Assembly: GCA_031291055.1 (NCBI GenBank)
Contig: JARLJU010000090.1
Span: 1 to 64,000, forward strand
Source of the DNA: Rudaea sp.
GTDB taxonomy: Bacteria > Pseudomonadota > Gammaproteobacteria > Xanthomonadales > Rhodanobacteraceae
Reading direction: 5' to 3'
DNA length: 64,000 nt
Under the pieces are notes generated by a model. The model did not search any database. It was not told where the DNA came from and worked only from the letters and a program-made list of their open reading frames with translations. Below are positions 1 to 64,000 of this stretch, piece by piece. The position numbers and the translations under genes are program-made. Positions within the stretch are counted from its first letter, which is position 1. Each line of letters begins with the position of its first letter.

Positions 1-594
1 GGCACGCACAACGCCAGCCGGCAGCAGGAAGTCTGCGACACGCTGGCGCAAACCGCGCGCGACATCTCGGCCCAGACGCAGGCGCACGCCAGCAACACCG
101 TCGCCGAGATCGACCGGCTCGTGCAAGCCGCTTCGGCGGCCCCAAAGCTGCTCGAAAGCGTCTCCGTCCGCCTGGAAACCGCGACAAGCGGCATGTCGGA
201 AGCGTGGCACAACGCGCTATCCCGGCACGAACGCGTCAGCGAAAAACTGGCGGGCGACAACCAGCACGCCCTGGCGGCGGCCGCGGCCACGTTCGAGCAG
301 CACTCGGCGTCGCTGGTGCGCACCGTGGGCCAGTCGCATGCGGACCTGCAAGCGGAACTGGCTGCCCGGGACCAGCAGCGGCTGGCGGCCTGGACCGATA
401 CGCTCGGCACGATGGCCGCAACGCTGCGCCAGGAGTGGGAGCAGGCGGGCACGCACAACGCCAGCCGGCAGCAGGAAGTCTGCGACACGCTGGCGCAAAC
501 CGCGCGCGACATCTCGGCCCAGACGCAGGCGCACGCCAGCAACACCATCGCCGAGATCGCCCGGCTCGTACAAGCCGCTTCGGAAGCCCCCAAG
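1..594 (+). repeat. Two near-identical ~147-bp in-frame repeats (1-147 and 448-594), offset 447 bp (149 codons)
   Basis: GTHNASRQQEVCDTLAQTARDISAQTQAHASNT(V/I)AEI encoded twice with almost identical DNA. Confidence 0.95.
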
Positions 595-1131
595 GCGGCC
601 GCCGACGTCATTGGCGAACTGCGCCAGAAGCTATCGGACAGCATGGTCCGCGACAACGCGATGCTGGAGGAGCGCGGCCGCTTGCTGCAAACGCTGGAAA
701 CCCTGCTCGATGCCGTGAACCATGCCTCCACCGAGCAGCGCACGGCCGTCGACGCGCTGGTGGGCACGACGGCGGATCTGCTGGATCGTGTTGGCACCCG
801 CTTCACCGACAAGGTCGAGGCTGAAGCCGGAAAGCTGGAGGCTGTCGCCGCGCAGGTCACCGGCAGCGCTGTCGAGGTGGCAAGCCTGGGCGAAGCCTTC
901 GGCATGGCGGTGCAGCTGTTCGGCGAGTCGAACGACAAGCTGGTGGCTCACCTGCAGCGCATCGAAGCCGCGCTGGACAAGTCCGTCGCGCGTAGCGACG
1001 AACAGCTTGCCTATTACGTCGCACAGGCTAGGGAAGTCATCGACCTGAGCATGCTGTCGCAGAAGCAGATCGTCGAAAACCTGCAACATCTCGCAGGACA
1101 GCGGGCGCCCGCCAGCGCCGAAGCGGCATGA
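1..1131 (+). CDS. DUF802-type long coiled-coil protein, C-terminal part (5' end outside the window)
   Basis: Open frame from base 1 to the stop at 1131; Ala/Gln/Glu-rich coiled coil; gene context with an OmpA/MotB-like and a DUF2894-like protein. Confidence 0.7.
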   Translation, partial: GTHNASRQQEVCDTLAQTARDISAQTQAHASNTVAEIDRLVQAASAAPKLLESVSVRLETATSGMSEAWHNALSRHERVSEKLAGDNQHALAAAAATFEQHSASLVRTVGQSHADLQAELAARDQQRLAAWTDTLGTMAATLRQEWEQAGTHNASRQQEVCDTLAQTARDISAQTQAHASNTIAEIARLVQAASEAPKAAADVIGELRQKLSDSMVRDNAMLEERGRLLQTLETLLDAVNHASTEQRTAVDALVGTTADLLDRVGTRFTDKVEAEAGKLEAVAAQVTGSAVEVASLGEAFGMAVQLFGESNDKLVAHLQRIEAALDKSVARSDEQLAYYVAQAREVIDLSMLSQKQIVENLQHLAGQRAPASAEAA

Positions 1132-1775
1132 GCGAGGAGATCGACGCCGGCGTGGAGCCGACCGTGCCAATCTGGGCCGTCTTCGGCGACCTGATGTCGG
1201 TACTGCTGGGCGCCTTTGTGCTGATCCTGGTGAGCGTCATCGGCGTGCAACTGGAACTCTCGACCAGGCTGGAGGAGGAGGTCAAGCAGCGGCAGGTGGA
1301 GAAGCATCGCCGCGAGGCCCTTGAGCAAGCGCTGGCTGGCCCGCTGGCTGCGGGCCGGGTGACGCTGGTCAACGGGCGCATCGGCATCAAGGGCAGCGTG
1401 TTGTTTGCCCTCAACTCCGATCAATTGCAGCCCGAAGGCCGGGAGGTGTTGAAGAGCCTGGCCGCGCCGCTGTCCGCTTACCTCCAGGCCCGCGAGGAGA
1501 TCCTGATGGTGAGCGGATTCACCGACGACCGCCAGGTGCGCGAGGCCAACCGCCGCTTTGCCGACAACTGGGAGCTGTCGGCCCAGCGCGCGTTGACGGT
1601 AACCCGCGCGTTGATCGATGAAGGCGTCCCGCCCTCCTCCGTGTTTGCGGCCGCCTTCGGCGCCGAGCAGCCCGTGACCTCGAACGCCAACGACGAGGGA
1701 CGGGCCAAGAACCGGCGCGTGGAAATCGCGCCAATCCCAAGGCCGTCCAACGAAACGGGGAAGCCGCGTGATTAG
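1128..1775 (+). CDS. MotB/OmpA-family protein: one N-terminal TM helix with an Asp (FGDLMSVLLGAF) plus a C-terminal OmpA peptidoglycan-binding domain
   Basis: ATGA overlap with the upstream gene; NWELSAQRALTVTRALIDEGV...NRRVEI OmpA-like motif. Confidence 0.85.
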   Translation: MSEEIDAGVEPTVPIWAVFGDLMSVLLGAFVLILVSVIGVQLELSTRLEEEVKQRQVEKHRREALEQALAGPLAAGRVTLVNGRIGIKGSVLFALNSDQLQPEGREVLKSLAAPLSAYLQAREEILMVSGFTDDRQVREANRRFADNWELSAQRALTVTRALIDEGVPPSSVFAAAFGAEQPVTSNANDEGRAKNRRVEIAPIPRPSNETGKPRD

Positions 1776-2457
1776 TGGCGAAATAGGTGACGAGATTGGT
1801 GGCAACATCCGCGACGCCCTTGCCACGCTCGACGCTTGGCGCGCACGTGGTGCCGATCGCCTGAATCCTGTCCGCTTTCGATTCATCGAGGCGCTGGCCC
1901 GGCGCGCGGCCGCCCACAGCGGCAATGCGCGACACATCCTGGACGCCAGGCTGGCCAAACTACTCGAGGCCTATGCCGGTGATCTTGAAAGTGCCGGTTG
2001 CAAAGACAGCAAGAACGGCAATGTCGGCGGCACAGCATTGCCAGGCGCTCCTCCTCGCGGGCCGCTTGCCGGACTGGTCAACTACATCGCCATCCGGACG
2101 CCGTCGGATCGCGGCGTCCCCTCAGCGATCGCAGGCGTGCCCCGGCGTGCATCCTTACCGGACATGGAGGTGCTCGACTACTTCCGGGAAACCTGGTCCA
2201 GGGTCAGCACCGATCGTCGGTTGCGGCAGTCGCTGGAGCAAGTGCCCGATAACGCCGGCCCGCTCAATTCGAGCCGCCTCGTGCATCGCTCGCTTTCCCT
2301 GATGCGCGAACTATCGCCTGAATATCTCCACCAGTTCTTGTCGTACGTCGACGCCTTGTCGTGGATGGAGCAGATGAACGGCGGCAGTGTCACGGCGGGT
2401 AAAGACGCGCCTCGCGCAGGGAGCACCAAGCCGAGCGCTCGCGGCAGGCCACGCTAG
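1768..2457 (+). CDS. DUF2894-like protein
   Basis: Overlaps the end of the OmpA-like gene; ARGADRLNPVRFRFIEALARRA motif. Confidence 0.7.
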   Translation: MISGEIGDEIGGNIRDALATLDAWRARGADRLNPVRFRFIEALARRAAAHSGNARHILDARLAKLLEAYAGDLESAGCKDSKNGNVGGTALPGAPPRGPLAGLVNYIAIRTPSDRGVPSAIAGVPRRASLPDMEVLDYFRETWSRVSTDRRLRQSLEQVPDNAGPLNSSRLVHRSLSLMRELSPEYLHQFLSYVDALSWMEQMNGGSVTAGKDAPRAGSTKPSARGRPR

Positions 2458-2478
2458 CGCAGTTTGGAGGACGGCGGG

Positions 2479-2874
2479 TCAATATCGGCTTAGTTCGTCC
2501 CGGAGAGCCGTACGATGCCACGCCACAGGCGCGAGGAGCAGCACCGCCAGAAGGAACGCCACCTGCGAAAGATAGAACGGCTCGAGCCATTGCCGATTCA
2601 ATGCGACGTAAAACGTGTTGTGAACGACGTCGACAATGATGATTGCCGCGGTGAGAGCAATGCCCGCCCTTGGTTTGATGAAAAGAAGCAGTGCCGCCAA
2701 GGGATCGACAATCGTCAGCGCTCCCCAGAACACCCGGCTGGCCCAGTACGCGCCATTCCCATAGCCGTAGTCCCAGAGAAAGCCATGTTGAAAACCTGCC
2801 CGCACGTGATTGGATGTCGCGACCAGAAGACAGCAGGCAAATAGAAAACGGATGGAGAATGAAACGCTTGGCAT
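2479..2874 (-). CDS. Small integral membrane protein, function unknown
   Basis: 131-aa ORF with several hydrophobic segments. Confidence 0.6.
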   Translation of the reverse strand: MPSVSFSIRFLFACCLLVATSNHVRAGFQHGFLWDYGYGNGAYWASRVFWGALTIVDPLAALLLFIKPRAGIALTAAIIIVDVVHNTFYVALNRQWLEPFYLSQVAFLLAVLLLAPVAWHRTALRDELSRY

Positions 2875-2902
2875 GGCTTGATCTGTCTGCTTGGTCGTCT
2901 AT

Positions 2903-3370
2903 CTAGTCTTTGCCCGTGGCGATTGGCGGCGATTGGCGGCGCTTCGCAAGCCTGCGCCGCGTGAAAAGCGTTGCCAGCATGCCAATCAGATAGCCACCGC
3001 CGGTGGCCACGCTGATGAATAAAACCAGAAGGCCCGAGTACGGCCGCCCCCAGATGGTCGCCGCGGCAAATGCAGCGATTGCCATGCTGGCTGGCAATAC
3101 CACGCGCCATATTGCAGAGCGCAGCCGCACGCTCCCGACGGCCGCGGAGATGCCCCCCACAAGCAGGCCGATGCCAAACGCGATGTCTTCGATGTCTACT
3201 CTCCGTTGAGTGTCTGGCTGATGCGTTCCCCGCAGCGCCATTGTCGCGCGGCCGGGCTGCCTCGCACCTGCGCGCGCGAAGGAGTACGCGAAGAAGCGCG
3301 CCAGCCCAGGATCACGCAAATGGTCGTCAAGCGATACCCACGCATCGCGCCGCCAGTTTACAGGCCGCAA
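2903..3370 (-). CDS. Putative membrane protein (start uncertain)
   Basis: Hydrophobic segments in the C-terminal half; N-terminus may be over-extended. Confidence 0.4.
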   Translation of the reverse strand: MRPVNWRRDAWVSLDDHLRDPGLARFFAYSFARAGARQPGRATMALRGTHQPDTQRRVDIEDIAFGIGLLVGGISAAVGSVRLRSAIWRVVLPASMAIAAFAAATIWGRPYSGLLVLFISVATGGGYLIGMLATLFTRRRLAKRRQSPPIATGKD

Positions 3371-3441
3371 TCACGCCTGTCGCCTTCCCCCATCAAGATC
3401 AGAGTTCTCCTGGCCGGCGCCAGGAAGCTCGGCTCGCTCGT

Positions 3442-4053
3442 TCACCGCAGCAATGTCGGCTCCCGTTGCGTGAGGACGCGGTCGATCAGCCCCCATTCCA
3501 GCGCTTGTTCCGATGTCATGTAGCGGTCTCTGTCAAGGGTGCGCTCGACCTCCTCGTAGGTGCGCCCGCAATGTTCGGCATAGAGCCGGGTGACACGCTG
3601 CTTGGTCCGCTGCATCTCCTCGGCATGAATGAGGAAATCCGACGCCTGCCCCTGAAAGCCGCCCAGCGGCTGATGGACGTGCAGACTCGCATTGGGGAGC
3701 GCCGCCCTTTCGCCGGGCTCACCCGCCATCAGCAGAAACGAGCCCATGGAACGCGCGGTTCCCATGCACAGCGTATGCACCGGCGCTTTGATGTATCGCA
3801 TGGTGTCGTACATGGCAAGGCCGCTTGTAATGACCCCGCCGGGCGAATTGATGTAGAGATGGATGGGCTTCGCTGGATTCTCGGCTTCCAGGAACAGGAG
3901 CTGTGCACAGACCAATGCGGATACCGCATCGTTGACCTCACCGTTCAGGAAGACAATCCGCTCGCGCAGAAGCCGCGAGTAGATGTCGAAGGACCGTTCT
4001 CCCCGGCTGGATTGCTCAACGACCGTAGGGACGAGTTGCATCATTTCGCGCAT
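3442..4053 (-). CDS. ClpP-family serine protease (paralogue)
   Basis: [19 protein letters not shown] (Ser), HVHQPLGG (His) and [20 protein letters not shown] motifs. Confidence 0.93.
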
Positions 4054-4098
4054 TGGCGAACTCCTGTATTCCAGATTTGCGGTTGTTGGCGCGAGGCG

Positions 4099-4458
4099 TC
4101 AGGCGGCGCGCATGAGGTAGGGCCAGCCGTCGTTCGCGGCCGTCTGCGCGTGGCGCTCTAGCCGAGCGTCTTCCAGCACGTGGATGATGCTAAGCACGGT
4201 GCCGCCAACGGCATTGGGCCTGAGCCGAAACGTCACTGTGCTTTCGAGGAAAGGCGGCGCTTCGTCCCGCATCCTGTAGCGAATTTCCTCGTCCGGCGTC
4301 GAAGAAACCGGCTCGGCATCCGCCAATGCTCCCTGGGGCAGCCATTTCTCGCGAAACGCGGGGATGCTGATTGCCCGCCAGACTTTCTCAGGCGGCGCGT
4401 CGAGTTCGTATTCGAGCACCAGGTCCGTCATCTGCCCTTCGGTTTGCATGTCGTTCAT
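4099..4458 (-). CDS. SRPBCC/AHSA1-like domain protein
   Basis: LEYELDAPPEKVWRAISIPAFREKWLP motif; 4-bp overlap with the upstream ArsR gene. Confidence 0.85.
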   Translation of the reverse strand: MNDMQTEGQMTDLVLEYELDAPPEKVWRAISIPAFREKWLPQGALADAEPVSSTPDEEIRYRMRDEAPPFLESTVTFRLRPNAVGGTVLSIIHVLEDARLERHAQTAANDGWPYLMRAA

Positions 4459-4769
4459 TGGTCCATGTCCTTCAGCAAAGCCTTCAACGTGTCGACGCGC
4501 GCCGGCCAGTAGGCGCGATACTTCGCCAGCCAGCCGGCGATGAGCGCCAAGCCCTCCGGGTTGACCTCGTAATTCACGAAACGGCCTTGCCGCTCTTCAC
4601 GCACCAGCCTTGCGTTGCGCAGAACCGAAAGGTGCTGGGACATGGCCGACTGGCTGATCTCCATGCCTTGCCGCAAGGCACTTGCGTTCATGCTGCCAGC
4701 CGCCAGCTTCTCGAAGATCGTGCGGCGGGTCGGGTCGGCCAGCGCCTTGAAGATGTCGTTTTCAATCAT
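4455..4769 (-). CDS. ArsR-family HTH transcriptional regulator
   Basis: IFKALADPTRRTIFEKLAAGSMNASALRQGMEISQSAMSQHLSVLRNARLV winged-helix signature. Confidence 0.92.
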   Translation of the reverse strand: MIENDIFKALADPTRRTIFEKLAAGSMNASALRQGMEISQSAMSQHLSVLRNARLVREERQGRFVNYEVNPEGLALIAGWLAKYRAYWPARVDTLKALLKDMDQ

Positions 4770-4996
4770 GACAATACATTAGCGCATACTTATCTTAATC
4801 GCAAGCACGCCGAATATTGATGCGCGGTATTTCTCCGATACCCCTCGACGCGCGTAGCTGCACATTCAGCCTCGGCCAGTTGATTCCGCTTACTATAAGA
4901 AATTGTCACCGTGGCAGGCAGCGTCGCCGGACGAATGCCTTGGCGGTGCCCAGCCAGCCACCCTGGCGACGGATTCAGGCGAAAGGGAACATCACG

Positions 4997-6709
4997 ATGA
5001 AGAAACTGATCAATGACCCGCTTTCAGTGGTCGACGAAATGCTTGAGGGCGTTGTGTTGGCCGACCACCGGCTGACGCTGCTGGAAGGCGAGAACACTGT
5101 CGTTCGCAAAGACTTCCGGACGCTCGCTGCTGCCAACAAGGTGAGCATCATTTCGGGCGGCGGCGCCGGCCACGAACCTGCCCACGGGGGTTACGTAGGC
5201 AGCGGCATGCTGACTGCTGCCGTTGCCGGGCCGGTATTCACCTCGCCCAGCGTGGACGCCGTTCTCAACGCCATCATGACTGTCGCTGGCCCGGCTGGCG
5301 TGCTTTTGATCGTGAAGAACTACACAGGCGATCGCCTTAACTTCGGACTGGCAGCAGAGATTGCCAGGACGCTCGGCGTGAAGGTCGAGATGCTGGTGGT
5401 GGGTGATGATGTTGCCCTGAACGACAACGGTGGCCTGGTGGGCCGCCGCGGCATTGCCGGCACGGTCTTCATTCATAAGGTCGCGGGTGCCGCGGCCGAA
5501 GCCGGTCTATCGCTCATGGAAGTCAGGGCCGAGGCGCAACAGGCAGCCGCGGGCTTGTTCAGCATGGGGCTGGGGCTAAGCGCCTGTACGGTGCCTGCCG
5601 CCGGAAAGCCGGGCTTCAAGATGGAAGACAACGAAGTCGAATACGGGCTCGGCATTCACGGCGAGAGCGGTGTGCGTCGTGGCCCTATCCGGCGGGCGGA
5701 TGACATGGTCAACGTTCTCCTCGAACGGATCATCGAACAGGGCCGATTGAAAGCCGGCGATCGTGTCGCGCTGATGGTCAATAACCTCGGCGCTACGCCA
5801 GCGCAAGAATTGGACATTGTCACGCGCCAGGTCTTGTTGGGATGTGCTGCGCGCGGTATCAGGGTGGAAGCTGCGATGGTAGGCACCTTTCTTACCGCGT
5901 TGGAGATGGCCGGCTGTTCGATCTCCCTCATGCGGGTCGACGATTCGATTCTGGCGCGCCTCAATGCCCCCGCCGGCACCACTGCCTGGCACGGCATGAC
6001 CGTTCCCGCAGTTGAAGTTTCCAGGCTGTCTTGTGATAAAGCGGCGGAACAAAGCGCAACGCAGGGCGCTGCGTGGCCTGCGGCCAACGCCCAGGTGTTC
6101 AGGCGTGTCCTGCAGTCCGTCACCCAGGCCCTGCAGCGAAACGAGGAGATCCTGACCGAGCTGGACTCTGTCGTCGGGGATGGCGACATCGGCATCAGCC
6201 TCGCCCGAGGCGCACGCGCGATCGACGACGCACTCGATACCCTCGCCCTGGATCGGCCGGCCATTGCCCTGCAGCAGATATCAGCCATCCTGCGTCGGGT
6301 CCTGGGGGGAACCTCCGGCCCGTTGTATGCGGTATTTGTCCTGCGTGCCGGCGTTGCCCTTTCGGCCAGCACAAGCCTCACTTCGATATCCGCCTGGGCC
6401 GAAGCGCTGCAAGCAGGCTGCGACGGCATGGTCAAGCTCGGTGGCGCTGGAGCCGGTGACAGGACGATGCTCGATGCCCTGCTGCCTGCGGCCCTCGCGT
6501 TGCGCTCGCAGGAGGAAGGTCAGAGCGCATTGCATGCCGCGGCTCAGGTAGTGGAGGCAGCCTTGGGCGGCGCGGAAGCGACGCGCAACATGATGCCGCT
6601 GAGAGGCCGCTCGTCCTACATCGGAGAACGCGCGCTCGGGTATGTGGACCCTGGCGCTTTTGCTATTGGCGTATGGACGAATGCCATCGCCTCGGCCCTG
6701 GAAGAATAG
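4997..6709 (+). CDS. Dihydroxyacetone kinase family protein, DhaK and DhaL domains on one chain
   Basis: DhaK motifs (SGGGAGHEPAHGGYVGSGML) followed by DhaL motif (LDSVVGDGDIGISLARGARA); ATG at 4997. Confidence 0.92.
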   Translation: MKKLINDPLSVVDEMLEGVVLADHRLTLLEGENTVVRKDFRTLAAANKVSIISGGGAGHEPAHGGYVGSGMLTAAVAGPVFTSPSVDAVLNAIMTVAGPAGVLLIVKNYTGDRLNFGLAAEIARTLGVKVEMLVVGDDVALNDNGGLVGRRGIAGTVFIHKVAGAAAEAGLSLMEVRAEAQQAAAGLFSMGLGLSACTVPAAGKPGFKMEDNEVEYGLGIHGESGVRRGPIRRADDMVNVLLERIIEQGRLKAGDRVALMVNNLGATPAQELDIVTRQVLLGCAARGIRVEAAMVGTFLTALEMAGCSISLMRVDDSILARLNAPAGTTAWHGMTVPAVEVSRLSCDKAAEQSATQGAAWPAANAQVFRRVLQSVTQALQRNEEILTELDSVVGDGDIGISLARGARAIDDALDTLALDRPAIALQQISAILRRVLGGTSGPLYAVFVLRAGVALSASTSLTSISAWAEALQAGCDGMVKLGGAGAGDRTMLDALLPAALALRSQEEGQSALHAAAQVVEAALGGAEATRNMMPLRGRSSYIGERALGYVDPGAFAIGVWTNAIASALEE

Positions 6710-6731
6710 TGCCGCCGCGGCAGTTGGAATG

Positions 6732-6756
6732 AAAAAGGGGCCGAAGCCCCTTTTTT
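6732..6756 (+). terminator. Rho-independent terminator after the DHA kinase gene
   Basis: ggggc-cgaa-gcccc hairpin followed by T6. Confidence 0.85.
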
Positions 6757-6799
6757 CAAAGACCAGCGGACTTTGATGGAAGTCCGTGGACATCATGCC

Positions 6800-6875
6800 T
6801 GGAGCGGGAAACGAGGCTCGAACTCGCGACCTCAACCTTGGAAAGGTTGCGCTCTGCCGACTGAGCGACTCCCGC
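6800..6875 (-). tRNA. tRNA-Gly(UCC)
   Basis: Reverse complement gcgggagtcgctcagtcggcagagcgcaacctttccaaggttgaggtcgcgagttcgagcctcgtttcccgctcca; cloverleaf and encoded CCA. Confidence 0.95.
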
Positions 6876-6879
6876 TTTT

Positions 6880-6924
6880 TGGCTCCCCGACCTGGGCTCG
6901 AACCGGGGACCTACGGATTAACAG
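6880..6924 (-). pseudogene. 3' fragment of tRNA-Asn (anticodon loop to CCA), probable att-site remnant
   Basis: Reverse complement ctgttaatccgtaggtccccggttcgagcccaggtcggggagcca; the D-arm and 5' acceptor strand are absent. Confidence 0.85.
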
Positions 6925-7017
6925 CCCAGTCATCGCTGCCGGCGGCTGTCGCGCAATGGTGTTGACAACATCCTGCAGCAGACCATCGACCAGGCTTGCT
7001 CGCAATGTCAGAGCTTG

Positions 7018-7167
7018 ATTTGCAGGCGAATCTCGCCGCACGTCGTGCGACATACGACGGCCATGCATCTGCTGCAAGCGGGCGTCGATATCAGCCTCAT
7101 CGCCGGCATTCCAGCGCGCCTGCGATCGTTGGTCGACGAACTGGGCATAGTCGGCGGCAGAGCCTAA
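7018..7167 (+). pseudogene. Tyrosine recombinase C-terminal remnant
   Basis: Frame reads RRISPHVVRHTTAMHLLQAGVDISLIAG, the HxxRHT..A..LLQAGVDI signature; no complete ORF. Confidence 0.8.
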
Positions 7168-7497
7168 TCGCAAATCCCCGCCATCCCTTAATAACGCTCG
7201 CGCGCGCCCGCACTCCACTCCGCCTCCGAGTCAATTGTGCAGGCTACTCAGCGCCCCGCGGGAAGTCGCCAAGGCTTTGGACGCCGCGAAATCCTCATGG
7301 AAACGCCGCACCGGCTTCGATACTCATGCACCAAGACGGCGCGAGCTTTGTCGCCGATGGTGCACGTCTGTTTGCGTTTAAGTAAATACCCTACATTAAT
7401 TGCATAGCGATTACTTAGATTGCGATACACACATCAAAGAACTATTCTCTGCCTACCGACCCGCGCTGTCGCGGGCTGACAGTCAACGGAAAAACTC

Positions 7498-8913
7498 ATG
7501 ATGAAGCTGTTGCTGGATACCTTGGGCAAGATCGTTGGTGCGACGGGGCTGCTCACTGAGAGCGGCGATCTAGCCGGTTATGTCAGCGACTGGCGCGGCC
7601 GCTATACGGGCAAGGCGCTTTGCGTTGCGCTACCACGTGATACGGAGCAGGTTTCCGAACTGGTGAAGGCCTGTGTTGCCGCTGGCGTGGCGGTCCTGCC
7701 CCAGGGTGGCAATACCAGCCTGAGCGGCGGCGCGGTACCGTACGAGCAGGGCAACTGCGTCATCATCAATCTCTCGCGCATGCGTCGCATTGTGCGCATC
7801 GATCCGGCGGACAACTCGATGGAGGTGGAGGCCGGTTGCGTGCTCGCGGAAATCCAGGCCGCTGCGATCGAGGCGGGCCGGTTCTTCCCTATCAGCCTGG
7901 GTGCGGAAGGTTCTTGCCAGATCGGTGGCAACATTGCCACCAATGCCGGCGGCACCGGCGTCCTTCGTTACGGCAATACCCGCGAGAATGTGCTCGGGCT
8001 GGAAGTCGTACTGCCGGACGGACGCATCTGGCGCGGCCTGCGCACGCTGCGCAAGGACAACACGGGGCTTGATCTCAAGCAGATGTTCATCGGCGCGGAA
8101 GGCACCCTGGGCATCATCACCGCGGCCACGCTGAAGCTGCACCCGCTGCCTGGTGCGCATGCCATGTCCTGGGTCGCGCCTGTCGACGTGGATGCAGCTC
8201 TGAAGCTGCTGGGCCTGTTCCAGGCCGCATGTGGCGCACAGCTATCTGCCTTCGAACTGATGAATGCGAGCCAGCTCGACATCGTGCTGGAGCACGTCCC
8301 GGGCCAGCATGCCCCGCTGGCGCAAGCGCACCCGTGGCATTTGCTCGTCGAGCTAAGTGATACTTGCGACGACACACGGTTGCAAGACGCGCTCGAGGCC
8401 ACGCTGGAGAAGGGCCTGGAACTGGGACTGATCACCGACGCGGCGATCGCCGCCAACTCCACCCAGCGCGAAGCCATGTGGAAGCTGCGGCATAGCGTGT
8501 CGGAGGGCAACAAGAAGGCTGGTATTGGCCTGACGTTGGATACCGCCGTGCCCGTGTCGAAGGTGCCTGCGTTTATCGAGCAAGCTACCCGCGCGATTGA
8601 AGCGAACTTCGATGCGCGCGTGGTGGTAGTGGGCCATCTTGGCGACGGCAATATTCATTTCATCCCGTTCTTTGCATTTGACACCTGGCAGGCCCTGCCT
8701 GACCAGGCGAGCACCGCCGCCGCGGTGCGCCGCGCCGGACACGATGTCGCCGCCGAATTCAACGGCACCTTCAGCGCGGAGCATGGCGTGGGCCGGACCC
8801 TGCTGGCGGAAATGCGCCACTACAAAAGCGACGTCGAGCTCGACATGATGCGTACGGTCAAGCGTGCGTTCGATCCGCTCGGCCTGCTCAACCCGGGCAA
8901 GCTGATTCCCTGA
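7498..8913 (+). CDS. FAD-binding oxidoreductase (D-2-hydroxyacid dehydrogenase/GlcD-like)
   Basis: PQGGNTSLSGGAVP, SCQIGGNIATNAGG, HLGDGNIHF and SAEHGVGR motifs. Confidence 0.93.
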   Translation: MMKLLLDTLGKIVGATGLLTESGDLAGYVSDWRGRYTGKALCVALPRDTEQVSELVKACVAAGVAVLPQGGNTSLSGGAVPYEQGNCVIINLSRMRRIVRIDPADNSMEVEAGCVLAEIQAAAIEAGRFFPISLGAEGSCQIGGNIATNAGGTGVLRYGNTRENVLGLEVVLPDGRIWRGLRTLRKDNTGLDLKQMFIGAEGTLGIITAATLKLHPLPGAHAMSWVAPVDVDAALKLLGLFQAACGAQLSAFELMNASQLDIVLEHVPGQHAPLAQAHPWHLLVELSDTCDDTRLQDALEATLEKGLELGLITDAAIAANSTQREAMWKLRHSVSEGNKKAGIGLTLDTAVPVSKVPAFIEQATRAIEANFDARVVVVGHLGDGNIHFIPFFAFDTWQALPDQASTAAAVRRAGHDVAAEFNGTFSAEHGVGRTLLAEMRHYKSDVELDMMRTVKRAFDPLGLLNPGKLIP

Positions 8914-8973
8914 TCTTCACGGCACCGTTCCCCCCTTTTCTCTCACGACCCCCATCCCAGTAGGAGTACCGCC

Positions 8974-10062
8974 ATGAGCAACGCCGACAAGCCAAGCAAT
9001 CCTTCGCGTCGCGACGCCTTCAAATTGCTGACCGCCAGCACTGCCGCACTTGCCATGCCGGCCATCTGGACATCAGCCAAGGCAGCCTCGCAGCGCATCG
9101 TAGTGCGCGACTCGGGCGGTGTCTTTGCCAAGGCGTATGGCGAGGTGTTCTACAAGCCGTTCACCAAGGCTACCGGCATCCAGGTTGTCGGTGTGCCCTC
9201 CAACGCAGAGCCCACCGCGCAGATCCGCACCATGGTGGATGCCAAGAACTACAGCTGGGACATGGCTTCGATCAGCCAGCCCGCAATCGAGGTGCTGACC
9301 ACCGACGGCAAGGACTACCTCGAAAAACACGGGCTGGGCGCCGATCCTGTCGTGGCTGGCATCCCCGCGCAATACATGTCGCCGTTCGGTGTTGGTACCA
9401 ACGTGTACACGACCGTACTGGCCTACCGTACCGAGGCGTTCAAGGGACGCAAGGCGCCCACGCAATGGAAAGACATGTGGAACGTGCAGGACTTCCCCGG
9501 CCGCCGCGCGCTGCGCAAGCATCCGTTCGACACAATCGAGGAGGCACTGATGGCGGACGGTGTCGCGAACGGGTCGGTATATCCCTGCGACGTGGATCGC
9601 GCGCTGCGTAGCCTCGACAAGGTGAAGTCAAATGTCGCGGTCTGGTGGAGTGGCGGTGCGCAGGTCGAGCAGATGCTCAAATCCGGCGAAGTGGACTTGG
9701 TCGCCACATGGATCTCCCGCGCCCAGGCCGCCATGGATGCCGGCGCGCCGGTAGGGATCTGCTGGGACCAGCACCTCTGGGGCGTCGACAGCTGGACCAT
9801 CCTGAAAGGTTCGCCCAACGCGGCGGCCTGCCGCGAGTTCATCAAGTTTGCCTCTGACCCCAAGCGCCAGGCGCAGCTCACGCAATACCTGGCAGCCGGC
9901 GTCACGCATCCGGACGCCTTCAAGTACATCGATGCCAAGCATGCCGTGACGCTGCCCACGTATCCCGACAACATCAAGCGTGGCGTAAAAATCGATGCCA
10001 GCTACTGGGTCAAGAACCAGGGGGCCGTGCTCGAGAAGTTCAATGCCTGGATCCTGAAGTGA
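8974..10062 (+). CDS. ABC transporter substrate-binding protein (PotD-like)
   Basis: Twin-arginine-like signal (SRRDAFKLLTASTAALAMPAIWTSAKA); adjacent to ABC ATPase and permease. Confidence 0.9.
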   Translation: MSNADKPSNPSRRDAFKLLTASTAALAMPAIWTSAKAASQRIVVRDSGGVFAKAYGEVFYKPFTKATGIQVVGVPSNAEPTAQIRTMVDAKNYSWDMASISQPAIEVLTTDGKDYLEKHGLGADPVVAGIPAQYMSPFGVGTNVYTTVLAYRTEAFKGRKAPTQWKDMWNVQDFPGRRALRKHPFDTIEEALMADGVANGSVYPCDVDRALRSLDKVKSNVAVWWSGGAQVEQMLKSGEVDLVATWISRAQAAMDAGAPVGICWDQHLWGVDSWTILKGSPNAAACREFIKFASDPKRQAQLTQYLAAGVTHPDAFKYIDAKHAVTLPTYPDNIKRGVKIDASYWVKNQGAVLEKFNAWILK

Positions 10063-10097
10063 AGCGCGCGCTTTGACCTCGGCAATATCAAGAAAAG

Positions 10098-11183
10098 GTG
10101 GGCGTGATGCCACAAGTGACACAGACACAGACTAAGCTGCAGAAACTGCAGACCAAGCAGCTATCCAAGCGCTATGGCGATTTCATCGCGCTCGCGCCCA
10201 CCGATCTCTCGGTGCCGGAAGGCGAGTTCCTGACGCTGCTCGGGCCCTCAGGGTCGGGCAAGACGACGCTGCTGAGCCTGATCGCCGGTTTGTCGCAACC
10301 GGATGCCGGCAGCATTCGCATCAACGGTGCTGACGTTACCTTCGGGGCGCCCTATGAGCGGGACATCGGCATGGTGTTCCAGAACTATGCGCTGTTCCCG
10401 CACATGACGATTGCCGAGAACATCGGCTTTCCGCTGAAGATGCGCAAAATGCCGGCACGGCAGGCGGAGCGGGAGGTCAGCCGCGTGCTCGATCTCGTGC
10501 ACCTGCCGCACGTGGCGCATCGCCTGCCCAAGGAACTCTCGGGTGGCCAGCAACAGCGGATCGCGCTGGCGCGCTGCATGGTCTACCGTCCTTCAATCAT
10601 CCTGATGGACGAGCCGCTGGGCGCGCTCGACAAGAAGCTGCGGGACCAGATGCAGCTTGAAATCAAGCGTATCCACCGCGAACTCGGCACCACCATCGTG
10701 TACGTGACGCACGACCAGGAGGAGGCCATGACGATGTCCGATCGTATCTGCCTGATGAATGGCGGCAAGATCGAGCAGCTCGGCAGCCCGGCGGATCTTT
10801 ACTTCCGTCCCCACACCACCTTCGTGGCCGATTTCCTCGGCGAGTCCAACCTGCTCCCGGCCACGGTGGATGCAGTAAACGGCAGCTTGCTGGATGTCAG
10901 CTTCATTGGGCTGCCCGCGCGCGGCCAGGTACTGGCCAACGGCGCCACTTTCCGGCCCGGAGACCGCGCCAAGGTGATGATCCGTCCGCAGAACCTCCAT
11001 GTTTCCGGCACGCAGGGCGCGCCCAATACGCTGTCGGCGCGGCTGACGGATATCGTGGTAACGGGCGGCGTGACCAAGTCCTACCTCGTCCTGCCGGGCG
11101 AGCAGCCACTGGTAGTGGCCGAACTGACCCGCGGCGGCCTTGGCCGCCACCATCCCGGCGACACGCTCACGGTGAGCTGGTAG
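10098..11183 (+). CDS. ABC transporter ATP-binding protein (PotA-like)
   Basis: Walker A GPSGSGKTT, signature LSGGQQQRIALARC, Walker B IILMDEPLGALD, C-terminal TOBE-like region. Confidence 0.95.
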   Translation: MGVMPQVTQTQTKLQKLQTKQLSKRYGDFIALAPTDLSVPEGEFLTLLGPSGSGKTTLLSLIAGLSQPDAGSIRINGADVTFGAPYERDIGMVFQNYALFPHMTIAENIGFPLKMRKMPARQAEREVSRVLDLVHLPHVAHRLPKELSGGQQQRIALARCMVYRPSIILMDEPLGALDKKLRDQMQLEIKRIHRELGTTIVYVTHDQEEAMTMSDRICLMNGGKIEQLGSPADLYFRPHTTFVADFLGESNLLPATVDAVNGSLLDVSFIGLPARGQVLANGATFRPGDRAKVMIRPQNLHVSGTQGAPNTLSARLTDIVVTGGVTKSYLVLPGEQPLVVAELTRGGLGRHHPGDTLTVSW

Positions 11184-11216
11184 GCCGAAGATGCCGTTGC
11201 GATTCCGGAGTAAGCC

Positions 11217-13016
11217 ATGGTCACTCAAGTCATGAGCGCGGCCGCGACGCCGGCTGCCAAGCGCCGGCCGGCCTGGCACCGCGATTTCCTCCTCGGCGCG
11301 CCTACCGTCCTGTTCCTGCTGATCATGCTGGTGTTCCCGGTCGGGCAGCTGATCTGGATGAGCGTGTCGGTGGATGGCCGTCTTTCGCTCGAACTGTACG
11401 CACGCCTGTTCCATTCGTCCGTCTATCTCGACGTACTGTGGATCACCCTGAAAATTGCCGGCTGGACCACCTTGCTGGCGATCGTCGGCGCTTATCCGGT
11501 GGCCTACCTGACATCGGCAGCGGGCGCACGGGCGAAGAGCTCGCTGCTTTTCTGGATCCTGTTGCCGTTCTGGACCAGCTTCCTGGTCCGCATGTTCTCC
11601 TGGATCGTGCTGCTGGGCCGCAACGGTGTACTCAACCAGTTGCTGAAAGCCGCCGGCGTGACCGACGCGCCCGCTGATCTGCTCTACAACTTCGGTGCCG
11701 TGATGGTCGGCATGGTACACGCCATGATGCCGCTGGCCATCCTGACGATGATCTCCGTGATGGAGAACATCGACCGGCGCCTGCCGCGCGCAGCGCTGAC
11801 CCTGGGCGCACGGCCCGGCACGGCGTTCTGGCTGGTCTATTTCCCCCTGTCCATGCCGGGCGTGGCGGCGGCGGGCATTATGGTCTTCGTGACGTCGCTT
11901 GGCTTCTTCATCACCCCGGCCCTGCTGGGCGGCCGCCGCGAAACCATGATCACGCAACTCATCATCGACCAGGTCCAGCAGACCATGAACTGGGGCTTTG
12001 CTGGTGCCATCTCGATGCTGTTGCTGGTTGCCGCCCTGATTGTGTTCGTGGTCTATGACAAGCTGGTTGGCCTGTCGACCCTGGCCGGCAGCGGCTCCGC
12101 GCCGGCTGGCCGGAGTTCCGCTACCCGCGGCCCGCTGCGGCGCGCCGGTTACCAGTTGCTGGGCGTGCTGGCCACATTGTCCGACAGCCTGGGCCGTTTG
12201 CTGCCGCGCCGTTTGCGTGCGGCGGCGGGTGCCGAAGAAGGCGGCAGCAAGATGCTGTGGATGGTGGTGATCCTGATTCTTGCCTTCCTGACCTTGCCTG
12301 CGCTGCTGATGATCCCGATCTCGTTTACTGGCGGCAGCGGCCTTGACTGGCCGCCGCGTGGGTTCTCGCTGCAGTGGTACAACGAGGTATGGGAATCTCC
12401 CACCTGGATGCAAGCCACGGTGCGCTCCCTGATTGTCGGGGCGGGCACGGGATTTCTCGCCATGCTGATCGGCACGCCCACGGCATTCCTGCTGGTGCGC
12501 TCGAACATCCGGTGGAAGGCTGCATTGCTGGCGTTCATCCTGCTGCCCATCATCGTGCCCCGGATGATCACGGCGGTTGGCATCTTTTACTTCTTCTCCA
12601 GGCTCAACCTCGTTGGCTCCGCAGCCGGTCTGATCCTCGGGCATACCGTCGTGGCAATCCCCTATGTGGTGATGACCATGATGGCCGTTCTGAAGAACTA
12701 CGACACGCGCCTGGACCAGGCCGCGCAGAGCCTCGGCGCACGCCCCTGGCAGACGATGCGTTACGTCACGTTCCCGATCCTCGGGGCGGGTCTGCTGTCG
12801 TCGTTCCTGTTTGCCTTCGTGACGTCGTTCGACGAACTGACCATCGCGCTGTTCGTGACCGGCGGCCTGGATTCGACCTTGCCCAAGCAATTCTGGGACG
12901 AAGTGATACTGAGCGTCTCGCCCACGATCGCTGCGGTGTCTAGCCTGCTGTTCGTCTTTATTGCCGTGGTGATCATGGCCGCGGACCGGCTACGCAGGCG
13001 CAGCGCGGACCACTGA
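11217..13016 (+). CDS. Fused two-domain ABC permease (PotB- plus PotC-like halves)
   Basis: 599 aa; two EAA-like loops (PRAALTLGARPGTAFWLVYFPLSMPG; DQAAQSLGARPWQTMRYVTFPIL). Confidence 0.93.
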   Translation: MVTQVMSAAATPAAKRRPAWHRDFLLGAPTVLFLLIMLVFPVGQLIWMSVSVDGRLSLELYARLFHSSVYLDVLWITLKIAGWTTLLAIVGAYPVAYLTSAAGARAKSSLLFWILLPFWTSFLVRMFSWIVLLGRNGVLNQLLKAAGVTDAPADLLYNFGAVMVGMVHAMMPLAILTMISVMENIDRRLPRAALTLGARPGTAFWLVYFPLSMPGVAAAGIMVFVTSLGFFITPALLGGRRETMITQLIIDQVQQTMNWGFAGAISMLLLVAALIVFVVYDKLVGLSTLAGSGSAPAGRSSATRGPLRRAGYQLLGVLATLSDSLGRLLPRRLRAAAGAEEGGSKMLWMVVILILAFLTLPALLMIPISFTGGSGLDWPPRGFSLQWYNEVWESPTWMQATVRSLIVGAGTGFLAMLIGTPTAFLLVRSNIRWKAALLAFILLPIIVPRMITAVGIFYFFSRLNLVGSAAGLILGHTVVAIPYVVMTMMAVLKNYDTRLDQAAQSLGARPWQTMRYVTFPILGAGLLSSFLFAFVTSFDELTIALFVTGGLDSTLPKQFWDEVILSVSPTIAAVSSLLFVFIAVVIMAADRLRRRSADH

Positions 13017-13090
13017 AGCGGGCCAATTCTTCCTAGCTATCTATTTTATTGAATAACCAGTCGCCAGTGCGGCCTCTCTCCTACAAGACG

Positions 13091-13993
13091 ATGATTGACT
13101 CCAAGCAAGTGCAAGGCATTTTTTCCGCCATTCCCACGCCGGTCCAGCACGACGGCGCCGTCCACGAGGGCGCCACCCGCGCCTTGCTCGACTACCTGAT
13201 CCGCCAGGGCGCGGACGGCGTGGTGCCGCTGGGTGGCACGGGCGAATTCGGTTCATTGTCGCAGCGCGAGCGCGTGCACATGGCGGAGGTGACCACCACG
13301 CACGTTGCCGGAAGGATGCCGGTCGTGGCCGGCGTGCTAACGCCGGGCCTGCGCGACGGGCTGGATGCCGCGCGCGATTTCGCCGCCGTTGGCGTGGATG
13401 CCGTGATGGTGGTGACGCCTTACTATACGAATCCCACGCAGCAAGGCATCCGCGACTACTTCATGCGGTTTGCCGACGAGTCGCCGCTGCCAGTCCTGCT
13501 CTATGAGATTCCGTATCGCACCCGAATCGCGATCGATCCCACGGTCATCCATGAACTGTCGAGGCACGAGCGCATCATCGGCATGAAGGCGTGCAACCCG
13601 GATCTTTATCATTTCCTCAAGACCGCAGCCGGCATCGACGAGAGCTTCTCCCTCCTGAGCGGCGAAGACACCCTGTTCCCGCTGCACATCTCCGCTGGTG
13701 CTCGCGGCGGCGTGCTCAGCACCGCCACCATGCTGCCGAAGACCTGGCGCCGCATCATGGACCTCGTGCGTGGCGGGAATCTGCAGGAAGCCCTGCTGAT
13801 GCACCGCCAGTTGATGCCGTTTATCGATCTGGTCTTTGCGGAAACCAATCCGGGGCCGATGAAGTCCGTGCTGCAAGCGATCGGGGTCGACGCCCCCGAG
13901 CTGCTGGAGCCGTTGTTGCCGGCCGCGGCGCAGACCAGCGCCCGCTTGCGCGAGCAGTTCGAGCGCTTGCTGAAGGACTACGAATACGCTTGA
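13091..13993 (+). CDS. Dihydrodipicolinate synthase/N-acetylneuraminate lyase family protein
   Basis: PLGGTGEFGSLSQRER, YEIPYRT and IGMKACNPD (candidate Schiff-base Lys) motifs. Confidence 0.9.
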   Translation: MIDSKQVQGIFSAIPTPVQHDGAVHEGATRALLDYLIRQGADGVVPLGGTGEFGSLSQRERVHMAEVTTTHVAGRMPVVAGVLTPGLRDGLDAARDFAAVGVDAVMVVTPYYTNPTQQGIRDYFMRFADESPLPVLLYEIPYRTRIAIDPTVIHELSRHERIIGMKACNPDLYHFLKTAAGIDESFSLLSGEDTLFPLHISAGARGGVLSTATMLPKTWRRIMDLVRGGNLQEALLMHRQLMPFIDLVFAETNPGPMKSVLQAIGVDAPELLEPLLPAAAQTSARLREQFERLLKDYEYA

Positions 13994-14057
13994 CGCAGCG
14001 CGAAGGCGGCGCATGCCCGGCCGGTGGCCCGGGAGCGCCCCCGCCGCGGGCAGCGGC

Positions 14058-14948
14058 TTACCGCCCGTATTCGGTGAACTTGGATTTGGAGACAGAGGTC
14101 GCAGCCACCTGCACGTGCTTGGCGAGTTCGGACTCCACCTTATCGGGTGTCCAGCGGGAAGTGGGTACCGATATATTGATGGCGGCAACGGGACGGCCGC
14201 GGTGATCCAGGATGGGGGCTGCCACGGAGATATCGCCCATCACCGTCTCGTTGGCAATGATCGCATAGCCCTTCTCTGCCGCCTGCTGGATGCGTCGGCG
14301 CAGTTTGCCGAGGTGAACCTCCGTGTACGGCGTAATGGCAACGCGCTCGACCGCCGTCAGGATTGCGTCGCACTCGTCCTCTGGCAGGCGCGACAGGATC
14401 GCCGTGCCGGAGGAGGTGCAGAACGCGGGCAGGCGGCTGCCCACCGCAATGTCCATATTGACAAGATGCCGGCTCAGGAAGCGTGCGACGAACACGATCT
14501 CGTGACCATCCAGCTCCTGCAGGTTGGTCGTCTCGCCGACAGTGCGGTTGATATCCTGCAGGTAAGGCAGCGCCTTGTCGATCAACTCGTTGGCACGCAC
14601 GTAATTGAAGGAAAACTGCAGGAGCTTCGGCGTGAGGCCATAGGTCTTGGTCTCGGCGATGCGGCGCAGGTAGCCCAGCGTTTCCAGTGTGTAGACGATG
14701 CGTTGCGTTGCGCTACGGTCGAGCTGCGCGGCTTTCGCGATGTCGGCCAAAGTCATGTGCCGAATCGGTCCGTCAAATGCATGCAGTACGCGGAAGGTCT
14801 TAGCGGTCGAGCCGACAAACAGCGCCGAATCGGTGGGATCCGGCTGTTTGTCCTGCTGTTTATCTTTGCTTGCGAGCGGGTCTTCGCTGCCCGTGCCTGC
14901 TTGCTTGCGGGTGCGAATTGATTTTGGTTCCACTGTCGATCCTGTCAT
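14058..14948 (-). CDS. IclR-family transcriptional regulator
   Basis: TLADIAKAAQLDRSATQRIVYTLETLGYLRR HTH plus IclR effector domain. Confidence 0.93.
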   Translation of the reverse strand: MTGSTVEPKSIRTRKQAGTGSEDPLASKDKQQDKQPDPTDSALFVGSTAKTFRVLHAFDGPIRHMTLADIAKAAQLDRSATQRIVYTLETLGYLRRIAETKTYGLTPKLLQFSFNYVRANELIDKALPYLQDINRTVGETTNLQELDGHEIVFVARFLSRHLVNMDIAVGSRLPAFCTSSGTAILSRLPEDECDAILTAVERVAITPYTEVHLGKLRRRIQQAAEKGYAIIANETVMGDISVAAPILDHRGRPVAAINISVPTSRWTPDKVESELAKHVQVAATSVSKSKFTEYGR

Positions 14949-15054
14949 GTTACGTGCTCACGCGTGCGGCAGGGCATGGCGCCATGGCGCGCGTGGAGGC
15001 GATTGCCATTCCCTTGGGTGATGCAAACGTGATTCAAATGAGGTTGGAGATGAA

Positions 15055-15873
15055 ATGCTAAACAAGCTCAAGGTAGTTTTCGTCGGTGGCGGCAATATGG
15101 CCAGCGCCATCATTGCCGGGGTTCTCGCCAACGGCGCTGACGCTAGGAACATCACTGTGGTTGATCCTGCAGACGACCTGCGGGAGCGCCTGACCAGGGA
15201 GTACGGTCTGCATACGCTGCCCGCCGCGGATCGGACGCTGAACGACACCGACGTCGTGGTCCTTGCCGTCAAGCCACAGGTCATGCGCGAAGTCTGTGAA
15301 TCCTTACATGGATGCCTTGTCGATTCGCTTGTGATCAGCGTGGCAGCAGGCATCAGGCTGGCGGCGCTGGCAAACTGGCTTGGTGGCTGCCCGCGCCTGG
15401 TACGCGCGATGCCCAACACCCCCGCGCTCATTGGCCAAGGCATGACCGGGATGGCATCGGCGAAGACGCTGTCGTCAGCCGACCGGAAGATCGCAGATAC
15501 CATTGCCAGTGCTGTCGGACAGGTGACATGGGTGGAGCATGAAGACCAACTGGATGCCATCACCGCACTGTCCGGCAGTGGTCCCGCCTATGTCTTCTAC
15601 TTTATCGAGGCCATGGAACAGGCCGCGGAAAAAATGGGGCTGCCCGCCTGGCAAGGCGCCGCACTCGCGCGCCAGACGTTTTTCGGCGCCTCGGCGCTGG
15701 CGCGGGGCAGCAGCGAGGCAGTCACTATGCTGCGCCAGAGAGTGACGTCGCCGGGCGGCACCACGGCCGCCGGAATTGACGCCATGGATCACAACAACCT
15801 GAAGGCGGTGTTTGTCGACGCGATCCTGGCCGCTGCGCGCCGCAGTGTCGAACTCGGAGCTCGTGCCAACTAG
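15055..15873 (+). CDS. proC: Pyrroline-5-carboxylate reductase
   Basis: VGGGNMASAIIAG, RAMPNTPALIGQGMTG and TALSGSGPAYVFYFIEAM motifs. Confidence 0.95.
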   Translation: MLNKLKVVFVGGGNMASAIIAGVLANGADARNITVVDPADDLRERLTREYGLHTLPAADRTLNDTDVVVLAVKPQVMREVCESLHGCLVDSLVISVAAGIRLAALANWLGGCPRLVRAMPNTPALIGQGMTGMASAKTLSSADRKIADTIASAVGQVTWVEHEDQLDAITALSGSGPAYVFYFIEAMEQAAEKMGLPAWQGAALARQTFFGASALARGSSEAVTMLRQRVTSPGGTTAAGIDAMDHNNLKAVFVDAILAAARRSVELGARAN

Positions 15874-16332
15874 TCCAGCGCAGTCTCTCGATCCTTGTGG
15901 GCCAGTGGCACTCGGCCCGGCTGGCGCAGCGCCATGGCTGCCAAGCGCGGACTCGCGGGACCGTCCCGCATGGGACGAGAGTGGATGGATGTCCATAAGT
16001 GATGGCGCCTGGATGCCAGCTGGAGGAGATTTCTCGAACTTCGGAAATCGAGCTGCGTTCAATACACAGCACCGCGCCCAGAGAATTTCAATTGATGTAA
16101 TTATATAGCAATTAACCAGAACTAAAGGAAACCCACTCGCAACGTGTCGGCAATCCTGCTGCGGCTTGACCTGCACTCCCGTGCTGAATAGCGGGACCTG
16201 CAAGCCGCTTCTTACCTGCCCTTGAACGACCGCAACGTAACCCGGCCGACTGCACCTACCGCGTCAGCGGTTTAGTTCAACAACAGTTATCGGCAAGGAC
16301 GCGGAGGCAAAAAAAGCCGCCCGCAGGTGGCC

Positions 16333-16602
16333 CTATTCATCACATGCCAACGAGCCGTTAGCTGCCGCGTGACCAACGACCTTCATCTGGTCGTTGGCAA
16401 GGCCAAGCATCCGCAGGGCTTCGTCAAAGACTCGCAGCGTCTCGTCCTGGCCAGCAAAATTAGGCGACAGCCCGGCGCGATCAGCCTGTACGCCGCGGAG
16501 CAGTTCATCAAGGCTGCCGGGCTTCTGCTGCTCGGCACGTTGCAGAAGCAGGTGCAGCAGGTAGACGCAGGCGCCTAGGCGTGGGTCTTGCGATTGAGTC
16601 AT
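16333..16602 (-). CDS. Small hypothetical protein
   Basis: ATG at 16602; MTQSQDPRLGACVYLLHLLLQRAEQQKPGSLDELLRG. Confidence 0.4.
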   Translation of the reverse strand: MTQSQDPRLGACVYLLHLLLQRAEQQKPGSLDELLRGVQADRAGLSPNFAGQDETLRVFDEALRMLGLANDQMKVVGHAAANGSLACDE

Positions 16603-16708
16603 AGAGATGGTCTCCCTCAGGGCATGATGGGGGTGGTAAAGCGACCCCGAAATGGCAGGGCACCTGCCCCTCCGGATCCGGCGTGAACCGGTCGATAACC
16701 TGGGCTGT

Positions 16709-17392
16709 TCAGGCCCGCTCCAACCGATACCCGTAGTTATAGATCGTCGACACCACAAGACCATTCTTCGGCCTCAGTACGAGGCTCGAGCGCAGCTTGC
16801 TCACGTAGGTCGCGAGGGTCGCGTCGTACTTGCGGTCTACCCCGCCCCAGATCCGCTTGATCATCACGTCCTTCGACACGATCCGGCCGACGTTCTCGAA
16901 CAGCATCAACGCCAGGTCAAATTCGCGCTGCGACAGCGCCACCTGCTTACCGTCCACCGTCGCCACCTGCGATCCGATATCGAGCGCGAACTTGCCGATC
17001 TCAACCGTTTTCGCGCGCTGCGTCTCCGGGTAGTACTTGCGCGCCTGCGCGCTCACGCGCGCAATCAGTTCACGCTCGCGCAGCGGTTTGATCAGGTAGT
17101 CGTCCGCGCCCTGGTTGAGGCCGAACACGATATCGTCTTCGCCGTCGTGCTGCGTCATCATGACAATGGGCAGCGTGTCGGCGAACGTCTCCCGCGCCCA
17201 CCGCATGACCTCGATGCCTGATTTTCCCGGCACGTCCCAGTCGAGCAGAAGCACGTCCACACGCTGCGAACGCACCAGTTCCATGAAACTGTCCCCGTCG
17301 TGCCGCACTTCGGTGTCGTAGCCGGCCTTGCTCAGCCAGCCCTCCACCATGCCCGCCTGGGTCACGATATCCTCGAGTATTCCGACAATCAT
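16709..17392 (-). CDS. OmpR/PhoB-type response regulator
   Basis: Receiver with VDVLLLDWDVPGKSGIEVM and IKPLRERELIARV; C-terminal winged helix. Confidence 0.93.
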   Translation of the reverse strand: MIVGILEDIVTQAGMVEGWLSKAGYDTEVRHDGDSFMELVRSQRVDVLLLDWDVPGKSGIEVMRWARETFADTLPIVMMTQHDGEDDIVFGLNQGADDYLIKPLRERELIARVSAQARKYYPETQRAKTVEIGKFALDIGSQVATVDGKQVALSQREFDLALMLFENVGRIVSKDVMIKRIWGGVDRKYDATLATYVSKLRSSLVLRPKNGLVVSTIYNYGYRLERA

Positions 17393-17405
17393 ATTTCTTC
17401 CTATT

Positions 17406-17954
17406 TCAATGCGCCGACGCCGACGGACCGGCTCCCGCCCCGGGCCCGCCGGTGCCGTCGGGCCGGGTGACCGGCAAGTAAACAAAAGCCCAGTCGCTGT
17501 AGGCACCGCTGTCAGTGAATCCGTCGTACGCGTCGGGAAAGCCCTGGCGCTTCAGCGGACGACCCTGAGCCTCGCTGAACACACCCATTACTCCGCCGTC
17601 CGGGGATTTTACGATGCCCCAATTCGCCGAGCCGGTCATCGGATCAGCGAACACGCGCCGCAAATGCCGCTGCGTCTGCACGGTGCGGCGATCCTCCAGC
17701 AAATCTTCGAGCGACGCAGGATAGCGACTGCCTCCCGCCGCATTGTAGTAGCCCTCGATCGCAGCACGAAACTGATCGCCGACAAACAGCAACTGGGCCT
17801 CGCGGTCCCGCTGCTGGACCGTCGTCCACACACGCGCCGCCTGGGTCATCCCGAGCCCCACCACGGCCAGCAACAACAACACGCCGAGATAGGCGATGCC
17901 GCGCTGCTGGCGCAGCCTCCCGCGCACGTTACCAGTTCTCATAGACGCTTCCAT
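17406..17954 (-). CDS. Type II secretion-like minor pseudopilin without GFTLxE
   Basis: N-terminal QQRGIAYLGVLLLLAVVGLG hydrophobic helix; position in the cluster. Confidence 0.7.
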   Translation of the reverse strand: MEASMRTGNVRGRLRQQRGIAYLGVLLLLAVVGLGMTQAARVWTTVQQRDREAQLLFVGDQFRAAIEGYYNAAGGSRYPASLEDLLEDRRTVQTQRHLRRVFADPMTGSANWGIVKSPDGGVMGVFSEAQGRPLKRQGFPDAYDGFTDSGAYSDWAFVYLPVTRPDGTGGPGAGAGPSASAH

Positions 17955-18318
17955 CGAGCGCGCGCCCCTTCGCGCCGCTCTTCACGTTGGCGATGCCGCC
18001 GATCTCACCCGCTTGCGAAATCCACGAGCCGCGCTTGCCGGTCAAGGGATCGAGCGGCACCTCCCGCAAGTAGCGGTTTTCAACGAGCGTGTCAAGCGAA
18101 TCGGGATTGCGGCCGTGGTCCGCCCGGTAATCGTCGATCGATTGCCGCAATGTGTTCAGGTTGTGGCGCAACACGGTTTCCTTCGCCCGGTCGGTCTGTT
18201 TCAGATAGCCGGGCGCGACGAACGCGGTGAGCGCCGCGATGATTGCCATCACCACCAGCAACTCGACCAACGTGAAGCCGGCCGCTCGCCGCCTACCAGT
18301 GGTTGTACTGTATGCCAT
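17929..18318 (-). CDS. Type II secretion pseudopilin (GspG-like)
   Basis: AAGFTLVELLVVMAIIAALTAFVAP prepilin signature; ATG at 18318. Confidence 0.88.
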   Translation of the reverse strand: MAYSTTTGRRRAAGFTLVELLVVMAIIAALTAFVAPGYLKQTDRAKETVLRHNLNTLRQSIDDYRADHGRNPDSLDTLVENRYLREVPLDPLTGKRGSWISQAGEIGGIANVKSGAKGRALDGSVYENW

Positions 18319-18781
18319 TGAGGCCCTCCTTTCGATTGGTCGAGCGGATGTCAAAGACATCTGCTCCGGACGAAAAAGACTTAGGATCGCTCGCGTAGCT
18401 GCGGGTTTCCCACATGTCCTCGGGCGCCTTGCCACTGCACTCGCACATCGGGTCCACAGGAATCTTGCGCAGAAAATAGAGCCGCGCGCCATTCGGCGAT
18501 TTGCGGTCCTCGACGCCATCCACCAGCGCGCGCAGATCCGGCGGATAGCCGCTTGCATCGATGCTGCGCTCGATATGCCCCGCGTCGGCCGCCCGCTTGT
18601 AGGCGTCCAGCGCCGAACGCAGCACGATCAGTGAACGCCGCAGTTCGGCTTCGTCCGAGCGCCGCTTGACAAGGTCCGTCAGCGGCATCGCGACGCTCGC
18701 GAGGAGCGCCAGCAGCGACAGCGCGACAAGCAGCTCGATCAACGTGAAACCGTGCGACCGGGCACGTGTGGCAGCCGTCAT
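18293..18781 (-). CDS. Type II secretion pseudopilin (GspG/H-like)
   Basis: SHGFTLIELLVALSLLALLASVAMP prepilin signature; ATG at 18781. Confidence 0.87.
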   Translation of the reverse strand: MTAATRARSHGFTLIELLVALSLLALLASVAMPLTDLVKRRSDEAELRRSLIVLRSALDAYKRAADAGHIERSIDASGYPPDLRALVDGVEDRKSPNGARLYFLRKIPVDPMCECSGKAPEDMWETRSYASDPKSFSSGADVFDIRSTNRKEGLNGIQYNHW

Positions 18782-21036
18782 GCGAGCCCCCTCGTGCGCG
18801 CCGTCACATGCAGCGAATCGGCATACAGGGCCGGCGCAGCATTGCGGTCGCCCGACATTCCCGCGACCAGCGACACAACGGAGCCGATCCACGCGCGCAC
18901 GGCCGCCATCACGCCGCCTTGCTGCGGCTTGGCCGGCACTGCCCCCATGTTCCTGGTCGGCACGTCGTATGCCTTCGCTGCCGCGTCTGCGGGCGGGCCA
19001 CCCGCGGTTGTGCGCTCGAACCCCGGTAGCATCGCGCTCCCGGCGCGCGTGCGCACCATCCCGAACCCTCGCCCGTCTGGCTTGCCCGCCGGCGCATCGG
19101 CAGCGCGGGCTGCCGGGTTCGCCGCCGGTTGCGCTGCCGGCTCCGCCGCGCCGGCAGCGGTGCCAGGCTGGGCAACCACACCGCCTCCGGCGCTCGTCCG
19201 CGGCTCGATGGGCGCATCGAGATCCGGGCCGCTGGCGGGGGTCTCCCGAGCGGGGGTCTCCCGAGCCGGTGCCACGGAAATGGAGTCGAGTGTCAGCGCC
19301 TCGGTGGTCACGCGCGACTCGGTGCCTGACAGGAACGTCGTTACGGCCGACGTCGGCAGGTCGAGGTTGCGCTCGATATGCGGCGTAATCAGCAGCACGA
19401 TCTCCGTGCGCTCGTTGCTCCGGCCGTTCGAGCCGAACAGCCGTCCAATCCCCGGCAGCTTCGACACCCCAGGCAGGCCCGCGACGTTCTCGCTCTCGTT
19501 GCGCTTGACGAGACCGGCGAGAATCTGCGTTTCACCGTTCTTGGCCGTCATCAGCGTTTCCGCATTGCGCGTGCCAAGCGAGTAGGCGACGAGTCCCGTC
19601 TTCGTCGTTTCCTTCGACAGGATGCTGCTGACTTCCATGTTGACCTTGACACTCACCTCGTCGTCGAGACTGATGCGCGGCTCCACTTTCAGCATCAGGC
19701 CGACGTCCTGGTAGCTCACCGACTCGGTCACGACGCCGTTCGCGTTCGTCGTTGTGACGATCGGCACCCGCTCGCCAATCTTGATGTTGGCCTTCTCCAT
19801 GTTTCGCACGCGGATCTTCGGGTTGGCGAGCGTCGTGGTCTTGCCCTGCTTCTGCAGCATGTCGATCGCCATCGCAAGCGCACCCGATTCGCTCGACACG
19901 CCGATCCGATCCCGGTTGATGCGTATCAGGTCGCCGAGCGTCAGCAGCCCGCCGTCGACGCCACTGAGCGCGTTGAACTGGACCTTGCCGGGGTACTGGA
20001 CGCCGAGATCAAGGCTGTCGTTCATATTGACTTCCAGCACCTGCACGTCGAGCGTCACCTCGGACTGGGGGATGTCGAGTCCCATCACCACGCGCTCCGC
20101 GACCTGAATCGTCTCGGGCGTGTCGCGAATGACGACCGCGTTCACCCGCTCATCGACGTACACATCCTTAGGCTTGATCATCTGGCGCAACGCGCCCATC
20201 ACCGATTTCGCGTCGGCATGGGACAGGAAGAAGGTGCGGATCGCAAACTCCTGGTAGTTGCGCGCCTTCTCCGGCTGAGACGGATAGATCAGCAGCGTGT
20301 GCTGGTCGAGCACCTTCTTCTCGAGCTGGTTCGTGCGCAGCAGCAGGTTGATCGCGTCCTCGGCCGTCGTGCGCTCCGCCAGCAGCGTAGCGGGCTGATC
20401 GGTCTGCACGTCGCGATCGAACACGAAGTTCACGCCAGACACGCGCGAAATCACTTCGAAGACATTCGCCAGCGGCTGCGCGCGGAAATTCAGCGACACT
20501 GGCTTGCGCAGCGCGTCCGACAACTGGGGGCGCGCCGACCGGCTCGCCTGCGTCGAGCGCAGAAGTTCGTCGCGCACGCGTTTCGCCTGAGCGTGATTTG
20601 GCTGCTCGGCCAGAATCCGCTGCACGATGTCGAGAGATTCCTGCGGCCGCTCCTTGCCGAGGCGCTGCGCGCGCTCCAGGTCGATCGCCGCCTGCCGGCG
20701 GCGCTCGATCTGGGCAAGCTCCTGGCGCGCCTTGAAATTGCCCGCGTCCTCGGCAAGCACGTTGTTCAGGCGGTCGATCGCGGCCGTATAGTTACCCAGC
20801 GCGCCTTGCCGATCGGCCTCCTTGAGTTCCGCGCGGACGTAGTCCTGCCGGCTGAGCTCGACTTTCGTCGTCAGCTGGATGTCGTCCGGCGCGGTCTGCT
20901 TCTGTTGCTGCAGCGCGCTCAGCCGATCGGCGGGCGTCGCCGCGCCGGCGGCCGGTGCGGCGTTGAAAGGCAAACTCGCGCATCCGGCCATGGCGAGCGC
21001 CGCGAGCAAAATCAAAATACGGGTGGTACTTTTCAT
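18778..21036 (-). CDS. gspD: Type II secretion secretin with lipoprotein signal
   Basis: LALAMAGC lipobox; secretin core VPIVTTTNANGVVTESVSYQDVGLMLKVEPRI and TEIVLLITPHI. Confidence 0.92.
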   Translation of the reverse strand: MKSTTRILILLAALAMAGCASLPFNAAPAAGAATPADRLSALQQQKQTAPDDIQLTTKVELSRQDYVRAELKEADRQGALGNYTAAIDRLNNVLAEDAGNFKARQELAQIERRRQAAIDLERAQRLGKERPQESLDIVQRILAEQPNHAQAKRVRDELLRSTQASRSARPQLSDALRKPVSLNFRAQPLANVFEVISRVSGVNFVFDRDVQTDQPATLLAERTTAEDAINLLLRTNQLEKKVLDQHTLLIYPSQPEKARNYQEFAIRTFFLSHADAKSVMGALRQMIKPKDVYVDERVNAVVIRDTPETIQVAERVVMGLDIPQSEVTLDVQVLEVNMNDSLDLGVQYPGKVQFNALSGVDGGLLTLGDLIRINRDRIGVSSESGALAMAIDMLQKQGKTTTLANPKIRVRNMEKANIKIGERVPIVTTTNANGVVTESVSYQDVGLMLKVEPRISLDDEVSVKVNMEVSSILSKETTKTGLVAYSLGTRNAETLMTAKNGETQILAGLVKRNESENVAGLPGVSKLPGIGRLFGSNGRSNERTEIVLLITPHIERNLDLPTSAVTTFLSGTESRVTTEALTLDSISVAPARETPARETPASGPDLDAPIEPRTSAGGGVVAQPGTAAGAAEPAAQPAANPAARAADAPAGKPDGRGFGMVRTRAGSAMLPGFERTTAGGPPADAAAKAYDVPTRNMGAVPAKPQQGGVMAAVRAWIGSVVSLVAGMSGDRNAAPALYADSLHVTARTRGLA

Positions 21037-21067
21037 GATGTTGTCCGTCACACGGTCGATATTGAGG

Positions 21068-21565
21068 TCATGGATTCTGGCCCGGGGCGAGCAGCTCGAA
21101 TTCCGTCTTGTCTTCGGCCACGATCACCGCGCCTTTCGGCCCCAGCGACTTGAGGCGATAGCCGTTTGCAATCTCGCGGCCTGGCAGCACGGCGTCGCGG
21201 ACGTCGCAGCTCGCTTCGCAAAGCAGGAAGACCTGTTGCATCCCTTCCAGCACGACGACGCGCCGGCTGTTCTCGCGCCATTCTCCGGTCACCTCGAAGG
21301 GCGCCTGCACAGTCCGCTCGGGCTCAATCGGGGCATCGAGCGCCGGCGCTTCAGGCTCCGGCGCTTCGACAGGCGCGGGCGCGGCGGCGGGCGCGGGCTC
21401 CGCGCCGAGCGACGCCCAGCTCTGCGCCGGAAACACGTCGACCATCGGCTGGGCGATCTCGCCGGGGGTTGCCTGGCCTTCCTGCGCGAGGCCCTGGCCG
21501 GCGGCGCACGCCACCGCGAACGCGAGCGCCGCGGCGAGACATGGGGAAAACGGTGCGCGCTTCAT
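21068..21565 (-). CDS. Periplasmic protein in a PilP/GspC-like position
   Basis: Signal peptide, Pro/Ala-rich linker and small C-terminal domain; position between secretin and PilO-like gene. Confidence 0.55.
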   Translation of the reverse strand: MKRAPFSPCLAAALAFAVACAAGQGLAQEGQATPGEIAQPMVDVFPAQSWASLGAEPAPAAAPAPVEAPEPEAPALDAPIEPERTVQAPFEVTGEWRENSRRVVVLEGMQQVFLLCEASCDVRDAVLPGREIANGYRLKSLGPKGAVIVAEDKTEFELLAPGQNP

Positions 21566-22116
21566 GTGTCCGGCCCCAGCAGGCTCACCCGCATATCAAT
21601 GCTGATGAGCGGGTTCTCGATCTTGTCGCGCTCGATCGACACGCTCTCGATGCGCACCATCGGCTGATCCGCGATCGCCCGCATGGCCTCGCGCAAGCCC
21701 GTGTAGCTCCCGCTCGCCGCGATACCGATCGTGAGCCGCCGCAGCTTGCCCTTGGCTTCGATTTCGCGGCGATACGTCGCCTGCTCTCGCTCCAGCCCAT
21801 GCTGCGCGAGAATCTGGAATATGGAGTAGGCCTGCTCGCTGTTTCTCAATTGCTGCACTTCCTGCAGCGTCATGCCGGTGCCGCGCGCCTGCGCCTGCAG
21901 CTTTGGCAGCGCGGCCAGCTCTTTCGCGCGCGCCGAGCGCTCCGCCTCTAGATGCGCCCTTTCAGGCTGCAGATAGCCGGCGTGCATGCCAAGCATGCCG
22001 ACGCCCAGCGCGGCCGCCAGCATCCCCGACGTGCCAAGCCGCCGCGCCGCGACGCCTGCGCCCCAGCGCAGCCGTGCGCAGAGCCCTGCCATATCGATGG
22101 CTTTCAGATTTTTCAT
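21562..22116 (-). CDS. PilO/GspM-like inner-membrane protein
   Basis: One TM helix, coiled coil and C-terminal ferredoxin-like region; ATG at 22116; operonic overlaps. Confidence 0.6.
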   Translation of the reverse strand: MKNLKAIDMAGLCARLRWGAGVAARRLGTSGMLAAALGVGMLGMHAGYLQPERAHLEAERSARAKELAALPKLQAQARGTGMTLQEVQQLRNSEQAYSIFQILAQHGLEREQATYRREIEAKGKLRRLTIGIAASGSYTGLREAMRAIADQPMVRIESVSIERDKIENPLISIDMRVSLLGPDT

Positions 22117-22643
22117 GGATGCTCCAGACTCAGGCTGAAGTGGTAGATGTTCTTGCCGTCTTCCGCTTTGGTGCGGTGCTGCAGCAGGCCGATCTTGCGG
22201 TCCGGATGACGGTCGTTCAGGCGCTCGACGAAGATGTAGATATGCGAAAGATCCGCCGCGCCACCCTCGATACGCGCTTCGCGCCCGGCCTTCTCGACCG
22301 TCAGTGTCTGCAGGGCGATCTGCGGCGTCCAGGCGTGCTCGATCCAGTCGATGACCGGCAGCCCCGAACCGGTAGCGCTCCCCTGCTGCTCGGCCAGGAT
22401 GCGCTCGATGCGTCGCTGTTCCGGCGTCATCTGCTTCTGCCGGAGCCGCTCCCGCTCGACGGTGCGCTGGCGCTGCTCGATGCGGCTCTCCGCGCTTTCG
22501 ACCTCGTCGCGAATCTGGTCGACGTTCGACCATTCGTTCGAGACAAAGACGCCCGTCAACGCCGCGCAGCACAGCGCGATGGCCACCCAGGATGTCAAGC
22601 CGCCGCGCGCACGCACAAAATCCACATCGCCCAGGCCTTTCAT
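22113..22643 (-). CDS. PilN-like inner-membrane protein
   Basis: One TM helix followed by coiled coil; ATG at 22643; translationally coupled. Confidence 0.6.
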   Translation of the reverse strand: MKGLGDVDFVRARGGLTSWVAIALCCAALTGVFVSNEWSNVDQIRDEVESAESRIEQRQRTVERERLRQKQMTPEQRRIERILAEQQGSATGSGLPVIDWIEHAWTPQIALQTLTVEKAGREARIEGGAADLSHIYIFVERLNDRHPDRKIGLLQHRTKAEDGKNIYHFSLSLEHP

Positions 22644-23419
22644 GCTCCGCCCTCCGCCGACGTCGCCGCCCCCGCCAACTCCGCCGGCATGCCGTCGAGC
22701 AACGTGACCCCGGCCATGTCCGGCAGCGGCATGGACACACCGAACGTGCTCGCATACACCACGTCCGTAGCGCGCTGCCCGCCCATCAGTGCCGCGGCAG
22801 TGAGCCACTCCTCGATATGCCCGCCGCCGAGCCGCGGCAGCGTGATCGCATCGGCCCACTCTCCGGCGCGACGGAACAGGCAGGTGCCAACGCGCGGCTG
22901 CAGCAGCGCGAACCGATAGTCGTCACCGACGAGCCGCCGACCGTGCATGCACAGCGACGCCGACAACGCATCGCGGCAGCTGACGGTCCGCCAGCCCGCA
23001 GCGCGGCTCACGTCCGCTAGTGCCTCCAGCGTTGCCTCGCAGGCCGCCACCGCAAGACGCGCGCGACCGTAGGGCGCGTCCTCGATGCGGATGCGCAGCG
23101 CGCCGCGCTGCGCGCGCGCGGCGAACAGCGAGCGCGCGTACGCGTCCCACGCCGAGGCGGACAGCACGCCGTCCTGCCAGGGCACCACCACGCAGTGCGT
23201 CCACGGATACCCGACGATGATTTGCAGGCGGTTCTGCATCGGCAGACGCGCCCTCGGCAGATCGCCGAGCACGGCGGCGAGCGCATCGGCCGGGCGGCCG
23301 CCGTGCTCGACCACGACGCGGGGCACGCCGTCTCGCCGCAGTTGCCAGCCGGGCCCCGCCCAGACACGCAGTGTGCCGGCGTCCAGCACCACGACAGCGT
23401 TATTCCAGGGCGATCGCAC
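22640..23419 (-). CDS. PilM/GspL-like cytoplasmic protein
   Basis: VVLDAGTLRVWAG N-terminal actin-like motif; next to PilN- and PilO-like genes. Confidence 0.5.
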   Translation of the reverse strand: MRSPWNNAVVVLDAGTLRVWAGPGWQLRRDGVPRVVVEHGGRPADALAAVLGDLPRARLPMQNRLQIIVGYPWTHCVVVPWQDGVLSASAWDAYARSLFAARAQRGALRIRIEDAPYGRARLAVAACEATLEALADVSRAAGWRTVSCRDALSASLCMHGRRLVGDDYRFALLQPRVGTCLFRRAGEWADAITLPRLGGGHIEEWLTAAALMGGQRATDVVYASTFGVSMPLPDMAGVTLLDGMPAELAGAATSAEGGA

Positions 23420-25034
23420 GCTGCACCTCCTGAAACGTAGTCTGCCGCGCGCGAATCGCGGCTAGCCCTGCATCACGGATCGACTGATAGTCGACGCTAT
23501 TCTCGAGCGCGCGCGCCCGTTTTTCGATCGATCGCTCCAGGAGCGCGGCCTTGATCTGCGCATCGAGCGTCAGCACCTCCGCCAGGCCGATCCGGCCGTG
23601 ATAGCCAGTACCGCGGCAGGCTTCGCAGCCGGGGCCCGGCCCTACGGCCTGCTTGAGTTCCGCGAGCGGCGCATCGGTGAGATCGGCGCCACCCGCTTGC
23701 GCACCACCGCATCGCGTGCAGATCCGCCGCACGAGCCGCTGCGAGACGACGCCATTGAGCGCCTCGAGGAACGTCGAAGGCTCGACACCCATGTAGATGA
23801 AGCGGTCGATCACGCTGAACCCGTCGTTCGCGTGAACGGTCGACAGCACGCGGTGGCCGGTGAGCGCCGACTGCACCGCGATCGATGCGGTTTCCTCGTC
23901 GCGGATCTCGCCGACCATCACGGTGTCCGGATCATGACGAAGGATCGAGCGCAGCCCGCGCGCGAACGTGAGTCCCTTTCGCTCGTTGACGGGAATCTGC
24001 AGCACGCCCTTCAGCTCGTACTCGACGGGATCCTCGATCGTGATGATCTTGTCGTCACCCGTGTTGACCTCGGATAGCACCGCGTACAACGTTGTCGACT
24101 TGCCGCTGCCTGTCGGCCCGGTCACGAGCATCAGCCCGTAGGGGAGATGCGCGAGCGTACGCACACGGCGGGCCGTGTGCGCATCGAAGCCCAGCACGTC
24201 GAGGCTGACATCGTCCCCGCGCTGCGACTTGTCCAGCACCCGCATCACCGCGTTCTCACCATAGGTTCCGGGAATGATCGAGACGCGAAAGTCGATCTCG
24301 CGGCCCTGCAAGACAACCTTGAAGCGGCCGTCCTGTGGCACCCGTTTTTCTGCGATATCGAGCGTGGACAGCACCTTGAGCCGCGACATCGTCTGCGCCG
24401 CTGCCTCGAGCCCTGGAATGTGGCGGATTGACTGCAGCACGCCGTCGATCCGGTAGCGGATCGACAGGCCGTCGGGCACCGCCTCCAGGTGAATGTCGCT
24501 AGCGCGGCATTGCAGCGCGTCGTAGAGCGTCGTATTGACGAGGCGGATGATCGGGCTCTCGTCCTTGGCAATGCTCGCGAGCGAGATCGACTCGATCGCC
24601 TGCGCGAGCGAGTCGCCCTGCGCATCGATCGTCATGCCATCCATTAGCCGCTCGTTCGATTCGACGTCGGCGAGCAGGCGTTCGACTTCGCCCGGCACGC
24701 TCATCGCGACGCAGACCGGCTGCGCGCCGAAACGCGCGAGCAATTCGTCCCGCACGTGGCGCGCGAACGGATCGGCGACGACGATGGACGGCTCACCGTC
24801 GATTTCCACCGGCAGCACGCGCAAGGTGAGCGCGTCGTGCAACGGCAGCAGGTCGAAGCGCGTCGGCGCGGTACGCAGCGTTTCGGGATCGACGGCGCTG
24901 ATGCCGAGGCATGCAGCCACTTCGCCGAGAGACGATGGCTCTGCCGTCACCAGACCGCTCAGATACTCCACGTGCCCGACACCCGATGCTTCGGATTCCG
25001 CCTGCCAGCGTTGAAGGATGTTTTCCGGTTTCAT
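23400..25034 (-). CDS. gspE: Type II secretion ATPase GspE
   Basis: Walker A GPTGSGKST, Asp box, HDPDTVMVGEIRDEETA, tetracysteine CTRC...CEAC. Confidence 0.96.
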   Translation of the reverse strand: MKPENILQRWQAESEASGVGHVEYLSGLVTAEPSSLGEVAACLGISAVDPETLRTAPTRFDLLPLHDALTLRVLPVEIDGEPSIVVADPFARHVRDELLARFGAQPVCVAMSVPGEVERLLADVESNERLMDGMTIDAQGDSLAQAIESISLASIAKDESPIIRLVNTTLYDALQCRASDIHLEAVPDGLSIRYRIDGVLQSIRHIPGLEAAAQTMSRLKVLSTLDIAEKRVPQDGRFKVVLQGREIDFRVSIIPGTYGENAVMRVLDKSQRGDDVSLDVLGFDAHTARRVRTLAHLPYGLMLVTGPTGSGKSTTLYAVLSEVNTGDDKIITIEDPVEYELKGVLQIPVNERKGLTFARGLRSILRHDPDTVMVGEIRDEETASIAVQSALTGHRVLSTVHANDGFSVIDRFIYMGVEPSTFLEALNGVVSQRLVRRICTRCGGAQAGGADLTDAPLAELKQAVGPGPGCEACRGTGYHGRIGLAEVLTLDAQIKAALLERSIEKRARALENSVDYQSIRDAGLAAIRARQTTFQEVQRAIALE

Positions 25035-25087
25035 TCAGTATTCTCCTGTTGAGCAGCGGGATCGCATGAGGCCGGCAGGCCCGCCTG

Positions 25088-26272
25088 CTATCCGATACTG
25101 CCGGCCAATTCGAAGATCGGCATGTAAAGCAGCAGGACCACCGCGCCGACCGTCGCGCCCACCGCAAGCATCAGCACCGGCTCGAACACCTTGCTGAGCA
25201 TTTCTATCGATCGATCGAGCGCGCTGTCGTGAAACTGGGCGATGTGTTCGCACATGCCGCCAAGATCGCCGCTCTGTTCGCCGACGCGCAGCAGCCGCTC
25301 GGCCACCGACGTCGTCAGCGCATGATTCGACAACACGGCCGCCACCTGGCGCCCCGCGCGCAGCTCCGTCAGCGCGGCGGCAAGCCGCGGGCGGAAATGC
25401 TCGGGCAGGATCTTGCCCGCCAGTTCCAGTGCGACGATCACCGGCGTTCCGCCAGCGATCAGCAGGCCGACGGTCCGGTAGAACCGCGTCAGCGCGAAGA
25501 TCGCACCGATATCGCGCACCTTGGGTATCCGCCACATCAGCCGCTGCGCCGCCCGTCTTGTCGAGGGCAGGCGCACCGCCATCACCGCGCCGACGATCGA
25601 CATCACGACCATCGCGCCGACGAGCATCCCGTTCTCATCCAGCAGCTTCGCCCACCAGAGCATCGCCTGCGCCGTCGCGGGCAGTGTGCTCAGTGACTCG
25701 AACACCGCGGAAAAGCGCGGAATCACGAAGAACGCCATGAACAGCAAAATGCCCAGCCCGACGCTGATCACAACCGCCGGATAAATCAGCGCACCCGTCA
25801 CCCGTTTTCGGATCTGCTCGATACGCACCTCATACTGCTGGTAGCGCTTGAGCACCACGGGCAGTTGGCCGCTGCCTTCCGACGACTCGACGGTCGCGAC
25901 GAGCAACTGCGGAAAAACACCGGGCTGCCGCGCAAGCGCCTTCGACAGCGGTTGCCCTTCGTACATGACGGCCAGGATCCGGTCGATCACATGCTTTGCG
26001 CTCTTGCTCGCATCCGTCTTGTCGCGCAGCGCTTCGAGCGCCTCGATCAGCACGAGGCCAGCGTCGAGCAACGTCGACAGTTCCTGCAGGAACAATGCGA
26101 GCGCAAATTTCGGCGCACGGGCGCCGCGCCCGAATCGCGCATTGCGCCGGATGCCAAGCACCACCCCGCCAGCCGCGGTGAGCCGAGCGCGCACTTCGGT
26201 TTCGTCCACACCCTCCACCGTCTGCTCGGCGACCTTGCCGTTCGCGAGCAAATGGACTCGAAATTCTTCCAT
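25088..26272 (-). CDS. gspF: Type II secretion inner-membrane protein GspF
   Basis: FLQELSTLLDAGLVLIEALEAL and LRVGEQSGDLGGM motifs; ATG at 26272. Confidence 0.94.
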   Translation of the reverse strand: MEEFRVHLLANGKVAEQTVEGVDETEVRARLTAAGGVVLGIRRNARFGRGARAPKFALALFLQELSTLLDAGLVLIEALEALRDKTDASKSAKHVIDRILAVMYEGQPLSKALARQPGVFPQLLVATVESSEGSGQLPVVLKRYQQYEVRIEQIRKRVTGALIYPAVVISVGLGILLFMAFFVIPRFSAVFESLSTLPATAQAMLWWAKLLDENGMLVGAMVVMSIVGAVMAVRLPSTRRAAQRLMWRIPKVRDIGAIFALTRFYRTVGLLIAGGTPVIVALELAGKILPEHFRPRLAAALTELRAGRQVAAVLSNHALTTSVAERLLRVGEQSGDLGGMCEHIAQFHDSALDRSIEMLSKVFEPVLMLAVGATVGAVVLLLYMPIFELAGSIG

Positions 26273-26274
26273 CG

Positions 26275-26784
26275 CTATCTCCGCCATCCGGCCAGCATCG
26301 CCGTGCTGGCCTCGCGGTTGCTCGTCAACCGTTGGTATTCGCGCCAGACCTTGGTCGCGTAGACCTTGCGCGCCGGCTGACGCGCCGGCGCCGAACCGGC
26401 GTTGTACGCGCCCACCGCGTTCCACGTATAGCCGTGCCGTTCGATGAAGTCCGCGAGAATCGCGGCGCCCGTGTCAATCGACGTGCAGGGCTCATCGATC
26501 AAGCGCTCGTGCGTGACGCCCGCCCTGAGAAGACGTGGCAGGTGCGAGCTGTTGATCTGCATCAGGCCGATGTCGTAAGTACCGTTGCGATTGCGGTTGA
26601 GTGCGCGGGGGTTCATCGAGGACTCCACCTTAGCGATCGCGGCGAGCAGCAAAGGGTCGATGCCGTGCCGCTCGCCCGCCTTCGTCCAGCAATCCTTGGC
26701 GGCCGCTCCGGATGCACACGCGGCGACCAATGCCGCCACCGCCAGCCCGCGCACCGCCTTACATACCGTATATGAGGTCTGCAT
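26275..26784 (-). CDS. Lytic transglycosylase (SLT domain)
   Basis: AIAKVESSMNPRALNRNRNGTYDIGLMQINSSHLP plus signal peptide; ATG at 26784. Confidence 0.92.
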   Translation of the reverse strand: MQTSYTVCKAVRGLAVAALVAACASGAAAKDCWTKAGERHGIDPLLLAAIAKVESSMNPRALNRNRNGTYDIGLMQINSSHLPRLLRAGVTHERLIDEPCTSIDTGAAILADFIERHGYTWNAVGAYNAGSAPARQPARKVYATKVWREYQRLTSNREASTAMLAGWRR

Positions 26785-27211
26785 CGATGCCGCTCCCGCC
26801 CACACGACCGTCGCGCCCAAGCGAAACGATTTCGGCTTCGCTGTCGCGACCGGGCAAATTCCATTGGTAGGCGCGTCCCCAGCCGTCCTTCGGCACCGCC
26901 TTCGCGAGATACGGGCCGTTCCAGCCGCCCGCGCTCTGCGGCTGGGCGGCGAGGGCGTCAAGCCCTTCGTCGGCACTCGGATAGCGGCCCGTGTCGAGCC
27001 TGAATTGCGTGACCGCGTCGGCGAGCGTCTTCATCTGCGCTTCGGTCGAGCGGACTTTCGCTTTGTCGACCTGGGAAAACAGCTTCGGGCCGACGTAGCC
27101 CGCCAGCAGCGCGATGATCAGCAGCACCACAAGCAGTTCGAGCAGCGTGAAGCCCCGTTGGCCTCTGCGCTTCAGTTTCAGATAGTACGTATTCACGTTG
27201 TATGCCCTCAA
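26759..27211 (-). CDS. gspG: Type II secretion major pseudopilin GspG (start codon uncertain, TTG or GTG)
   Basis: QRGFTLLELLVVLLIIALLAGYVGPKLF; GRYPSADEGLDALAAQP and DGWGRAYQW motifs. Confidence 0.95.
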   Translation of the reverse strand: MRAYNVNTYYLKLKRRGQRGFTLLELLVVLLIIALLAGYVGPKLFSQVDKAKVRSTEAQMKTLADAVTQFRLDTGRYPSADEGLDALAAQPQSAGGWNGPYLAKAVPKDGWGRAYQWNLPGRDSEAEIVSLGRDGRVGGSGIDADLIYGM

Positions 27212-27415
27212 TTAAGGTTCCGGTTCGTCTTGCCACGTCCTTGGGTTCCGGCGTGCCGTGCGATCGACGACAGATGAATCCGGCGCTTCGAAGCTGCATA
27301 TTTAGCGAAGAGAAAACGTCGATCGATGACGTCATTTTCCAAGGGGGAGACACGTGCGGCAATCTTCATCAAAAGAGTCTCAACAAAGGTTTTAAAGCAC
27401 GATGCAACACCCCTG

Positions 27416-27446
27416 AAAAAGGCCGCACGCCCGAGGACGTGCGGCC
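27416..27446 (-). terminator. Rho-independent terminator after the LPMO gene
   Basis: Minus strand ggccgcacg-tcctcggg-cgtgcggcc followed by T5. Confidence 0.85.
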
Positions 27447-27469
27447 GGCGTCAGCTTCTCGTTCAAGCC

Positions 27470-28942
27470 TTACTTGCTACATGCGCCGAGGCTCTTCCAT
27501 ACCTTGCCGGTGTAGTCCGCGCCGGTGCTCTGTGGCATGCCCGGCTCGTCCGTGGTCCACCAGCGTGCTTCATACATCTGCCCCTTGTGCTGGACCTTCG
27601 CGCCGCCGGTGTAGGCCGTGCCTTTCTTCCAGGCCGAATAGCACAGCGCGCCCTCGCCTGTGCCAGCATCGCCCGTCAGCTTGAACTCGCTGTTCTGCTG
27701 CATGAGCGTGCCGCCGTCCTTGATCTTCGACGTCGCAACGGCCATGTGATTGCCCGCACGCGCATCGCTGATGTCGACCGCGACGTCGCCTTGCATTTTC
27801 ATCACGGCCGACTTCGCACCAACCATCTTGTTGGTGCTGTCGTAGACCTTGACGGTCACGTCCGTTTCCTTCGAGTGGTTGAGCTTCAGGAAGAAGTTCG
27901 CGGTCGCCTTGCCGCCCTGGATCTTGAACTCCGTGTTGTTGGACATCGTAAAATCCTCGTCGAGGCCGGGCGTCGGCTTCTCTTCGATCGACGTTTCCGT
28001 TCGCGTGATGTTGCTGCCCTTCTTTGCGAACACGTCATTCTTGCCGAGGCCCGGCTCGATCCGGCCATCATGCTGGACGCCCGCCATCAAGTTCGCGCCC
28101 CGCAGGCGGTTGATTTCCTTCGCGAGCAGCATCGGCCACTGATCCTTCGTACCGTTCGCCTTCGTCGTGATGGTGATCGTCGTCTTCATGTCCGCCACTT
28201 CGCCCGTCGACTTGAAGACGCGGTTACTCACCTTGTCGCCGACGCTCAGGTCTGTCGTCGGCAGGATGCTGCCAACTTCCGACCAATCCGGCTTGCCCGG
28301 GTCCGTGGGGCCGCTGCCGTCCTTCGTGACGTTGACATCGGCGACGTTGTAGAACATGCCCGCGGTGTCGCCGACATGCCACGTTGACAGGATCACGTGA
28401 TAACCGCTGCGATCCGAAGGAATCGTGCAGCGGTGCGAACCGACTTCATTCGCGACCTTCATGCCGCCGTCCACCGTGCAGAACGGCATCAGATCGAACT
28501 GGTCGCGTGTGAGCGGCTTGTTCGCATTCCAGCCCTGCTTGGTGATGTAGTACTTGAAGTCCTTCGTCTTGTGAGCGGCGGTAAACGTCCACTTGAAGTC
28601 GTGGGTGCCTGGCTTCAGATTCTTGATCTTCCAGCGGTCGGCCGTCTGCTCGTCGAGCGGGCTGAACTGCGAAATGCCTGCGCTCGCGATCTGCCCATCC
28701 TGCGGGCCGCCGTTAGGGAAGCCCTGTTTGCCTTCAATACTCTGCGGCTCCCACTGGATCGAGCCGCAGGAGAAGTTTTCCGGCGCCTTGCCCGGATCGT
28801 GCTTGCTGCTGCACAGCATGTTGCGCGATTCGGGCATGGACATATAGCCGTGCGCGAATGCCTGCTGCGCGAAGAACATCGATGCACATGCCACCAGCGG
28901 CGACAGTTTGAGGAGCGTCTTTTGCGCTGACCGTATTTTCAT
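27470..28942 (-). CDS. AA10 lytic polysaccharide monooxygenase/GbpA-like chitin-binding protein with C-terminal CBM5/12-like module
   Basis: Signal peptide ending FA|HGYMSMPESR (exposed His1), SCGSIQWEPQSIEG, C-terminal YSAWKKGTAYTGGAKVQHKGQMYEARWWT; ATG at 28942. Confidence 0.93.
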   Translation of the reverse strand: MKIRSAQKTLLKLSPLVACASMFFAQQAFAHGYMSMPESRNMLCSSKHDPGKAPENFSCGSIQWEPQSIEGKQGFPNGGPQDGQIASAGISQFSPLDEQTADRWKIKNLKPGTHDFKWTFTAAHKTKDFKYYITKQGWNANKPLTRDQFDLMPFCTVDGGMKVANEVGSHRCTIPSDRSGYHVILSTWHVGDTAGMFYNVADVNVTKDGSGPTDPGKPDWSEVGSILPTTDLSVGDKVSNRVFKSTGEVADMKTTITITTKANGTKDQWPMLLAKEINRLRGANLMAGVQHDGRIEPGLGKNDVFAKKGSNITRTETSIEEKPTPGLDEDFTMSNNTEFKIQGGKATANFFLKLNHSKETDVTVKVYDSTNKMVGAKSAVMKMQGDVAVDISDARAGNHMAVATSKIKDGGTLMQQNSEFKLTGDAGTGEGALCYSAWKKGTAYTGGAKVQHKGQMYEARWWTTDEPGMPQSTGADYTGKVWKSLGACSK

Positions 28943-29218
28943 CTGGATCCGATTCAATAAGAGTTAATCAAATGGCTTGGTTCATGTCCGACGATATGCC
29001 GCTGAGCGCCGGATTCGCGTATTCCTCAGGGTTCGATCGAAACGCGAAGTGCAGTGTGCCCAAACGACTCGACTTCCTGAATCTTCCTCAACGATCTCTC
29101 AAGGATCGGCGCGAGAGCGCTCCGTGCGAGCGCCAGGTAGCGCGGTTTCGCCAATCCATGCCCCGATTTATTTAGATTGCATTGAGATTGATTGCTGCCC
29201 GGCGATGAACCGAAAAGA

Positions 29219-32185
29219 ATGCACCTGTCTCTTCAGACACTCATTTTCAACGCAAGGATGGCTACCAAATTGAAATTCAATCAACTCAATCCTGATGCAA
29301 AGACCGGGCGCAATTCGCAAGGCCGGACCCACACCGTTGCCTATGCAGCGATTGCGGCAGCCAGCTCGCTGTGTTTGGTCAACGCCGCTTTCGCGGCACC
29401 GGGCACGCCTAGTCTGAAAGCCTACGAAATCACCTCGCAGCCGCATGGCTTCGTCGAAATCGATCTGCAGAAGGCAGGCGGCGCAGCCCCCTACAAGGAC
29501 ATCGTCAAGCTGAACAAGAAGGTGGAAGTACCACTGCCCTTCGATATCTGGAGCAACGGGACGGCAGTGAAGGCGGTCGCCGTGGTCGACGGCGTGGTCG
29601 ATCAGTCATCCGAGACCAAGCTCACCCCGGGCGGCACGCAGAGCGGCCAGGTGCTGGCCAACGTGAAGACGCCAGGCATCAAGAAGATGCAGGTTCGCGT
29701 GTTCGATGCAACCGGTGCGTCGACCGACAGCGCGCCGCTCGACGTGATGGTGTTCGACACCGTACCCGAGCTGGCCGACGACTTGCCGAACAACGCGGAC
29801 AAGACCAACAAGCCGTTCGCGAACAAGTCGGGGTCCGTGGTTGGGTCGTACTACACGACGTGGTCAATCTATGCGCGCGATTTCACCGTCGACAAGGTCC
29901 CCGTCGAGAATCTGACGCACATTCTGTACGGCTTCGTGCCGATCTGCGGCGCGAACATCAATGAATCACTCAGGCCGTCCGGTCTGCCGTATCAGTCGTT
30001 GCTGAAGGCTTGCCAGGGGCTGCCCGACTATAGCGTCGCGATCCACGATCCGTGGGCCGAAATCGCCAAGACGCTGCCCGGTCAGACGGCGAAGTCACCG
30101 CTCAAGGGCGTGCTCGGTCAGATGATGGCCGCGAAGAAGCGCAATCCTGACCTGAAGATCCTGCCGTCGATCGGGGGCTGGACGCTGTCCGACCCGTTCT
30201 ACGGCATGCACGACACCGCCAAGCGCAAAGTGTTCGTCGATTCCGTCGAACAGTTGATGCGTACCTGGAAGTTCTTCGACGGCGTGGATATCGACTGGGA
30301 ATTCCCGGGCGGCAACGGCGCAAATCCGTCACTCGGCAACAAGGCGACGGACGGCCAGCTGTACGTGACGCTGATGAAAGAACTGCGCCAGATGCTCGAC
30401 CGCGTGTCGAAAGACACCGGCAAGACCTATCAGTTGACGTCTGCCATCGGCTCACCTGCGGACAAGGTCGCCATGGTCGACTACAAGAACGCGACGCAGT
30501 ACATGAACTACCTCTTCGACATGACCTACGACTACTACGGTGCGTGGAGCATGGAGGATCTGGGCCATCAAACCGCGCTGTTCGCGCCGAAGTCGCGCCC
30601 CGACATCGCGTACACGACCGCCAACTCGGTCAAAGCACTGCTCGCGCAGGGTGTCGACCCGAAGAAGCTCGTCATCGGTGCGGCGATGTATGGCCGCGGC
30701 TGGACCGGCGTATCGGGCTATACGGACAACGACCCGTTCACTGGCAAGGCAAAGGGCCCGCACGCTGGCCAGTGGGAAAAGGGCATCCTTGATTACAAGA
30801 AGATCGCCTCGACTATGGTTGGGCCCAACAACACCGGCATCAACGGCTACGAGTACCACTATGACCAGACGGCCGAAGCGCCCTACGTGTTCAACAAGAG
30901 CACCGGCGACCTCGTCACCTTCGACGATGCACGCTCGGTCAATGCAAAGGGTGAGTATGTGCGAGCGCACCAGCTGGGCGGCCTGTTTTCCTGGGAAATC
31001 GACGCGGACAACGGCGACATCCTGAACGCGATGCACAAGGGGCTCGGCCACGACGACAATGGCGGCAGCGTCGCGAATCGTCCGCCGATCGCAAACGCCG
31101 GCACCGGCATGACGGTAACGGGACCACGGACGGTCTCGCTCGATGCTTCGAAGTCGCGCGACCCCGAAGGCGGCAATCTGACGTTCAAGTGGGAACAGAT
31201 CCAGGGCGATCCGCTGAAGATCGGCAACGTGACGAGCGCCAAGGCGACCGTCGATGTGCCCGAGGTCAAGCAGGATACTGCATACAAGTTCCGCGTGACC
31301 GTCAAGGATCCGGGCGGCCTGACCGGCACAGATGAGGTGATCGTGACGGCCAAGGCGAAGGACACAGTCGAACCGCCGCCGGGTGAGAACCGTCCTCCCG
31401 TCGCGCAACTGACCGGCCCGACGGTCACCGAGGCGGGCCAGGCCGTGATGCTGTCAGCCGAGAAATCGGCCGATCCGGACGGCACCAAGCTGACGTTCTC
31501 CTGGACCGTGCCGTCGGGCATCACTGCCAATGCGACCGGCGCGAAGCTGAGCTTCACCGCGCCGGAACTAAGCAAGGATCAGTCGTTCACGTTCACGGTG
31601 AAGGTTAGCGACGGCAAGCTTTCGTCGACCGCCACGCACACCGTGCTTGTAAAGGCAAAGCAAGTCAGCGGCGGTGAAGGCGGCGCGGGCGGTGGCAGCA
31701 CGGGTGGCGGTACGGGTGGCGGCAAGTACCCGGCGTACAAGGCCGGCACCCAGTACCAACCGGGCGACACCGTGTCGAACCTCGGCAAGCTGTACCAGTG
31801 CAAGCCGTTCCCGTACAGCGGCTGGTGCTCGGGCGCACCGAGCGCGTATGAACCTGGCAAGGGTTTCGCATGGAACGACGCCTGGACACTCCGCGGTGAC
31901 GATGGAAACAGTGCCGGCAGCGGTGGCAACGGTGCCAGCGGCGGCAGCGGTGGTGCCAGCGGTGGCAACGGTGCCGGCGGCAGCACAGGGGGGGAAGCCG
32001 GCAATGAACACGCGCAGTACAAGGAAGGCACCAAGTACAACGCGGGTGATGTCGTCGCCAACAATGGCAAGCTGTATCGCTGCAAGCCGTTCCCGTACAC
32101 CAACTGGTGCTCGATGGCCGCATGGGCGTACGAACCCGGCAAGGGCACGGCGTGGGAGCAGGCGTGGGAGGTGCACAAGAAGTAA
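29219..32185 (+). CDS. Secreted multidomain GH18 chitinase: signal peptide, ChiN-like domain, GH18, two PKD/Ig-like domains, two CBM5/12-like domains
   Basis: Catalytic FFDGVDIDWEFPGG, ILPSIGGWTLSD, two RPP(I/V)A.. Ig-like starts, two KLYxCKPFPYxxWC modules. Confidence 0.95.
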   Translation: MHLSLQTLIFNARMATKLKFNQLNPDAKTGRNSQGRTHTVAYAAIAAASSLCLVNAAFAAPGTPSLKAYEITSQPHGFVEIDLQKAGGAAPYKDIVKLNKKVEVPLPFDIWSNGTAVKAVAVVDGVVDQSSETKLTPGGTQSGQVLANVKTPGIKKMQVRVFDATGASTDSAPLDVMVFDTVPELADDLPNNADKTNKPFANKSGSVVGSYYTTWSIYARDFTVDKVPVENLTHILYGFVPICGANINESLRPSGLPYQSLLKACQGLPDYSVAIHDPWAEIAKTLPGQTAKSPLKGVLGQMMAAKKRNPDLKILPSIGGWTLSDPFYGMHDTAKRKVFVDSVEQLMRTWKFFDGVDIDWEFPGGNGANPSLGNKATDGQLYVTLMKELRQMLDRVSKDTGKTYQLTSAIGSPADKVAMVDYKNATQYMNYLFDMTYDYYGAWSMEDLGHQTALFAPKSRPDIAYTTANSVKALLAQGVDPKKLVIGAAMYGRGWTGVSGYTDNDPFTGKAKGPHAGQWEKGILDYKKIASTMVGPNNTGINGYEYHYDQTAEAPYVFNKSTGDLVTFDDARSVNAKGEYVRAHQLGGLFSWEIDADNGDILNAMHKGLGHDDNGGSVANRPPIANAGTGMTVTGPRTVSLDASKSRDPEGGNLTFKWEQIQGDPLKIGNVTSAKATVDVPEVKQDTAYKFRVTVKDPGGLTGTDEVIVTAKAKDTVEPPPGENRPPVAQLTGPTVTEAGQAVMLSAEKSADPDGTKLTFSWTVPSGITANATGAKLSFTAPELSKDQSFTFTVKVSDGKLSSTATHTVLVKAKQVSGGEGGAGGGSTGGGTGGGKYPAYKAGTQYQPGDTVSNLGKLYQCKPFPYSGWCSGAPSAYEPGKGFAWNDAWTLRGDDGNSAGSGGNGASGGSGGASGGNGAGGSTGGEAGNEHAQYKEGTKYNAGDVVANNGKLYRCKPFPYTNWCSMAAWAYEPGKGTAWEQAWEVHKK
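31723..32185 (+). repeat. Tandem duplicated chitin-binding modules separated by a Gly/Ser/Ala-rich linker
   Basis: Y.AGTQYQPGDTVSNLGKLYQCKPFPYSGWC..AYEPGKG and Y.EGTKYNAGDVVANNGKLYRCKPFPYTNWC..AYEPGKG. Confidence 0.93.
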
Positions 32186-32284
32186 CTGAACCCCGTAGTC
32201 AGGACCGGCGCGGAATTCGCCCAGGCGGATTCCCGGCCGGCTAATCAACTGGCAATCCCAGCAATCCCACGACAGATTGCCAAC

Positions 32285-32311
32285 AAAGCCCTCGCTCCGC
32301 GCGAGGGCTTT
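32285..32311. terminator. Bidirectional hairpin terminator between chitinase and sensor-kinase genes
   Basis: aaagccctcg-ctccgcg-cgagggcttt. Confidence 0.8.
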
Positions 32312-32347
32312 GTCGTTTGACGGACGGCACATCGGGCCGGCTGCGCG

Positions 32348-34672
32348 CTATTCGTCCTCGAGCATGACGGGAGTGGTTCTCGGCATGCGAATCGTGAAGC
32401 TGCTGCCCTGCCCCAGCACCGACGACACCGCCACCGCGCCACCATGACGCCCAACCACCGCCTTGACGAACGGCAAGCCGAGCCCCACGCCGCGGCTGGC
32501 ATCATGACACGAGCCGTCGACCTGGAAGAACGGTTCGAACAGGTGCGCGAGCGCGTCCTCGGGGATGCCGATACCCTGATCCTTCACGCTGACCGTCACC
32601 CACTGCGCATCGGCTTCAATCCACACATCGATCCTCCTGCCTTCATCCGAGTACTTGATCGCGTTGTCGAGCAGATTGACGAGCGCGCGCAGCAGCATGT
32701 CGCGATTGGCTAGCACGAATACGTCGTCGCCTGCGTAATGCGGCCCCTCGACCAGGATCCGCTTCTCACCGCTGCTGTGCCAGACCTGATCGACCGCTTC
32801 GGTCGCCAGATCGTTCAGCGCAACCGGCACGTAGGTGCTCGGGTCGAGATGTTCCGCCCGCGACAGCTGCGTGAAGTTCTGCGCGATGCGCAGGCTGTAG
32901 TCGACGAGCTTGTGAAGGTTGGACAGGAACTCGGTATCGGCGCCCGCGTCAGCATGGCTGCGTTCATTGAGCAGAGACAGCACGGTCGAAAGCGGATTGC
33001 GCAGGTCGTGCGCCATATGGCGCAGCGTCAGGCGGTCACTTTCCACCGCGGCCTTGATATTGTGGATGTCGACGAGACAGATCATGCTGGCAGATGCGCC
33101 CGGTTTGTCGCCGTCTCCGATTGGCGTCACCATCATCAGGTGCGCGCGCGCGTTCCACGTCAGCTCGACAGAATGGATCTGGCCGCTCGCCTTTGCCCCC
33201 AGAATTTCACTGCGCGCCATCTCGAGCACCTGCTCCACCCCGGCCGGGGCGTCGCCAGCCCCGTCGATCGCGTCGAGCATGGCCCGACCGCTCTCATTGC
33301 AAAGCAACAGCTTGCCCTGCTGCTCGACGAAGATCGGATACGGCAGCGTCTCGATCATGCCGACATAGGCCGTCTGCCATTCGCGGATCTGCTGCATCGC
33401 CTGAGCGACTTCGTCCGCCGCCGGCGCGATGTCCGCCGCGCCCGACGGCTTCGCCGTCGACAGCGCGCCGATCAGCCGTTCGCTGACAAGGCTGCGCAGC
33501 ACACCGTATTCCTTGAGCAGGAAGTCGCGCAGGCTGCCCGCCCGGCGCCAGCCGCAGACAGCGAAGATGACACCACATACCGCGAGCGGCGGTCCAAGCG
33601 GCAACCAGTACGCCCAGCGCAACAGCAGCAGTGATTCGACGGCAATGAACGCTGCGAGCCACGCGAATGAGCAGGCGTACATCAGCCAGCCCCGCACCAG
33701 CACGCAGATCAGCAGCATCCCCAGCGCCAGAATGGCGCTCGATACCCATTGGACCACCACAGGTTCGCGCAGCAGCACGTGGCCGCCGAGCAGCGCCTCG
33801 GTCATCATCGCCTCCACTTCTACCCGGTTCAACTGATCGGCGCGCGACGACGACAGGTTGAAGGTGCCCGACAGATCCGACATCGCGTCACCGACGAACA
33901 CGAGCCGGCCACGCCAGGTCGACGCCGGAATCCGCCCCTTCAGCACGTCGACGTAGGAATAGCGATCCAGATCGAAATGCGTGGGCAGGAACAGCGCGAG
34001 CGTGCCGGGTTCGACATGCCCCATCGACGTAACGTGATCCTGCACGAAGCGCCGCACGTCGCCGAGCGGCAGCGGCACGCCGGCCAGGCGAATCGCCTGC
34101 AGGGCGACGTGCGGCAGTTCGGCGCCGTCGCCGCAGCAGCGGACATACGGCACAATACCCTGCACCAGGTGATCGCTGCCCACCACCACGCTGCGCTGTC
34201 CGACGGCTGCGGCCGCGTGTGCGAGCAACGGCGTAGGCAGCACCGTCCCGGCGTGTCCCGCACCGGCGGTAAACTGCGCGGGAATCACGACCCGTCCCTG
34301 ACGTGCCATCGCCTCAGCCAACGCTGCATCACCCGTGCCCGGGCTCATCATCGTCAGGTCAAGCACGACGCTCGACGCGTCGCCGAGGCGATTCAACACC
34401 TGCGCGTGAGATGTCCGTGCGTAGCTCGTGCCAGCACCCAGCTCACTGACAGTCTTGCGGTCGATGGCGATCACCGCCACCTGGCGATGCTCGCCACGGT
34501 CGACATGCGTCGCGACGAGATGCCAATACAAACGATCCAGCGGAGAGAACAGCGCCTCTGCCGCCGGCGTGCAACTGATCGCCGCCAGTACCACCACCAC
34601 GGCCGCCAGCAGCCACCCCGCCAGCGGTGTGGCCTGCGCCCGGCCAAACCATCGTTTGAGCCATTCAGTCAT
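32348..34672 (-). CDS. CHASE2-domain sensor histidine kinase
   Basis: N-terminal CHASE2 (VAVIAIDRKTVSELG...), three TM helices, PAS-like region, HDLRNPLSTVLSLLNE H-box, GVGLGLPFVKAVVGRHGG G-box. Confidence 0.93.
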   Translation of the reverse strand: MTEWLKRWFGRAQATPLAGWLLAAVVVVLAAISCTPAAEALFSPLDRLYWHLVATHVDRGEHRQVAVIAIDRKTVSELGAGTSYARTSHAQVLNRLGDASSVVLDLTMMSPGTGDAALAEAMARQGRVVIPAQFTAGAGHAGTVLPTPLLAHAAAAVGQRSVVVGSDHLVQGIVPYVRCCGDGAELPHVALQAIRLAGVPLPLGDVRRFVQDHVTSMGHVEPGTLALFLPTHFDLDRYSYVDVLKGRIPASTWRGRLVFVGDAMSDLSGTFNLSSSRADQLNRVEVEAMMTEALLGGHVLLREPVVVQWVSSAILALGMLLICVLVRGWLMYACSFAWLAAFIAVESLLLLRWAYWLPLGPPLAVCGVIFAVCGWRRAGSLRDFLLKEYGVLRSLVSERLIGALSTAKPSGAADIAPAADEVAQAMQQIREWQTAYVGMIETLPYPIFVEQQGKLLLCNESGRAMLDAIDGAGDAPAGVEQVLEMARSEILGAKASGQIHSVELTWNARAHLMMVTPIGDGDKPGASASMICLVDIHNIKAAVESDRLTLRHMAHDLRNPLSTVLSLLNERSHADAGADTEFLSNLHKLVDYSLRIAQNFTQLSRAEHLDPSTYVPVALNDLATEAVDQVWHSSGEKRILVEGPHYAGDDVFVLANRDMLLRALVNLLDNAIKYSDEGRRIDVWIEADAQWVTVSVKDQGIGIPEDALAHLFEPFFQVDGSCHDASRGVGLGLPFVKAVVGRHGGAVAVSSVLGQGSSFTIRMPRTTPVMLEDE

Positions 34673-34902
34673 CTGTTCCCCGGATTGTCTTGCCCAAATC
34701 TTTTTTTTTCGTTCGCCATCTTGCGCGCGGCGACAACGCTTCTTTTCAAATCATGCATCCACCGCCCCATTTTGGTGCAGCCTTGCGCGTACAAGGGCGC
34801 ACCGCATCGCCTCCCCGGAGGCATGTTCCTTCAAGGCCGAGCACACTGAAGTAGTGTGCGGCAGACCGAGCGTATTGCCCTCGCCGGCAGCGGAGGCCCG
34901 CC

Positions 34903-34950
34903 ATTCCCCTATTCCCCTATTCCCCTATTCCCCTATTCCCCTATTCCCCT
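34903..34950. repeat. Microsatellite: six perfect ATTCCCCT units (8-bp period), followed by a degenerate tail
   Basis: attcccct x6 read directly. Confidence 0.97.
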
Positions 34951-35459
34951 TCCCCCACTTCCCCACGTCCCCATTTCCCGCAATGGGTGCAGCATGCCCG
35001 CGCATGCGTTCTACTCGATCCGCTCCAACGCGCCAGCCCCTCGTTGGCATCCAAGCAGGATTAAAGGGCCCCGCATTCGAGCGTGGATACGCGATTGATA
35101 TCGTGATCTACGTCAATGATAAGTGAGGTTGCGCGTCGGTCTCGGCGTTAGGGCAAGAAGCCGAGCGAAACTAGCTGGCATACAAGTGAGTATCGACCAG
35201 CCGGCGACGAAACTGAGTTCCCAGCCCCTCGTTAAGGTGACGTAAATCAAGGCACCCGCCGACTTTATCAAATTGGAATCGGAGGCAAGGGAATGGTACT
35301 GTACCGGACACGGTGGCGGAGCGCTTTGGCGCAGCAAGGGGCGTTGAAGCCGACAGCACGACGGACGACGGACCAATGTCACGCAGCGTGTCGTAGGCTT
35401 CATGATGGCGGGCAACGCCGAGGCGCTCGCGGCGAGGAAGGGCGGGTGCACTGCCTCTA

Positions 35460-35870
35460 CTAGCGCAGCGCCACAGCCTCGAAGCGCGCCACCACGGCAT
35501 TGTCGGCGCCGAGCAGGTCGAGCTGGCGGCCCGCAAGGCGGTCGCGCCGTACCGTTTCCAGAGCCTGCAGGAACTGCGTTTCCTGGGCCATGCCCTGCGC
35601 GCAGGCCATCATGGTGCCCGCCAGGCCTTTGAAGCGAAGCTGGTCGCCATCGGCTTCATAGCCGCCCATCAGGCTGTTACAGCCGCCATTGCCTGACAGC
35701 CGCGCTTCGCTCGTGGCGAGGATCACGTGCGGTTCGCGCTGGCGCTCCGCCACGCTGACCGGCGCATCGCCCTGCCGCGTGAGCTTCCAGTAGGTCACGC
35801 GCAACGGGCTGTCAGGCACCTGTGCAGCTGGCTTTTCCGACAGCTTCTCCTTGCCCCTGGAAGCCGATAG
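35460..35870 (-). pseudogene. META (HslJ-like) domain protein, 5'-truncated
   Basis: VTYWKLTRQG...GNGGCNSLMGGYEADGDQLRFKGLAGTMMAC; N-terminal half replaced by IS-derived sequence. Confidence 0.7.
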
Positions 35871-35889
35871 CAGCTGCAACTGCAGCGCT

Positions 35890-36353
35890 CGATCGACAGC
35901 GTAGCAGCAAGCTGCTGGGCGACGCTGGACGGCGCGGGAAAGAAGATCGTCGGGCGCAAGCGGCATATTGCCGTGGATGCGAACGGCCGGTTGCTGATGG
36001 CGAGCTTGACGCCTGCAGACATCGCCGAAAGTACCGGGGCGCTGGCGGTCCTGGAGGCCCTAAAGAAGCGCTAGCCGGGACTGAAGCATCTGTTTGCAGA
36101 TGGCGCATACGATCGTCGCACGTTGATGAATAAGGCCGCGGCGCTCGACTTCGTCGTGCAGGTGGTGCGCCGTCACGAGGATCAGGTTGGCTTCGCGGTG
36201 CTACCCCGGCGTTGGGTGGTGGAACGTACCTTCGGTTGGATGGTTCGCTGGCGTCGCCTGGTCAGGGACTACGAGCGGCGTCCCGATGTGTCCGAGGCCA
36301 TGGTCTATATCGCAATGGGCGGACTGCTGATACGCAGAATTGCCGATCCTTGA
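35890..36353 (+). pseudogene. IS5-family transposase remnant with in-frame stop at 36072-36074
   Basis: AGKKIVGRKRHIAVDANGRLLMASLTPADIAESTGALAVLEALKKR*PGLKHLFADGAYDRRTL...RRWVVERTFGWMVRWRRLVRDYE. Confidence 0.9.
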
Positions 36354-36371
36354 ATTATCAAACGGGCTCTC

Positions 36372-36480
36372 GGGCCGAGCGTTGTAGCTGCCATCCGTAA
36401 GAGTGGCGTTGAAGCCCGCCTACGCGTCGGCATGCAGGATGCCGCGGAAGCCGGCCAGACGAGCTTGGGGGTGCAAGCAC
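36372..36480 (-). pseudogene. IS66-family TnpC transposase fragment with in-frame stop
   Basis: Minus-strand frame reads QARLAGFRGILHADA*AGFNATLTDGSYNAR, matching the LAGFRGxLHADAYAGFNAL TnpC core. Confidence 0.75.
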
Positions 36481-36596
36481 TGGCGATTTGCAGCGCGCAT
36501 CCGGGGCGCCAGTTCGTTCTATGTTCTGTTGATCGGTATGTTTCATGCCTAGTCCTATGCTGACGTCGAGATGCCAATGGAGTTGGAAACAACGAG

Positions 36597-37480
36597 CTAT
36601 CCGAGCGACCCGACATTTGGCCAGCCAGGCGGCGCGGCCCTGAGGTATTGCAGGGTGAGCATCAGTACCCCCAGCAGACCGGCGATAATCCCAGCCAGCA
36701 TTCCCAGGTAGCCAAGCAGGTCCAGAAGCAAGCCCGCCAGCATAGGCATCACCATCGGCGTCAAGGCGAGCAGACTGGACTGAATGCCATAGTCCAGGGC
36801 AGTCATGCCGGGGCGGGTGTGGTACATCATCAGGCCGAACAACAGGCCCGCGGCGGCCCCCATCGCCATGGCAATCGCTAGGGTGGTGGCAATCAACACC
36901 GAGTGCGGAGCGTGGCCGGCGACCGCAGCCGCCAACGCCACTACGGCCGCCAGATTGAGCAACGCGCCGGCAGGCAGTGCTGCGCGTACCCCATACCGTT
37001 CATCATGCTGGCGACGGCACCGACAAGGCCGCCCGCAACGCCCGCTACCCAGGCAACGTTCTCGGCCTTCATCCCTTGGTCGAGCAGGAGCGGCTTCAGG
37101 TAGACCCAGGTAGTCCCTATAAACGGGAAGTACAACAGCGACAGGGGAATCCATGCGGGATGTTCAGCAAACGAAAAATAGGTGATCCATTGCTTGAACC
37201 CTATGCGGGTCGATGCCGGGATGAGGTTGCGGGGCGCGCGGCCGGCGATGAGGCAGAGCAAGAGCAACAGGCAGACGCCCGACAACAAGCCACCGGCCAG
37301 GATTCGGAACGGCCACTCCCAGCCGGCCCGAGCCTGCACCACGAGCATGACGCCGCCACCGACGATGGCTCCCAGGGAAGTCGCTGCCGAGCGGACGGCA
37401 CCAGAGCGAATACGCTCCGACTCCGGCAAGTATTGAATGGCCAAGCCATTGACCGGAACGTCGGCCCAGGTACCCGAATC
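36597..37480 (-). pseudogene. MFS transporter pseudogene (N-terminally truncated, frameshifted near 36990)
   Basis: Two overlapping frames: ...FIGTTWVYLKPLLLDQGMKAENVAWVAGVAGGLVGAVASMMNGMG / ALLNLAAVVALAAAVAGHAPHSV... Confidence 0.8.
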
Positions 37481-38213
37481 AACTGCGCACCGGCACGATG
37501 CTGAACCGGGAGACACCCTGGGTTGCAGCCATTTCGGCCGCCAGTCCGGCCGGCGATAGCGCGCGCGCCTTGTCCGGCGCGACCAGGCTGACTCGCCACA
37601 CGGCCTGGTTGTCGGCAAACGTGATGGTCAGGCTGTCGTGCAGCACGCGATAGCCGCGGGACTTTGCCCCGTCGATCAGCAGATCGATATCCGGCGCTTC
37701 GCCGGGCTGGAAAGTCAGAGACACATCCAGCGTCGTGCGCCCCGGAAGCCTGGACTCAAGTCGGTGCAACAGAGACATCGAGCTTACGCATAGCACGGCG
37801 AGCAGCAACGCGGCGGCATAGAAACCAACGCCGAGCAACACACCTATGGCCGAGGCGGCCCAGATGGATGCCGCGGTGGTGAGGCCGCGGATGCGCATGC
37901 CGTCCTTCATGATGACCCCGGCGCAGAGGAAACCGACGCCGGTGACCACGCCCTGGATAGTATGGGTCGGGTCTGCCTGGATGTGCGCTGTGGCGCCGCC
38001 GTACCAGAGCGGCGCGTGGCCGACGAACACCGTCAGCGCCGTGGACGCCATGCACACGAGGCCGTAGGTGCGCATGCCGGCGGCGCGGCCGTTGTACGAG
38101 CGCTCGTAGCCAACCAGCATGCCGAGCAGCAGTGCGCCCACCATGTTCAGCCCGATGAACGCGTTGGCGGCGAGAAAGGCGCCGCTCCAATAGTGCTGCA
38201 GATCTCCTAGCAT
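37479..38213 (-). CDS. MgtC/SapB-family membrane protein
   Basis: GMLVGYERSYNGRAAGMRTYGLVCMASTAL...GVGFLCAGVIMKDGMRIRGLTTAASIWAASAIGVLLGVGFY. Confidence 0.94.
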   Translation of the reverse strand: MLGDLQHYWSGAFLAANAFIGLNMVGALLLGMLVGYERSYNGRAAGMRTYGLVCMASTALTVFVGHAPLWYGGATAHIQADPTHTIQGVVTGVGFLCAGVIMKDGMRIRGLTTAASIWAASAIGVLLGVGFYAAALLLAVLCVSSMSLLHRLESRLPGRTTLDVSLTFQPGEAPDIDLLIDGAKSRGYRVLHDSLTITFADNQAVWRVSLVAPDKARALSPAGLAAEMAATQGVSRFSIVPVRS

Positions 38214-38225
38214 AGGATTTCGCGA

Positions 38226-39590
38226 TCAGGCTGCGAGCCAGGCATTCAACGAGCGCAAGGTGTCCTCGCTCAGTTCCCCCGCCGCGGCGGCAAGCCGCAG
38301 ACGGCCAAGGAGGTAGTCCAGGCGTGCCTGAACCAGGTCAAGCTCAGCGGCGAACACGCGCTGCTGCGCGTCCAGTACGTCGGGCTCCGTACGGGTGCCA
38401 ACGTCCCGGCCAAGCGTCGTCGCCGCGAGCGCGCTACGCGCCGAAGTCAACGACTGCTCGAGCGCGGCGACGCGCGACACGCCCGTTTTCACCGAGAGGA
38501 ATCCGTCCTGCACATTCAAGCGCACGTCTCGCCGGGCGGCGGCAACCTCCTGCTCCGCCTGGCTCTTCCTCGCAACAGATTCCCGCTCGCGCGAATCCAG
38601 TCCACCGCCCGCGTACAGCGGAATGTTGAGCTGCAAGCCGATCGTCGCGGTTCGGGTGTTGCTGGCCGCAACCCAGGGAGCCAGGTTGCCGGTTTGCCCT
38701 TGTGCGCCATAACGTGCCACGAGCGCGACGGTCGGGCGACTGCTGACGCGGTACTTGTCGATCTCTGCGCCGGCAATGTCGAGCGCCGACTGCTTGGTCT
38801 TGACGAGGTAACTCTGATCTTCACCCTTTGCCTGCCACGCCATGAGATTGTCCGGTTCCGGCGGTCGCGGCGCGAAATTGGGCGCCAGCCCGCTGAGCTG
38901 ATCGGGGGGCATGCCGACCGTTTCCAGGAAGCGCGTGCGTCGCTGCTCTAGCGCGGACTGCGCCGTGACTTCGCGACTCTCTACGCCATCCAGGCGTGCC
39001 TGGGCTTCATGAAGATCGGTGATCTTGCCCTGGCCGATGTCGAAGCGCGCCTTCGCGCGGTCCCGTTGCTGTCGCAAGGCCGCCTTCTCGGCCTGCACCA
39101 CACGCAGCGTTTCCTCGCCCATTACCACGCCGAAGTATGCCTCGGCCACCCGCAAGGCCAGGTCCTGGCGGGACTGGTCGAATTGCGTTTGCGCCAGATT
39201 CGATTGCTCGCGCAACTGCTTCCTCGTGGCGACCGCGGTCCTGTCGTACAGTGGCTGAATGAGCATCATGCCGGCCTGCCGCGCAGTGCCCGAACTATCG
39301 GCGGATACCAACGGCGCGGCCTCGGCCGGCGGGTTGCCGGACGAACGATTGTTGATCCGGTCCAGTGCCGCTTGCAGGCTTACGCGAGGACGCAGCAATG
39401 CGTCGCCCTGCACAGCCATCTCCCGCCCCGCAGTGAGTGCATCACCTGCAGCCAGGCTTGTCGGATCATGCGCCAATGCCTGCTGGTAGGCCCCCACGAG
39501 ATCTATAGCGCCTGACTCTCCGGCGTTCAGGAAAAGCATGCAGCCCAACGCCACTTGCCCGGCCCGCAGGGCCATACTCAGTCTTTTCAT
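38226..39590 (-). CDS. TolC-family outer-membrane efflux protein
   Basis: DLVGAYQQALAHDPTSLAA, QPLYDRTAVATRKQLREQSNLAQTQFDQSRQDLALRVAEAYF; ATG at 39590. Confidence 0.93.
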   Translation of the reverse strand: MKRLSMALRAGQVALGCMLFLNAGESGAIDLVGAYQQALAHDPTSLAAGDALTAGREMAVQGDALLRPRVSLQAALDRINNRSSGNPPAEAAPLVSADSSGTARQAGMMLIQPLYDRTAVATRKQLREQSNLAQTQFDQSRQDLALRVAEAYFGVVMGEETLRVVQAEKAALRQQRDRAKARFDIGQGKITDLHEAQARLDGVESREVTAQSALEQRRTRFLETVGMPPDQLSGLAPNFAPRPPEPDNLMAWQAKGEDQSYLVKTKQSALDIAGAEIDKYRVSSRPTVALVARYGAQGQTGNLAPWVAASNTRTATIGLQLNIPLYAGGGLDSRERESVARKSQAEQEVAAARRDVRLNVQDGFLSVKTGVSRVAALEQSLTSARSALAATTLGRDVGTRTEPDVLDAQQRVFAAELDLVQARLDYLLGRLRLAAAAGELSEDTLRSLNAWLAA

Positions 39591-39619
39591 CGAAATAACT
39601 CTCATCGTCATACTTGCGA

Positions 39620-42600
39620 TCAGACGGTCTCCGGGCGCTTGGCCCGGTACCAGGTCGCATACAGAGCGGGAAGGAAGACGAGCGTCAGCACCGTGGCAAC
39701 GGCGAGGCCTCCCATGATTGCCCACGCCATGGGGCCCCAGAACACGGAATGGGTAAGCGGCACCATCGCCAGAATTGCCGCCAAGGCAGTCAGCACGATC
39801 GGACGCAGCCGCCGCACCGCCGCTTCGACGATGGCTGTCCACAGTGCGACGCCCGCGCCCACGTCTTGATCGATCTGTACGACCAGGATCACCGAGTTGC
39901 GGATGATCATTCCAGCGAGGGCGATCACACCCAACATGGCGACAAAACCAAATGGAATCTGGAATGCGGCCATGATCGCGCTGACACCGATCAGCCCGAG
40001 CGGTGCGGTCAGCAAGACCATCGCCATCTTCTTCATGTCTTGCAGTTGAATCATCAGCAGCACGAGCACCGCGATGATCGTCACAGGCATCACCGCGAAA
40101 ACGGAATGCTGGGCCTTTGCGCTCGATTCGTAAGCGCCGCCGATCTCGATGCCATAGCCGAGCGGTAGCGCCTTTTCCAGTGCGTCGATCTTCGGTTGCA
40201 GTGCACGCGTGACGTCGGGTGCCTGCGCCCCGGCGATATCGGCACGAACGGTCAACGTTGGCACGCGGTTACGCCGCCACAGCTCGCTGTCCTCGCTGTC
40301 AAGCGTGAGCCGGGCCACTTGCGAAACCGGCACAAACTTGCCATCGCGCACATAGATCTTGGCGTCCTTCAAGTTGTTCAGGTCCGTGCGTTCCGCTGCG
40401 ACAAGGCGCGAGACCACGTCGATACCCTGGTCTTCCTCGCGGTACTGCGTGATCGGCGTGCCCGACAGCGAAGCCTCAAGAGCCGCCTTGATCTGACCTG
40501 AGCTGATGCCCAGTGCACGCGCCTTGTCCTGGTCGACGTCGACCTGCACGCGCTTGATGCGTTCGCCCCAGTCCTGGTTGACCTGGCGCACGTGGGGCTC
40601 CTCACGCATGATGTCCGCCACCTGCTGCCCGATTGCACGAATCTTGGCGTTGTCCTGCCCGTACACGCGGAACTGGACCGGGTAACCGACAGGCGGACCG
40701 TTTTCCAGTCGATTGACGCGCCCACGCACATTCGGGAATTCTCCGTCGAACAGCTTCTCGAGCTTCTCCTTCGCCCGCTCTCGTGCCTCGCCGCCCTTCG
40801 TCATCACCAGCATCTCGCCCAGGTTCAGATTGGGCGTCTGCACATCGAGCGGCAGGTAGAATCGTGGCGTACCGTTGCCAACAAAGCTGGTCACCGCCGC
40901 AATGTCCGGATCGCCCTTGAGCAGGTTTTCCAGCGTCTGGACCTCGCGCTGACTCGCCTCAAAGGTCGAGGCTTTCGGCATCCACAGGTCCACAATGAGT
41001 TCGGCCCGGTCTGACGCGGGGAAGAACTGCTGGGGTATCGCCTTGAACAGCACCAGTGCGCCGACAAATGCCGCGAGCGTGATGCCGAGTACCCATACGC
41101 GCTGCTTAAGGCAGAAGTCAATGAAGTGGCGGAACTTGACATAGAAGCCGCGCTGGTAGACGGCATCCTCGTCATGCGAAGCGTGCGCATGCTCCTTCAA
41201 CAGCTTGTAGCCGATGTAAGGCGTAAAGAGGACGGCCACGATCCACGACAACAACAGCGAAATGCCCACCACCTGGAACAGGGAGTACACATATTCGCCA
41301 GTGCCCGACTTCGCAAAGCCGACCGGAAGGAAGCCCGCCGCCGTGATCAACGTGCCGGTAAGCATCGGGAAAGCCGTGGCCGTGTACGCGTAGGTGGCGG
41401 CGCGGAACTTGTCCCAGCCCTGCTCGAGCTTCAGTGCCATCATTTCGACGGCAATAATGGCGTCATCCACCAATAGTCCGAGCGCAATGATCAGCGCACC
41501 TAGCGAGATGCGCTGCAAGTCGATACCCATCACATACATCGCCAGGAACGTCATGGCCAGCACGAGCGGGATGCTGAGCGCGACGACCAGTCCCGTGCGC
41601 AAGCCCAGCGACAGGAAGCTCACGACGAGAACAATGATCACTGCCTCGGCCAGACTCTTCTTGAACTCGAAAACGGAATGCTCGACGATACGTGGCTGGT
41701 CGCTTACGGCGTGGATCTGCACACCCACCGGCAAGGTGGACTCGATGCGCTTGACCGTTTCGTCCAGCTTTGTTCCAAGCCGGATCACGTCGCCGCCCTT
41801 GCGCATGCTCACCGCAAGTCCAATCGCCTCGTTGCCGTTGAAGCGCATCCTTGAGGTGGCAGGCTGCACAAAGCCCCGACGGACGTCGGCGATATCGCCA
41901 AGGCGGAAGGTACGCTGGCCGGCACGAATGCCGATGGCGCGAATTCCTTCGACCGAGTCAAACTCGCCACTGACAGCCAGCCGCACCTGTTCCGCAGTGG
42001 TTTGCACCGTCCCGCCCGACGTCACGACATTGGTTTGTTGGAGCGTCGACGCAATCAGTGCCGGGTCGATCCCCAGCGAGGCGAGCTTGGCGGTGGAGAC
42101 TTCCACATAGATCTTCTGTTCCTGCTTGCCCACGAGGTCGACCTTGTTGACGTCGCCGACACGAAGAAACTCGTTACGAGCGGCATCCGCAATCCGTCTC
42201 AGATCGTCATAGTCGAAGCCATCACCAGTGATGGCATAGAGGTTACCGAAGGTGTCCCCGAACTCGTCATTGAAGAATGGTCCCTGCGTGCCCTGTGGCA
42301 GGGTATGCCGGATGTCGCCCATCTTCTTCCGGACCTGGTACCACACGTCCGGCACTGCGCCCGGTGGTACGTCCTCGCGCAAGTTCACCTTGACCTGCGT
42401 TTCGCCCGGCTTCACATAGGTGGACGTATAGTCGATCTCCGCCACCTCTTGCAGCTTGCGCTCGATCTTGTCGGTGACCTGATCGGCCATCTGCTGGGCG
42501 GAGCTCCCCGGCCAGTACGCCTGGACGACCATGGTCTTGATCGTGAACTCCGGGTCTTCCTTCTGGCCCAGGCTGCCATATGCCAGCACACCGGCCACGG

Positions 42601-42673
42601 ACAACAGCAACAGCAGGAACGCGATCATCTGCTGGTGCTTCAGTGCCCATTCGGACAGGTTGATGCCTTTCAC
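39620..42673 (-). CDS. RND efflux transporter permease subunit
   Basis: 1017 aa; SLGALIIALGLLVDDAIIAVEMM and other RND motifs. Confidence 0.96.
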   Translation of the reverse strand: MKGINLSEWALKHQQMIAFLLLLLSVAGVLAYGSLGQKEDPEFTIKTMVVQAYWPGSSAQQMADQVTDKIERKLQEVAEIDYTSTYVKPGETQVKVNLREDVPPGAVPDVWYQVRKKMGDIRHTLPQGTQGPFFNDEFGDTFGNLYAITGDGFDYDDLRRIADAARNEFLRVGDVNKVDLVGKQEQKIYVEVSTAKLASLGIDPALIASTLQQTNVVTSGGTVQTTAEQVRLAVSGEFDSVEGIRAIGIRAGQRTFRLGDIADVRRGFVQPATSRMRFNGNEAIGLAVSMRKGGDVIRLGTKLDETVKRIESTLPVGVQIHAVSDQPRIVEHSVFEFKKSLAEAVIIVLVVSFLSLGLRTGLVVALSIPLVLAMTFLAMYVMGIDLQRISLGALIIALGLLVDDAIIAVEMMALKLEQGWDKFRAATYAYTATAFPMLTGTLITAAGFLPVGFAKSGTGEYVYSLFQVVGISLLLSWIVAVLFTPYIGYKLLKEHAHASHDEDAVYQRGFYVKFRHFIDFCLKQRVWVLGITLAAFVGALVLFKAIPQQFFPASDRAELIVDLWMPKASTFEASQREVQTLENLLKGDPDIAAVTSFVGNGTPRFYLPLDVQTPNLNLGEMLVMTKGGEARERAKEKLEKLFDGEFPNVRGRVNRLENGPPVGYPVQFRVYGQDNAKIRAIGQQVADIMREEPHVRQVNQDWGERIKRVQVDVDQDKARALGISSGQIKAALEASLSGTPITQYREEDQGIDVVSRLVAAERTDLNNLKDAKIYVRDGKFVPVSQVARLTLDSEDSELWRRNRVPTLTVRADIAGAQAPDVTRALQPKIDALEKALPLGYGIEIGGAYESSAKAQHSVFAVMPVTIIAVLVLLMIQLQDMKKMAMVLLTAPLGLIGVSAIMAAFQIPFGFVAMLGVIALAGMIIRNSVILVVQIDQDVGAGVALWTAIVEAAVRRLRPIVLTALAAILAMVPLTHSVFWGPMAWAIMGGLAVATVLTLVFLPALYATWYRAKRPETV

Positions 42674-43782
42674 TTCACACCTCCCGCCTTGGCGACAGCG
42701 ACCGCCTCGGCCACCTTCACCTGCTGGCCAGGCTGCAGCATATGCACGCCGGCACTCACGACGGTCTCTCCTCCCGCCAATCCCCCAACCACGATCACGC
42801 TGTCGTTCTGCGCGGCGCCCAGCTTGACTTCACGCGCGATCACCCGCGACGTCTTCGGGTCAACCACCCACACCTGCCGGCCATGTTCATGATCGACAAT
42901 GGCAGTCAGCGGCACGCGGACAACGCCGATGCCGTCCACGTCCGGTGCTATGACAGACGCTGTCATGCCTAGGCGCAGGAGGTCCGGATCCGCGTCCTGA
43001 ATGGAAATGCGTGCCGAGTACGTCCGCGTGATGCTGTCCGCATCCGGCGCAAGCTCCCGGAGCTTGCCGGTCCAGGACTTGTCCGGATGCGCCCAGGCCG
43101 TGATCGTCAGCGTCGACGCCTTGCGCAATTCGTCGACCCGCGACTCCGGAATACTGATCGAGACCTCGCGTTCGCCGTCAGCCGCAACGGTCACGATCGA
43201 CTGCCCGGCCGCGACCACCTGCCCGGCTTCCGCGTTGATTGCACTGACCACACCATCGCGGTCGGCCAGGAGCGTGGTAAAACCGCGCAGGTTGGCATTC
43301 AGCTGCTGGCGCGCCTGGGCAGAACGCAGTTGTGCCTCCGCCTGGTTGAGCGCCAACCGCTGCTGGTCCAGCTCGGCTTGCGAGGCAAAGTTCTGCGCGA
43401 GCAATTGCTCGGTACGCCGAACATCCACCCGCGCCTGGTCTACCCGGCCCCTCGCCGCATCAGCCTCCGCACCCGCCGCAGCCACCTGCAACGTCTCCTG
43501 GGTGGGGTCGAGCTGGAACAACGGCTGGCCGCGCTTGACGTGGCTGCCCACCTCCACCATGCGCGCGACGATCTTGCCGGCTGTGCGGAATCCAAGCTGA
43601 CTTTCGTAACGCGCGCGAATCTCGCCTGAGTAGGTCGCGCCGACCGACCCGGCGGTACGTCCGGCGACCACTGTCCGCACCGGCCTTACGTCCGCGTGCT
43701 CAGACGCGGAGTGCGGTGTGCAGGCGGCTAGCAGTTGTGCCGCGATGATGATAAGAGCTGCCGCTCGATAGTTCCTGTTCAA
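42670..43782 (-). CDS. RND efflux periplasmic adaptor (lipoprotein)
   Basis: LLAAC lipobox, lipoyl/hairpin region, 4-bp overlap with permease gene. Confidence 0.94.
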   Translation of the reverse strand: MNRNYRAAALIIIAAQLLAACTPHSASEHADVRPVRTVVAGRTAGSVGATYSGEIRARYESQLGFRTAGKIVARMVEVGSHVKRGQPLFQLDPTQETLQVAAAGAEADAARGRVDQARVDVRRTEQLLAQNFASQAELDQQRLALNQAEAQLRSAQARQQLNANLRGFTTLLADRDGVVSAINAEAGQVVAAGQSIVTVAADGEREVSISIPESRVDELRKASTLTITAWAHPDKSWTGKLRELAPDADSITRTYSARISIQDADPDLLRLGMTASVIAPDVDGIGVVRVPLTAIVDHEHGRQVWVVDPKTSRVIAREVKLGAAQNDSVIVVGGLAGGETVVSAGVHMLQPGQQVKVAEAVAVAKAGGVK

Positions 43783-43939
43783 TTTCTGCCCTCAAGTAAG
43801 GTCCGTCGCTCGCCTGCGAGTCATCAACGATCCACGCCGCCGAGCCGCCCCACGGACTCGTGCTGGCGTCTGCGACGGCAGGCCTGTCAGGGCTTTCGCC
43901 CTTCCCGATAGCCCGGAATATACATCACACTGACTTATG

Positions 43940-43952
43940 TGTCATGATGACG
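43940..43952. promoter_or_regulatory. Palindrome site 1 (TGTCATGATGACG), upstream of the RND operon
   Basis: 12 of 13 bases match TGTCAT-N-ATGACA; 158 bp from the adaptor start. Confidence 0.65.
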
Positions 43953-44150
43953 TAAAATTTATCTTATGAGTGAACCGGGACGAATATGCCGTACCGGATC
44001 CCACATGAGGCGAAGAAGGTGCATGGCGACCACAAGCAAGTGGACGCGCGCAGACAAGCACCGGATGCGGAGTGACGTGATGGGCCTGGGCTGAAGGCGC
44101 AGGAAGCGCGGCTATGTTGACTCATTGACCATGAGGAAAAAAACAGATCA

Positions 44151-44864
44151 ATGACCCCGATACCGAAGAGATTGGCAGATGAAACCGAGCCGTGGGAGAC
44201 TCGCGACCACCGTCAGCGGGTTGCGGCAAAGCGGCGGCAGCGTATGCGCTCGCTGTTGCTGAACAGTGCAATGCGCTTGATGGTAGAGAACAGCGCCGCA
44301 ACGCCTTCCATCGATGACATCATTTCGGCCGCACGGGTGTCCCGTGGAACGTTCTACAAGTACTTTCCGTCGTCTGACGCGATCGTGCGGGAGCTTGTCG
44401 GGAAGATTGCTGAACAATGGGAGCGGGCCGCCGACCCCATTGTGCGCGGCCATGACGACCCGGCCGAGCACATCGCCAGGGGAATACGGCTGGCGTCGAT
44501 GCTTACGATACGCCAGCCGGCAGTGGCTGCAATCCTGGGTCGGCTAGGCTGGGCTGGCTACCAGGCGCCCAATATGCTGGAGTTTGTCCGCAGGGACGTA
44601 GAGGAAGGTATTCGACGCAAGCGCTTCAGGCGCATGCCGACCGCCCTGGGGTTCAATATCGTTGCCGGCGCGGCAATGAGCGCGATGCACCACATGCTTG
44701 AAACTGAATGTCGCGAAGATTTCTCGGAGCTCGCCGCTGCCGTGGCATTGCGCGCCTTAGGCGTGGAGGAAGCGGTGGCTGATGCGATATCCAAGTCGCC
44801 GCTGGATGCGAGTGAAGTGCTATTCGATGGCTTGCTCGCCGAAGCGAGCGGCGAAGTACCGTAG
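44151..44864 (+). CDS. TetR/AcrR-family regulator
   Basis: SIDDIISAARVSRGTFYKYFPSSDAIVREL HTH. Confidence 0.93.
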   Translation: MTPIPKRLADETEPWETRDHRQRVAAKRRQRMRSLLLNSAMRLMVENSAATPSIDDIISAARVSRGTFYKYFPSSDAIVRELVGKIAEQWERAADPIVRGHDDPAEHIARGIRLASMLTIRQPAVAAILGRLGWAGYQAPNMLEFVRRDVEEGIRRKRFRRMPTALGFNIVAGAAMSAMHHMLETECREDFSELAAAVALRALGVEEAVADAISKSPLDASEVLFDGLLAEASGEVP

Positions 44865-44870
44865 TGTTGG

Positions 44871-45593
44871 CTACGCTCGCAAGTTGGAGGGCTCGGCCAT
44901 TTCGGCGAGCCTCTCCTGTGCCTTTTCGAGCAGTGATTCAGGCGGAACGACCAGCTTTGGCAAAGGCGCAGAGGTCAACTTTGTGGCACTCGATGCGGAC
45001 ACGCCGAGCGACCGCAACACCGCCCGGACAATCCGCTCGGGATAATCCTTGGTCGTCTTTCCCTGGGCCATACGGTGAACGGCGATTACGCCGGCGCCTG
45101 CCACCATGTCCAATGCAACATCGGCCGACGCCTCGTCAAACGTGCCCGTCTTCAGGCCTTCCTTGACATCCGAGGGCAGGTACTCGTACACGGCACTCTT
45201 CTTGCCGACCAAGGTCAGGCCTGTGCCGGATAGAAACTGCGCCACCACAGGATAGGATCGCGCAAGGTGCAGATACAAGCGAAAACCCGTTGCAATACGC
45301 AACGCCGGGTCTTCGATATCGCCGACCACGCTCTCGATCAATTGCACCATGTCGCGACTGAGCGCTTCGCTGACAGCCGCCAGCAGATCGTCGTTAGTGC
45401 GGAAGTAGTTGTAGAAGGAACCTTGAGAGACGCCAGCTGCCGCGATGACTTCCGGAATCACGCTGACTCCGATACCTCTTTGCGCAAAAACGATCATCGC
45501 GCTTTCAATGAGACGCATGCGCATCCGTGCACGCCGTTCGGCTGCAACGCGAGGGCGATGGTCTTTAGGATCAGGGGCGGCAGGCATCTTCAA
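44871..45593 (-). CDS. TetR/AcrR-family regulator (second)
   Basis: VIPEVIAAAGVSQGSFYNYFRTNDDLLAAV HTH. Confidence 0.93.
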   Translation of the reverse strand: MKMPAAPDPKDHRPRVAAERRARMRMRLIESAMIVFAQRGIGVSVIPEVIAAAGVSQGSFYNYFRTNDDLLAAVSEALSRDMVQLIESVVGDIEDPALRIATGFRLYLHLARSYPVVAQFLSGTGLTLVGKKSAVYEYLPSDVKEGLKTGTFDEASADVALDMVAGAGVIAVHRMAQGKTTKDYPERIVRAVLRSLGVSASSATKLTSAPLPKLVVPPESLLEKAQERLAEMAEPSNLRA

Positions 45594-45799
45594 TTTGAGG
45601 ACCTTATGTGATTGGATGATTATATCAATACGCCGCTACAACGCCGACACCATGGCGTAGGCCACGTCCCGCCCTCCTTGACACCAACAAGCTCAGTGCC
45701 GTCCCCGGCTCGCACCGAGTGCGCAGCGTCTGCTGAACGGTGGGACAAGGAGGTGCTTTGCAGCAGACGTGCCCGTCGCAATTTTTATAAGACACTTGT

Positions 45800-45812
45800 T
45801 GTCATGATGACA
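45800..45812. promoter_or_regulatory. Palindrome site 2 (TGTCATGATGACA), upstream of the Pqi operon
   Basis: Perfect 6-1-6 palindrome; 71 bp before the first PqiA-like start. Confidence 0.7.
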
Positions 45813-45883
45813 TCCAAGTCATTATGTAGCAGAATGCGGGAATCTCGAATGAACCCGGTGCGATCGACGCACTGCTTGCCTCA

Positions 45884-46564
45884 ATGCATCAGAACCACAT
45901 TCCGCCGCCAGATCCACCGCAGGCCATGCATCGGCTGGTTGCGTGCGAGCATTGCGACGCACTCCATATGCGCGTGACACTGCAACCTGGCGAACGTGCC
46001 ACGTGCCTACGCTGCGGCGGTGCCCTCTATCGCAACAGTTCGCTCGCCTATCGCCGCCTGCTGCCGCTTGTGGTGACCGCTCTGATCCTGCTCATGATCT
46101 CGAACGCGTACCCGATTGTCGCCATGGAACTCAAGGGCTCGCGCGTGGAGACCACGCTATGGGGCGCCGTGCAAGCACTCTACGCGCATGACATGTCGCC
46201 GGTGGCGCTGCTCGTGTTCGCCACGACGATCCTGCTTCCGCTGGCCGAGTTGCTCATGATGTGCTACCTGCTCGTGCCAATGGCGCAGCACCGCATGCCC
46301 CCCGAATTCGACTGCCTTGTGCGCGGCATTCTCCTGACGCGGCCGTGGGGCATGATCGAGGTATTCATGATTAGCGTGCTGGTGACGGTGGTAAAGCTGT
46401 CGACCATAGCGCAGGTGCTTGCTGACGTCGCGCTCTGGTCGTTCGGTGCCCTCGTGGTCGTACTGGCCGCGATCCTGTCCTTTGATCCACGCGACCTGTG
46501 GCATTACCTCGACGCGCAGGGTGCAGATGACATTCAAACCTGCACGCCGGACGCCGCACCATGA
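45884..46564 (+). CDS. PqiA-family membrane protein (first)
   Basis: CxxC zinc-ribbon-like motifs (CEHC, CLRC) and four TM helices. Confidence 0.92.
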   Translation: MHQNHIPPPDPPQAMHRLVACEHCDALHMRVTLQPGERATCLRCGGALYRNSSLAYRRLLPLVVTALILLMISNAYPIVAMELKGSRVETTLWGAVQALYAHDMSPVALLVFATTILLPLAELLMMCYLLVPMAQHRMPPEFDCLVRGILLTRPWGMIEVFMISVLVTVVKLSTIAQVLADVALWSFGALVVVLAAILSFDPRDLWHYLDAQGADDIQTCTPDAAP

Positions 46565-47235
46565 CCGCGACTCAATTGCCCCACGCTACCGCTGCTTCGC
46601 GCGGACTGCTGTCATGCCACGCTTGCTACCGGCTCAGCCCGATGACGCTCGAGGCCGGACCGTGTCCGCGCTGCGGCGCCTTGCTGCATCATCGCAAGCC
46701 AGCCAGCGCGTCGCGCACCTGGGCCTTCCTGTTGGCCGCTTACCTTCTGTACATCCCAGCCAATCTGCTCCCGGTGATGGTGACGCAGTCAATTCTCGGT
46801 ACACAGCGCGACACCATCATGTCCGGCGTGATCTATCTATGGCTGTCAGGCTCGCACATGCTGGCGCTCGTGGTGCTGATCGCCAGCATTGTTGTTCCGC
46901 TGCTGAAGATGATGATCCTGACATTGCTGCTGATATCGGTGCGCCGCAGATCGACCTGGCGCATCCGAGAACAGACCCGGCTCTACGCGCTGGTCGAGGT
47001 CATCGGCCGATGGTCCATGCTCGACATCTTCGTCGTGGCACTACTGGCCTCGCTGGTGCAGGTCGGGGCGCTGGCCGCGATTACGCCCGGGGGCGGGGCC
47101 CTGGCCTTTGCCTCGGTTGTCGTGCTGACCATGCTCGCGTCACTGAGCTTTGATCCCCGTCTGCTGTGGGATGCGCTTGAGACGTCGCCTCCCCCCATCG
47201 AAATTCCGCACTCCGATCATGCCAGAACACACTAA
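46561..47235 (+). CDS. PqiA-family membrane protein (second)
   Basis: CHAC/CPRC motifs; YIPANLLPVMVTQSILGTQRDTIMSGVIYLW; ATGA overlap. Confidence 0.93.
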   Translation: MTATQLPHATAASRGLLSCHACYRLSPMTLEAGPCPRCGALLHHRKPASASRTWAFLLAAYLLYIPANLLPVMVTQSILGTQRDTIMSGVIYLWLSGSHMLALVVLIASIVVPLLKMMILTLLLISVRRRSTWRIREQTRLYALVEVIGRWSMLDIFVVALLASLVQVGALAAITPGGGALAFASVVVLTMLASLSFDPRLLWDALETSPPPIEIPHSDHARTH

Positions 47236-48850
47236 TCACCCCCCACCTCATGATGTACCGCCGCCCGTGCGCAAGCCTCGCGCGCGTTGGCTACCCTCGC
47301 TCGTCTGGCTGATCCCCCTCGTTGCGGCGGTGGTCGGGCTTTCGTTGTTGATCAACACGCTAGCATCGCGCGGGCCCGAGATCACCGTCACATTTCGCAC
47401 CGCCGAAGGCCTGACACCGGGCAAGACCCCTGTGCGCTACAAGGACGTCGATATCGGCTTGGTCAAGACGGCACGGCTGGCAGCGGACCGTTCGCATGTG
47501 ATCGCAACGATTGCGTTGACCAAGGACGCGGAGACCTTCGCCGTGGCCGACACACGCTTCTGGGTGGTGCGGCCTCGCTTTGCCATCAGCGGCGTGTCGG
47601 GGCTCGAGACGCTGCTATCGGGCGCATATATCGGCGTGGATGCCGGCAAGTCAAGCGAGACGACGCGCAGCTTCACCGGGCTCGAAGTCCCGCCGACTGT
47701 CACTGCCGACGCTTCAGGCAGGCAGTTCGTGCTGCGTGCGCAAGACCTGGGCTCGCTCGACATCGGCTCACCGGTCTACTATCGTCGCGTGCAGGTCGGG
47801 CATGTCGTAGCGTATCAACTCGAGCCGAACGGCCACGACATCACGCTGCGGATCTTTGTCAACAAGCCTTATGACAAGCTCGTCTGCGCCGATACGCGCT
47901 TCTGGCATGCCAGCGGCGTCGACCTCAAGCTCGATGCGAACGGGCTGAAGTTGTCCACGCAGTCGCTGGTCACCGTGATGCTTGGTGGCCTGGCCTTCCA
48001 GGCGCCGGAGCACTCGACTGCGCACGCCACGGCCGCCGAGAACACCGAGTTCCTGCTTGCGGCGGACCAGTCGGAAGCCATGAAGGAGCCGGAGGAACTC
48101 GCCCCCGCACTGGCAGTGCTCAACTTCGATCAGTCCGTGCGCGGCCTGTCTCCAGGTGCGCCAGTCGATTTCCGCGGTGTGACCGTCGGGCAAGTGCGCT
48201 CGATCGGTATCGAATACCAGCGTGACAAGAAGGCCTTCCGCATGCCCGTGGTGGTGGAACTCTATCCGTCTCGCATGGGTCTGCACGAGAAAGACGTGGC
48301 TGACGACGCGCGCAAGCTCGCCATCGTGCATAGCCTGGTACAGCGCGGCATGCGTGCGCAGTTGCGCACCGGCAACCTGCTGACAGGCCAGCTCTATGTG
48401 GCACTCGATTTCTTTCCAAAGGCAACTCTGCCGACTGATCTGGACCTGAACGGGTCGCTGCCCGAGTTCCCCACCACGCCGGGCACCTTCGACGAGCTGC
48501 AAGCCAAGCTTGGCGACATTGTGACCAAGATCGGCAAAGTGCCGTTTGACCAGATCGGGCAGGACGCGCGCACGGCGATGGTGTCTATGAACAAAATGCT
48601 CGTCAACGCGGACAAGCTCGTGGCACAGGTCAATGGCGATGTGGCACCTGAAGTGCTTGCCGCACTGAAGGATGTGCGTCGCACGCTCGCCACGGCCAAT
48701 GGCGCGCTGGCGCCCGACGCATCGCTGCAGCAGGATACGCGTCGGATGATGCAGGAACTCACGCAAACGGCAGTCTCGCTGCGCACGCTGACCGACTATC
48801 TCGAGCGGCATCCCGAAGCACTGCTGCAAGGCAAGAGGGAAGAGAAATGA
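47219..48850 (+). CDS. pqiB: PqiB-family MCE-domain protein
   Basis: ITVTFRTAEGLTPGKTPVRYKDVDIGLVK and further MCE repeats; N-terminal TM. Confidence 0.94.
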   Translation: MPEHTNHPPPHDVPPPVRKPRARWLPSLVWLIPLVAAVVGLSLLINTLASRGPEITVTFRTAEGLTPGKTPVRYKDVDIGLVKTARLAADRSHVIATIALTKDAETFAVADTRFWVVRPRFAISGVSGLETLLSGAYIGVDAGKSSETTRSFTGLEVPPTVTADASGRQFVLRAQDLGSLDIGSPVYYRRVQVGHVVAYQLEPNGHDITLRIFVNKPYDKLVCADTRFWHASGVDLKLDANGLKLSTQSLVTVMLGGLAFQAPEHSTAHATAAENTEFLLAADQSEAMKEPEELAPALAVLNFDQSVRGLSPGAPVDFRGVTVGQVRSIGIEYQRDKKAFRMPVVVELYPSRMGLHEKDVADDARKLAIVHSLVQRGMRAQLRTGNLLTGQLYVALDFFPKATLPTDLDLNGSLPEFPTTPGTFDELQAKLGDIVTKIGKVPFDQIGQDARTAMVSMNKMLVNADKLVAQVNGDVAPEVLAALKDVRRTLATANGALAPDASLQQDTRRMMQELTQTAVSLRTLTDYLERHPEALLQGKREEK

Positions 48851-49455
48851 TGAAACGTATGACGCTGCTTTTTACACTGGCCGCTGCGGCCACGACCATG
48901 ATGTGCGGCTGCGCGTCGCCCGAGGCGCGTTACTACACGCTGGCAGCCAGTCGCTCCAACGCCACGCCGGCCGTGACAGGGCGAGCCAGCCGTAGCAGCG
49001 AACCGTTATGGATCGAGGTCACGCCGGTGCGCGTGCCCGAACGGCTGAACCGCATTCAACTGGTGGTGCGTGACGGCACCAGCGGGGAGGTGAAGCTGCT
49101 CGACACATCGCGCTGGACGTCCCCGTTACCCGACGAGCTACGCGATGCACTGTCGCAGCAACTGCAATCGACGCTTGGCGCGCTGGATGTCTACCAGCAC
49201 GGCCTGCCGGCGACGCAGCCGGCCTTCCGGGTAACGACCGAGGTGGTAAACCTCGACGCCAATGTGAGCAAGTGGGCCGCGGCGACCATCGCCTGGACCG
49301 TGCGGCGACTGCCGGATGGCAAGGTTCTGAGCGGCCGCACCGAAACAGAGGTGCCCGCGCCCGGGCAGATGGAGGGCGTGGTGAATGCGTATCGGGAGAT
49401 CCTCGCCGCAACCGCGGCCGACATAGCAGCCGGCGTGCAATCCCTTGACCGCTAG
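48847..49455 (+). CDS. pqiC: PqiC-family outer-membrane lipoprotein
   Basis: MMCGCASPEARYYTLAA lipobox plus ABC-type auxiliary lipoprotein fold. Confidence 0.9.
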   Translation: MMKRMTLLFTLAAAATTMMCGCASPEARYYTLAASRSNATPAVTGRASRSSEPLWIEVTPVRVPERLNRIQLVVRDGTSGEVKLLDTSRWTSPLPDELRDALSQQLQSTLGALDVYQHGLPATQPAFRVTTEVVNLDANVSKWAAATIAWTVRRLPDGKVLSGRTETEVPAPGQMEGVVNAYREILAATAADIAAGVQSLDR

Positions 49456-49487
49456 ACGTGACACGCCCCGCACATTGTGCACGGCGA

Positions 49488-49512
49488 AGCGGGCGGCCAG
49501 CCCGCTTTTTTT
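49488..49512 (+). terminator. Rho-independent terminator after pqiC
   Basis: agcgggc-ggcca-gcccgct followed by a T run. Confidence 0.9.
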
Positions 49513-49539
49513 GCGCCACCTAGGTGTTAACGACATACA

Positions 49540-49552
49540 TGTCATTATGACA
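49540..49552. promoter_or_regulatory. Palindrome site 3 (TGTCATTATGACA), upstream of the aromatic catabolic operon
   Basis: Perfect 6-1-6 palindrome between the pqiC terminator and the dioxygenase start. Confidence 0.7.
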
Positions 49553-49671
49553 CTTAGACTATTATTAAATCCGTAAACGACGTCGCCTGCCAACACATGC
49601 CGACGTCGCAAGCGCCGTGGCCCCTCCTTGGCGGCACCAGCATGCACGGCGCAAATCAAAAACAGTGACAA

Positions 49672-50838
49672 ATGGACCGCATAGCGGTTGGAGACCTCAT
49701 GCCCAAGTCAACTGGAGTACTCCGTCAGCCGGAGTCTTATCCGGAGAGTCGGCTGCCACCTGGCGTGCAGCGACTGCTTCGCCCACAGCCATGCGGCAGA
49801 GCCGTGGAGCTGGCGTTCCTTCGCTGGGAAAAGAAGGACCTGCCGGCGACTGAACGCTTCTGGCGCGATTTCGGCATGCAACTGGTCAGCGTCTCGCCTG
49901 ACCGGATCACGGCCCGTGGCGTCGGGACGGCCCCTTGCATTGCCGTGGCCGAGCGTTCGGCGGCGAGCCGCTTCGTTGGGCCTGCCTTTCGCATGTCCGA
50001 CGATAGCGACTTGCATCGGTATGTCGATCGCTTTGGCGCCACGTGGTTGTCCGAACAACAGATTCCCGGAGGCGGCCGCGGTATCGAGCTATTCGATCCC
50101 TCCGGCCGTAGTGTCTGGCTCGTGCAAGGCCAGCAGCGTGTCGAAGCGCTGCCCATGCGCGCACCCATGACGTTGACCAACACGGCACAACATGCGCCGC
50201 GAGTCAACCGCACCGTTCGCACCCCGATTGAGCCGGCCAGTATTGTCCGGCTGGGTCATGTTGTCTTTCAAACCGTGGACTTTGCCACCATGGCGGCGTG
50301 GTACATGACCGTACTTGGTGTCATTCCTACCGATGTGCAGTACCTCGCGGATGGCAGTCCCAACCTGGCCTTCTGCCGGCTCGACCTTGGCCAGGCGCCC
50401 GCCGACCACCACACCCTCGTACTGGTGGGTGGCATCGAAGAGAAATACGAGCACAGCGCGTACGAAGTCATCGATCTCGATGCGCTCGGGCAAGGTCAGC
50501 AGGTGCTGCGTGCGCAAGGCCATTCGCACATGTGGGGCATCGGGCGGCATTTGCTGGGCAGCCAGTTGTTCGACTACTGGCGCGATCCGGACGGCTTCGA
50601 GCTGGAGCACTACACCGACGGCGACCTGTTCACCGCGGATTTCGAAACCGCTTACTCGCCGCTTGATTTCGGCGGGATCTGGGCCTGGGGGGCAGACGCA
50701 CCGGCTTGCATGAAGCCAAGAAAGACTTTGCGCAATGTGCTGAACGTGCTGAGGCTGGTGCAACGCAAGGCGATTGCGCCGGCGCGGCTCAAGCTGATCG
50801 AAACGGCACTGGGTGCACCCGCCAGACCCTGGCTTTAG
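49672..50838 (+). CDS. Extradiol-dioxygenase-like VOC family protein
   Basis: Two VOC halves; GHVVFQTVDFATMAAWY, EHSAYEVIDLDAL, DPDGFELEHYTDGD. Confidence 0.88.
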   Translation: MDRIAVGDLMPKSTGVLRQPESYPESRLPPGVQRLLRPQPCGRAVELAFLRWEKKDLPATERFWRDFGMQLVSVSPDRITARGVGTAPCIAVAERSAASRFVGPAFRMSDDSDLHRYVDRFGATWLSEQQIPGGGRGIELFDPSGRSVWLVQGQQRVEALPMRAPMTLTNTAQHAPRVNRTVRTPIEPASIVRLGHVVFQTVDFATMAAWYMTVLGVIPTDVQYLADGSPNLAFCRLDLGQAPADHHTLVLVGGIEEKYEHSAYEVIDLDALGQGQQVLRAQGHSHMWGIGRHLLGSQLFDYWRDPDGFELEHYTDGDLFTADFETAYSPLDFGGIWAWGADAPACMKPRKTLRNVLNVLRLVQRKAIAPARLKLIETALGAPARPWL

Positions 50839-50864
50839 AACTTGGCAATTCCATAGGAAGTATC

Positions 50865-51821
50865 ATGTCTCGTACCGTCATTCGCTACATCCATACGGAT
50901 GGCCCGCAATGGGGCATTCTCTTTGGCGCGCGCATCGCGCCGTTGCAGGGCAACGCCGCGACCACTGGCGAGTTGCTTGCCAAACACTGGCAGAGCATCT
51001 GGCAAGTGCCGGCGGCGCAGGCAACGATTCCGCGCGAGGCCGTCCAGCTTCTCGCCCCCATCACGCAGAACCAGCAATTCCTCTGCCAAGGTATCAACTA
51101 CCGCAGCCACGTCATGGAATCCGGCCTGCGTGTCGAGAATATTCCCTTCAACACCATCTTCACGAAGGCATCCTCATGCATCACGGCCGCGGATGCTCCG
51201 GTTACCTCCCCGGACCACGTCAAGCTGCTCGACTACGAAATCGAGCTCGGGCTGGTGCTGCGGCGGGACTTGCAACCGGGCGTGAAGGTCAGCCCTGACG
51301 CTCTCGGTGATTGGCTTGCCGGCGTAACCATCGTCAATGACCTGTCGGCGCGTGACGTGCAATTGCCGCAGGGTCAGTTCTACAAGGGCAAGAGCTATCG
51401 CGGCTTCGGGCCGGTTGGCCCTGGGCTCATATTGCTGACACCGGAAGAGTGGCAACGTTGGCCGGAATTGCGGATGCGCCTGGATGTCAACGGACAGCCC
51501 CGGCAGGACGCCTACTGCGCAGATATGATCCACGCGCCGGCGTCAACCTTGACGGAACTGGCATCCATGCACGACGTTCACACGGGCGACCTGATCGCCA
51601 CCGGTACGCCTGCCGGTTGCGCGGCCCGCGCGCCGGGCAAGCTCGCCATGTTCATGGCGAAACATTTTCTCAGCGACGCAGGTAAATGGCGCATGTTTGT
51701 GCGCCGCGGCATGACCAATCCCGCCTACCTTCGGCCCGGCGATAGCATCCGGGCCTCGATTCGCACGGATGACGGCACCATCGACCTGGGTGAGCAGACC
51801 ACTGTTATCGCACCGGCATGA
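50865..51821 (+). CDS. Fumarylacetoacetate hydrolase family protein
   Basis: DYEIELGLVL, NDLSARDVQ and DLIATGTPAG motifs; ATG at 50865. Confidence 0.93.
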   Translation: MSRTVIRYIHTDGPQWGILFGARIAPLQGNAATTGELLAKHWQSIWQVPAAQATIPREAVQLLAPITQNQQFLCQGINYRSHVMESGLRVENIPFNTIFTKASSCITAADAPVTSPDHVKLLDYEIELGLVLRRDLQPGVKVSPDALGDWLAGVTIVNDLSARDVQLPQGQFYKGKSYRGFGPVGPGLILLTPEEWQRWPELRMRLDVNGQPRQDAYCADMIHAPASTLTELASMHDVHTGDLIATGTPAGCAARAPGKLAMFMAKHFLSDAGKWRMFVRRGMTNPAYLRPGDSIRASIRTDDGTIDLGEQTTVIAPA

Positions 51822-51889
51822 CGACCACGCCAATCGGCGACGAAACATGTGGCATCCCATCGCAGCATTTGGAATGAGAGTGAAGTCTT

Positions 51890-53806
51890 ATGAGCAGCCT
51901 AGCAATCAACCCCATGCCAGAGGTCGTCAGGCGACTGGAGGACGTGGAACAGATCGAACTGACGCCGTGGCAGGACGTGGTCCACGCCACTGATACTTAC
52001 ATGGTGCTACGGAGCGCTTGCGAGCGGTGGTCGAAACGCGTGGCCCTGCGACTGCTGCTGGACGGCAGCGCCTGCGCGCCGACGCGCGACGTCCGTTATT
52101 CCGAATTGCTGGAGGGCATCCATCGCACCGCCAATGCACTCCACCGCCTGGGTGTCACGCCGGGGGTGCCAGTCGCCATCCTGTTGCCGAACCTGATCGA
52201 GGGCCACCTGGCGCTATGGGGCGCGGAAGCTGCCGGCATTGCCAGCCCGATCAACCCGATGCTGGAATCCAGCTACGTTGCGCGAATCTGCGAAGAGACG
52301 GGAGCAAAAGTTGTGATCGCGCTGGGGCCCACCACGGAAGGGGGCATCTGGGAAAAAGCGGTGGACGTCGCGGACAGGCTGCCTCGGATCGAGACGATCC
52401 TGCAGGTCGACCCGACGGCCGCGATGGGGCGGCGTACCGGTTCCGGCGGTCACATCCCGCGCGGCAAGAGGCCGAGCCGTCCCGGCGTGCAGGTGCTTGA
52501 CTTCCATGACGCGCTGGCCGAATCCGACGGCACGCGGCTGATCAGCGGGCGGCGATTCACGCCCGCCGAGCCGTGCGCCTATTTTCATACGGGTGGCACC
52601 ACCGGGTACCCCAAGGTGGCCGTGCACAGTCACCTGAACGAAGCCGTGATGGCATGGGTCCTTCAACGGATCGACGACCGGCGCAATGTGATGCTGGCGG
52701 GGTTGCCCCTTTTTCACGTCAATGGCGCCATGGTGACCGGACTCGGCGCGCTTCATAGTGGTTCGGAGATCGTCATGTTGACCGCTGGCGGGTATCGGAC
52801 GCCGGGCCTGCTGGACGCCTTCTGGGAGATTGCCAACCGATTTGGGGCCACCACCTTTTCCGCCGTACCAACCATCCTGGCGGCACTGCTTTCCAGGCCG
52901 TTGCCTGCGCACGGTATCCCGACCTTGCGCCACGTCCTCTGTGGTGCCGCGCCGCTACCCAGCCAGGTCGCACACGAGTTTGAAAAGCTCACCGGTGTTC
53001 GCATCCACGAGGGATATGGCCTGACGGAAGGTAGTTGCGTGTCCACCGTCAACCCGCCACAAGCCACGCCCAAGGCCGGTACCGTTGGCATCCGCATTCC
53101 GTATCAGGAATTGAAGCTGTTCAAGCTATGCGCGGACGGCAGGCCCGCCGAGCTTGCCGAAGCCGGTACGACCGGCGTGATCGGCATACGCGGCCCCAAT
53201 GTGTTTCCCGGCTACCTCAGGGAGGCCGACAACCGGGGCATCTGGATCGAGGGCGGATGGTTCAACACGGGCGACCTGGGCCGCCTTGACGCGGACGGAT
53301 CTCTCACGCTGTGCGGCCGCGCGAAAGATCTGATTATCCGTGGCGGCCACAACATCGATCCGTCGATGATCGAGGACACGATCGCCGCACACCCCGACGT
53401 CGCCATGGTCGCTGCGGTCGGGCAGCCGGACACCCATGCGGGCGAATTGCCGGTAGCCTTCGCGGTACTCAGGCCAGGCGCACAGGCCTGCAGCGAGACG
53501 TTGATGGCATACGCGCGGGAGAGGATTCCTGAACGTGCGGCGGTGCCGGTGCGCATCGAAATCATGCCCGCGCTGCCCCTTACCGCCGTCGGCAAGGTCT
53601 CCAAGCCGGACTTGCGGCTGCTCACCATCGAGCACGTCATCCAGGCGGCGCTTGCCGAGCATGGCATGTCCGACGCCCGCGTCAAGGCCCGGCACTGCCC
53701 CGAGCGCGGCGCCGTGGCCGACATCTCCGGTCCGGTCGCGTCACGTGAGGCGGCGATGGCCCTGGTGGCTCGCTATCCCGTGATTCCCGCATGGCAGGAG
53801 CAATGA
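51890..53806 (+). CDS. AMP-dependent acyl-CoA synthetase/ligase
   Basis: YFHTGGTTGYPKVAVHSH, HEGYGLTEGS and GRAKDLIIRGGHNI motifs. Confidence 0.94.
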   Translation: MSSLAINPMPEVVRRLEDVEQIELTPWQDVVHATDTYMVLRSACERWSKRVALRLLLDGSACAPTRDVRYSELLEGIHRTANALHRLGVTPGVPVAILLPNLIEGHLALWGAEAAGIASPINPMLESSYVARICEETGAKVVIALGPTTEGGIWEKAVDVADRLPRIETILQVDPTAAMGRRTGSGGHIPRGKRPSRPGVQVLDFHDALAESDGTRLISGRRFTPAEPCAYFHTGGTTGYPKVAVHSHLNEAVMAWVLQRIDDRRNVMLAGLPLFHVNGAMVTGLGALHSGSEIVMLTAGGYRTPGLLDAFWEIANRFGATTFSAVPTILAALLSRPLPAHGIPTLRHVLCGAAPLPSQVAHEFEKLTGVRIHEGYGLTEGSCVSTVNPPQATPKAGTVGIRIPYQELKLFKLCADGRPAELAEAGTTGVIGIRGPNVFPGYLREADNRGIWIEGGWFNTGDLGRLDADGSLTLCGRAKDLIIRGGHNIDPSMIEDTIAAHPDVAMVAAVGQPDTHAGELPVAFAVLRPGAQACSETLMAYARERIPERAAVPVRIEIMPALPLTAVGKVSKPDLRLLTIEHVIQAALAEHGMSDARVKARHCPERGAVADISGPVASREAAMALVARYPVIPAWQEQ

Positions 53807-55452
53807 TGACGAACGCCGAGAAGACCGCGCAGGGGAACATGCTCGATACGGATGTCCTGCTTGTTGGACTGGGGCCGGTGGGGGCAGCGCTGGCCAACCT
53901 GCTTGGCCGCTACGGGATCCGCGTCCTGGCCATCGACCGCGCCACGGAGATCTTTGCCAAACCGCGCGCAATCGCGCTGGACAACGAGGCCCTGCGCATT
54001 CTGCAGCTCGTGGGCGTAGCGGAGGGAGAATTCGCCACGGTGGCAATTCCAAAGGTGCAATACCGCTCGCCGCTGTTCGGCCGCTTTGCGCGCATCAACA
54101 GCGCAAGGATCGTCGACGGCCATCCGATGCTCGTCACGTTCTACCAGCCGGAGCTGGAGGCGGTGCTGCGCAAGAAGCTGTCAGCGTACCGCACCGTGGA
54201 CGTTCGGCTCGGGGCTGAACTCCAGTCCTTCGTCGATGATGGTCACCATGTGCATGCCGTCGTGAAATCAGCTGGCTCGCCCGACCTGCAGGTCAGGGCG
54301 AAATATATGGTGGGCATCGATGGCGCAGGTTCACTGGTCCGGCGTGAGCTGGGGCTTGATTTCGAGGGTCGCACATTCCAGCAGGACTGGCTGATCGTCG
54401 ACGCACTTGGCGTGCCGAATCCCATTGACCATTGCGAATTTCTCTGCGACCCGGCAAGGCCAACGCCGCATATGGTGGCGCCCGGGGGCCGCCAGCGCTG
54501 GGAATTCATGTTGAAGCCGGGAGAACGCGCCGAGGAAATGGAACGGCCTGAATCAGTGCGCAAGCTGCTCGCACCGTGGTGCGATGTAGACAAGATCCAG
54601 ATCGAACGCACCGCGGTATATCGATTTCACGCGCGAGAAGCGAAGTCTTTCTCGAAAGGTCGATGTTTCCTGGCCGGTGATGCCGCTCACATTACGCCGC
54701 CTTTTGCCGGGCAAGGATTGGTGGCCGGCCTGCGGGACGTGGCAAACCTGGGGTGGAAGCTGGCGTGGGTGCTACGCGGCCAGGCCAGCGAGCAGATTCT
54801 CGACAGCTATGACCAGGAACGCCGGCCTCACGCAAGAAAGATCATCAACCTGGCGCGCTTTCTTGGGGCACTTGTCATGCCACGCAACCGAGCAGCGGCA
54901 CTCGCCATACACGGGTGCATGAGCGCGATAAGGTTGTTGCCACGCGGCCGTGCCTTGTTCGAAGACTTGAAAGTGAAGCCCGCAAACACGTTCGACAAAG
55001 GCCTGTTCGTGCGCGCGCCCGGCACCGAGAAATTGCGTGCCGGTTCAAGTTTTCCACAGGGCTGGGTCCGGCCGGCAGAAAGCGCAATCCCGACACTCAG
55101 CGACGAGTGCCTGGGGCTTGAGTGGGCAGTCATCGGATTCGGCTTCGACCCCGCGACGCATCTGTCGTCTGAGCTCATGGTGCGCTGGTCTCTCGCTGGC
55201 GGCAAGGTGTGGCAATGGTGCCAGCTTGCCCAGGCGCAGCATCTCGCGCCCAAGGGCCGGCGCCTTGAAGCGCTGGATGAGGCCGTGTTGCCCCGCGTGG
55301 CCCCGCTCGACTGGTTGGTGGTGGTTCGCCCGGACCGATGCGTGCTCGCCGAAGGCCCGGCCTCTCAGGCCGAGCACATCCTCCAGCGCGCCCTTGATTT
55401 GATCAATCCGCCACAGCTACGCCTAGACATGCGCCTCCCCAAGGCCGCCTGA
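53803..55452 (+). CDS. FAD-dependent aromatic hydroxylase, MhpA-like (3-(3-hydroxyphenyl)propionate hydroxylase family)
   Basis: GLGPVGAALANLLGRYGIRVLAIDR, FLAGDAAHITPPFAGQGLVAGLRDVANLGWKLAWV. Confidence 0.93.
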   Translation: MMTNAEKTAQGNMLDTDVLLVGLGPVGAALANLLGRYGIRVLAIDRATEIFAKPRAIALDNEALRILQLVGVAEGEFATVAIPKVQYRSPLFGRFARINSARIVDGHPMLVTFYQPELEAVLRKKLSAYRTVDVRLGAELQSFVDDGHHVHAVVKSAGSPDLQVRAKYMVGIDGAGSLVRRELGLDFEGRTFQQDWLIVDALGVPNPIDHCEFLCDPARPTPHMVAPGGRQRWEFMLKPGERAEEMERPESVRKLLAPWCDVDKIQIERTAVYRFHAREAKSFSKGRCFLAGDAAHITPPFAGQGLVAGLRDVANLGWKLAWVLRGQASEQILDSYDQERRPHARKIINLARFLGALVMPRNRAAALAIHGCMSAIRLLPRGRALFEDLKVKPANTFDKGLFVRAPGTEKLRAGSSFPQGWVRPAESAIPTLSDECLGLEWAVIGFGFDPATHLSSELMVRWSLAGGKVWQWCQLAQAQHLAPKGRRLEALDEAVLPRVAPLDWLVVVRPDRCVLAEGPASQAEHILQRALDLINPPQLRLDMRLPKAA

Positions 55453-55567
55453 AGCACCCATCGCCCCGCAGACAGATAACAAGCACAACAGACCTTCTGG
55501 CGCCAGTTCATGGCGCCTGCGGGCGGGGCTTCTTTTACGCCGCTTCAATAACAAGGAGGAGACCCTT

Positions 55568-56662
55568 GTGTTGCAGACTTCTGCTTATTGCCTTTCCATC
55601 GCGGCAATCACTTGCCTTGCAAGCATGACCGCACATGCCGGAGAAGACTTTCAGGTGCGGTACAACATAGCAGGCAGCATCGGAGGGGAAATGTTCACCC
55701 CCCCGGATGCCGCCGGGCTTGCAGTTGGCGTTGCAGCAACCTACATCGACATCAGGAAGGTGACCGGCAACGATGGCAACACACTGACGAAGCCGATCCC
55801 CGGTGGCGCCATTCCACTTCCGTCCCCCACCCCCGTGACGGCGTATCCCACGTATGGCGCCAATACCGCCCAGATCCCTGCCTCAGGCACTTTCAAGCTG
55901 TTCAACCTCGGCGTTGGCTACATCACCAACGCGGACTATGGCGGCGGTCGCTTCGCGTTCGGCGGCGTTCTGCCGTACGGCGTCAAATCCCAATCGGTCA
56001 GGGCTACCGCCGCAACGCCAGCCGTGCAGGCGAACCCCGCAGTCCCCGCGGCCGCACAACAGGCCATCGCAAGCCAGTTCGGCGCGACATATCAGTCCAA
56101 CCTTGCCGGCGAAGCGGCCAGTTCCAGTGGCGACGTATCGGGTATCGGAGACCTGGAGTTGCAAGGTGGCTGGCTCTATACGACTGAGCAGCTGCGCGTG
56201 TTGCTGGGCGCGTCCCTCGTCATTCCGACAGGACGCTACAACGCATCGCCTGCACCCGACATAGGCACTGGTCATTTCTATACGCTGCGGCCGTCGGTGC
56301 AAGTGGCCTATCTGCCAACGCCGGACATCGCCTTCGCGGCAAAGGCGACCCTGGGCCTGAATACGAAGAATCGGGACAATGACCTGCGCAGCGGAAACTG
56401 GATCGGACTGGAAGGCGCGGCGGCATACAAGACCGGGATTGGCGTGTTCGGACTGCACACCGTCTTCGTTCAACAGTACCAGGACGACGCGAACAACCCC
56501 TGGGGTCCGAGCCGATACCGATCGCTCAATGCCGGTGCGTTCTATACCGCAATGGTGCCTGGCATTGACGCGGCGCTGACGTTGCAGTACATGGCGACAA
56601 CCAGTTCGCGCAATGCAAAGGTCGGGAGCATGACCCAGATCCGTTTGATCAAGCTATTCTGA
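55568..56662 (+). CDS. Outer-membrane transporter of the meta-pathway phenol-degradation (SphA/MetA-like) family
   Basis: Signal peptide, beta-barrel-like pattern; last gene of the catabolic operon. Confidence 0.8.
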   Translation: MLQTSAYCLSIAAITCLASMTAHAGEDFQVRYNIAGSIGGEMFTPPDAAGLAVGVAATYIDIRKVTGNDGNTLTKPIPGGAIPLPSPTPVTAYPTYGANTAQIPASGTFKLFNLGVGYITNADYGGGRFAFGGVLPYGVKSQSVRATAATPAVQANPAVPAAAQQAIASQFGATYQSNLAGEAASSSGDVSGIGDLELQGGWLYTTEQLRVLLGASLVIPTGRYNASPAPDIGTGHFYTLRPSVQVAYLPTPDIAFAAKATLGLNTKNRDNDLRSGNWIGLEGAAAYKTGIGVFGLHTVFVQQYQDDANNPWGPSRYRSLNAGAFYTAMVPGIDAALTLQYMATTSSRNAKVGSMTQIRLIKLF

Positions 56663-57178
56663 CGACGATGGCGAGACAACTGTCATCGAGTCTCGCCGTT
56701 TCCCGTGGCCTGACGACTTGGCCGCATTCAGGTCGGGAGCAGATTGTCGATCTTTCGCTGTGCCTGCTCAATTGCGACTTGCCTTTGTTCGGCACCGGCA
56801 GACACACCCTCGGCGGCGACCACTTCGAGCTGGGACACGCCAACGAAGGAGCTATGGGCCATCACACATCTCCCAGCCATTGAACGGGCGAGGCAGGCGT
56901 ACGACCTCGGCAGCAAGGAGAGGTAGTGCCGCATCTTCGCGCCGACGGACAAGAGAATCAATATCTCCTCCCTCCTCCATCAGGGGTTCGAACGTTCAAG
57001 GGCGTCAGGTGAGCTGACAGGAATTGATTCGATAACCGAGATCAGACCGGGCCGAGGCCAGCTAAAACAGGTTCTATTCAACGCGAAGATTTGAGAGATC
57101 TCAGGCACCTCTGGATGGCGTCAATCTCACAAAATGGGACTTGTCCGATTGCGCCAGTTATCGACAAGAAGACGAGTG

Positions 57179-57204
57179 AAAAAAGCCGCCCGGGGGGCGG
57201 CTTT
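57179..57204 (-). terminator. Rho-independent terminator for the 57212-57493 gene
   Basis: gccgccc-ggg-gggcggc with T run on the minus strand. Confidence 0.85.
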
Positions 57205-57211
57205 GGCCGGC

Positions 57212-57493
57212 CTATTCGCGCCGCGGTACTTTGGGCGACAGGCGATCAATGAAGGCGCGCGCCTCCCCTACCGTCACCAGGGCGAGCGCTTCTTTGATCT
57301 CCGCGTCATCGAATCCGGCTTTCTGTGCATAGATTGCCGTCGACGTGACGATTGCCGCTTTAGCCAACGGCGCTAGCGGCGTCGAAGCCTGTTGGTTGAA
57401 GCCTGCCTGATTTGCGATCCAGCGACCGCAATCGAAATCTGCCAACTCCAGCGCGCGCCGGACGAAAGCTTCGTCCTTGATTCCACGATCCAT
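57212..57493 (-). CDS. Small hypothetical protein
   Basis: ATG at 57493; complete ORF with downstream terminator. Confidence 0.6.
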   Translation of the reverse strand: MDRGIKDEAFVRRALELADFDCGRWIANQAGFNQQASTPLAPLAKAAIVTSTAIYAQKAGFDDAEIKEALALVTVGEARAFIDRLSPKVPRRE

Positions 57494-57781
57494 ATAGTCC
57501 TCCTGGTTCCTGTTGAGCCTACCGTCGGTGACTTGCTCATCGACCGACATTCAACAATCTACCCAACTCCGCGCATATATTTATCAATAATGGTAAATTT
57601 AACAAAACATCGCAAACCGGATCTTCCGAAGAACAGTCTCTTCCAGCACATCCGGCAGCTCCCGCCCAACGGGCTGTCAGTCACCTGGGCCGATGCTTTC
57701 CCTCCCGGAAAACCGATACCAGCTGATCGGGGAGCAATGGAGGACAGCGGTAGCCGTGGAACTGGTGGCTGCGGCGAGTGG

Positions 57782-57874
57782 CTGGTCATGAACTTTCCGC
57801 ACGCACTCTCCGGCGGGCAGCGGCAGCGGCAGCGCGTAGCTATCACTCGTGCACTGATCCGTCGGACTCGGATT
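57782..57874 (+). pseudogene. ABC transporter ATPase fragment
   Basis: NFPHALSGGQRQRQRVAITRALIRR: isolated ABC signature with no Walker A or Walker B. Confidence 0.7.
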
Positions 57875-58024
57875 AAAGTACGAACTGCACAGGCCCACAG
57901 CACAGGGATACGCCCGCACCCCTAATATGTAAGGAAAGCCTTGAGCCCAGCCCTGAGAGGCTCGTTTCCCCGGCTCCCCGCTCAATCCGCTGCGTCGACG
58001 TCTAACTATCTGCAAGGGTGAACC

Positions 58025-58591
58025 ATGAGGAATGAAAGAGGCGGCTTGCGCAAGGATCTCGATGCATATCGGCTGCAGTGGCGCGTTCTGGGCTTCTATG
58101 AGCGCTTCGAGCAGATCATTGCCTACATCCTGAGCGCCGTGGTTTCAGTGATCATCGTGGTATCGCTCTGGCAACTGATACGCGCGGTCGCCATGTTGCT
58201 TATGGCGGGTGCACTTAACCCGCTGGATCATGAGACGTTTCAATCGGTGTTCGGCATGGTCATGACACTGCTGATCGCAATGGAGTTCAAGCATTCCATC
58301 ACCAGGGTTATGGTGCGGCGCGACCACATTGTCCAAGTCAAGACCGTCATCCTCATTGCCCTGTTGGCGATAGCGCGCAAATTCATCATTCTCGACCCAG
58401 CCACGCCGCCCGCGCATATCGCCGCTCTTGCGGCTGCATTGGTTGCGCTTGGCATCGTTTACTGGCTGATGCGGCAGCGCGACGACCCGGTTGATGCCGC
58501 GATGGCTGAGCAAGGCAAGCCTGCGCTCATGAAGGCGGCGCATCAACGCGGCATGGAACGGGACGGCGACGATGAGGATACGAATGCCTGA
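58025..58591 (+). CDS. psiE: Phosphate-starvation-inducible PsiE family protein
   Basis: Four TM helices; MEFKHSITRVMVRRDHIVQVKTVILIALLAIARKFIILD. Confidence 0.88.
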   Translation: MRNERGGLRKDLDAYRLQWRVLGFYERFEQIIAYILSAVVSVIIVVSLWQLIRAVAMLLMAGALNPLDHETFQSVFGMVMTLLIAMEFKHSITRVMVRRDHIVQVKTVILIALLAIARKFIILDPATPPAHIAALAAALVALGIVYWLMRQRDDPVDAAMAEQGKPALMKAAHQRGMERDGDDEDTNA

Positions 58592-58594
58592 GCC

Positions 58595-58690
58595 ACGGCG
58601 GCCACGGTCGGGTCGGTCGACGTCCAGGCAAAGCTGGCGCCCTTGACTTCGCTCCCGTCGGCGGCCAGCAGCGTCGCCTTGAGCTTCAGC
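58595..58690 (-). pseudogene. Ig-like (Big2-type) domain fragment
   Basis: Minus frame reads LKLKATLLAADGSEVKGASFAWTSTDPTVAAVAQ; no complete ORF. Confidence 0.5.
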
Positions 58691-58923
58691 AAAACGCCCC
58701 ATCGAGGGCGGGAGCCACCACAGAGCTTGCTCGGCGGCCATTACTATGCCAATACGGGTTGAGGTCCATGTTCCTACATGCTCTCGCCGGCGCACGCGCT
58801 GCCGTTCTCGCCTTGTTCGCCACGGCGCTCCGCGCCGGTGGCTGGCGGCAACTTCAGGCCGATTGTGCGCAGCGCGCGGCGTTCGGTGCCACCGGCCCAC
58901 CAGCGAAGGAGGGAAAACGAGCA

Positions 58924-59808
58924 TCAATACTGGTAGTGCAGCGAAAGGTCGACGACAGTATTGGTTGCCTTCTGCGTGATCGGACTGTGCGCTGCCGAAC
59001 CTGTGAGTTGGCCGACCGCAATGTCGCCAGTGACAAACCAATGCTCCCGAAAGAACCAGATCGCGGAGATACCCGCGCCGTATGATTTGAGGCCCGCGTC
59101 GGCCTTGTATAGCGGATAGCCCGAGCGCGTCGCCTGAGCCGAGGTGACGCCGAACCACCGGCTCATATAGCGTGCATCACCGAAGGTGACGGTAGGGCCG
59201 GCGAACCAGAAAAAGCGCTCCGAGCTGCCGGGCAGCGGCAGGTAGGCGCCGATATCGCCGATCCAGCCATCGGTGCCGCCCAGACTGCGCCGTACATCGA
59301 TGCGCACCACCAAAGGGAACGCTGCCGACACCGCATATTCGCCAAATAGCTTGGACTCAGCCGCGAAATTGATGTTGCCTAGCCCATTGAGTCGGCCGGG
59401 ATCGTCGGCCATGCGGCGGCCCAGGTTGTAGCCTATGGCCACCCCCGCGCGCCAGTGATCCGCCCGCAGCAGATTCACGCCGACGCCCTCGCCCGTTGAA
59501 ACAAATAACAGGTCGCGATAGCGGATATCGAAGCTGGGGCCCGCGAGCACGTGATAGCGCTGGGTACCTTCGTATACCGGTCGCAGGCTGGCGGCGGCCC
59601 CGACCTGGACCTGCCATTCGGGCACCTTGGCCCCATAGAGTTTCATCAACGGGACACCGGCTGAGTATTGCCACTCGGCCAGAGGCGACGGTGTCTGCGC
59701 ATGAGCGCTGAAAGCGGCAACGACCGCCAGGGCAGCCGGCCACCGGGCCGCATTTCCCATCGGCGCTGCTGTTGCTGCTGTTGGCGATGGATTGCTGTAG
59801 TCCGCCAT
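58924..59808 (-). CDS. MipA/OmpV family outer-membrane protein
   Basis: Signal peptide, YHVLAGPSFDIRYRDLLFVSTGEGVGVNLL, C-terminal Tyr; ATG at 59808. Confidence 0.9.
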   Translation of the reverse strand: MADYSNPSPTAATAAPMGNAARWPAALAVVAAFSAHAQTPSPLAEWQYSAGVPLMKLYGAKVPEWQVQVGAAASLRPVYEGTQRYHVLAGPSFDIRYRDLLFVSTGEGVGVNLLRADHWRAGVAIGYNLGRRMADDPGRLNGLGNINFAAESKLFGEYAVSAAFPLVVRIDVRRSLGGTDGWIGDIGAYLPLPGSSERFFWFAGPTVTFGDARYMSRWFGVTSAQATRSGYPLYKADAGLKSYGAGISAIWFFREHWFVTGDIAVGQLTGSAAHSPITQKATNTVVDLSLHYQY

Positions 59809-60357
59809 TTGTCCTCCGTCACCGGGCGGATTGGCCGCACAAAGCCGGGCCTGCCGGCGACCGGCTCCTTCGAGAGTCGGCGCCCGGAGAAAATGGCACT
59901 CAGGTATGTCTTCCTGCTCTAGGAGGTCATGCTCACTTTCCATTAAGACTACAAAATCCTTGCGGCTTTTTCAAAGCGCAGCGGCCTTGACTGTCATCGT
60001 GACCGCGCTGCCACTGAGCGCGTGTCGCTCGCTGACCTGCGCGCACTGTTGGCCGGCGCGGTAGCGGTGGCGCTGATCTCGCCGGCCGATATCAACGAGT
60101 TGTCGCAGATTTTCGCCGCGCGCGGGCAATACGCGGTGAGGCGCAACCAGGAACTGATCGCCTACGAGTCACCACGGCTTGAGTTGGTGACCCAGTAAGA
60201 GGCTACATTCCTGGCGAGAGACCGGCCCTGGGACCGGCTTTTTTTTGGGGGTTTTTCGGCAATGCAATGCAGGACGAGAGCGGACCACGCTGGGCGGTTC
60301 CCTACTTGCAGACGGTAATGCCAGCTCCCAGGATTCAATAGGCTGGTTGCCGACCGA

Positions 60358-60412
60358 GAATCCAGCCCATGACCCGAACCGCAAGCACGGCAACCATGTT
60401 GACTATCTGGCC
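60358..60412 (+). repeat. Decayed inverted partial copy of the His-rich repeat encoded at 60728-61081
   Basis: NPAHDPNRKHGNHVDYL here versus GAHDPNHKHG...HGDHVDYL on the opposite strand, at DNA level too. Confidence 0.8.
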
Positions 60413-60413
60413 C

Positions 60414-60695
60414 CTAGCGCGTTGCCGGCGTGCTCGCCCGGTCGTCCTGTGCATGCGATTGGCTCCTTGCCCTGCCGCCAGCGCGCGCCACCAAAATTTC
60501 CTCGTTTCTCGGCATATCCTGCTTGACGCCGTCGGCAGTGGCGAGTGGAGGTGCCATGCGCTGAAAGCCGATCTTATTTGCGCGCATGGTATCGATGTCG
60601 CCTGCGGAGGAACCCTGGGCGACAAAGTCGGGGGAGAGCGACAGTGCCATCAATGACAAAGCCAGCAGCAGGAGTTCGGTGTGTTTCGACATCAT
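60414..60695 (-). CDS. Small exported hypothetical protein (C-terminus may be truncated)
   Basis: MMSKHTELLLLALSLMALSLSPDFVAQ signal peptide; same strand as the His-rich gene. Confidence 0.45.
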   Translation of the reverse strand: MMSKHTELLLLALSLMALSLSPDFVAQGSSAGDIDTMRANKIGFQRMAPPLATADGVKQDMPRNEEILVARAGGRARSQSHAQDDRASTPATR

Positions 60696-60727
60696 GATGT
60701 TGCTCGGAGAACTTTCGTGCTGTGATG

Positions 60728-61081
60728 TCAGGCGAGCGTCAATGGACCGTGGTCATCACAGTGATCCCCATGGGGGTGATGCAGGTGGTTGCCAACCAAA
60801 TAGTCGACATGGTCGCCGTGTGGTACGGCCTCGTGGCCACAGCCAGGGCCGTGCTTGTGGTTCGGGTCATGGGCACCGCAAAGATGGCCAGGGGTGCACC
60901 GATCAGGATTGGTGTCGCTTATGGCGAGCACGTGCTCATCGATGTGATCGCCGTGCATATTGTGCAGGTGCCCGTCATGCAGATAGTCAACATGTCCCTC
61001 ATGGCGCACAGCGACGTGTCCGCATTGCGGCCCGTGCTGGTGAGGATGATCGGTGGGGTGTTGCAGAGAGCAGTCGACCAT
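60728..61081 (-). CDS. Histidine-rich, probably metal-binding protein with internal duplication
   Basis: HGPQCGHVAVRHEGHVDYLHDGHLHNMHGDHIDEH and HGPGCGHEAVPHGDHVDYLVGNHLHHPHGDHCDDH; ATG at 61081. Confidence 0.85.
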   Translation of the reverse strand: MVDCSLQHPTDHPHQHGPQCGHVAVRHEGHVDYLHDGHLHNMHGDHIDEHVLAISDTNPDRCTPGHLCGAHDPNHKHGPGCGHEAVPHGDHVDYLVGNHLHHPHGDHCDDHGPLTLA

Positions 61082-61462
61082 GGCGCTAACTCCTTGATGG
61101 GTTCCCGAGTCCGGATCCGGGGGACGCGGTTGCCCGGTGGACGGAAAGGAAAGCTTGTCAGTCGGCAACCCGCTTGATAAAGCGTAGAACTTAGTATCAC
61201 CACGTGCAAGCGGACAAGAGTGCCGTGTAGGCTACTCCCCGTCCTCTTTGGTGTTCGCGGATGGCCTGGAATCCTGCATCTATGATGCTCGTGGCTGGTC
61301 GGCGTCCATCTTGGACGCCAGCGAGTATCGCTAGGTGCATACAGAATAGCTAGCGCGGTACTGGATCTTGCGAAGGGCGTTGTTAGGTGGCAAACTCGCA
61401 ACACCGTTGCAAAAAACGCTTTGACGCCTCTTGAGCGTCTAGCGCCATTTCTGCAGCCCTCG

Positions 61463-61804
61463 ATGTCGCGACGCTCGCTTTCCCTCCTACTCAGCCTCTT
61501 CCTGCTCCTCGGGCAGGCCTGTGGCGCTGTTCACGCGTTGTCGCATATTCATGTGCATCTGCAGGGCAATCCGTGTGCCACGCCCGCCGACACCGATCAG
61601 TGCGGGCCGGGCGATCCTGTCTGCCTGCAATGCCTGGCTTTTGCCGCTGCCACTGTGGCCATGCCTTCGCTGGGCTTCTGGCTGCTGATTGCTTGTGCGA
61701 GGCGCTGGCACTACCCACTGCTCGCCGCGCGGTACATAGCCCCCATAATTTCGCTGCGGCCCCGCAGCCGTGGCCCCCCTCTGTCTGGCAGATCGTCCGC
61801 GTAG
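61463..61804 (+). CDS. DUF2946-like small exported protein
   Basis: Signal peptide; HALSHIHVHLQGN, C-P-x-C-L-Q-C-L arrangement. Confidence 0.6.
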   Translation: MSRRSLSLLLSLFLLLGQACGAVHALSHIHVHLQGNPCATPADTDQCGPGDPVCLQCLAFAAATVAMPSLGFWLLIACARRWHYPLLAARYIAPIISLRPRSRGPPLSGRSSA

Positions 61805-62077
61805 TGCATTGGCGCGGGCACAGAGTCCCCGCGACACTTCCACGCCATCAGAGGTATTGCAATGCCCCATTTCCCGCTTCGAGCCGTCACGGCCGGCGCT
61901 GCGTCGGCGCGCCTGGATACGCGAGCGACCAATGCCGCTCAGGCCATGCGCTGCAAGCCCTATAGGGAGAACAGCCGTGCCGTGGCAGGACCGCACAGCA
62001 GCCGATCAGCTTCGAGTTGAACTGATTGCCGGATTCCTTCTGTAACTTCCGAACACTGAAATTCTCCAGGAGCTGCC

Positions 62078-62809
62078 ATGCAGGACCTCGGACTTCCCCA
62101 CCTCTGGGCGCAAGGCGATTTCGTCATTCGCGCGACCGCCATCATTCTGCTGATCATGTCGGTGCTGTCATGGATCGTGATTATCTCCAAGGCTTGGGAT
62201 CTGTTTCGTTTGCGGAAGATGGCAAATGGTGCAGAGAAACACTTCTGGCACTCAGAGGATTTCGATCACGCACTCGACACGCTTGGCGCCAACGATGGCA
62301 ATCCGTTTCGCATGCTGGCCATCACCGGCCGCGAAGCCGCGCAGCACCATCGCGCCAGCCAGACGCAACTGCGCGATGCCCTCGACATCTCCGACTGGCT
62401 GACCCGCTCGCTCAAGAGCGCAATTGACGAGGCCGTGGCACGCATGCAGTCGGGCCTGGCGGTGCTGGCCTCGGTGGGTTCGACGGCTCCGTTCGTCGGC
62501 CTGTTCGGCACTGTGTGGGGCATCTATCACGCTCTGATCAGCATCGGCGCCTCGGGCATGCCGACAATCGACAAGGTGGCCGGCCCCGTGGGCGAAGCAC
62601 TGATCATGACCGCCTTCGGTCTGGCAGTTGCCATCCCGGCCGTGCTTGGCTACAACGCGCTGAGCCGCGGCAACAAGGGCGTCATCAGCAAACTCAACCG
62701 GTTTGCGTACGACCTGCACACCTACTTCGTGACCGGCACCCACGTGCGCCCCACAACCCCGGGTACTCGCGCCGACGACAAGTCGGTGCGCCTGGCCGTC
62801 AAGAACTGA
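62078..62809 (+). CDS. exbB: MotA/TolQ/ExbB proton-channel family protein
   Basis: GLAVLASVGSTAPFVGLFGTVWGIYHALISIG and GPVGEALIMTAFGLAVAIPAVLGYN. Confidence 0.94.
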   Translation: MQDLGLPHLWAQGDFVIRATAIILLIMSVLSWIVIISKAWDLFRLRKMANGAEKHFWHSEDFDHALDTLGANDGNPFRMLAITGREAAQHHRASQTQLRDALDISDWLTRSLKSAIDEAVARMQSGLAVLASVGSTAPFVGLFGTVWGIYHALISIGASGMPTIDKVAGPVGEALIMTAFGLAVAIPAVLGYNALSRGNKGVISKLNRFAYDLHTYFVTGTHVRPTTPGTRADDKSVRLAVKN

Positions 62810-63206
62810 CGCCCCACTGGGTTGCGAGTCCGGCGAACCCGATGCGACGACGCCTGAGTCGTTGCTGAGGCATTGGCGTTTGCGAGATCATTTGCCATGG
62901 GCGTAGCGCCCCACAATGTACGGTCTCGTCAACTATCGCTTCTGTTTGCGTCGTCGCGAGGCACCGCGCGCTCACCTTGCGTATATCGCAGCAAATTCGC
63001 TTTCGTTGTAGGAATACATCGGATGCCCGATTGCACATCATGTTTCTACACTGAACATACCCTCCCGCACAGCGAGACTGCATCGGTCGCATCGCATTGC
63101 GCCAGCTATGCAAGCTGATCAGATTTGGCGACGGAGCATGCGCGAAGACGCTCGCGGATAGCGACAGGATCTACTCAAAATGAACGTCGACATTTATTAA
63201 CAAGCG

Positions 63207-63338
63207 TTGTTCGCCACCAACGAGCATCTGGAATGGTAGCAGGCCATGTTGCGGGCCGCGTTCGTGTTTGTAGTCGCGTGGGCACTTTTACGGTTGGCTG
63301 GTAGGCGGTCCTTCGCGCAGAGAACCCCGTTCGAGCTG
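63207..63338 (+). pseudogene. DUF421 (YetF-like) N-terminal fragment with in-frame TAG at 63237-63239
   Basis: LFATNEHLEW*QAMLRAAFVFVVAWALLRLAGRRSFAQRTPFEL. Confidence 0.65.
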
Positions 63339-64000
63339 TTCAAGCGCGACTACCTGGCCACGGAGAAGAAACAGGTCTTGCCGCGCCACGAGGCGAGGCC
63401 CTGATCACGCTCATCGAGGCCAACGCGCCGCAGTTGGCCGATCCGGTGCTTACTGCCGAATGGGAAGACCGCCTGATGCAGGTGGAAGCAGGCACCCTGG
63501 CACTTGAGGTCTTTGAGCGGGAGCCTAGCACCTGGTTGTCCGAGCTCATCGCTCGCTTGAAGTCCGTCGCACGTAGGGCGCCACAACGACCGGGCACGCC
63601 TCACGCTAGGCCGGACAGCACTGTGCCGTGCCCAACATGCGGCAAGCCCATGCGACAGCGCACCAGCTCCCGAGGACCCTTCTGGGGCTGCAGCGGCTTT
63701 CCAGCTTGCAACCACACCCAACCGGATGAGGGCGGCAAGCCGGGCGTGCGGCCAGCAGACTTGCAGGGAAAGACCACTCTTCAGGACCTACCTGGGCCAG
63801 CCCGCCAGTCTGCGAAGCCCCCGCCAGCAACAGCGGCGGTGCCGGTGCCTGCCGTCGCCGGCTCGCCTTGCCCCAGCTGTGCCGGCGGCCGGCTGATTGG
63901 CCGGGCCATGAAGGGCCCCGGCCGCCGCATCCTCGGATGTACCGGATTCCCGGCTTGCCGGCATTTCCAACGGCTGCCACAGCAGCAATCAACGCCGCCA
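63339..64000 (+). pseudogene. Type IA topoisomerase (TopB-like) C-terminal remnant, 5'-truncated and frameshifted near 63385-63392; runs off the window
   Basis: YLATEKKQVLP // GEALITLIEANAPQLADPVLTAEWEDRLMQVEAG; two zinc ribbons CPTCGKPMRQR..FWGCSGFPACNHT and CPSCAGGRLIGR..RILGCTGFPACRHF. Confidence 0.8.

What the first reader, a model, noticed from the sequence alone, without database searches (positions are those of the whole stretch)
1..2457. DUF802 / MotB-like / DUF2894 module resembling a tailed proton-driven motor
The 1128-1775 product has a MotB-like layout: a single TM with a membrane Asp (PTVPIWAVFGDLMSVLLGAFVLILV) and a C-terminal OmpA peptidoglycan-binding domain. It is coupled by ATGA to a long coiled-coil DUF802 protein and to a DUF2894 protein. 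MotAB and ZorAB pair a MotB-type stator with a MotA-type partner; ZorA also carries a long tail. The analogy is inference because the N-terminus of the DUF802 protein is outside this window.
Basis: partly seen in the sequence, partly recalled or inferred. Interest (0 to 1): 0.65.

Follow-up and report, generated by a model that had tools for sequence, protein, structure and literature searches.

The report
Truncated type III Zorya anti-phage operon
The left edge of this contig carries the last part of a type III Zorya anti-phage operon, a known defence system built around a flagellar-motor-like ion-driven motor, cut off by an assembly break inside the repetitive tail of its motor protein; the system is known, but the way its tail length varies between species is less so.

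Summary
Window 1-2457 encodes the C-terminal 376 aa of ZorA3 (PADLOC E 7e-194), complete ZorB3 (3e-119) and the complete DUF2894 partner (4e-85). The window begins at base 1 of its contig, inside zorA next to a 447-bp-spaced near-identical repeat, so the MotA-like half and the DUF3348 gene are missing from the assembly.

Relatives supply them: DUF3348-zorA-zorB-DUF2894 is present in all 76 related loci whose contig reaches far enough. Their ZorA N-termini carry a MotA/ExbB/TolQ core whose profile finds solved type I ZorA (8VVN, E 9e-5). The ZorB membrane Asp (D21) is invariant in 31 of 31. The cassette is patchy and its neighbours are not conserved, as expected of defence genes.

Two points go beyond filing. 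The ZorA3 rod varies strongly (490-1117 aa after the TM motif) between a conserved core and a conserved tip, through near-identical repeats whose lengths keep helical phase (3.636 residues/turn, p about 0.001). DUF3348 and DUF2894 show no detectable nuclease, so the type III effector is unexplained. Defence by this copy is untested.

The parts
1..1131 (+). zorA (type III), C-terminal 376 aa only: part of the coiled-coil rod with DUF802 and the conserved tip; the 5' end is lost at the contig start
   Evidence: PADLOC PDLC00650 ZorA3 E 7.2e-194, 3 stretches; DUF802 PF05650 E 2e-15; contig C307 begins at window base 1
1..147 (+). copy 1 of a direct repeat in the zorA rod (149-aa period)
   Evidence: 96% identical to 448-594, spacing 447 nt
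448..594 (+). copy 2 of the zorA rod repeat
   Evidence: the same 447-nt offset is seen in Cupriavidus basilensis L036
604..1128 (+). conserved C-terminal tip of ZorA (last ~175 aa)
   Evidence: 83 of 84 ZorA3 relatives match, median 80% identity, whatever the rod length
1128..1775 (+). zorB (type III), complete, 215 aa: single TM helix with invariant D21, OmpA/MotB peptidoglycan-binding domain
   Evidence: PADLOC PDLC00651 ZorB3 E 3.2e-119; OmpA PF00691 E 3e-21; D21 invariant in 31 aligned sequences; best solved relative MotB 3KHN E 5.9e-19
1188..1190 (+). codon of ZorB Asp21, the presumed ion-carrying membrane aspartate
   Evidence: invariant in 31 of 31; type II ZorB uses D21 and type I D24 (PMC11890865)
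1768..2457 (+). DUF2894 gene, complete, 229 aa (called ZorG in the papers, ZorF3 in PADLOC-DB)
   Evidence: Pfam PF11445 E 3.5e-65; PADLOC PDLC00652 E 3.6e-85; all-helical AF2 model, mean pLDDT 71.6

Best explanation
This is the 3' part of a Zorya type III anti-phage operon (DUF3348 - zorA - zorB - DUF2894), truncated by an assembly break in the repetitive zorA rod. By homology, five ZorA and two ZorB subunits form an inner-membrane ion-driven motor: ZorB anchors to peptidoglycan through its OmpA domain, ZorB D21 carries ions past a ring of Ser/Thr in ZorA, and envelope disturbance by an infecting phage lets ions flow and turns or strains the ZorA rod that projects into the cytoplasm. I infer that the conserved rod tip passes this signal to the two helical partner proteins DUF3348 and DUF2894, which stand where ZorC/ZorD or ZorE stand in types I and II. 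Neither has a recognisable nuclease, so they more likely act as adaptors or gates, either recruiting a host effector or letting ion flow itself do the damage. Shown here: gene content, domains, motor core (in relatives), conserved Asp, cassette behaviour, rod-length variation. Taken from the literature on types I and II: 5:2 assembly, peptidoglycan binding, need for ion flow and for the rod. Inferred: the roles of the two partners.
For: PADLOC ZorA3/ZorB3/DUF2894 matches. All four PADLOC type III components match in the closest relative, C. basilensis L036, 86% identical over 1-2460. DUF3348 was found in all 76 loci whose upstream DNA allowed it, and the ATGA zorA-zorB overlap is near universal. 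The ZorA core profile hits type I ZorA 8VVN at E 9.4e-5, with aligned LGxxGT and AFxTSxxGVAxS motifs. ZorB D21 is invariant and MotB-like peptidoglycan-binding residues are conserved. DUF3348 is in 71 of 198 family genomes; in the genomes checked for all three markers, DUF3348, ZorB3 and DUF2894 occur together, except that DUF3348 is lost in the broken window assembly. Homology to C. basilensis stops at the DUF2894 stop codon, and no flanking gene family is shared by more than 9 of 80 loci. A cloned type III system from Stenotrophomonas nitritireducens protected E. coli from phage (PMC8565338).
Against: The window's own copy lacks the motor core and DUF3348, so whether it is intact is not shown. 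G000 has 5.4% estimated contamination, so the contig might come from another organism. No other defence genes were seen beside it in the part of the window looked at. The functional steps rest on types I and II; for type III the papers held give only the 2021 plaque and liquid-culture assays. Weak AF2 confidence for DUF2894 (pTM 0.41) limits what its lack of fold matches means.
Confidence: 0.9

Rival explanations
1. A housekeeping motor (a MotAB/TolQR-like envelope machine) of Burkholderiales that was classed as defence by resemblance; its phage protection in E. coli would be a side effect of overexpression.
For: It is very common in some genera (71 of 198 family genomes carry DUF3348, concentrated in particular genera), sits on chromosomes and megaplasmids without obvious defence-gene company, and encodes no recognised nuclease.
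Against: Patchy presence within genus and family, and unrelated neighbours in most relatives. Published protection against several phages. The ZorA core matches ZorA and not MotA, ExbB or TolQ among solved structures.
Confidence: 0.12
2. A flagellar or gliding stator variant (MotAB/AglRS) rather than a defence motor.
For: The ZorB PG-binding domain is closest to MotB among solved structures (3KHN).
Against: NCBIfam MotB equivalogs are far below their cut-offs while PRK09040 is met; no flagellar genes recur among the neighbour clusters shown; ZorA3 and ZorB3 models score far higher.
Confidence: 0.02
3. A decayed remnant: only the 3' half of the operon remains in this genome and the start of the window is a real deletion end.
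For: No ZorA N-terminus or DUF3348 found elsewhere in the 371-contig assembly.
Against: The break lies exactly at a contig start beside a near-identical repeat, and three relatives also have contigs ending inside zorA (L051, L073, L094). All three frames present are open.
Confidence: 0.08

Closest known systems
Zorya type III (DUF3348-ZorA-ZorB-DUF2894; Payne et al. 2021, PMC8565338)
   Same: Same gene order in relatives, the same PADLOC models, and the same hosts (Burkholderiales and Xanthomonadales).
   Different: The copy in the window is cut by the contig end; its protection has not been tested.
Zorya types I and II (ZorABCD, ZorABE; structures 8VVN, 8VVI; PMC11890865)
   Same: MotA/ExbB/TolQ core, membrane Asp in ZorB, OmpA-type PG-binding domain, long cytoplasmic ZorA rod.
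   Different: Partners are DUF3348 and DUF2894 instead of ZorC/ZorD (helicase) or ZorE (HNH nickase). ZorA3 rod length varies about twofold, whereas component sizes are reported as well conserved within types I and II.
MotAB / PomAB flagellar stators
   Same: ZorB layout and PG-binding domain (3KHN E 5.9e-19).
   Different: No match of the ZorA3 core to MotA above threshold in solved structures; no flagellar context seen.

Membership tests
Zorya type III | ZorA with MotA/ExbB/TolQ core and long tail | tested here: inconclusive
   Tail present in the window and matches ZorA3 at 7e-194; the core is absent from the assembly but present in the 86%-identical relative L036 and others
Zorya type III | ZorB with TM aspartate and PG-binding domain | tested here: met
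   ZorB3 E 3.2e-119, OmpA E 3e-21, D21 invariant
Zorya type III | DUF2894 protein in the operon | tested here: met
   PF11445 E 3.5e-65, PADLOC E 3.6e-85
Zorya type III | DUF3348 protein in the operon | tested here: inconclusive
   Lost with the contig end; present upstream of zorA in 76 of 76 testable relatives, including the closest one
Zorya type III | Protects against phage | not testable with these tools
   Shown for the Stenotrophomonas nitritireducens system (PMC8565338), not for this copy
Zorya types I/II | ZorC/ZorD or ZorE next to ZorAB | tested here: not met
   Neighbours are DUF2894 and, in relatives, DUF3348; type I and II ZorA/ZorB models score far lower
Flagellar MotAB | Above curated MotB equivalog cut-offs | tested here: not met
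   Best MotB-type models reach 87-92 bits against cut-offs of 259-283
5:2 rotary motor | ZorA5:ZorB2 assembly | not testable with these tools
   No multimer prediction available

The most novel reading that the evidence does not exclude
Type III Zorya is a motor whose rod works as an adjustable spacer: between a fixed motor core and a fixed tip, near-identical in-phase blocks (87 aa, about 24 helical turns, is commonest) are gained and lost so that rod length differs even between close species. It ends not in a nuclease but in two helical adaptor proteins of unknown fold, so it defends by a route different from types I and II.
Probability: 0.3. Interest if true: 0.6.

Novelty: new member of a known kind. 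Interest (0 to 1): 0.33.

Why it matters
As a member of a named system it is ordinary. What is useful is that it makes two open questions testable. First, how type III stops phage without a detectable nuclease. Second, whether rod length matters: the natural series of rods (586, 673, 760, 847, 934 aa after the TM motif, in steps of 87) with the same core and tip is a ready-made set for measuring the effect of rod length on defence. It also warns that the repeats in zorA break short-read assemblies, so tools that need all genes on one contig will under-count type III systems.

Tried and rejected
Looked for the missing N-terminus and DUF3348 on other contigs: not found. Suspected that DUF3348 and DUF2894 share an N-terminal helical motif: hhalign gives probability 1.9% and P 0.026 over 30 columns, so not claimed. 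Searched predicted structures of DUF3348 and DUF2894 against the PDB for a nuclease or other known fold: nothing below E 0.19 and 2.0 respectively. Looked for tRNA-linked insertion: only 2 of 80 relatives have a tRNA within 1.5 kb of the cassette, so no general tRNA-linked island. Looked for rod-length differences within species: none in 3 P. caribensis, 2 C. metallidurans, 2 P. largidicola or the Caballeronia SBC1/SBC2 pair. A first BLASTP self-comparison for repeats reported only the trivial self-hit and was replaced by a diagonal scan. A test of whether contig C307 belongs to its genome's genus gave no clear answer. The Hu et al. 2025 Nature paper on Zorya is not held, so remarks on ZorA tail length there could not be checked; the novelty of the rod-length observation is therefore uncertain.

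Full report
WHAT IS THERE. Window 1-2457 holds three co-directional frames: 1-1131 (open at the left edge, 376 aa), 1128-1775 (215 aa) and 1768-2457 (229 aa). The first overlaps the second by ATGA; the second overlaps the third by 8 bases with a GTG start. Pfam gives DUF802, OmpA and DUF2894. PADLOC gives ZorA3 (E 7.2e-194), ZorB3 (3.2e-119) and the DUF2894 component of Zorya type III (3.6e-85). NCBIfam places ZorB in PRK09040, above cut-off, and well below the MotB equivalog cut-offs.

WHY IT IS CUT. The window is G000:C307 from base 1, so the missing 5' part is missing from the assembly. A profile of full-length ZorA3 finds only the C307 fragment plus one weak hit elsewhere, and DUF3348 is not found. 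The first 147 bases of the contig are 96% identical to 448-594. Three relatives also have contigs that end inside zorA (L051, L073, L094). A repeat-induced assembly break is the simplest account. G000 has 5.4% estimated contamination, and the match to Cupriavidus basilensis (86% DNA identity) is closer than to the one genus relative that has the cassette (72%, G014/L012), so transfer of the cassette and a misbinned contig cannot be told apart here; one test was inconclusive.

THE WHOLE CASSETTE IN RELATIVES. Eighty relatives with up to 10 kb on each side were fetched. DUF3348 was found in the 76 loci whose contig reaches that far; the zorA-zorB overlap is 4 bases in nearly all. In C. basilensis L036 all four products hit the PADLOC type III models, and Pfam gives DUF3348, DUF802, OmpA and DUF2894. 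An annotated example is L123, PPGUF2_76040-76080.

THE MOTOR. In 17 aligned relatives the N-terminus holds hydrophobic segments, including the nearly invariant GLLVLLGMLGT..GM and FGTS.AGVA.SA.LGL blocks typical of the MotA/ExbB/TolQ core. A profile of this alignment, searched against all solved structures, has one match better than 0.01: ZorA type I, 8VVN chain C, E 9.4e-5, over these two blocks. ZorB D21 is invariant in 31 of 31, the same number as the critical Asp of type II ZorB. Its periplasmic domain aligns with MotB structures over the GFTDD and NWELS motifs. The 5:2 stoichiometry is literature for types I and II (PMC11890865) and untested here.

THE ROD. Measured from the LLGMLGT motif to the stop, ZorA3 spans 490 to 1117 aa in 84 loci. 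The last 175 aa are conserved (83 of 84 matched, median 80% identity), and so is the N-terminal core, so it is the middle that varies. The commonest length is 585-586, and 44 of 75 loci lie within 2 aa of 586 plus a multiple of 87 (23 of these are the base length itself). In 54 loci a 45-aa stretch recurs at 70% or more identity at an offset of 51, 58, 62, 69, 80, 87, 102, 103, 113, 116, 131, 149, 174 or 233 residues. Thirteen of these fourteen are close to whole numbers of turns at 3.636 residues per turn (103 is the exception); a jittered null reaches the observed value once in 5000, and about 0.1% of the time when multiples are dropped or lengths drawn uniformly. Hydrophobic periodicity of the rods peaks independently at 3.655. 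On a tree built without the rod, 74 loci need at least 39 changes of length class, against a mean of 49 for shuffled labels, so length evolves fast, although it did not differ within the species checked. In-phase duplication may reflect selection for an unbroken coiled coil, or simply crossing-over between older in-phase repeats; the data do not separate these. For types I and II the component size is reported as well conserved within each family (PMC11890865).

THE PARTNERS. AF2 models of DUF3348 (mean pLDDT 79.3, pTM 0.74) and DUF2894 (71.6, 0.41) are all-helical, with no PDB fold match better than E 0.19 and 2.0 and no other convincing Pfam family even at loose thresholds. Their invariant residues show no evident nuclease-like cluster. 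Types I and II have ZorD and the ZorE nickase; the published model expects a nuclease-like complex in all subtypes. Type III therefore either recruits a host nuclease or works differently. That is inference from absence, and weak for DUF2894. Note the naming clash: the papers call DUF3348 ZorF and DUF2894 ZorG, PADLOC-DB 2.0.0 the reverse.

MOBILITY. ZorB3 at full strength is in 2 of 16 genomes of the genus (own included) and 7 of 20 other family genomes sampled; DUF3348 is in 71 of 198 family genomes, 14 of 26 genera; DUF2894 is present in all 12 ZorB3-positive and none of 5 negative genomes tested. No flanking gene cluster occurs in more than 9 of 80 loci, and homology to C. basilensis ends at window 2460. 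The cassette also sits on megaplasmids. This fits a four-gene unit that moves between sites, as defence systems do, while being common enough in some genera that a housekeeping role cannot be excluded from distribution alone.

VERDICT. A new, incomplete copy of a known system. The two leads worth keeping are the length-quantised, phase-keeping rod and the lack of an identifiable effector.

Noticed in passing
window 6800-6875 (-): tRNA-Gly(TCC), the only tRNA in the window, 4.3 kb from the Zorya cassette; in Dyella L115 two tRNA-Gly genes and a tRNA-Cys lie 0.2-0.6 kb upstream of its cassette, and in L036 a tRNA-Thr is predicted beside it, but other relatives show no tRNA nearby.
   Followed up: yes
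L046, L100, L111, L104, L119 (zorA): Very long ZorA rods (up to 1302 aa frames) built of near-identical blocks of 51, 80 or 131 aa, a natural rod-length series.
   Followed up: partly
window 1768-2454 (DUF2894 residues 38-67) and L069:7160-7894 (DUF3348 residues 13-42): DUF2894 and DUF3348 share a weak N-terminal similarity; not significant here (hhalign P 0.026), but a possible shared docking helix.
   Followed up: partly
window 3442-4769 (-): ClpP-like protease, SRPBCC-domain protein and ArsR-type regulator cluster that is also found together on rhizobial plasmids at about 77% DNA identity.
   Followed up: no
window 1768-2457 (PADLOC-DB 2.0.0 models PDLC00652-00658): ZorF/ZorG names are swapped relative to the publications (DUF2894 is ZorF3 and DUF3348 is ZorG3 in the database).
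   Followed up: yes
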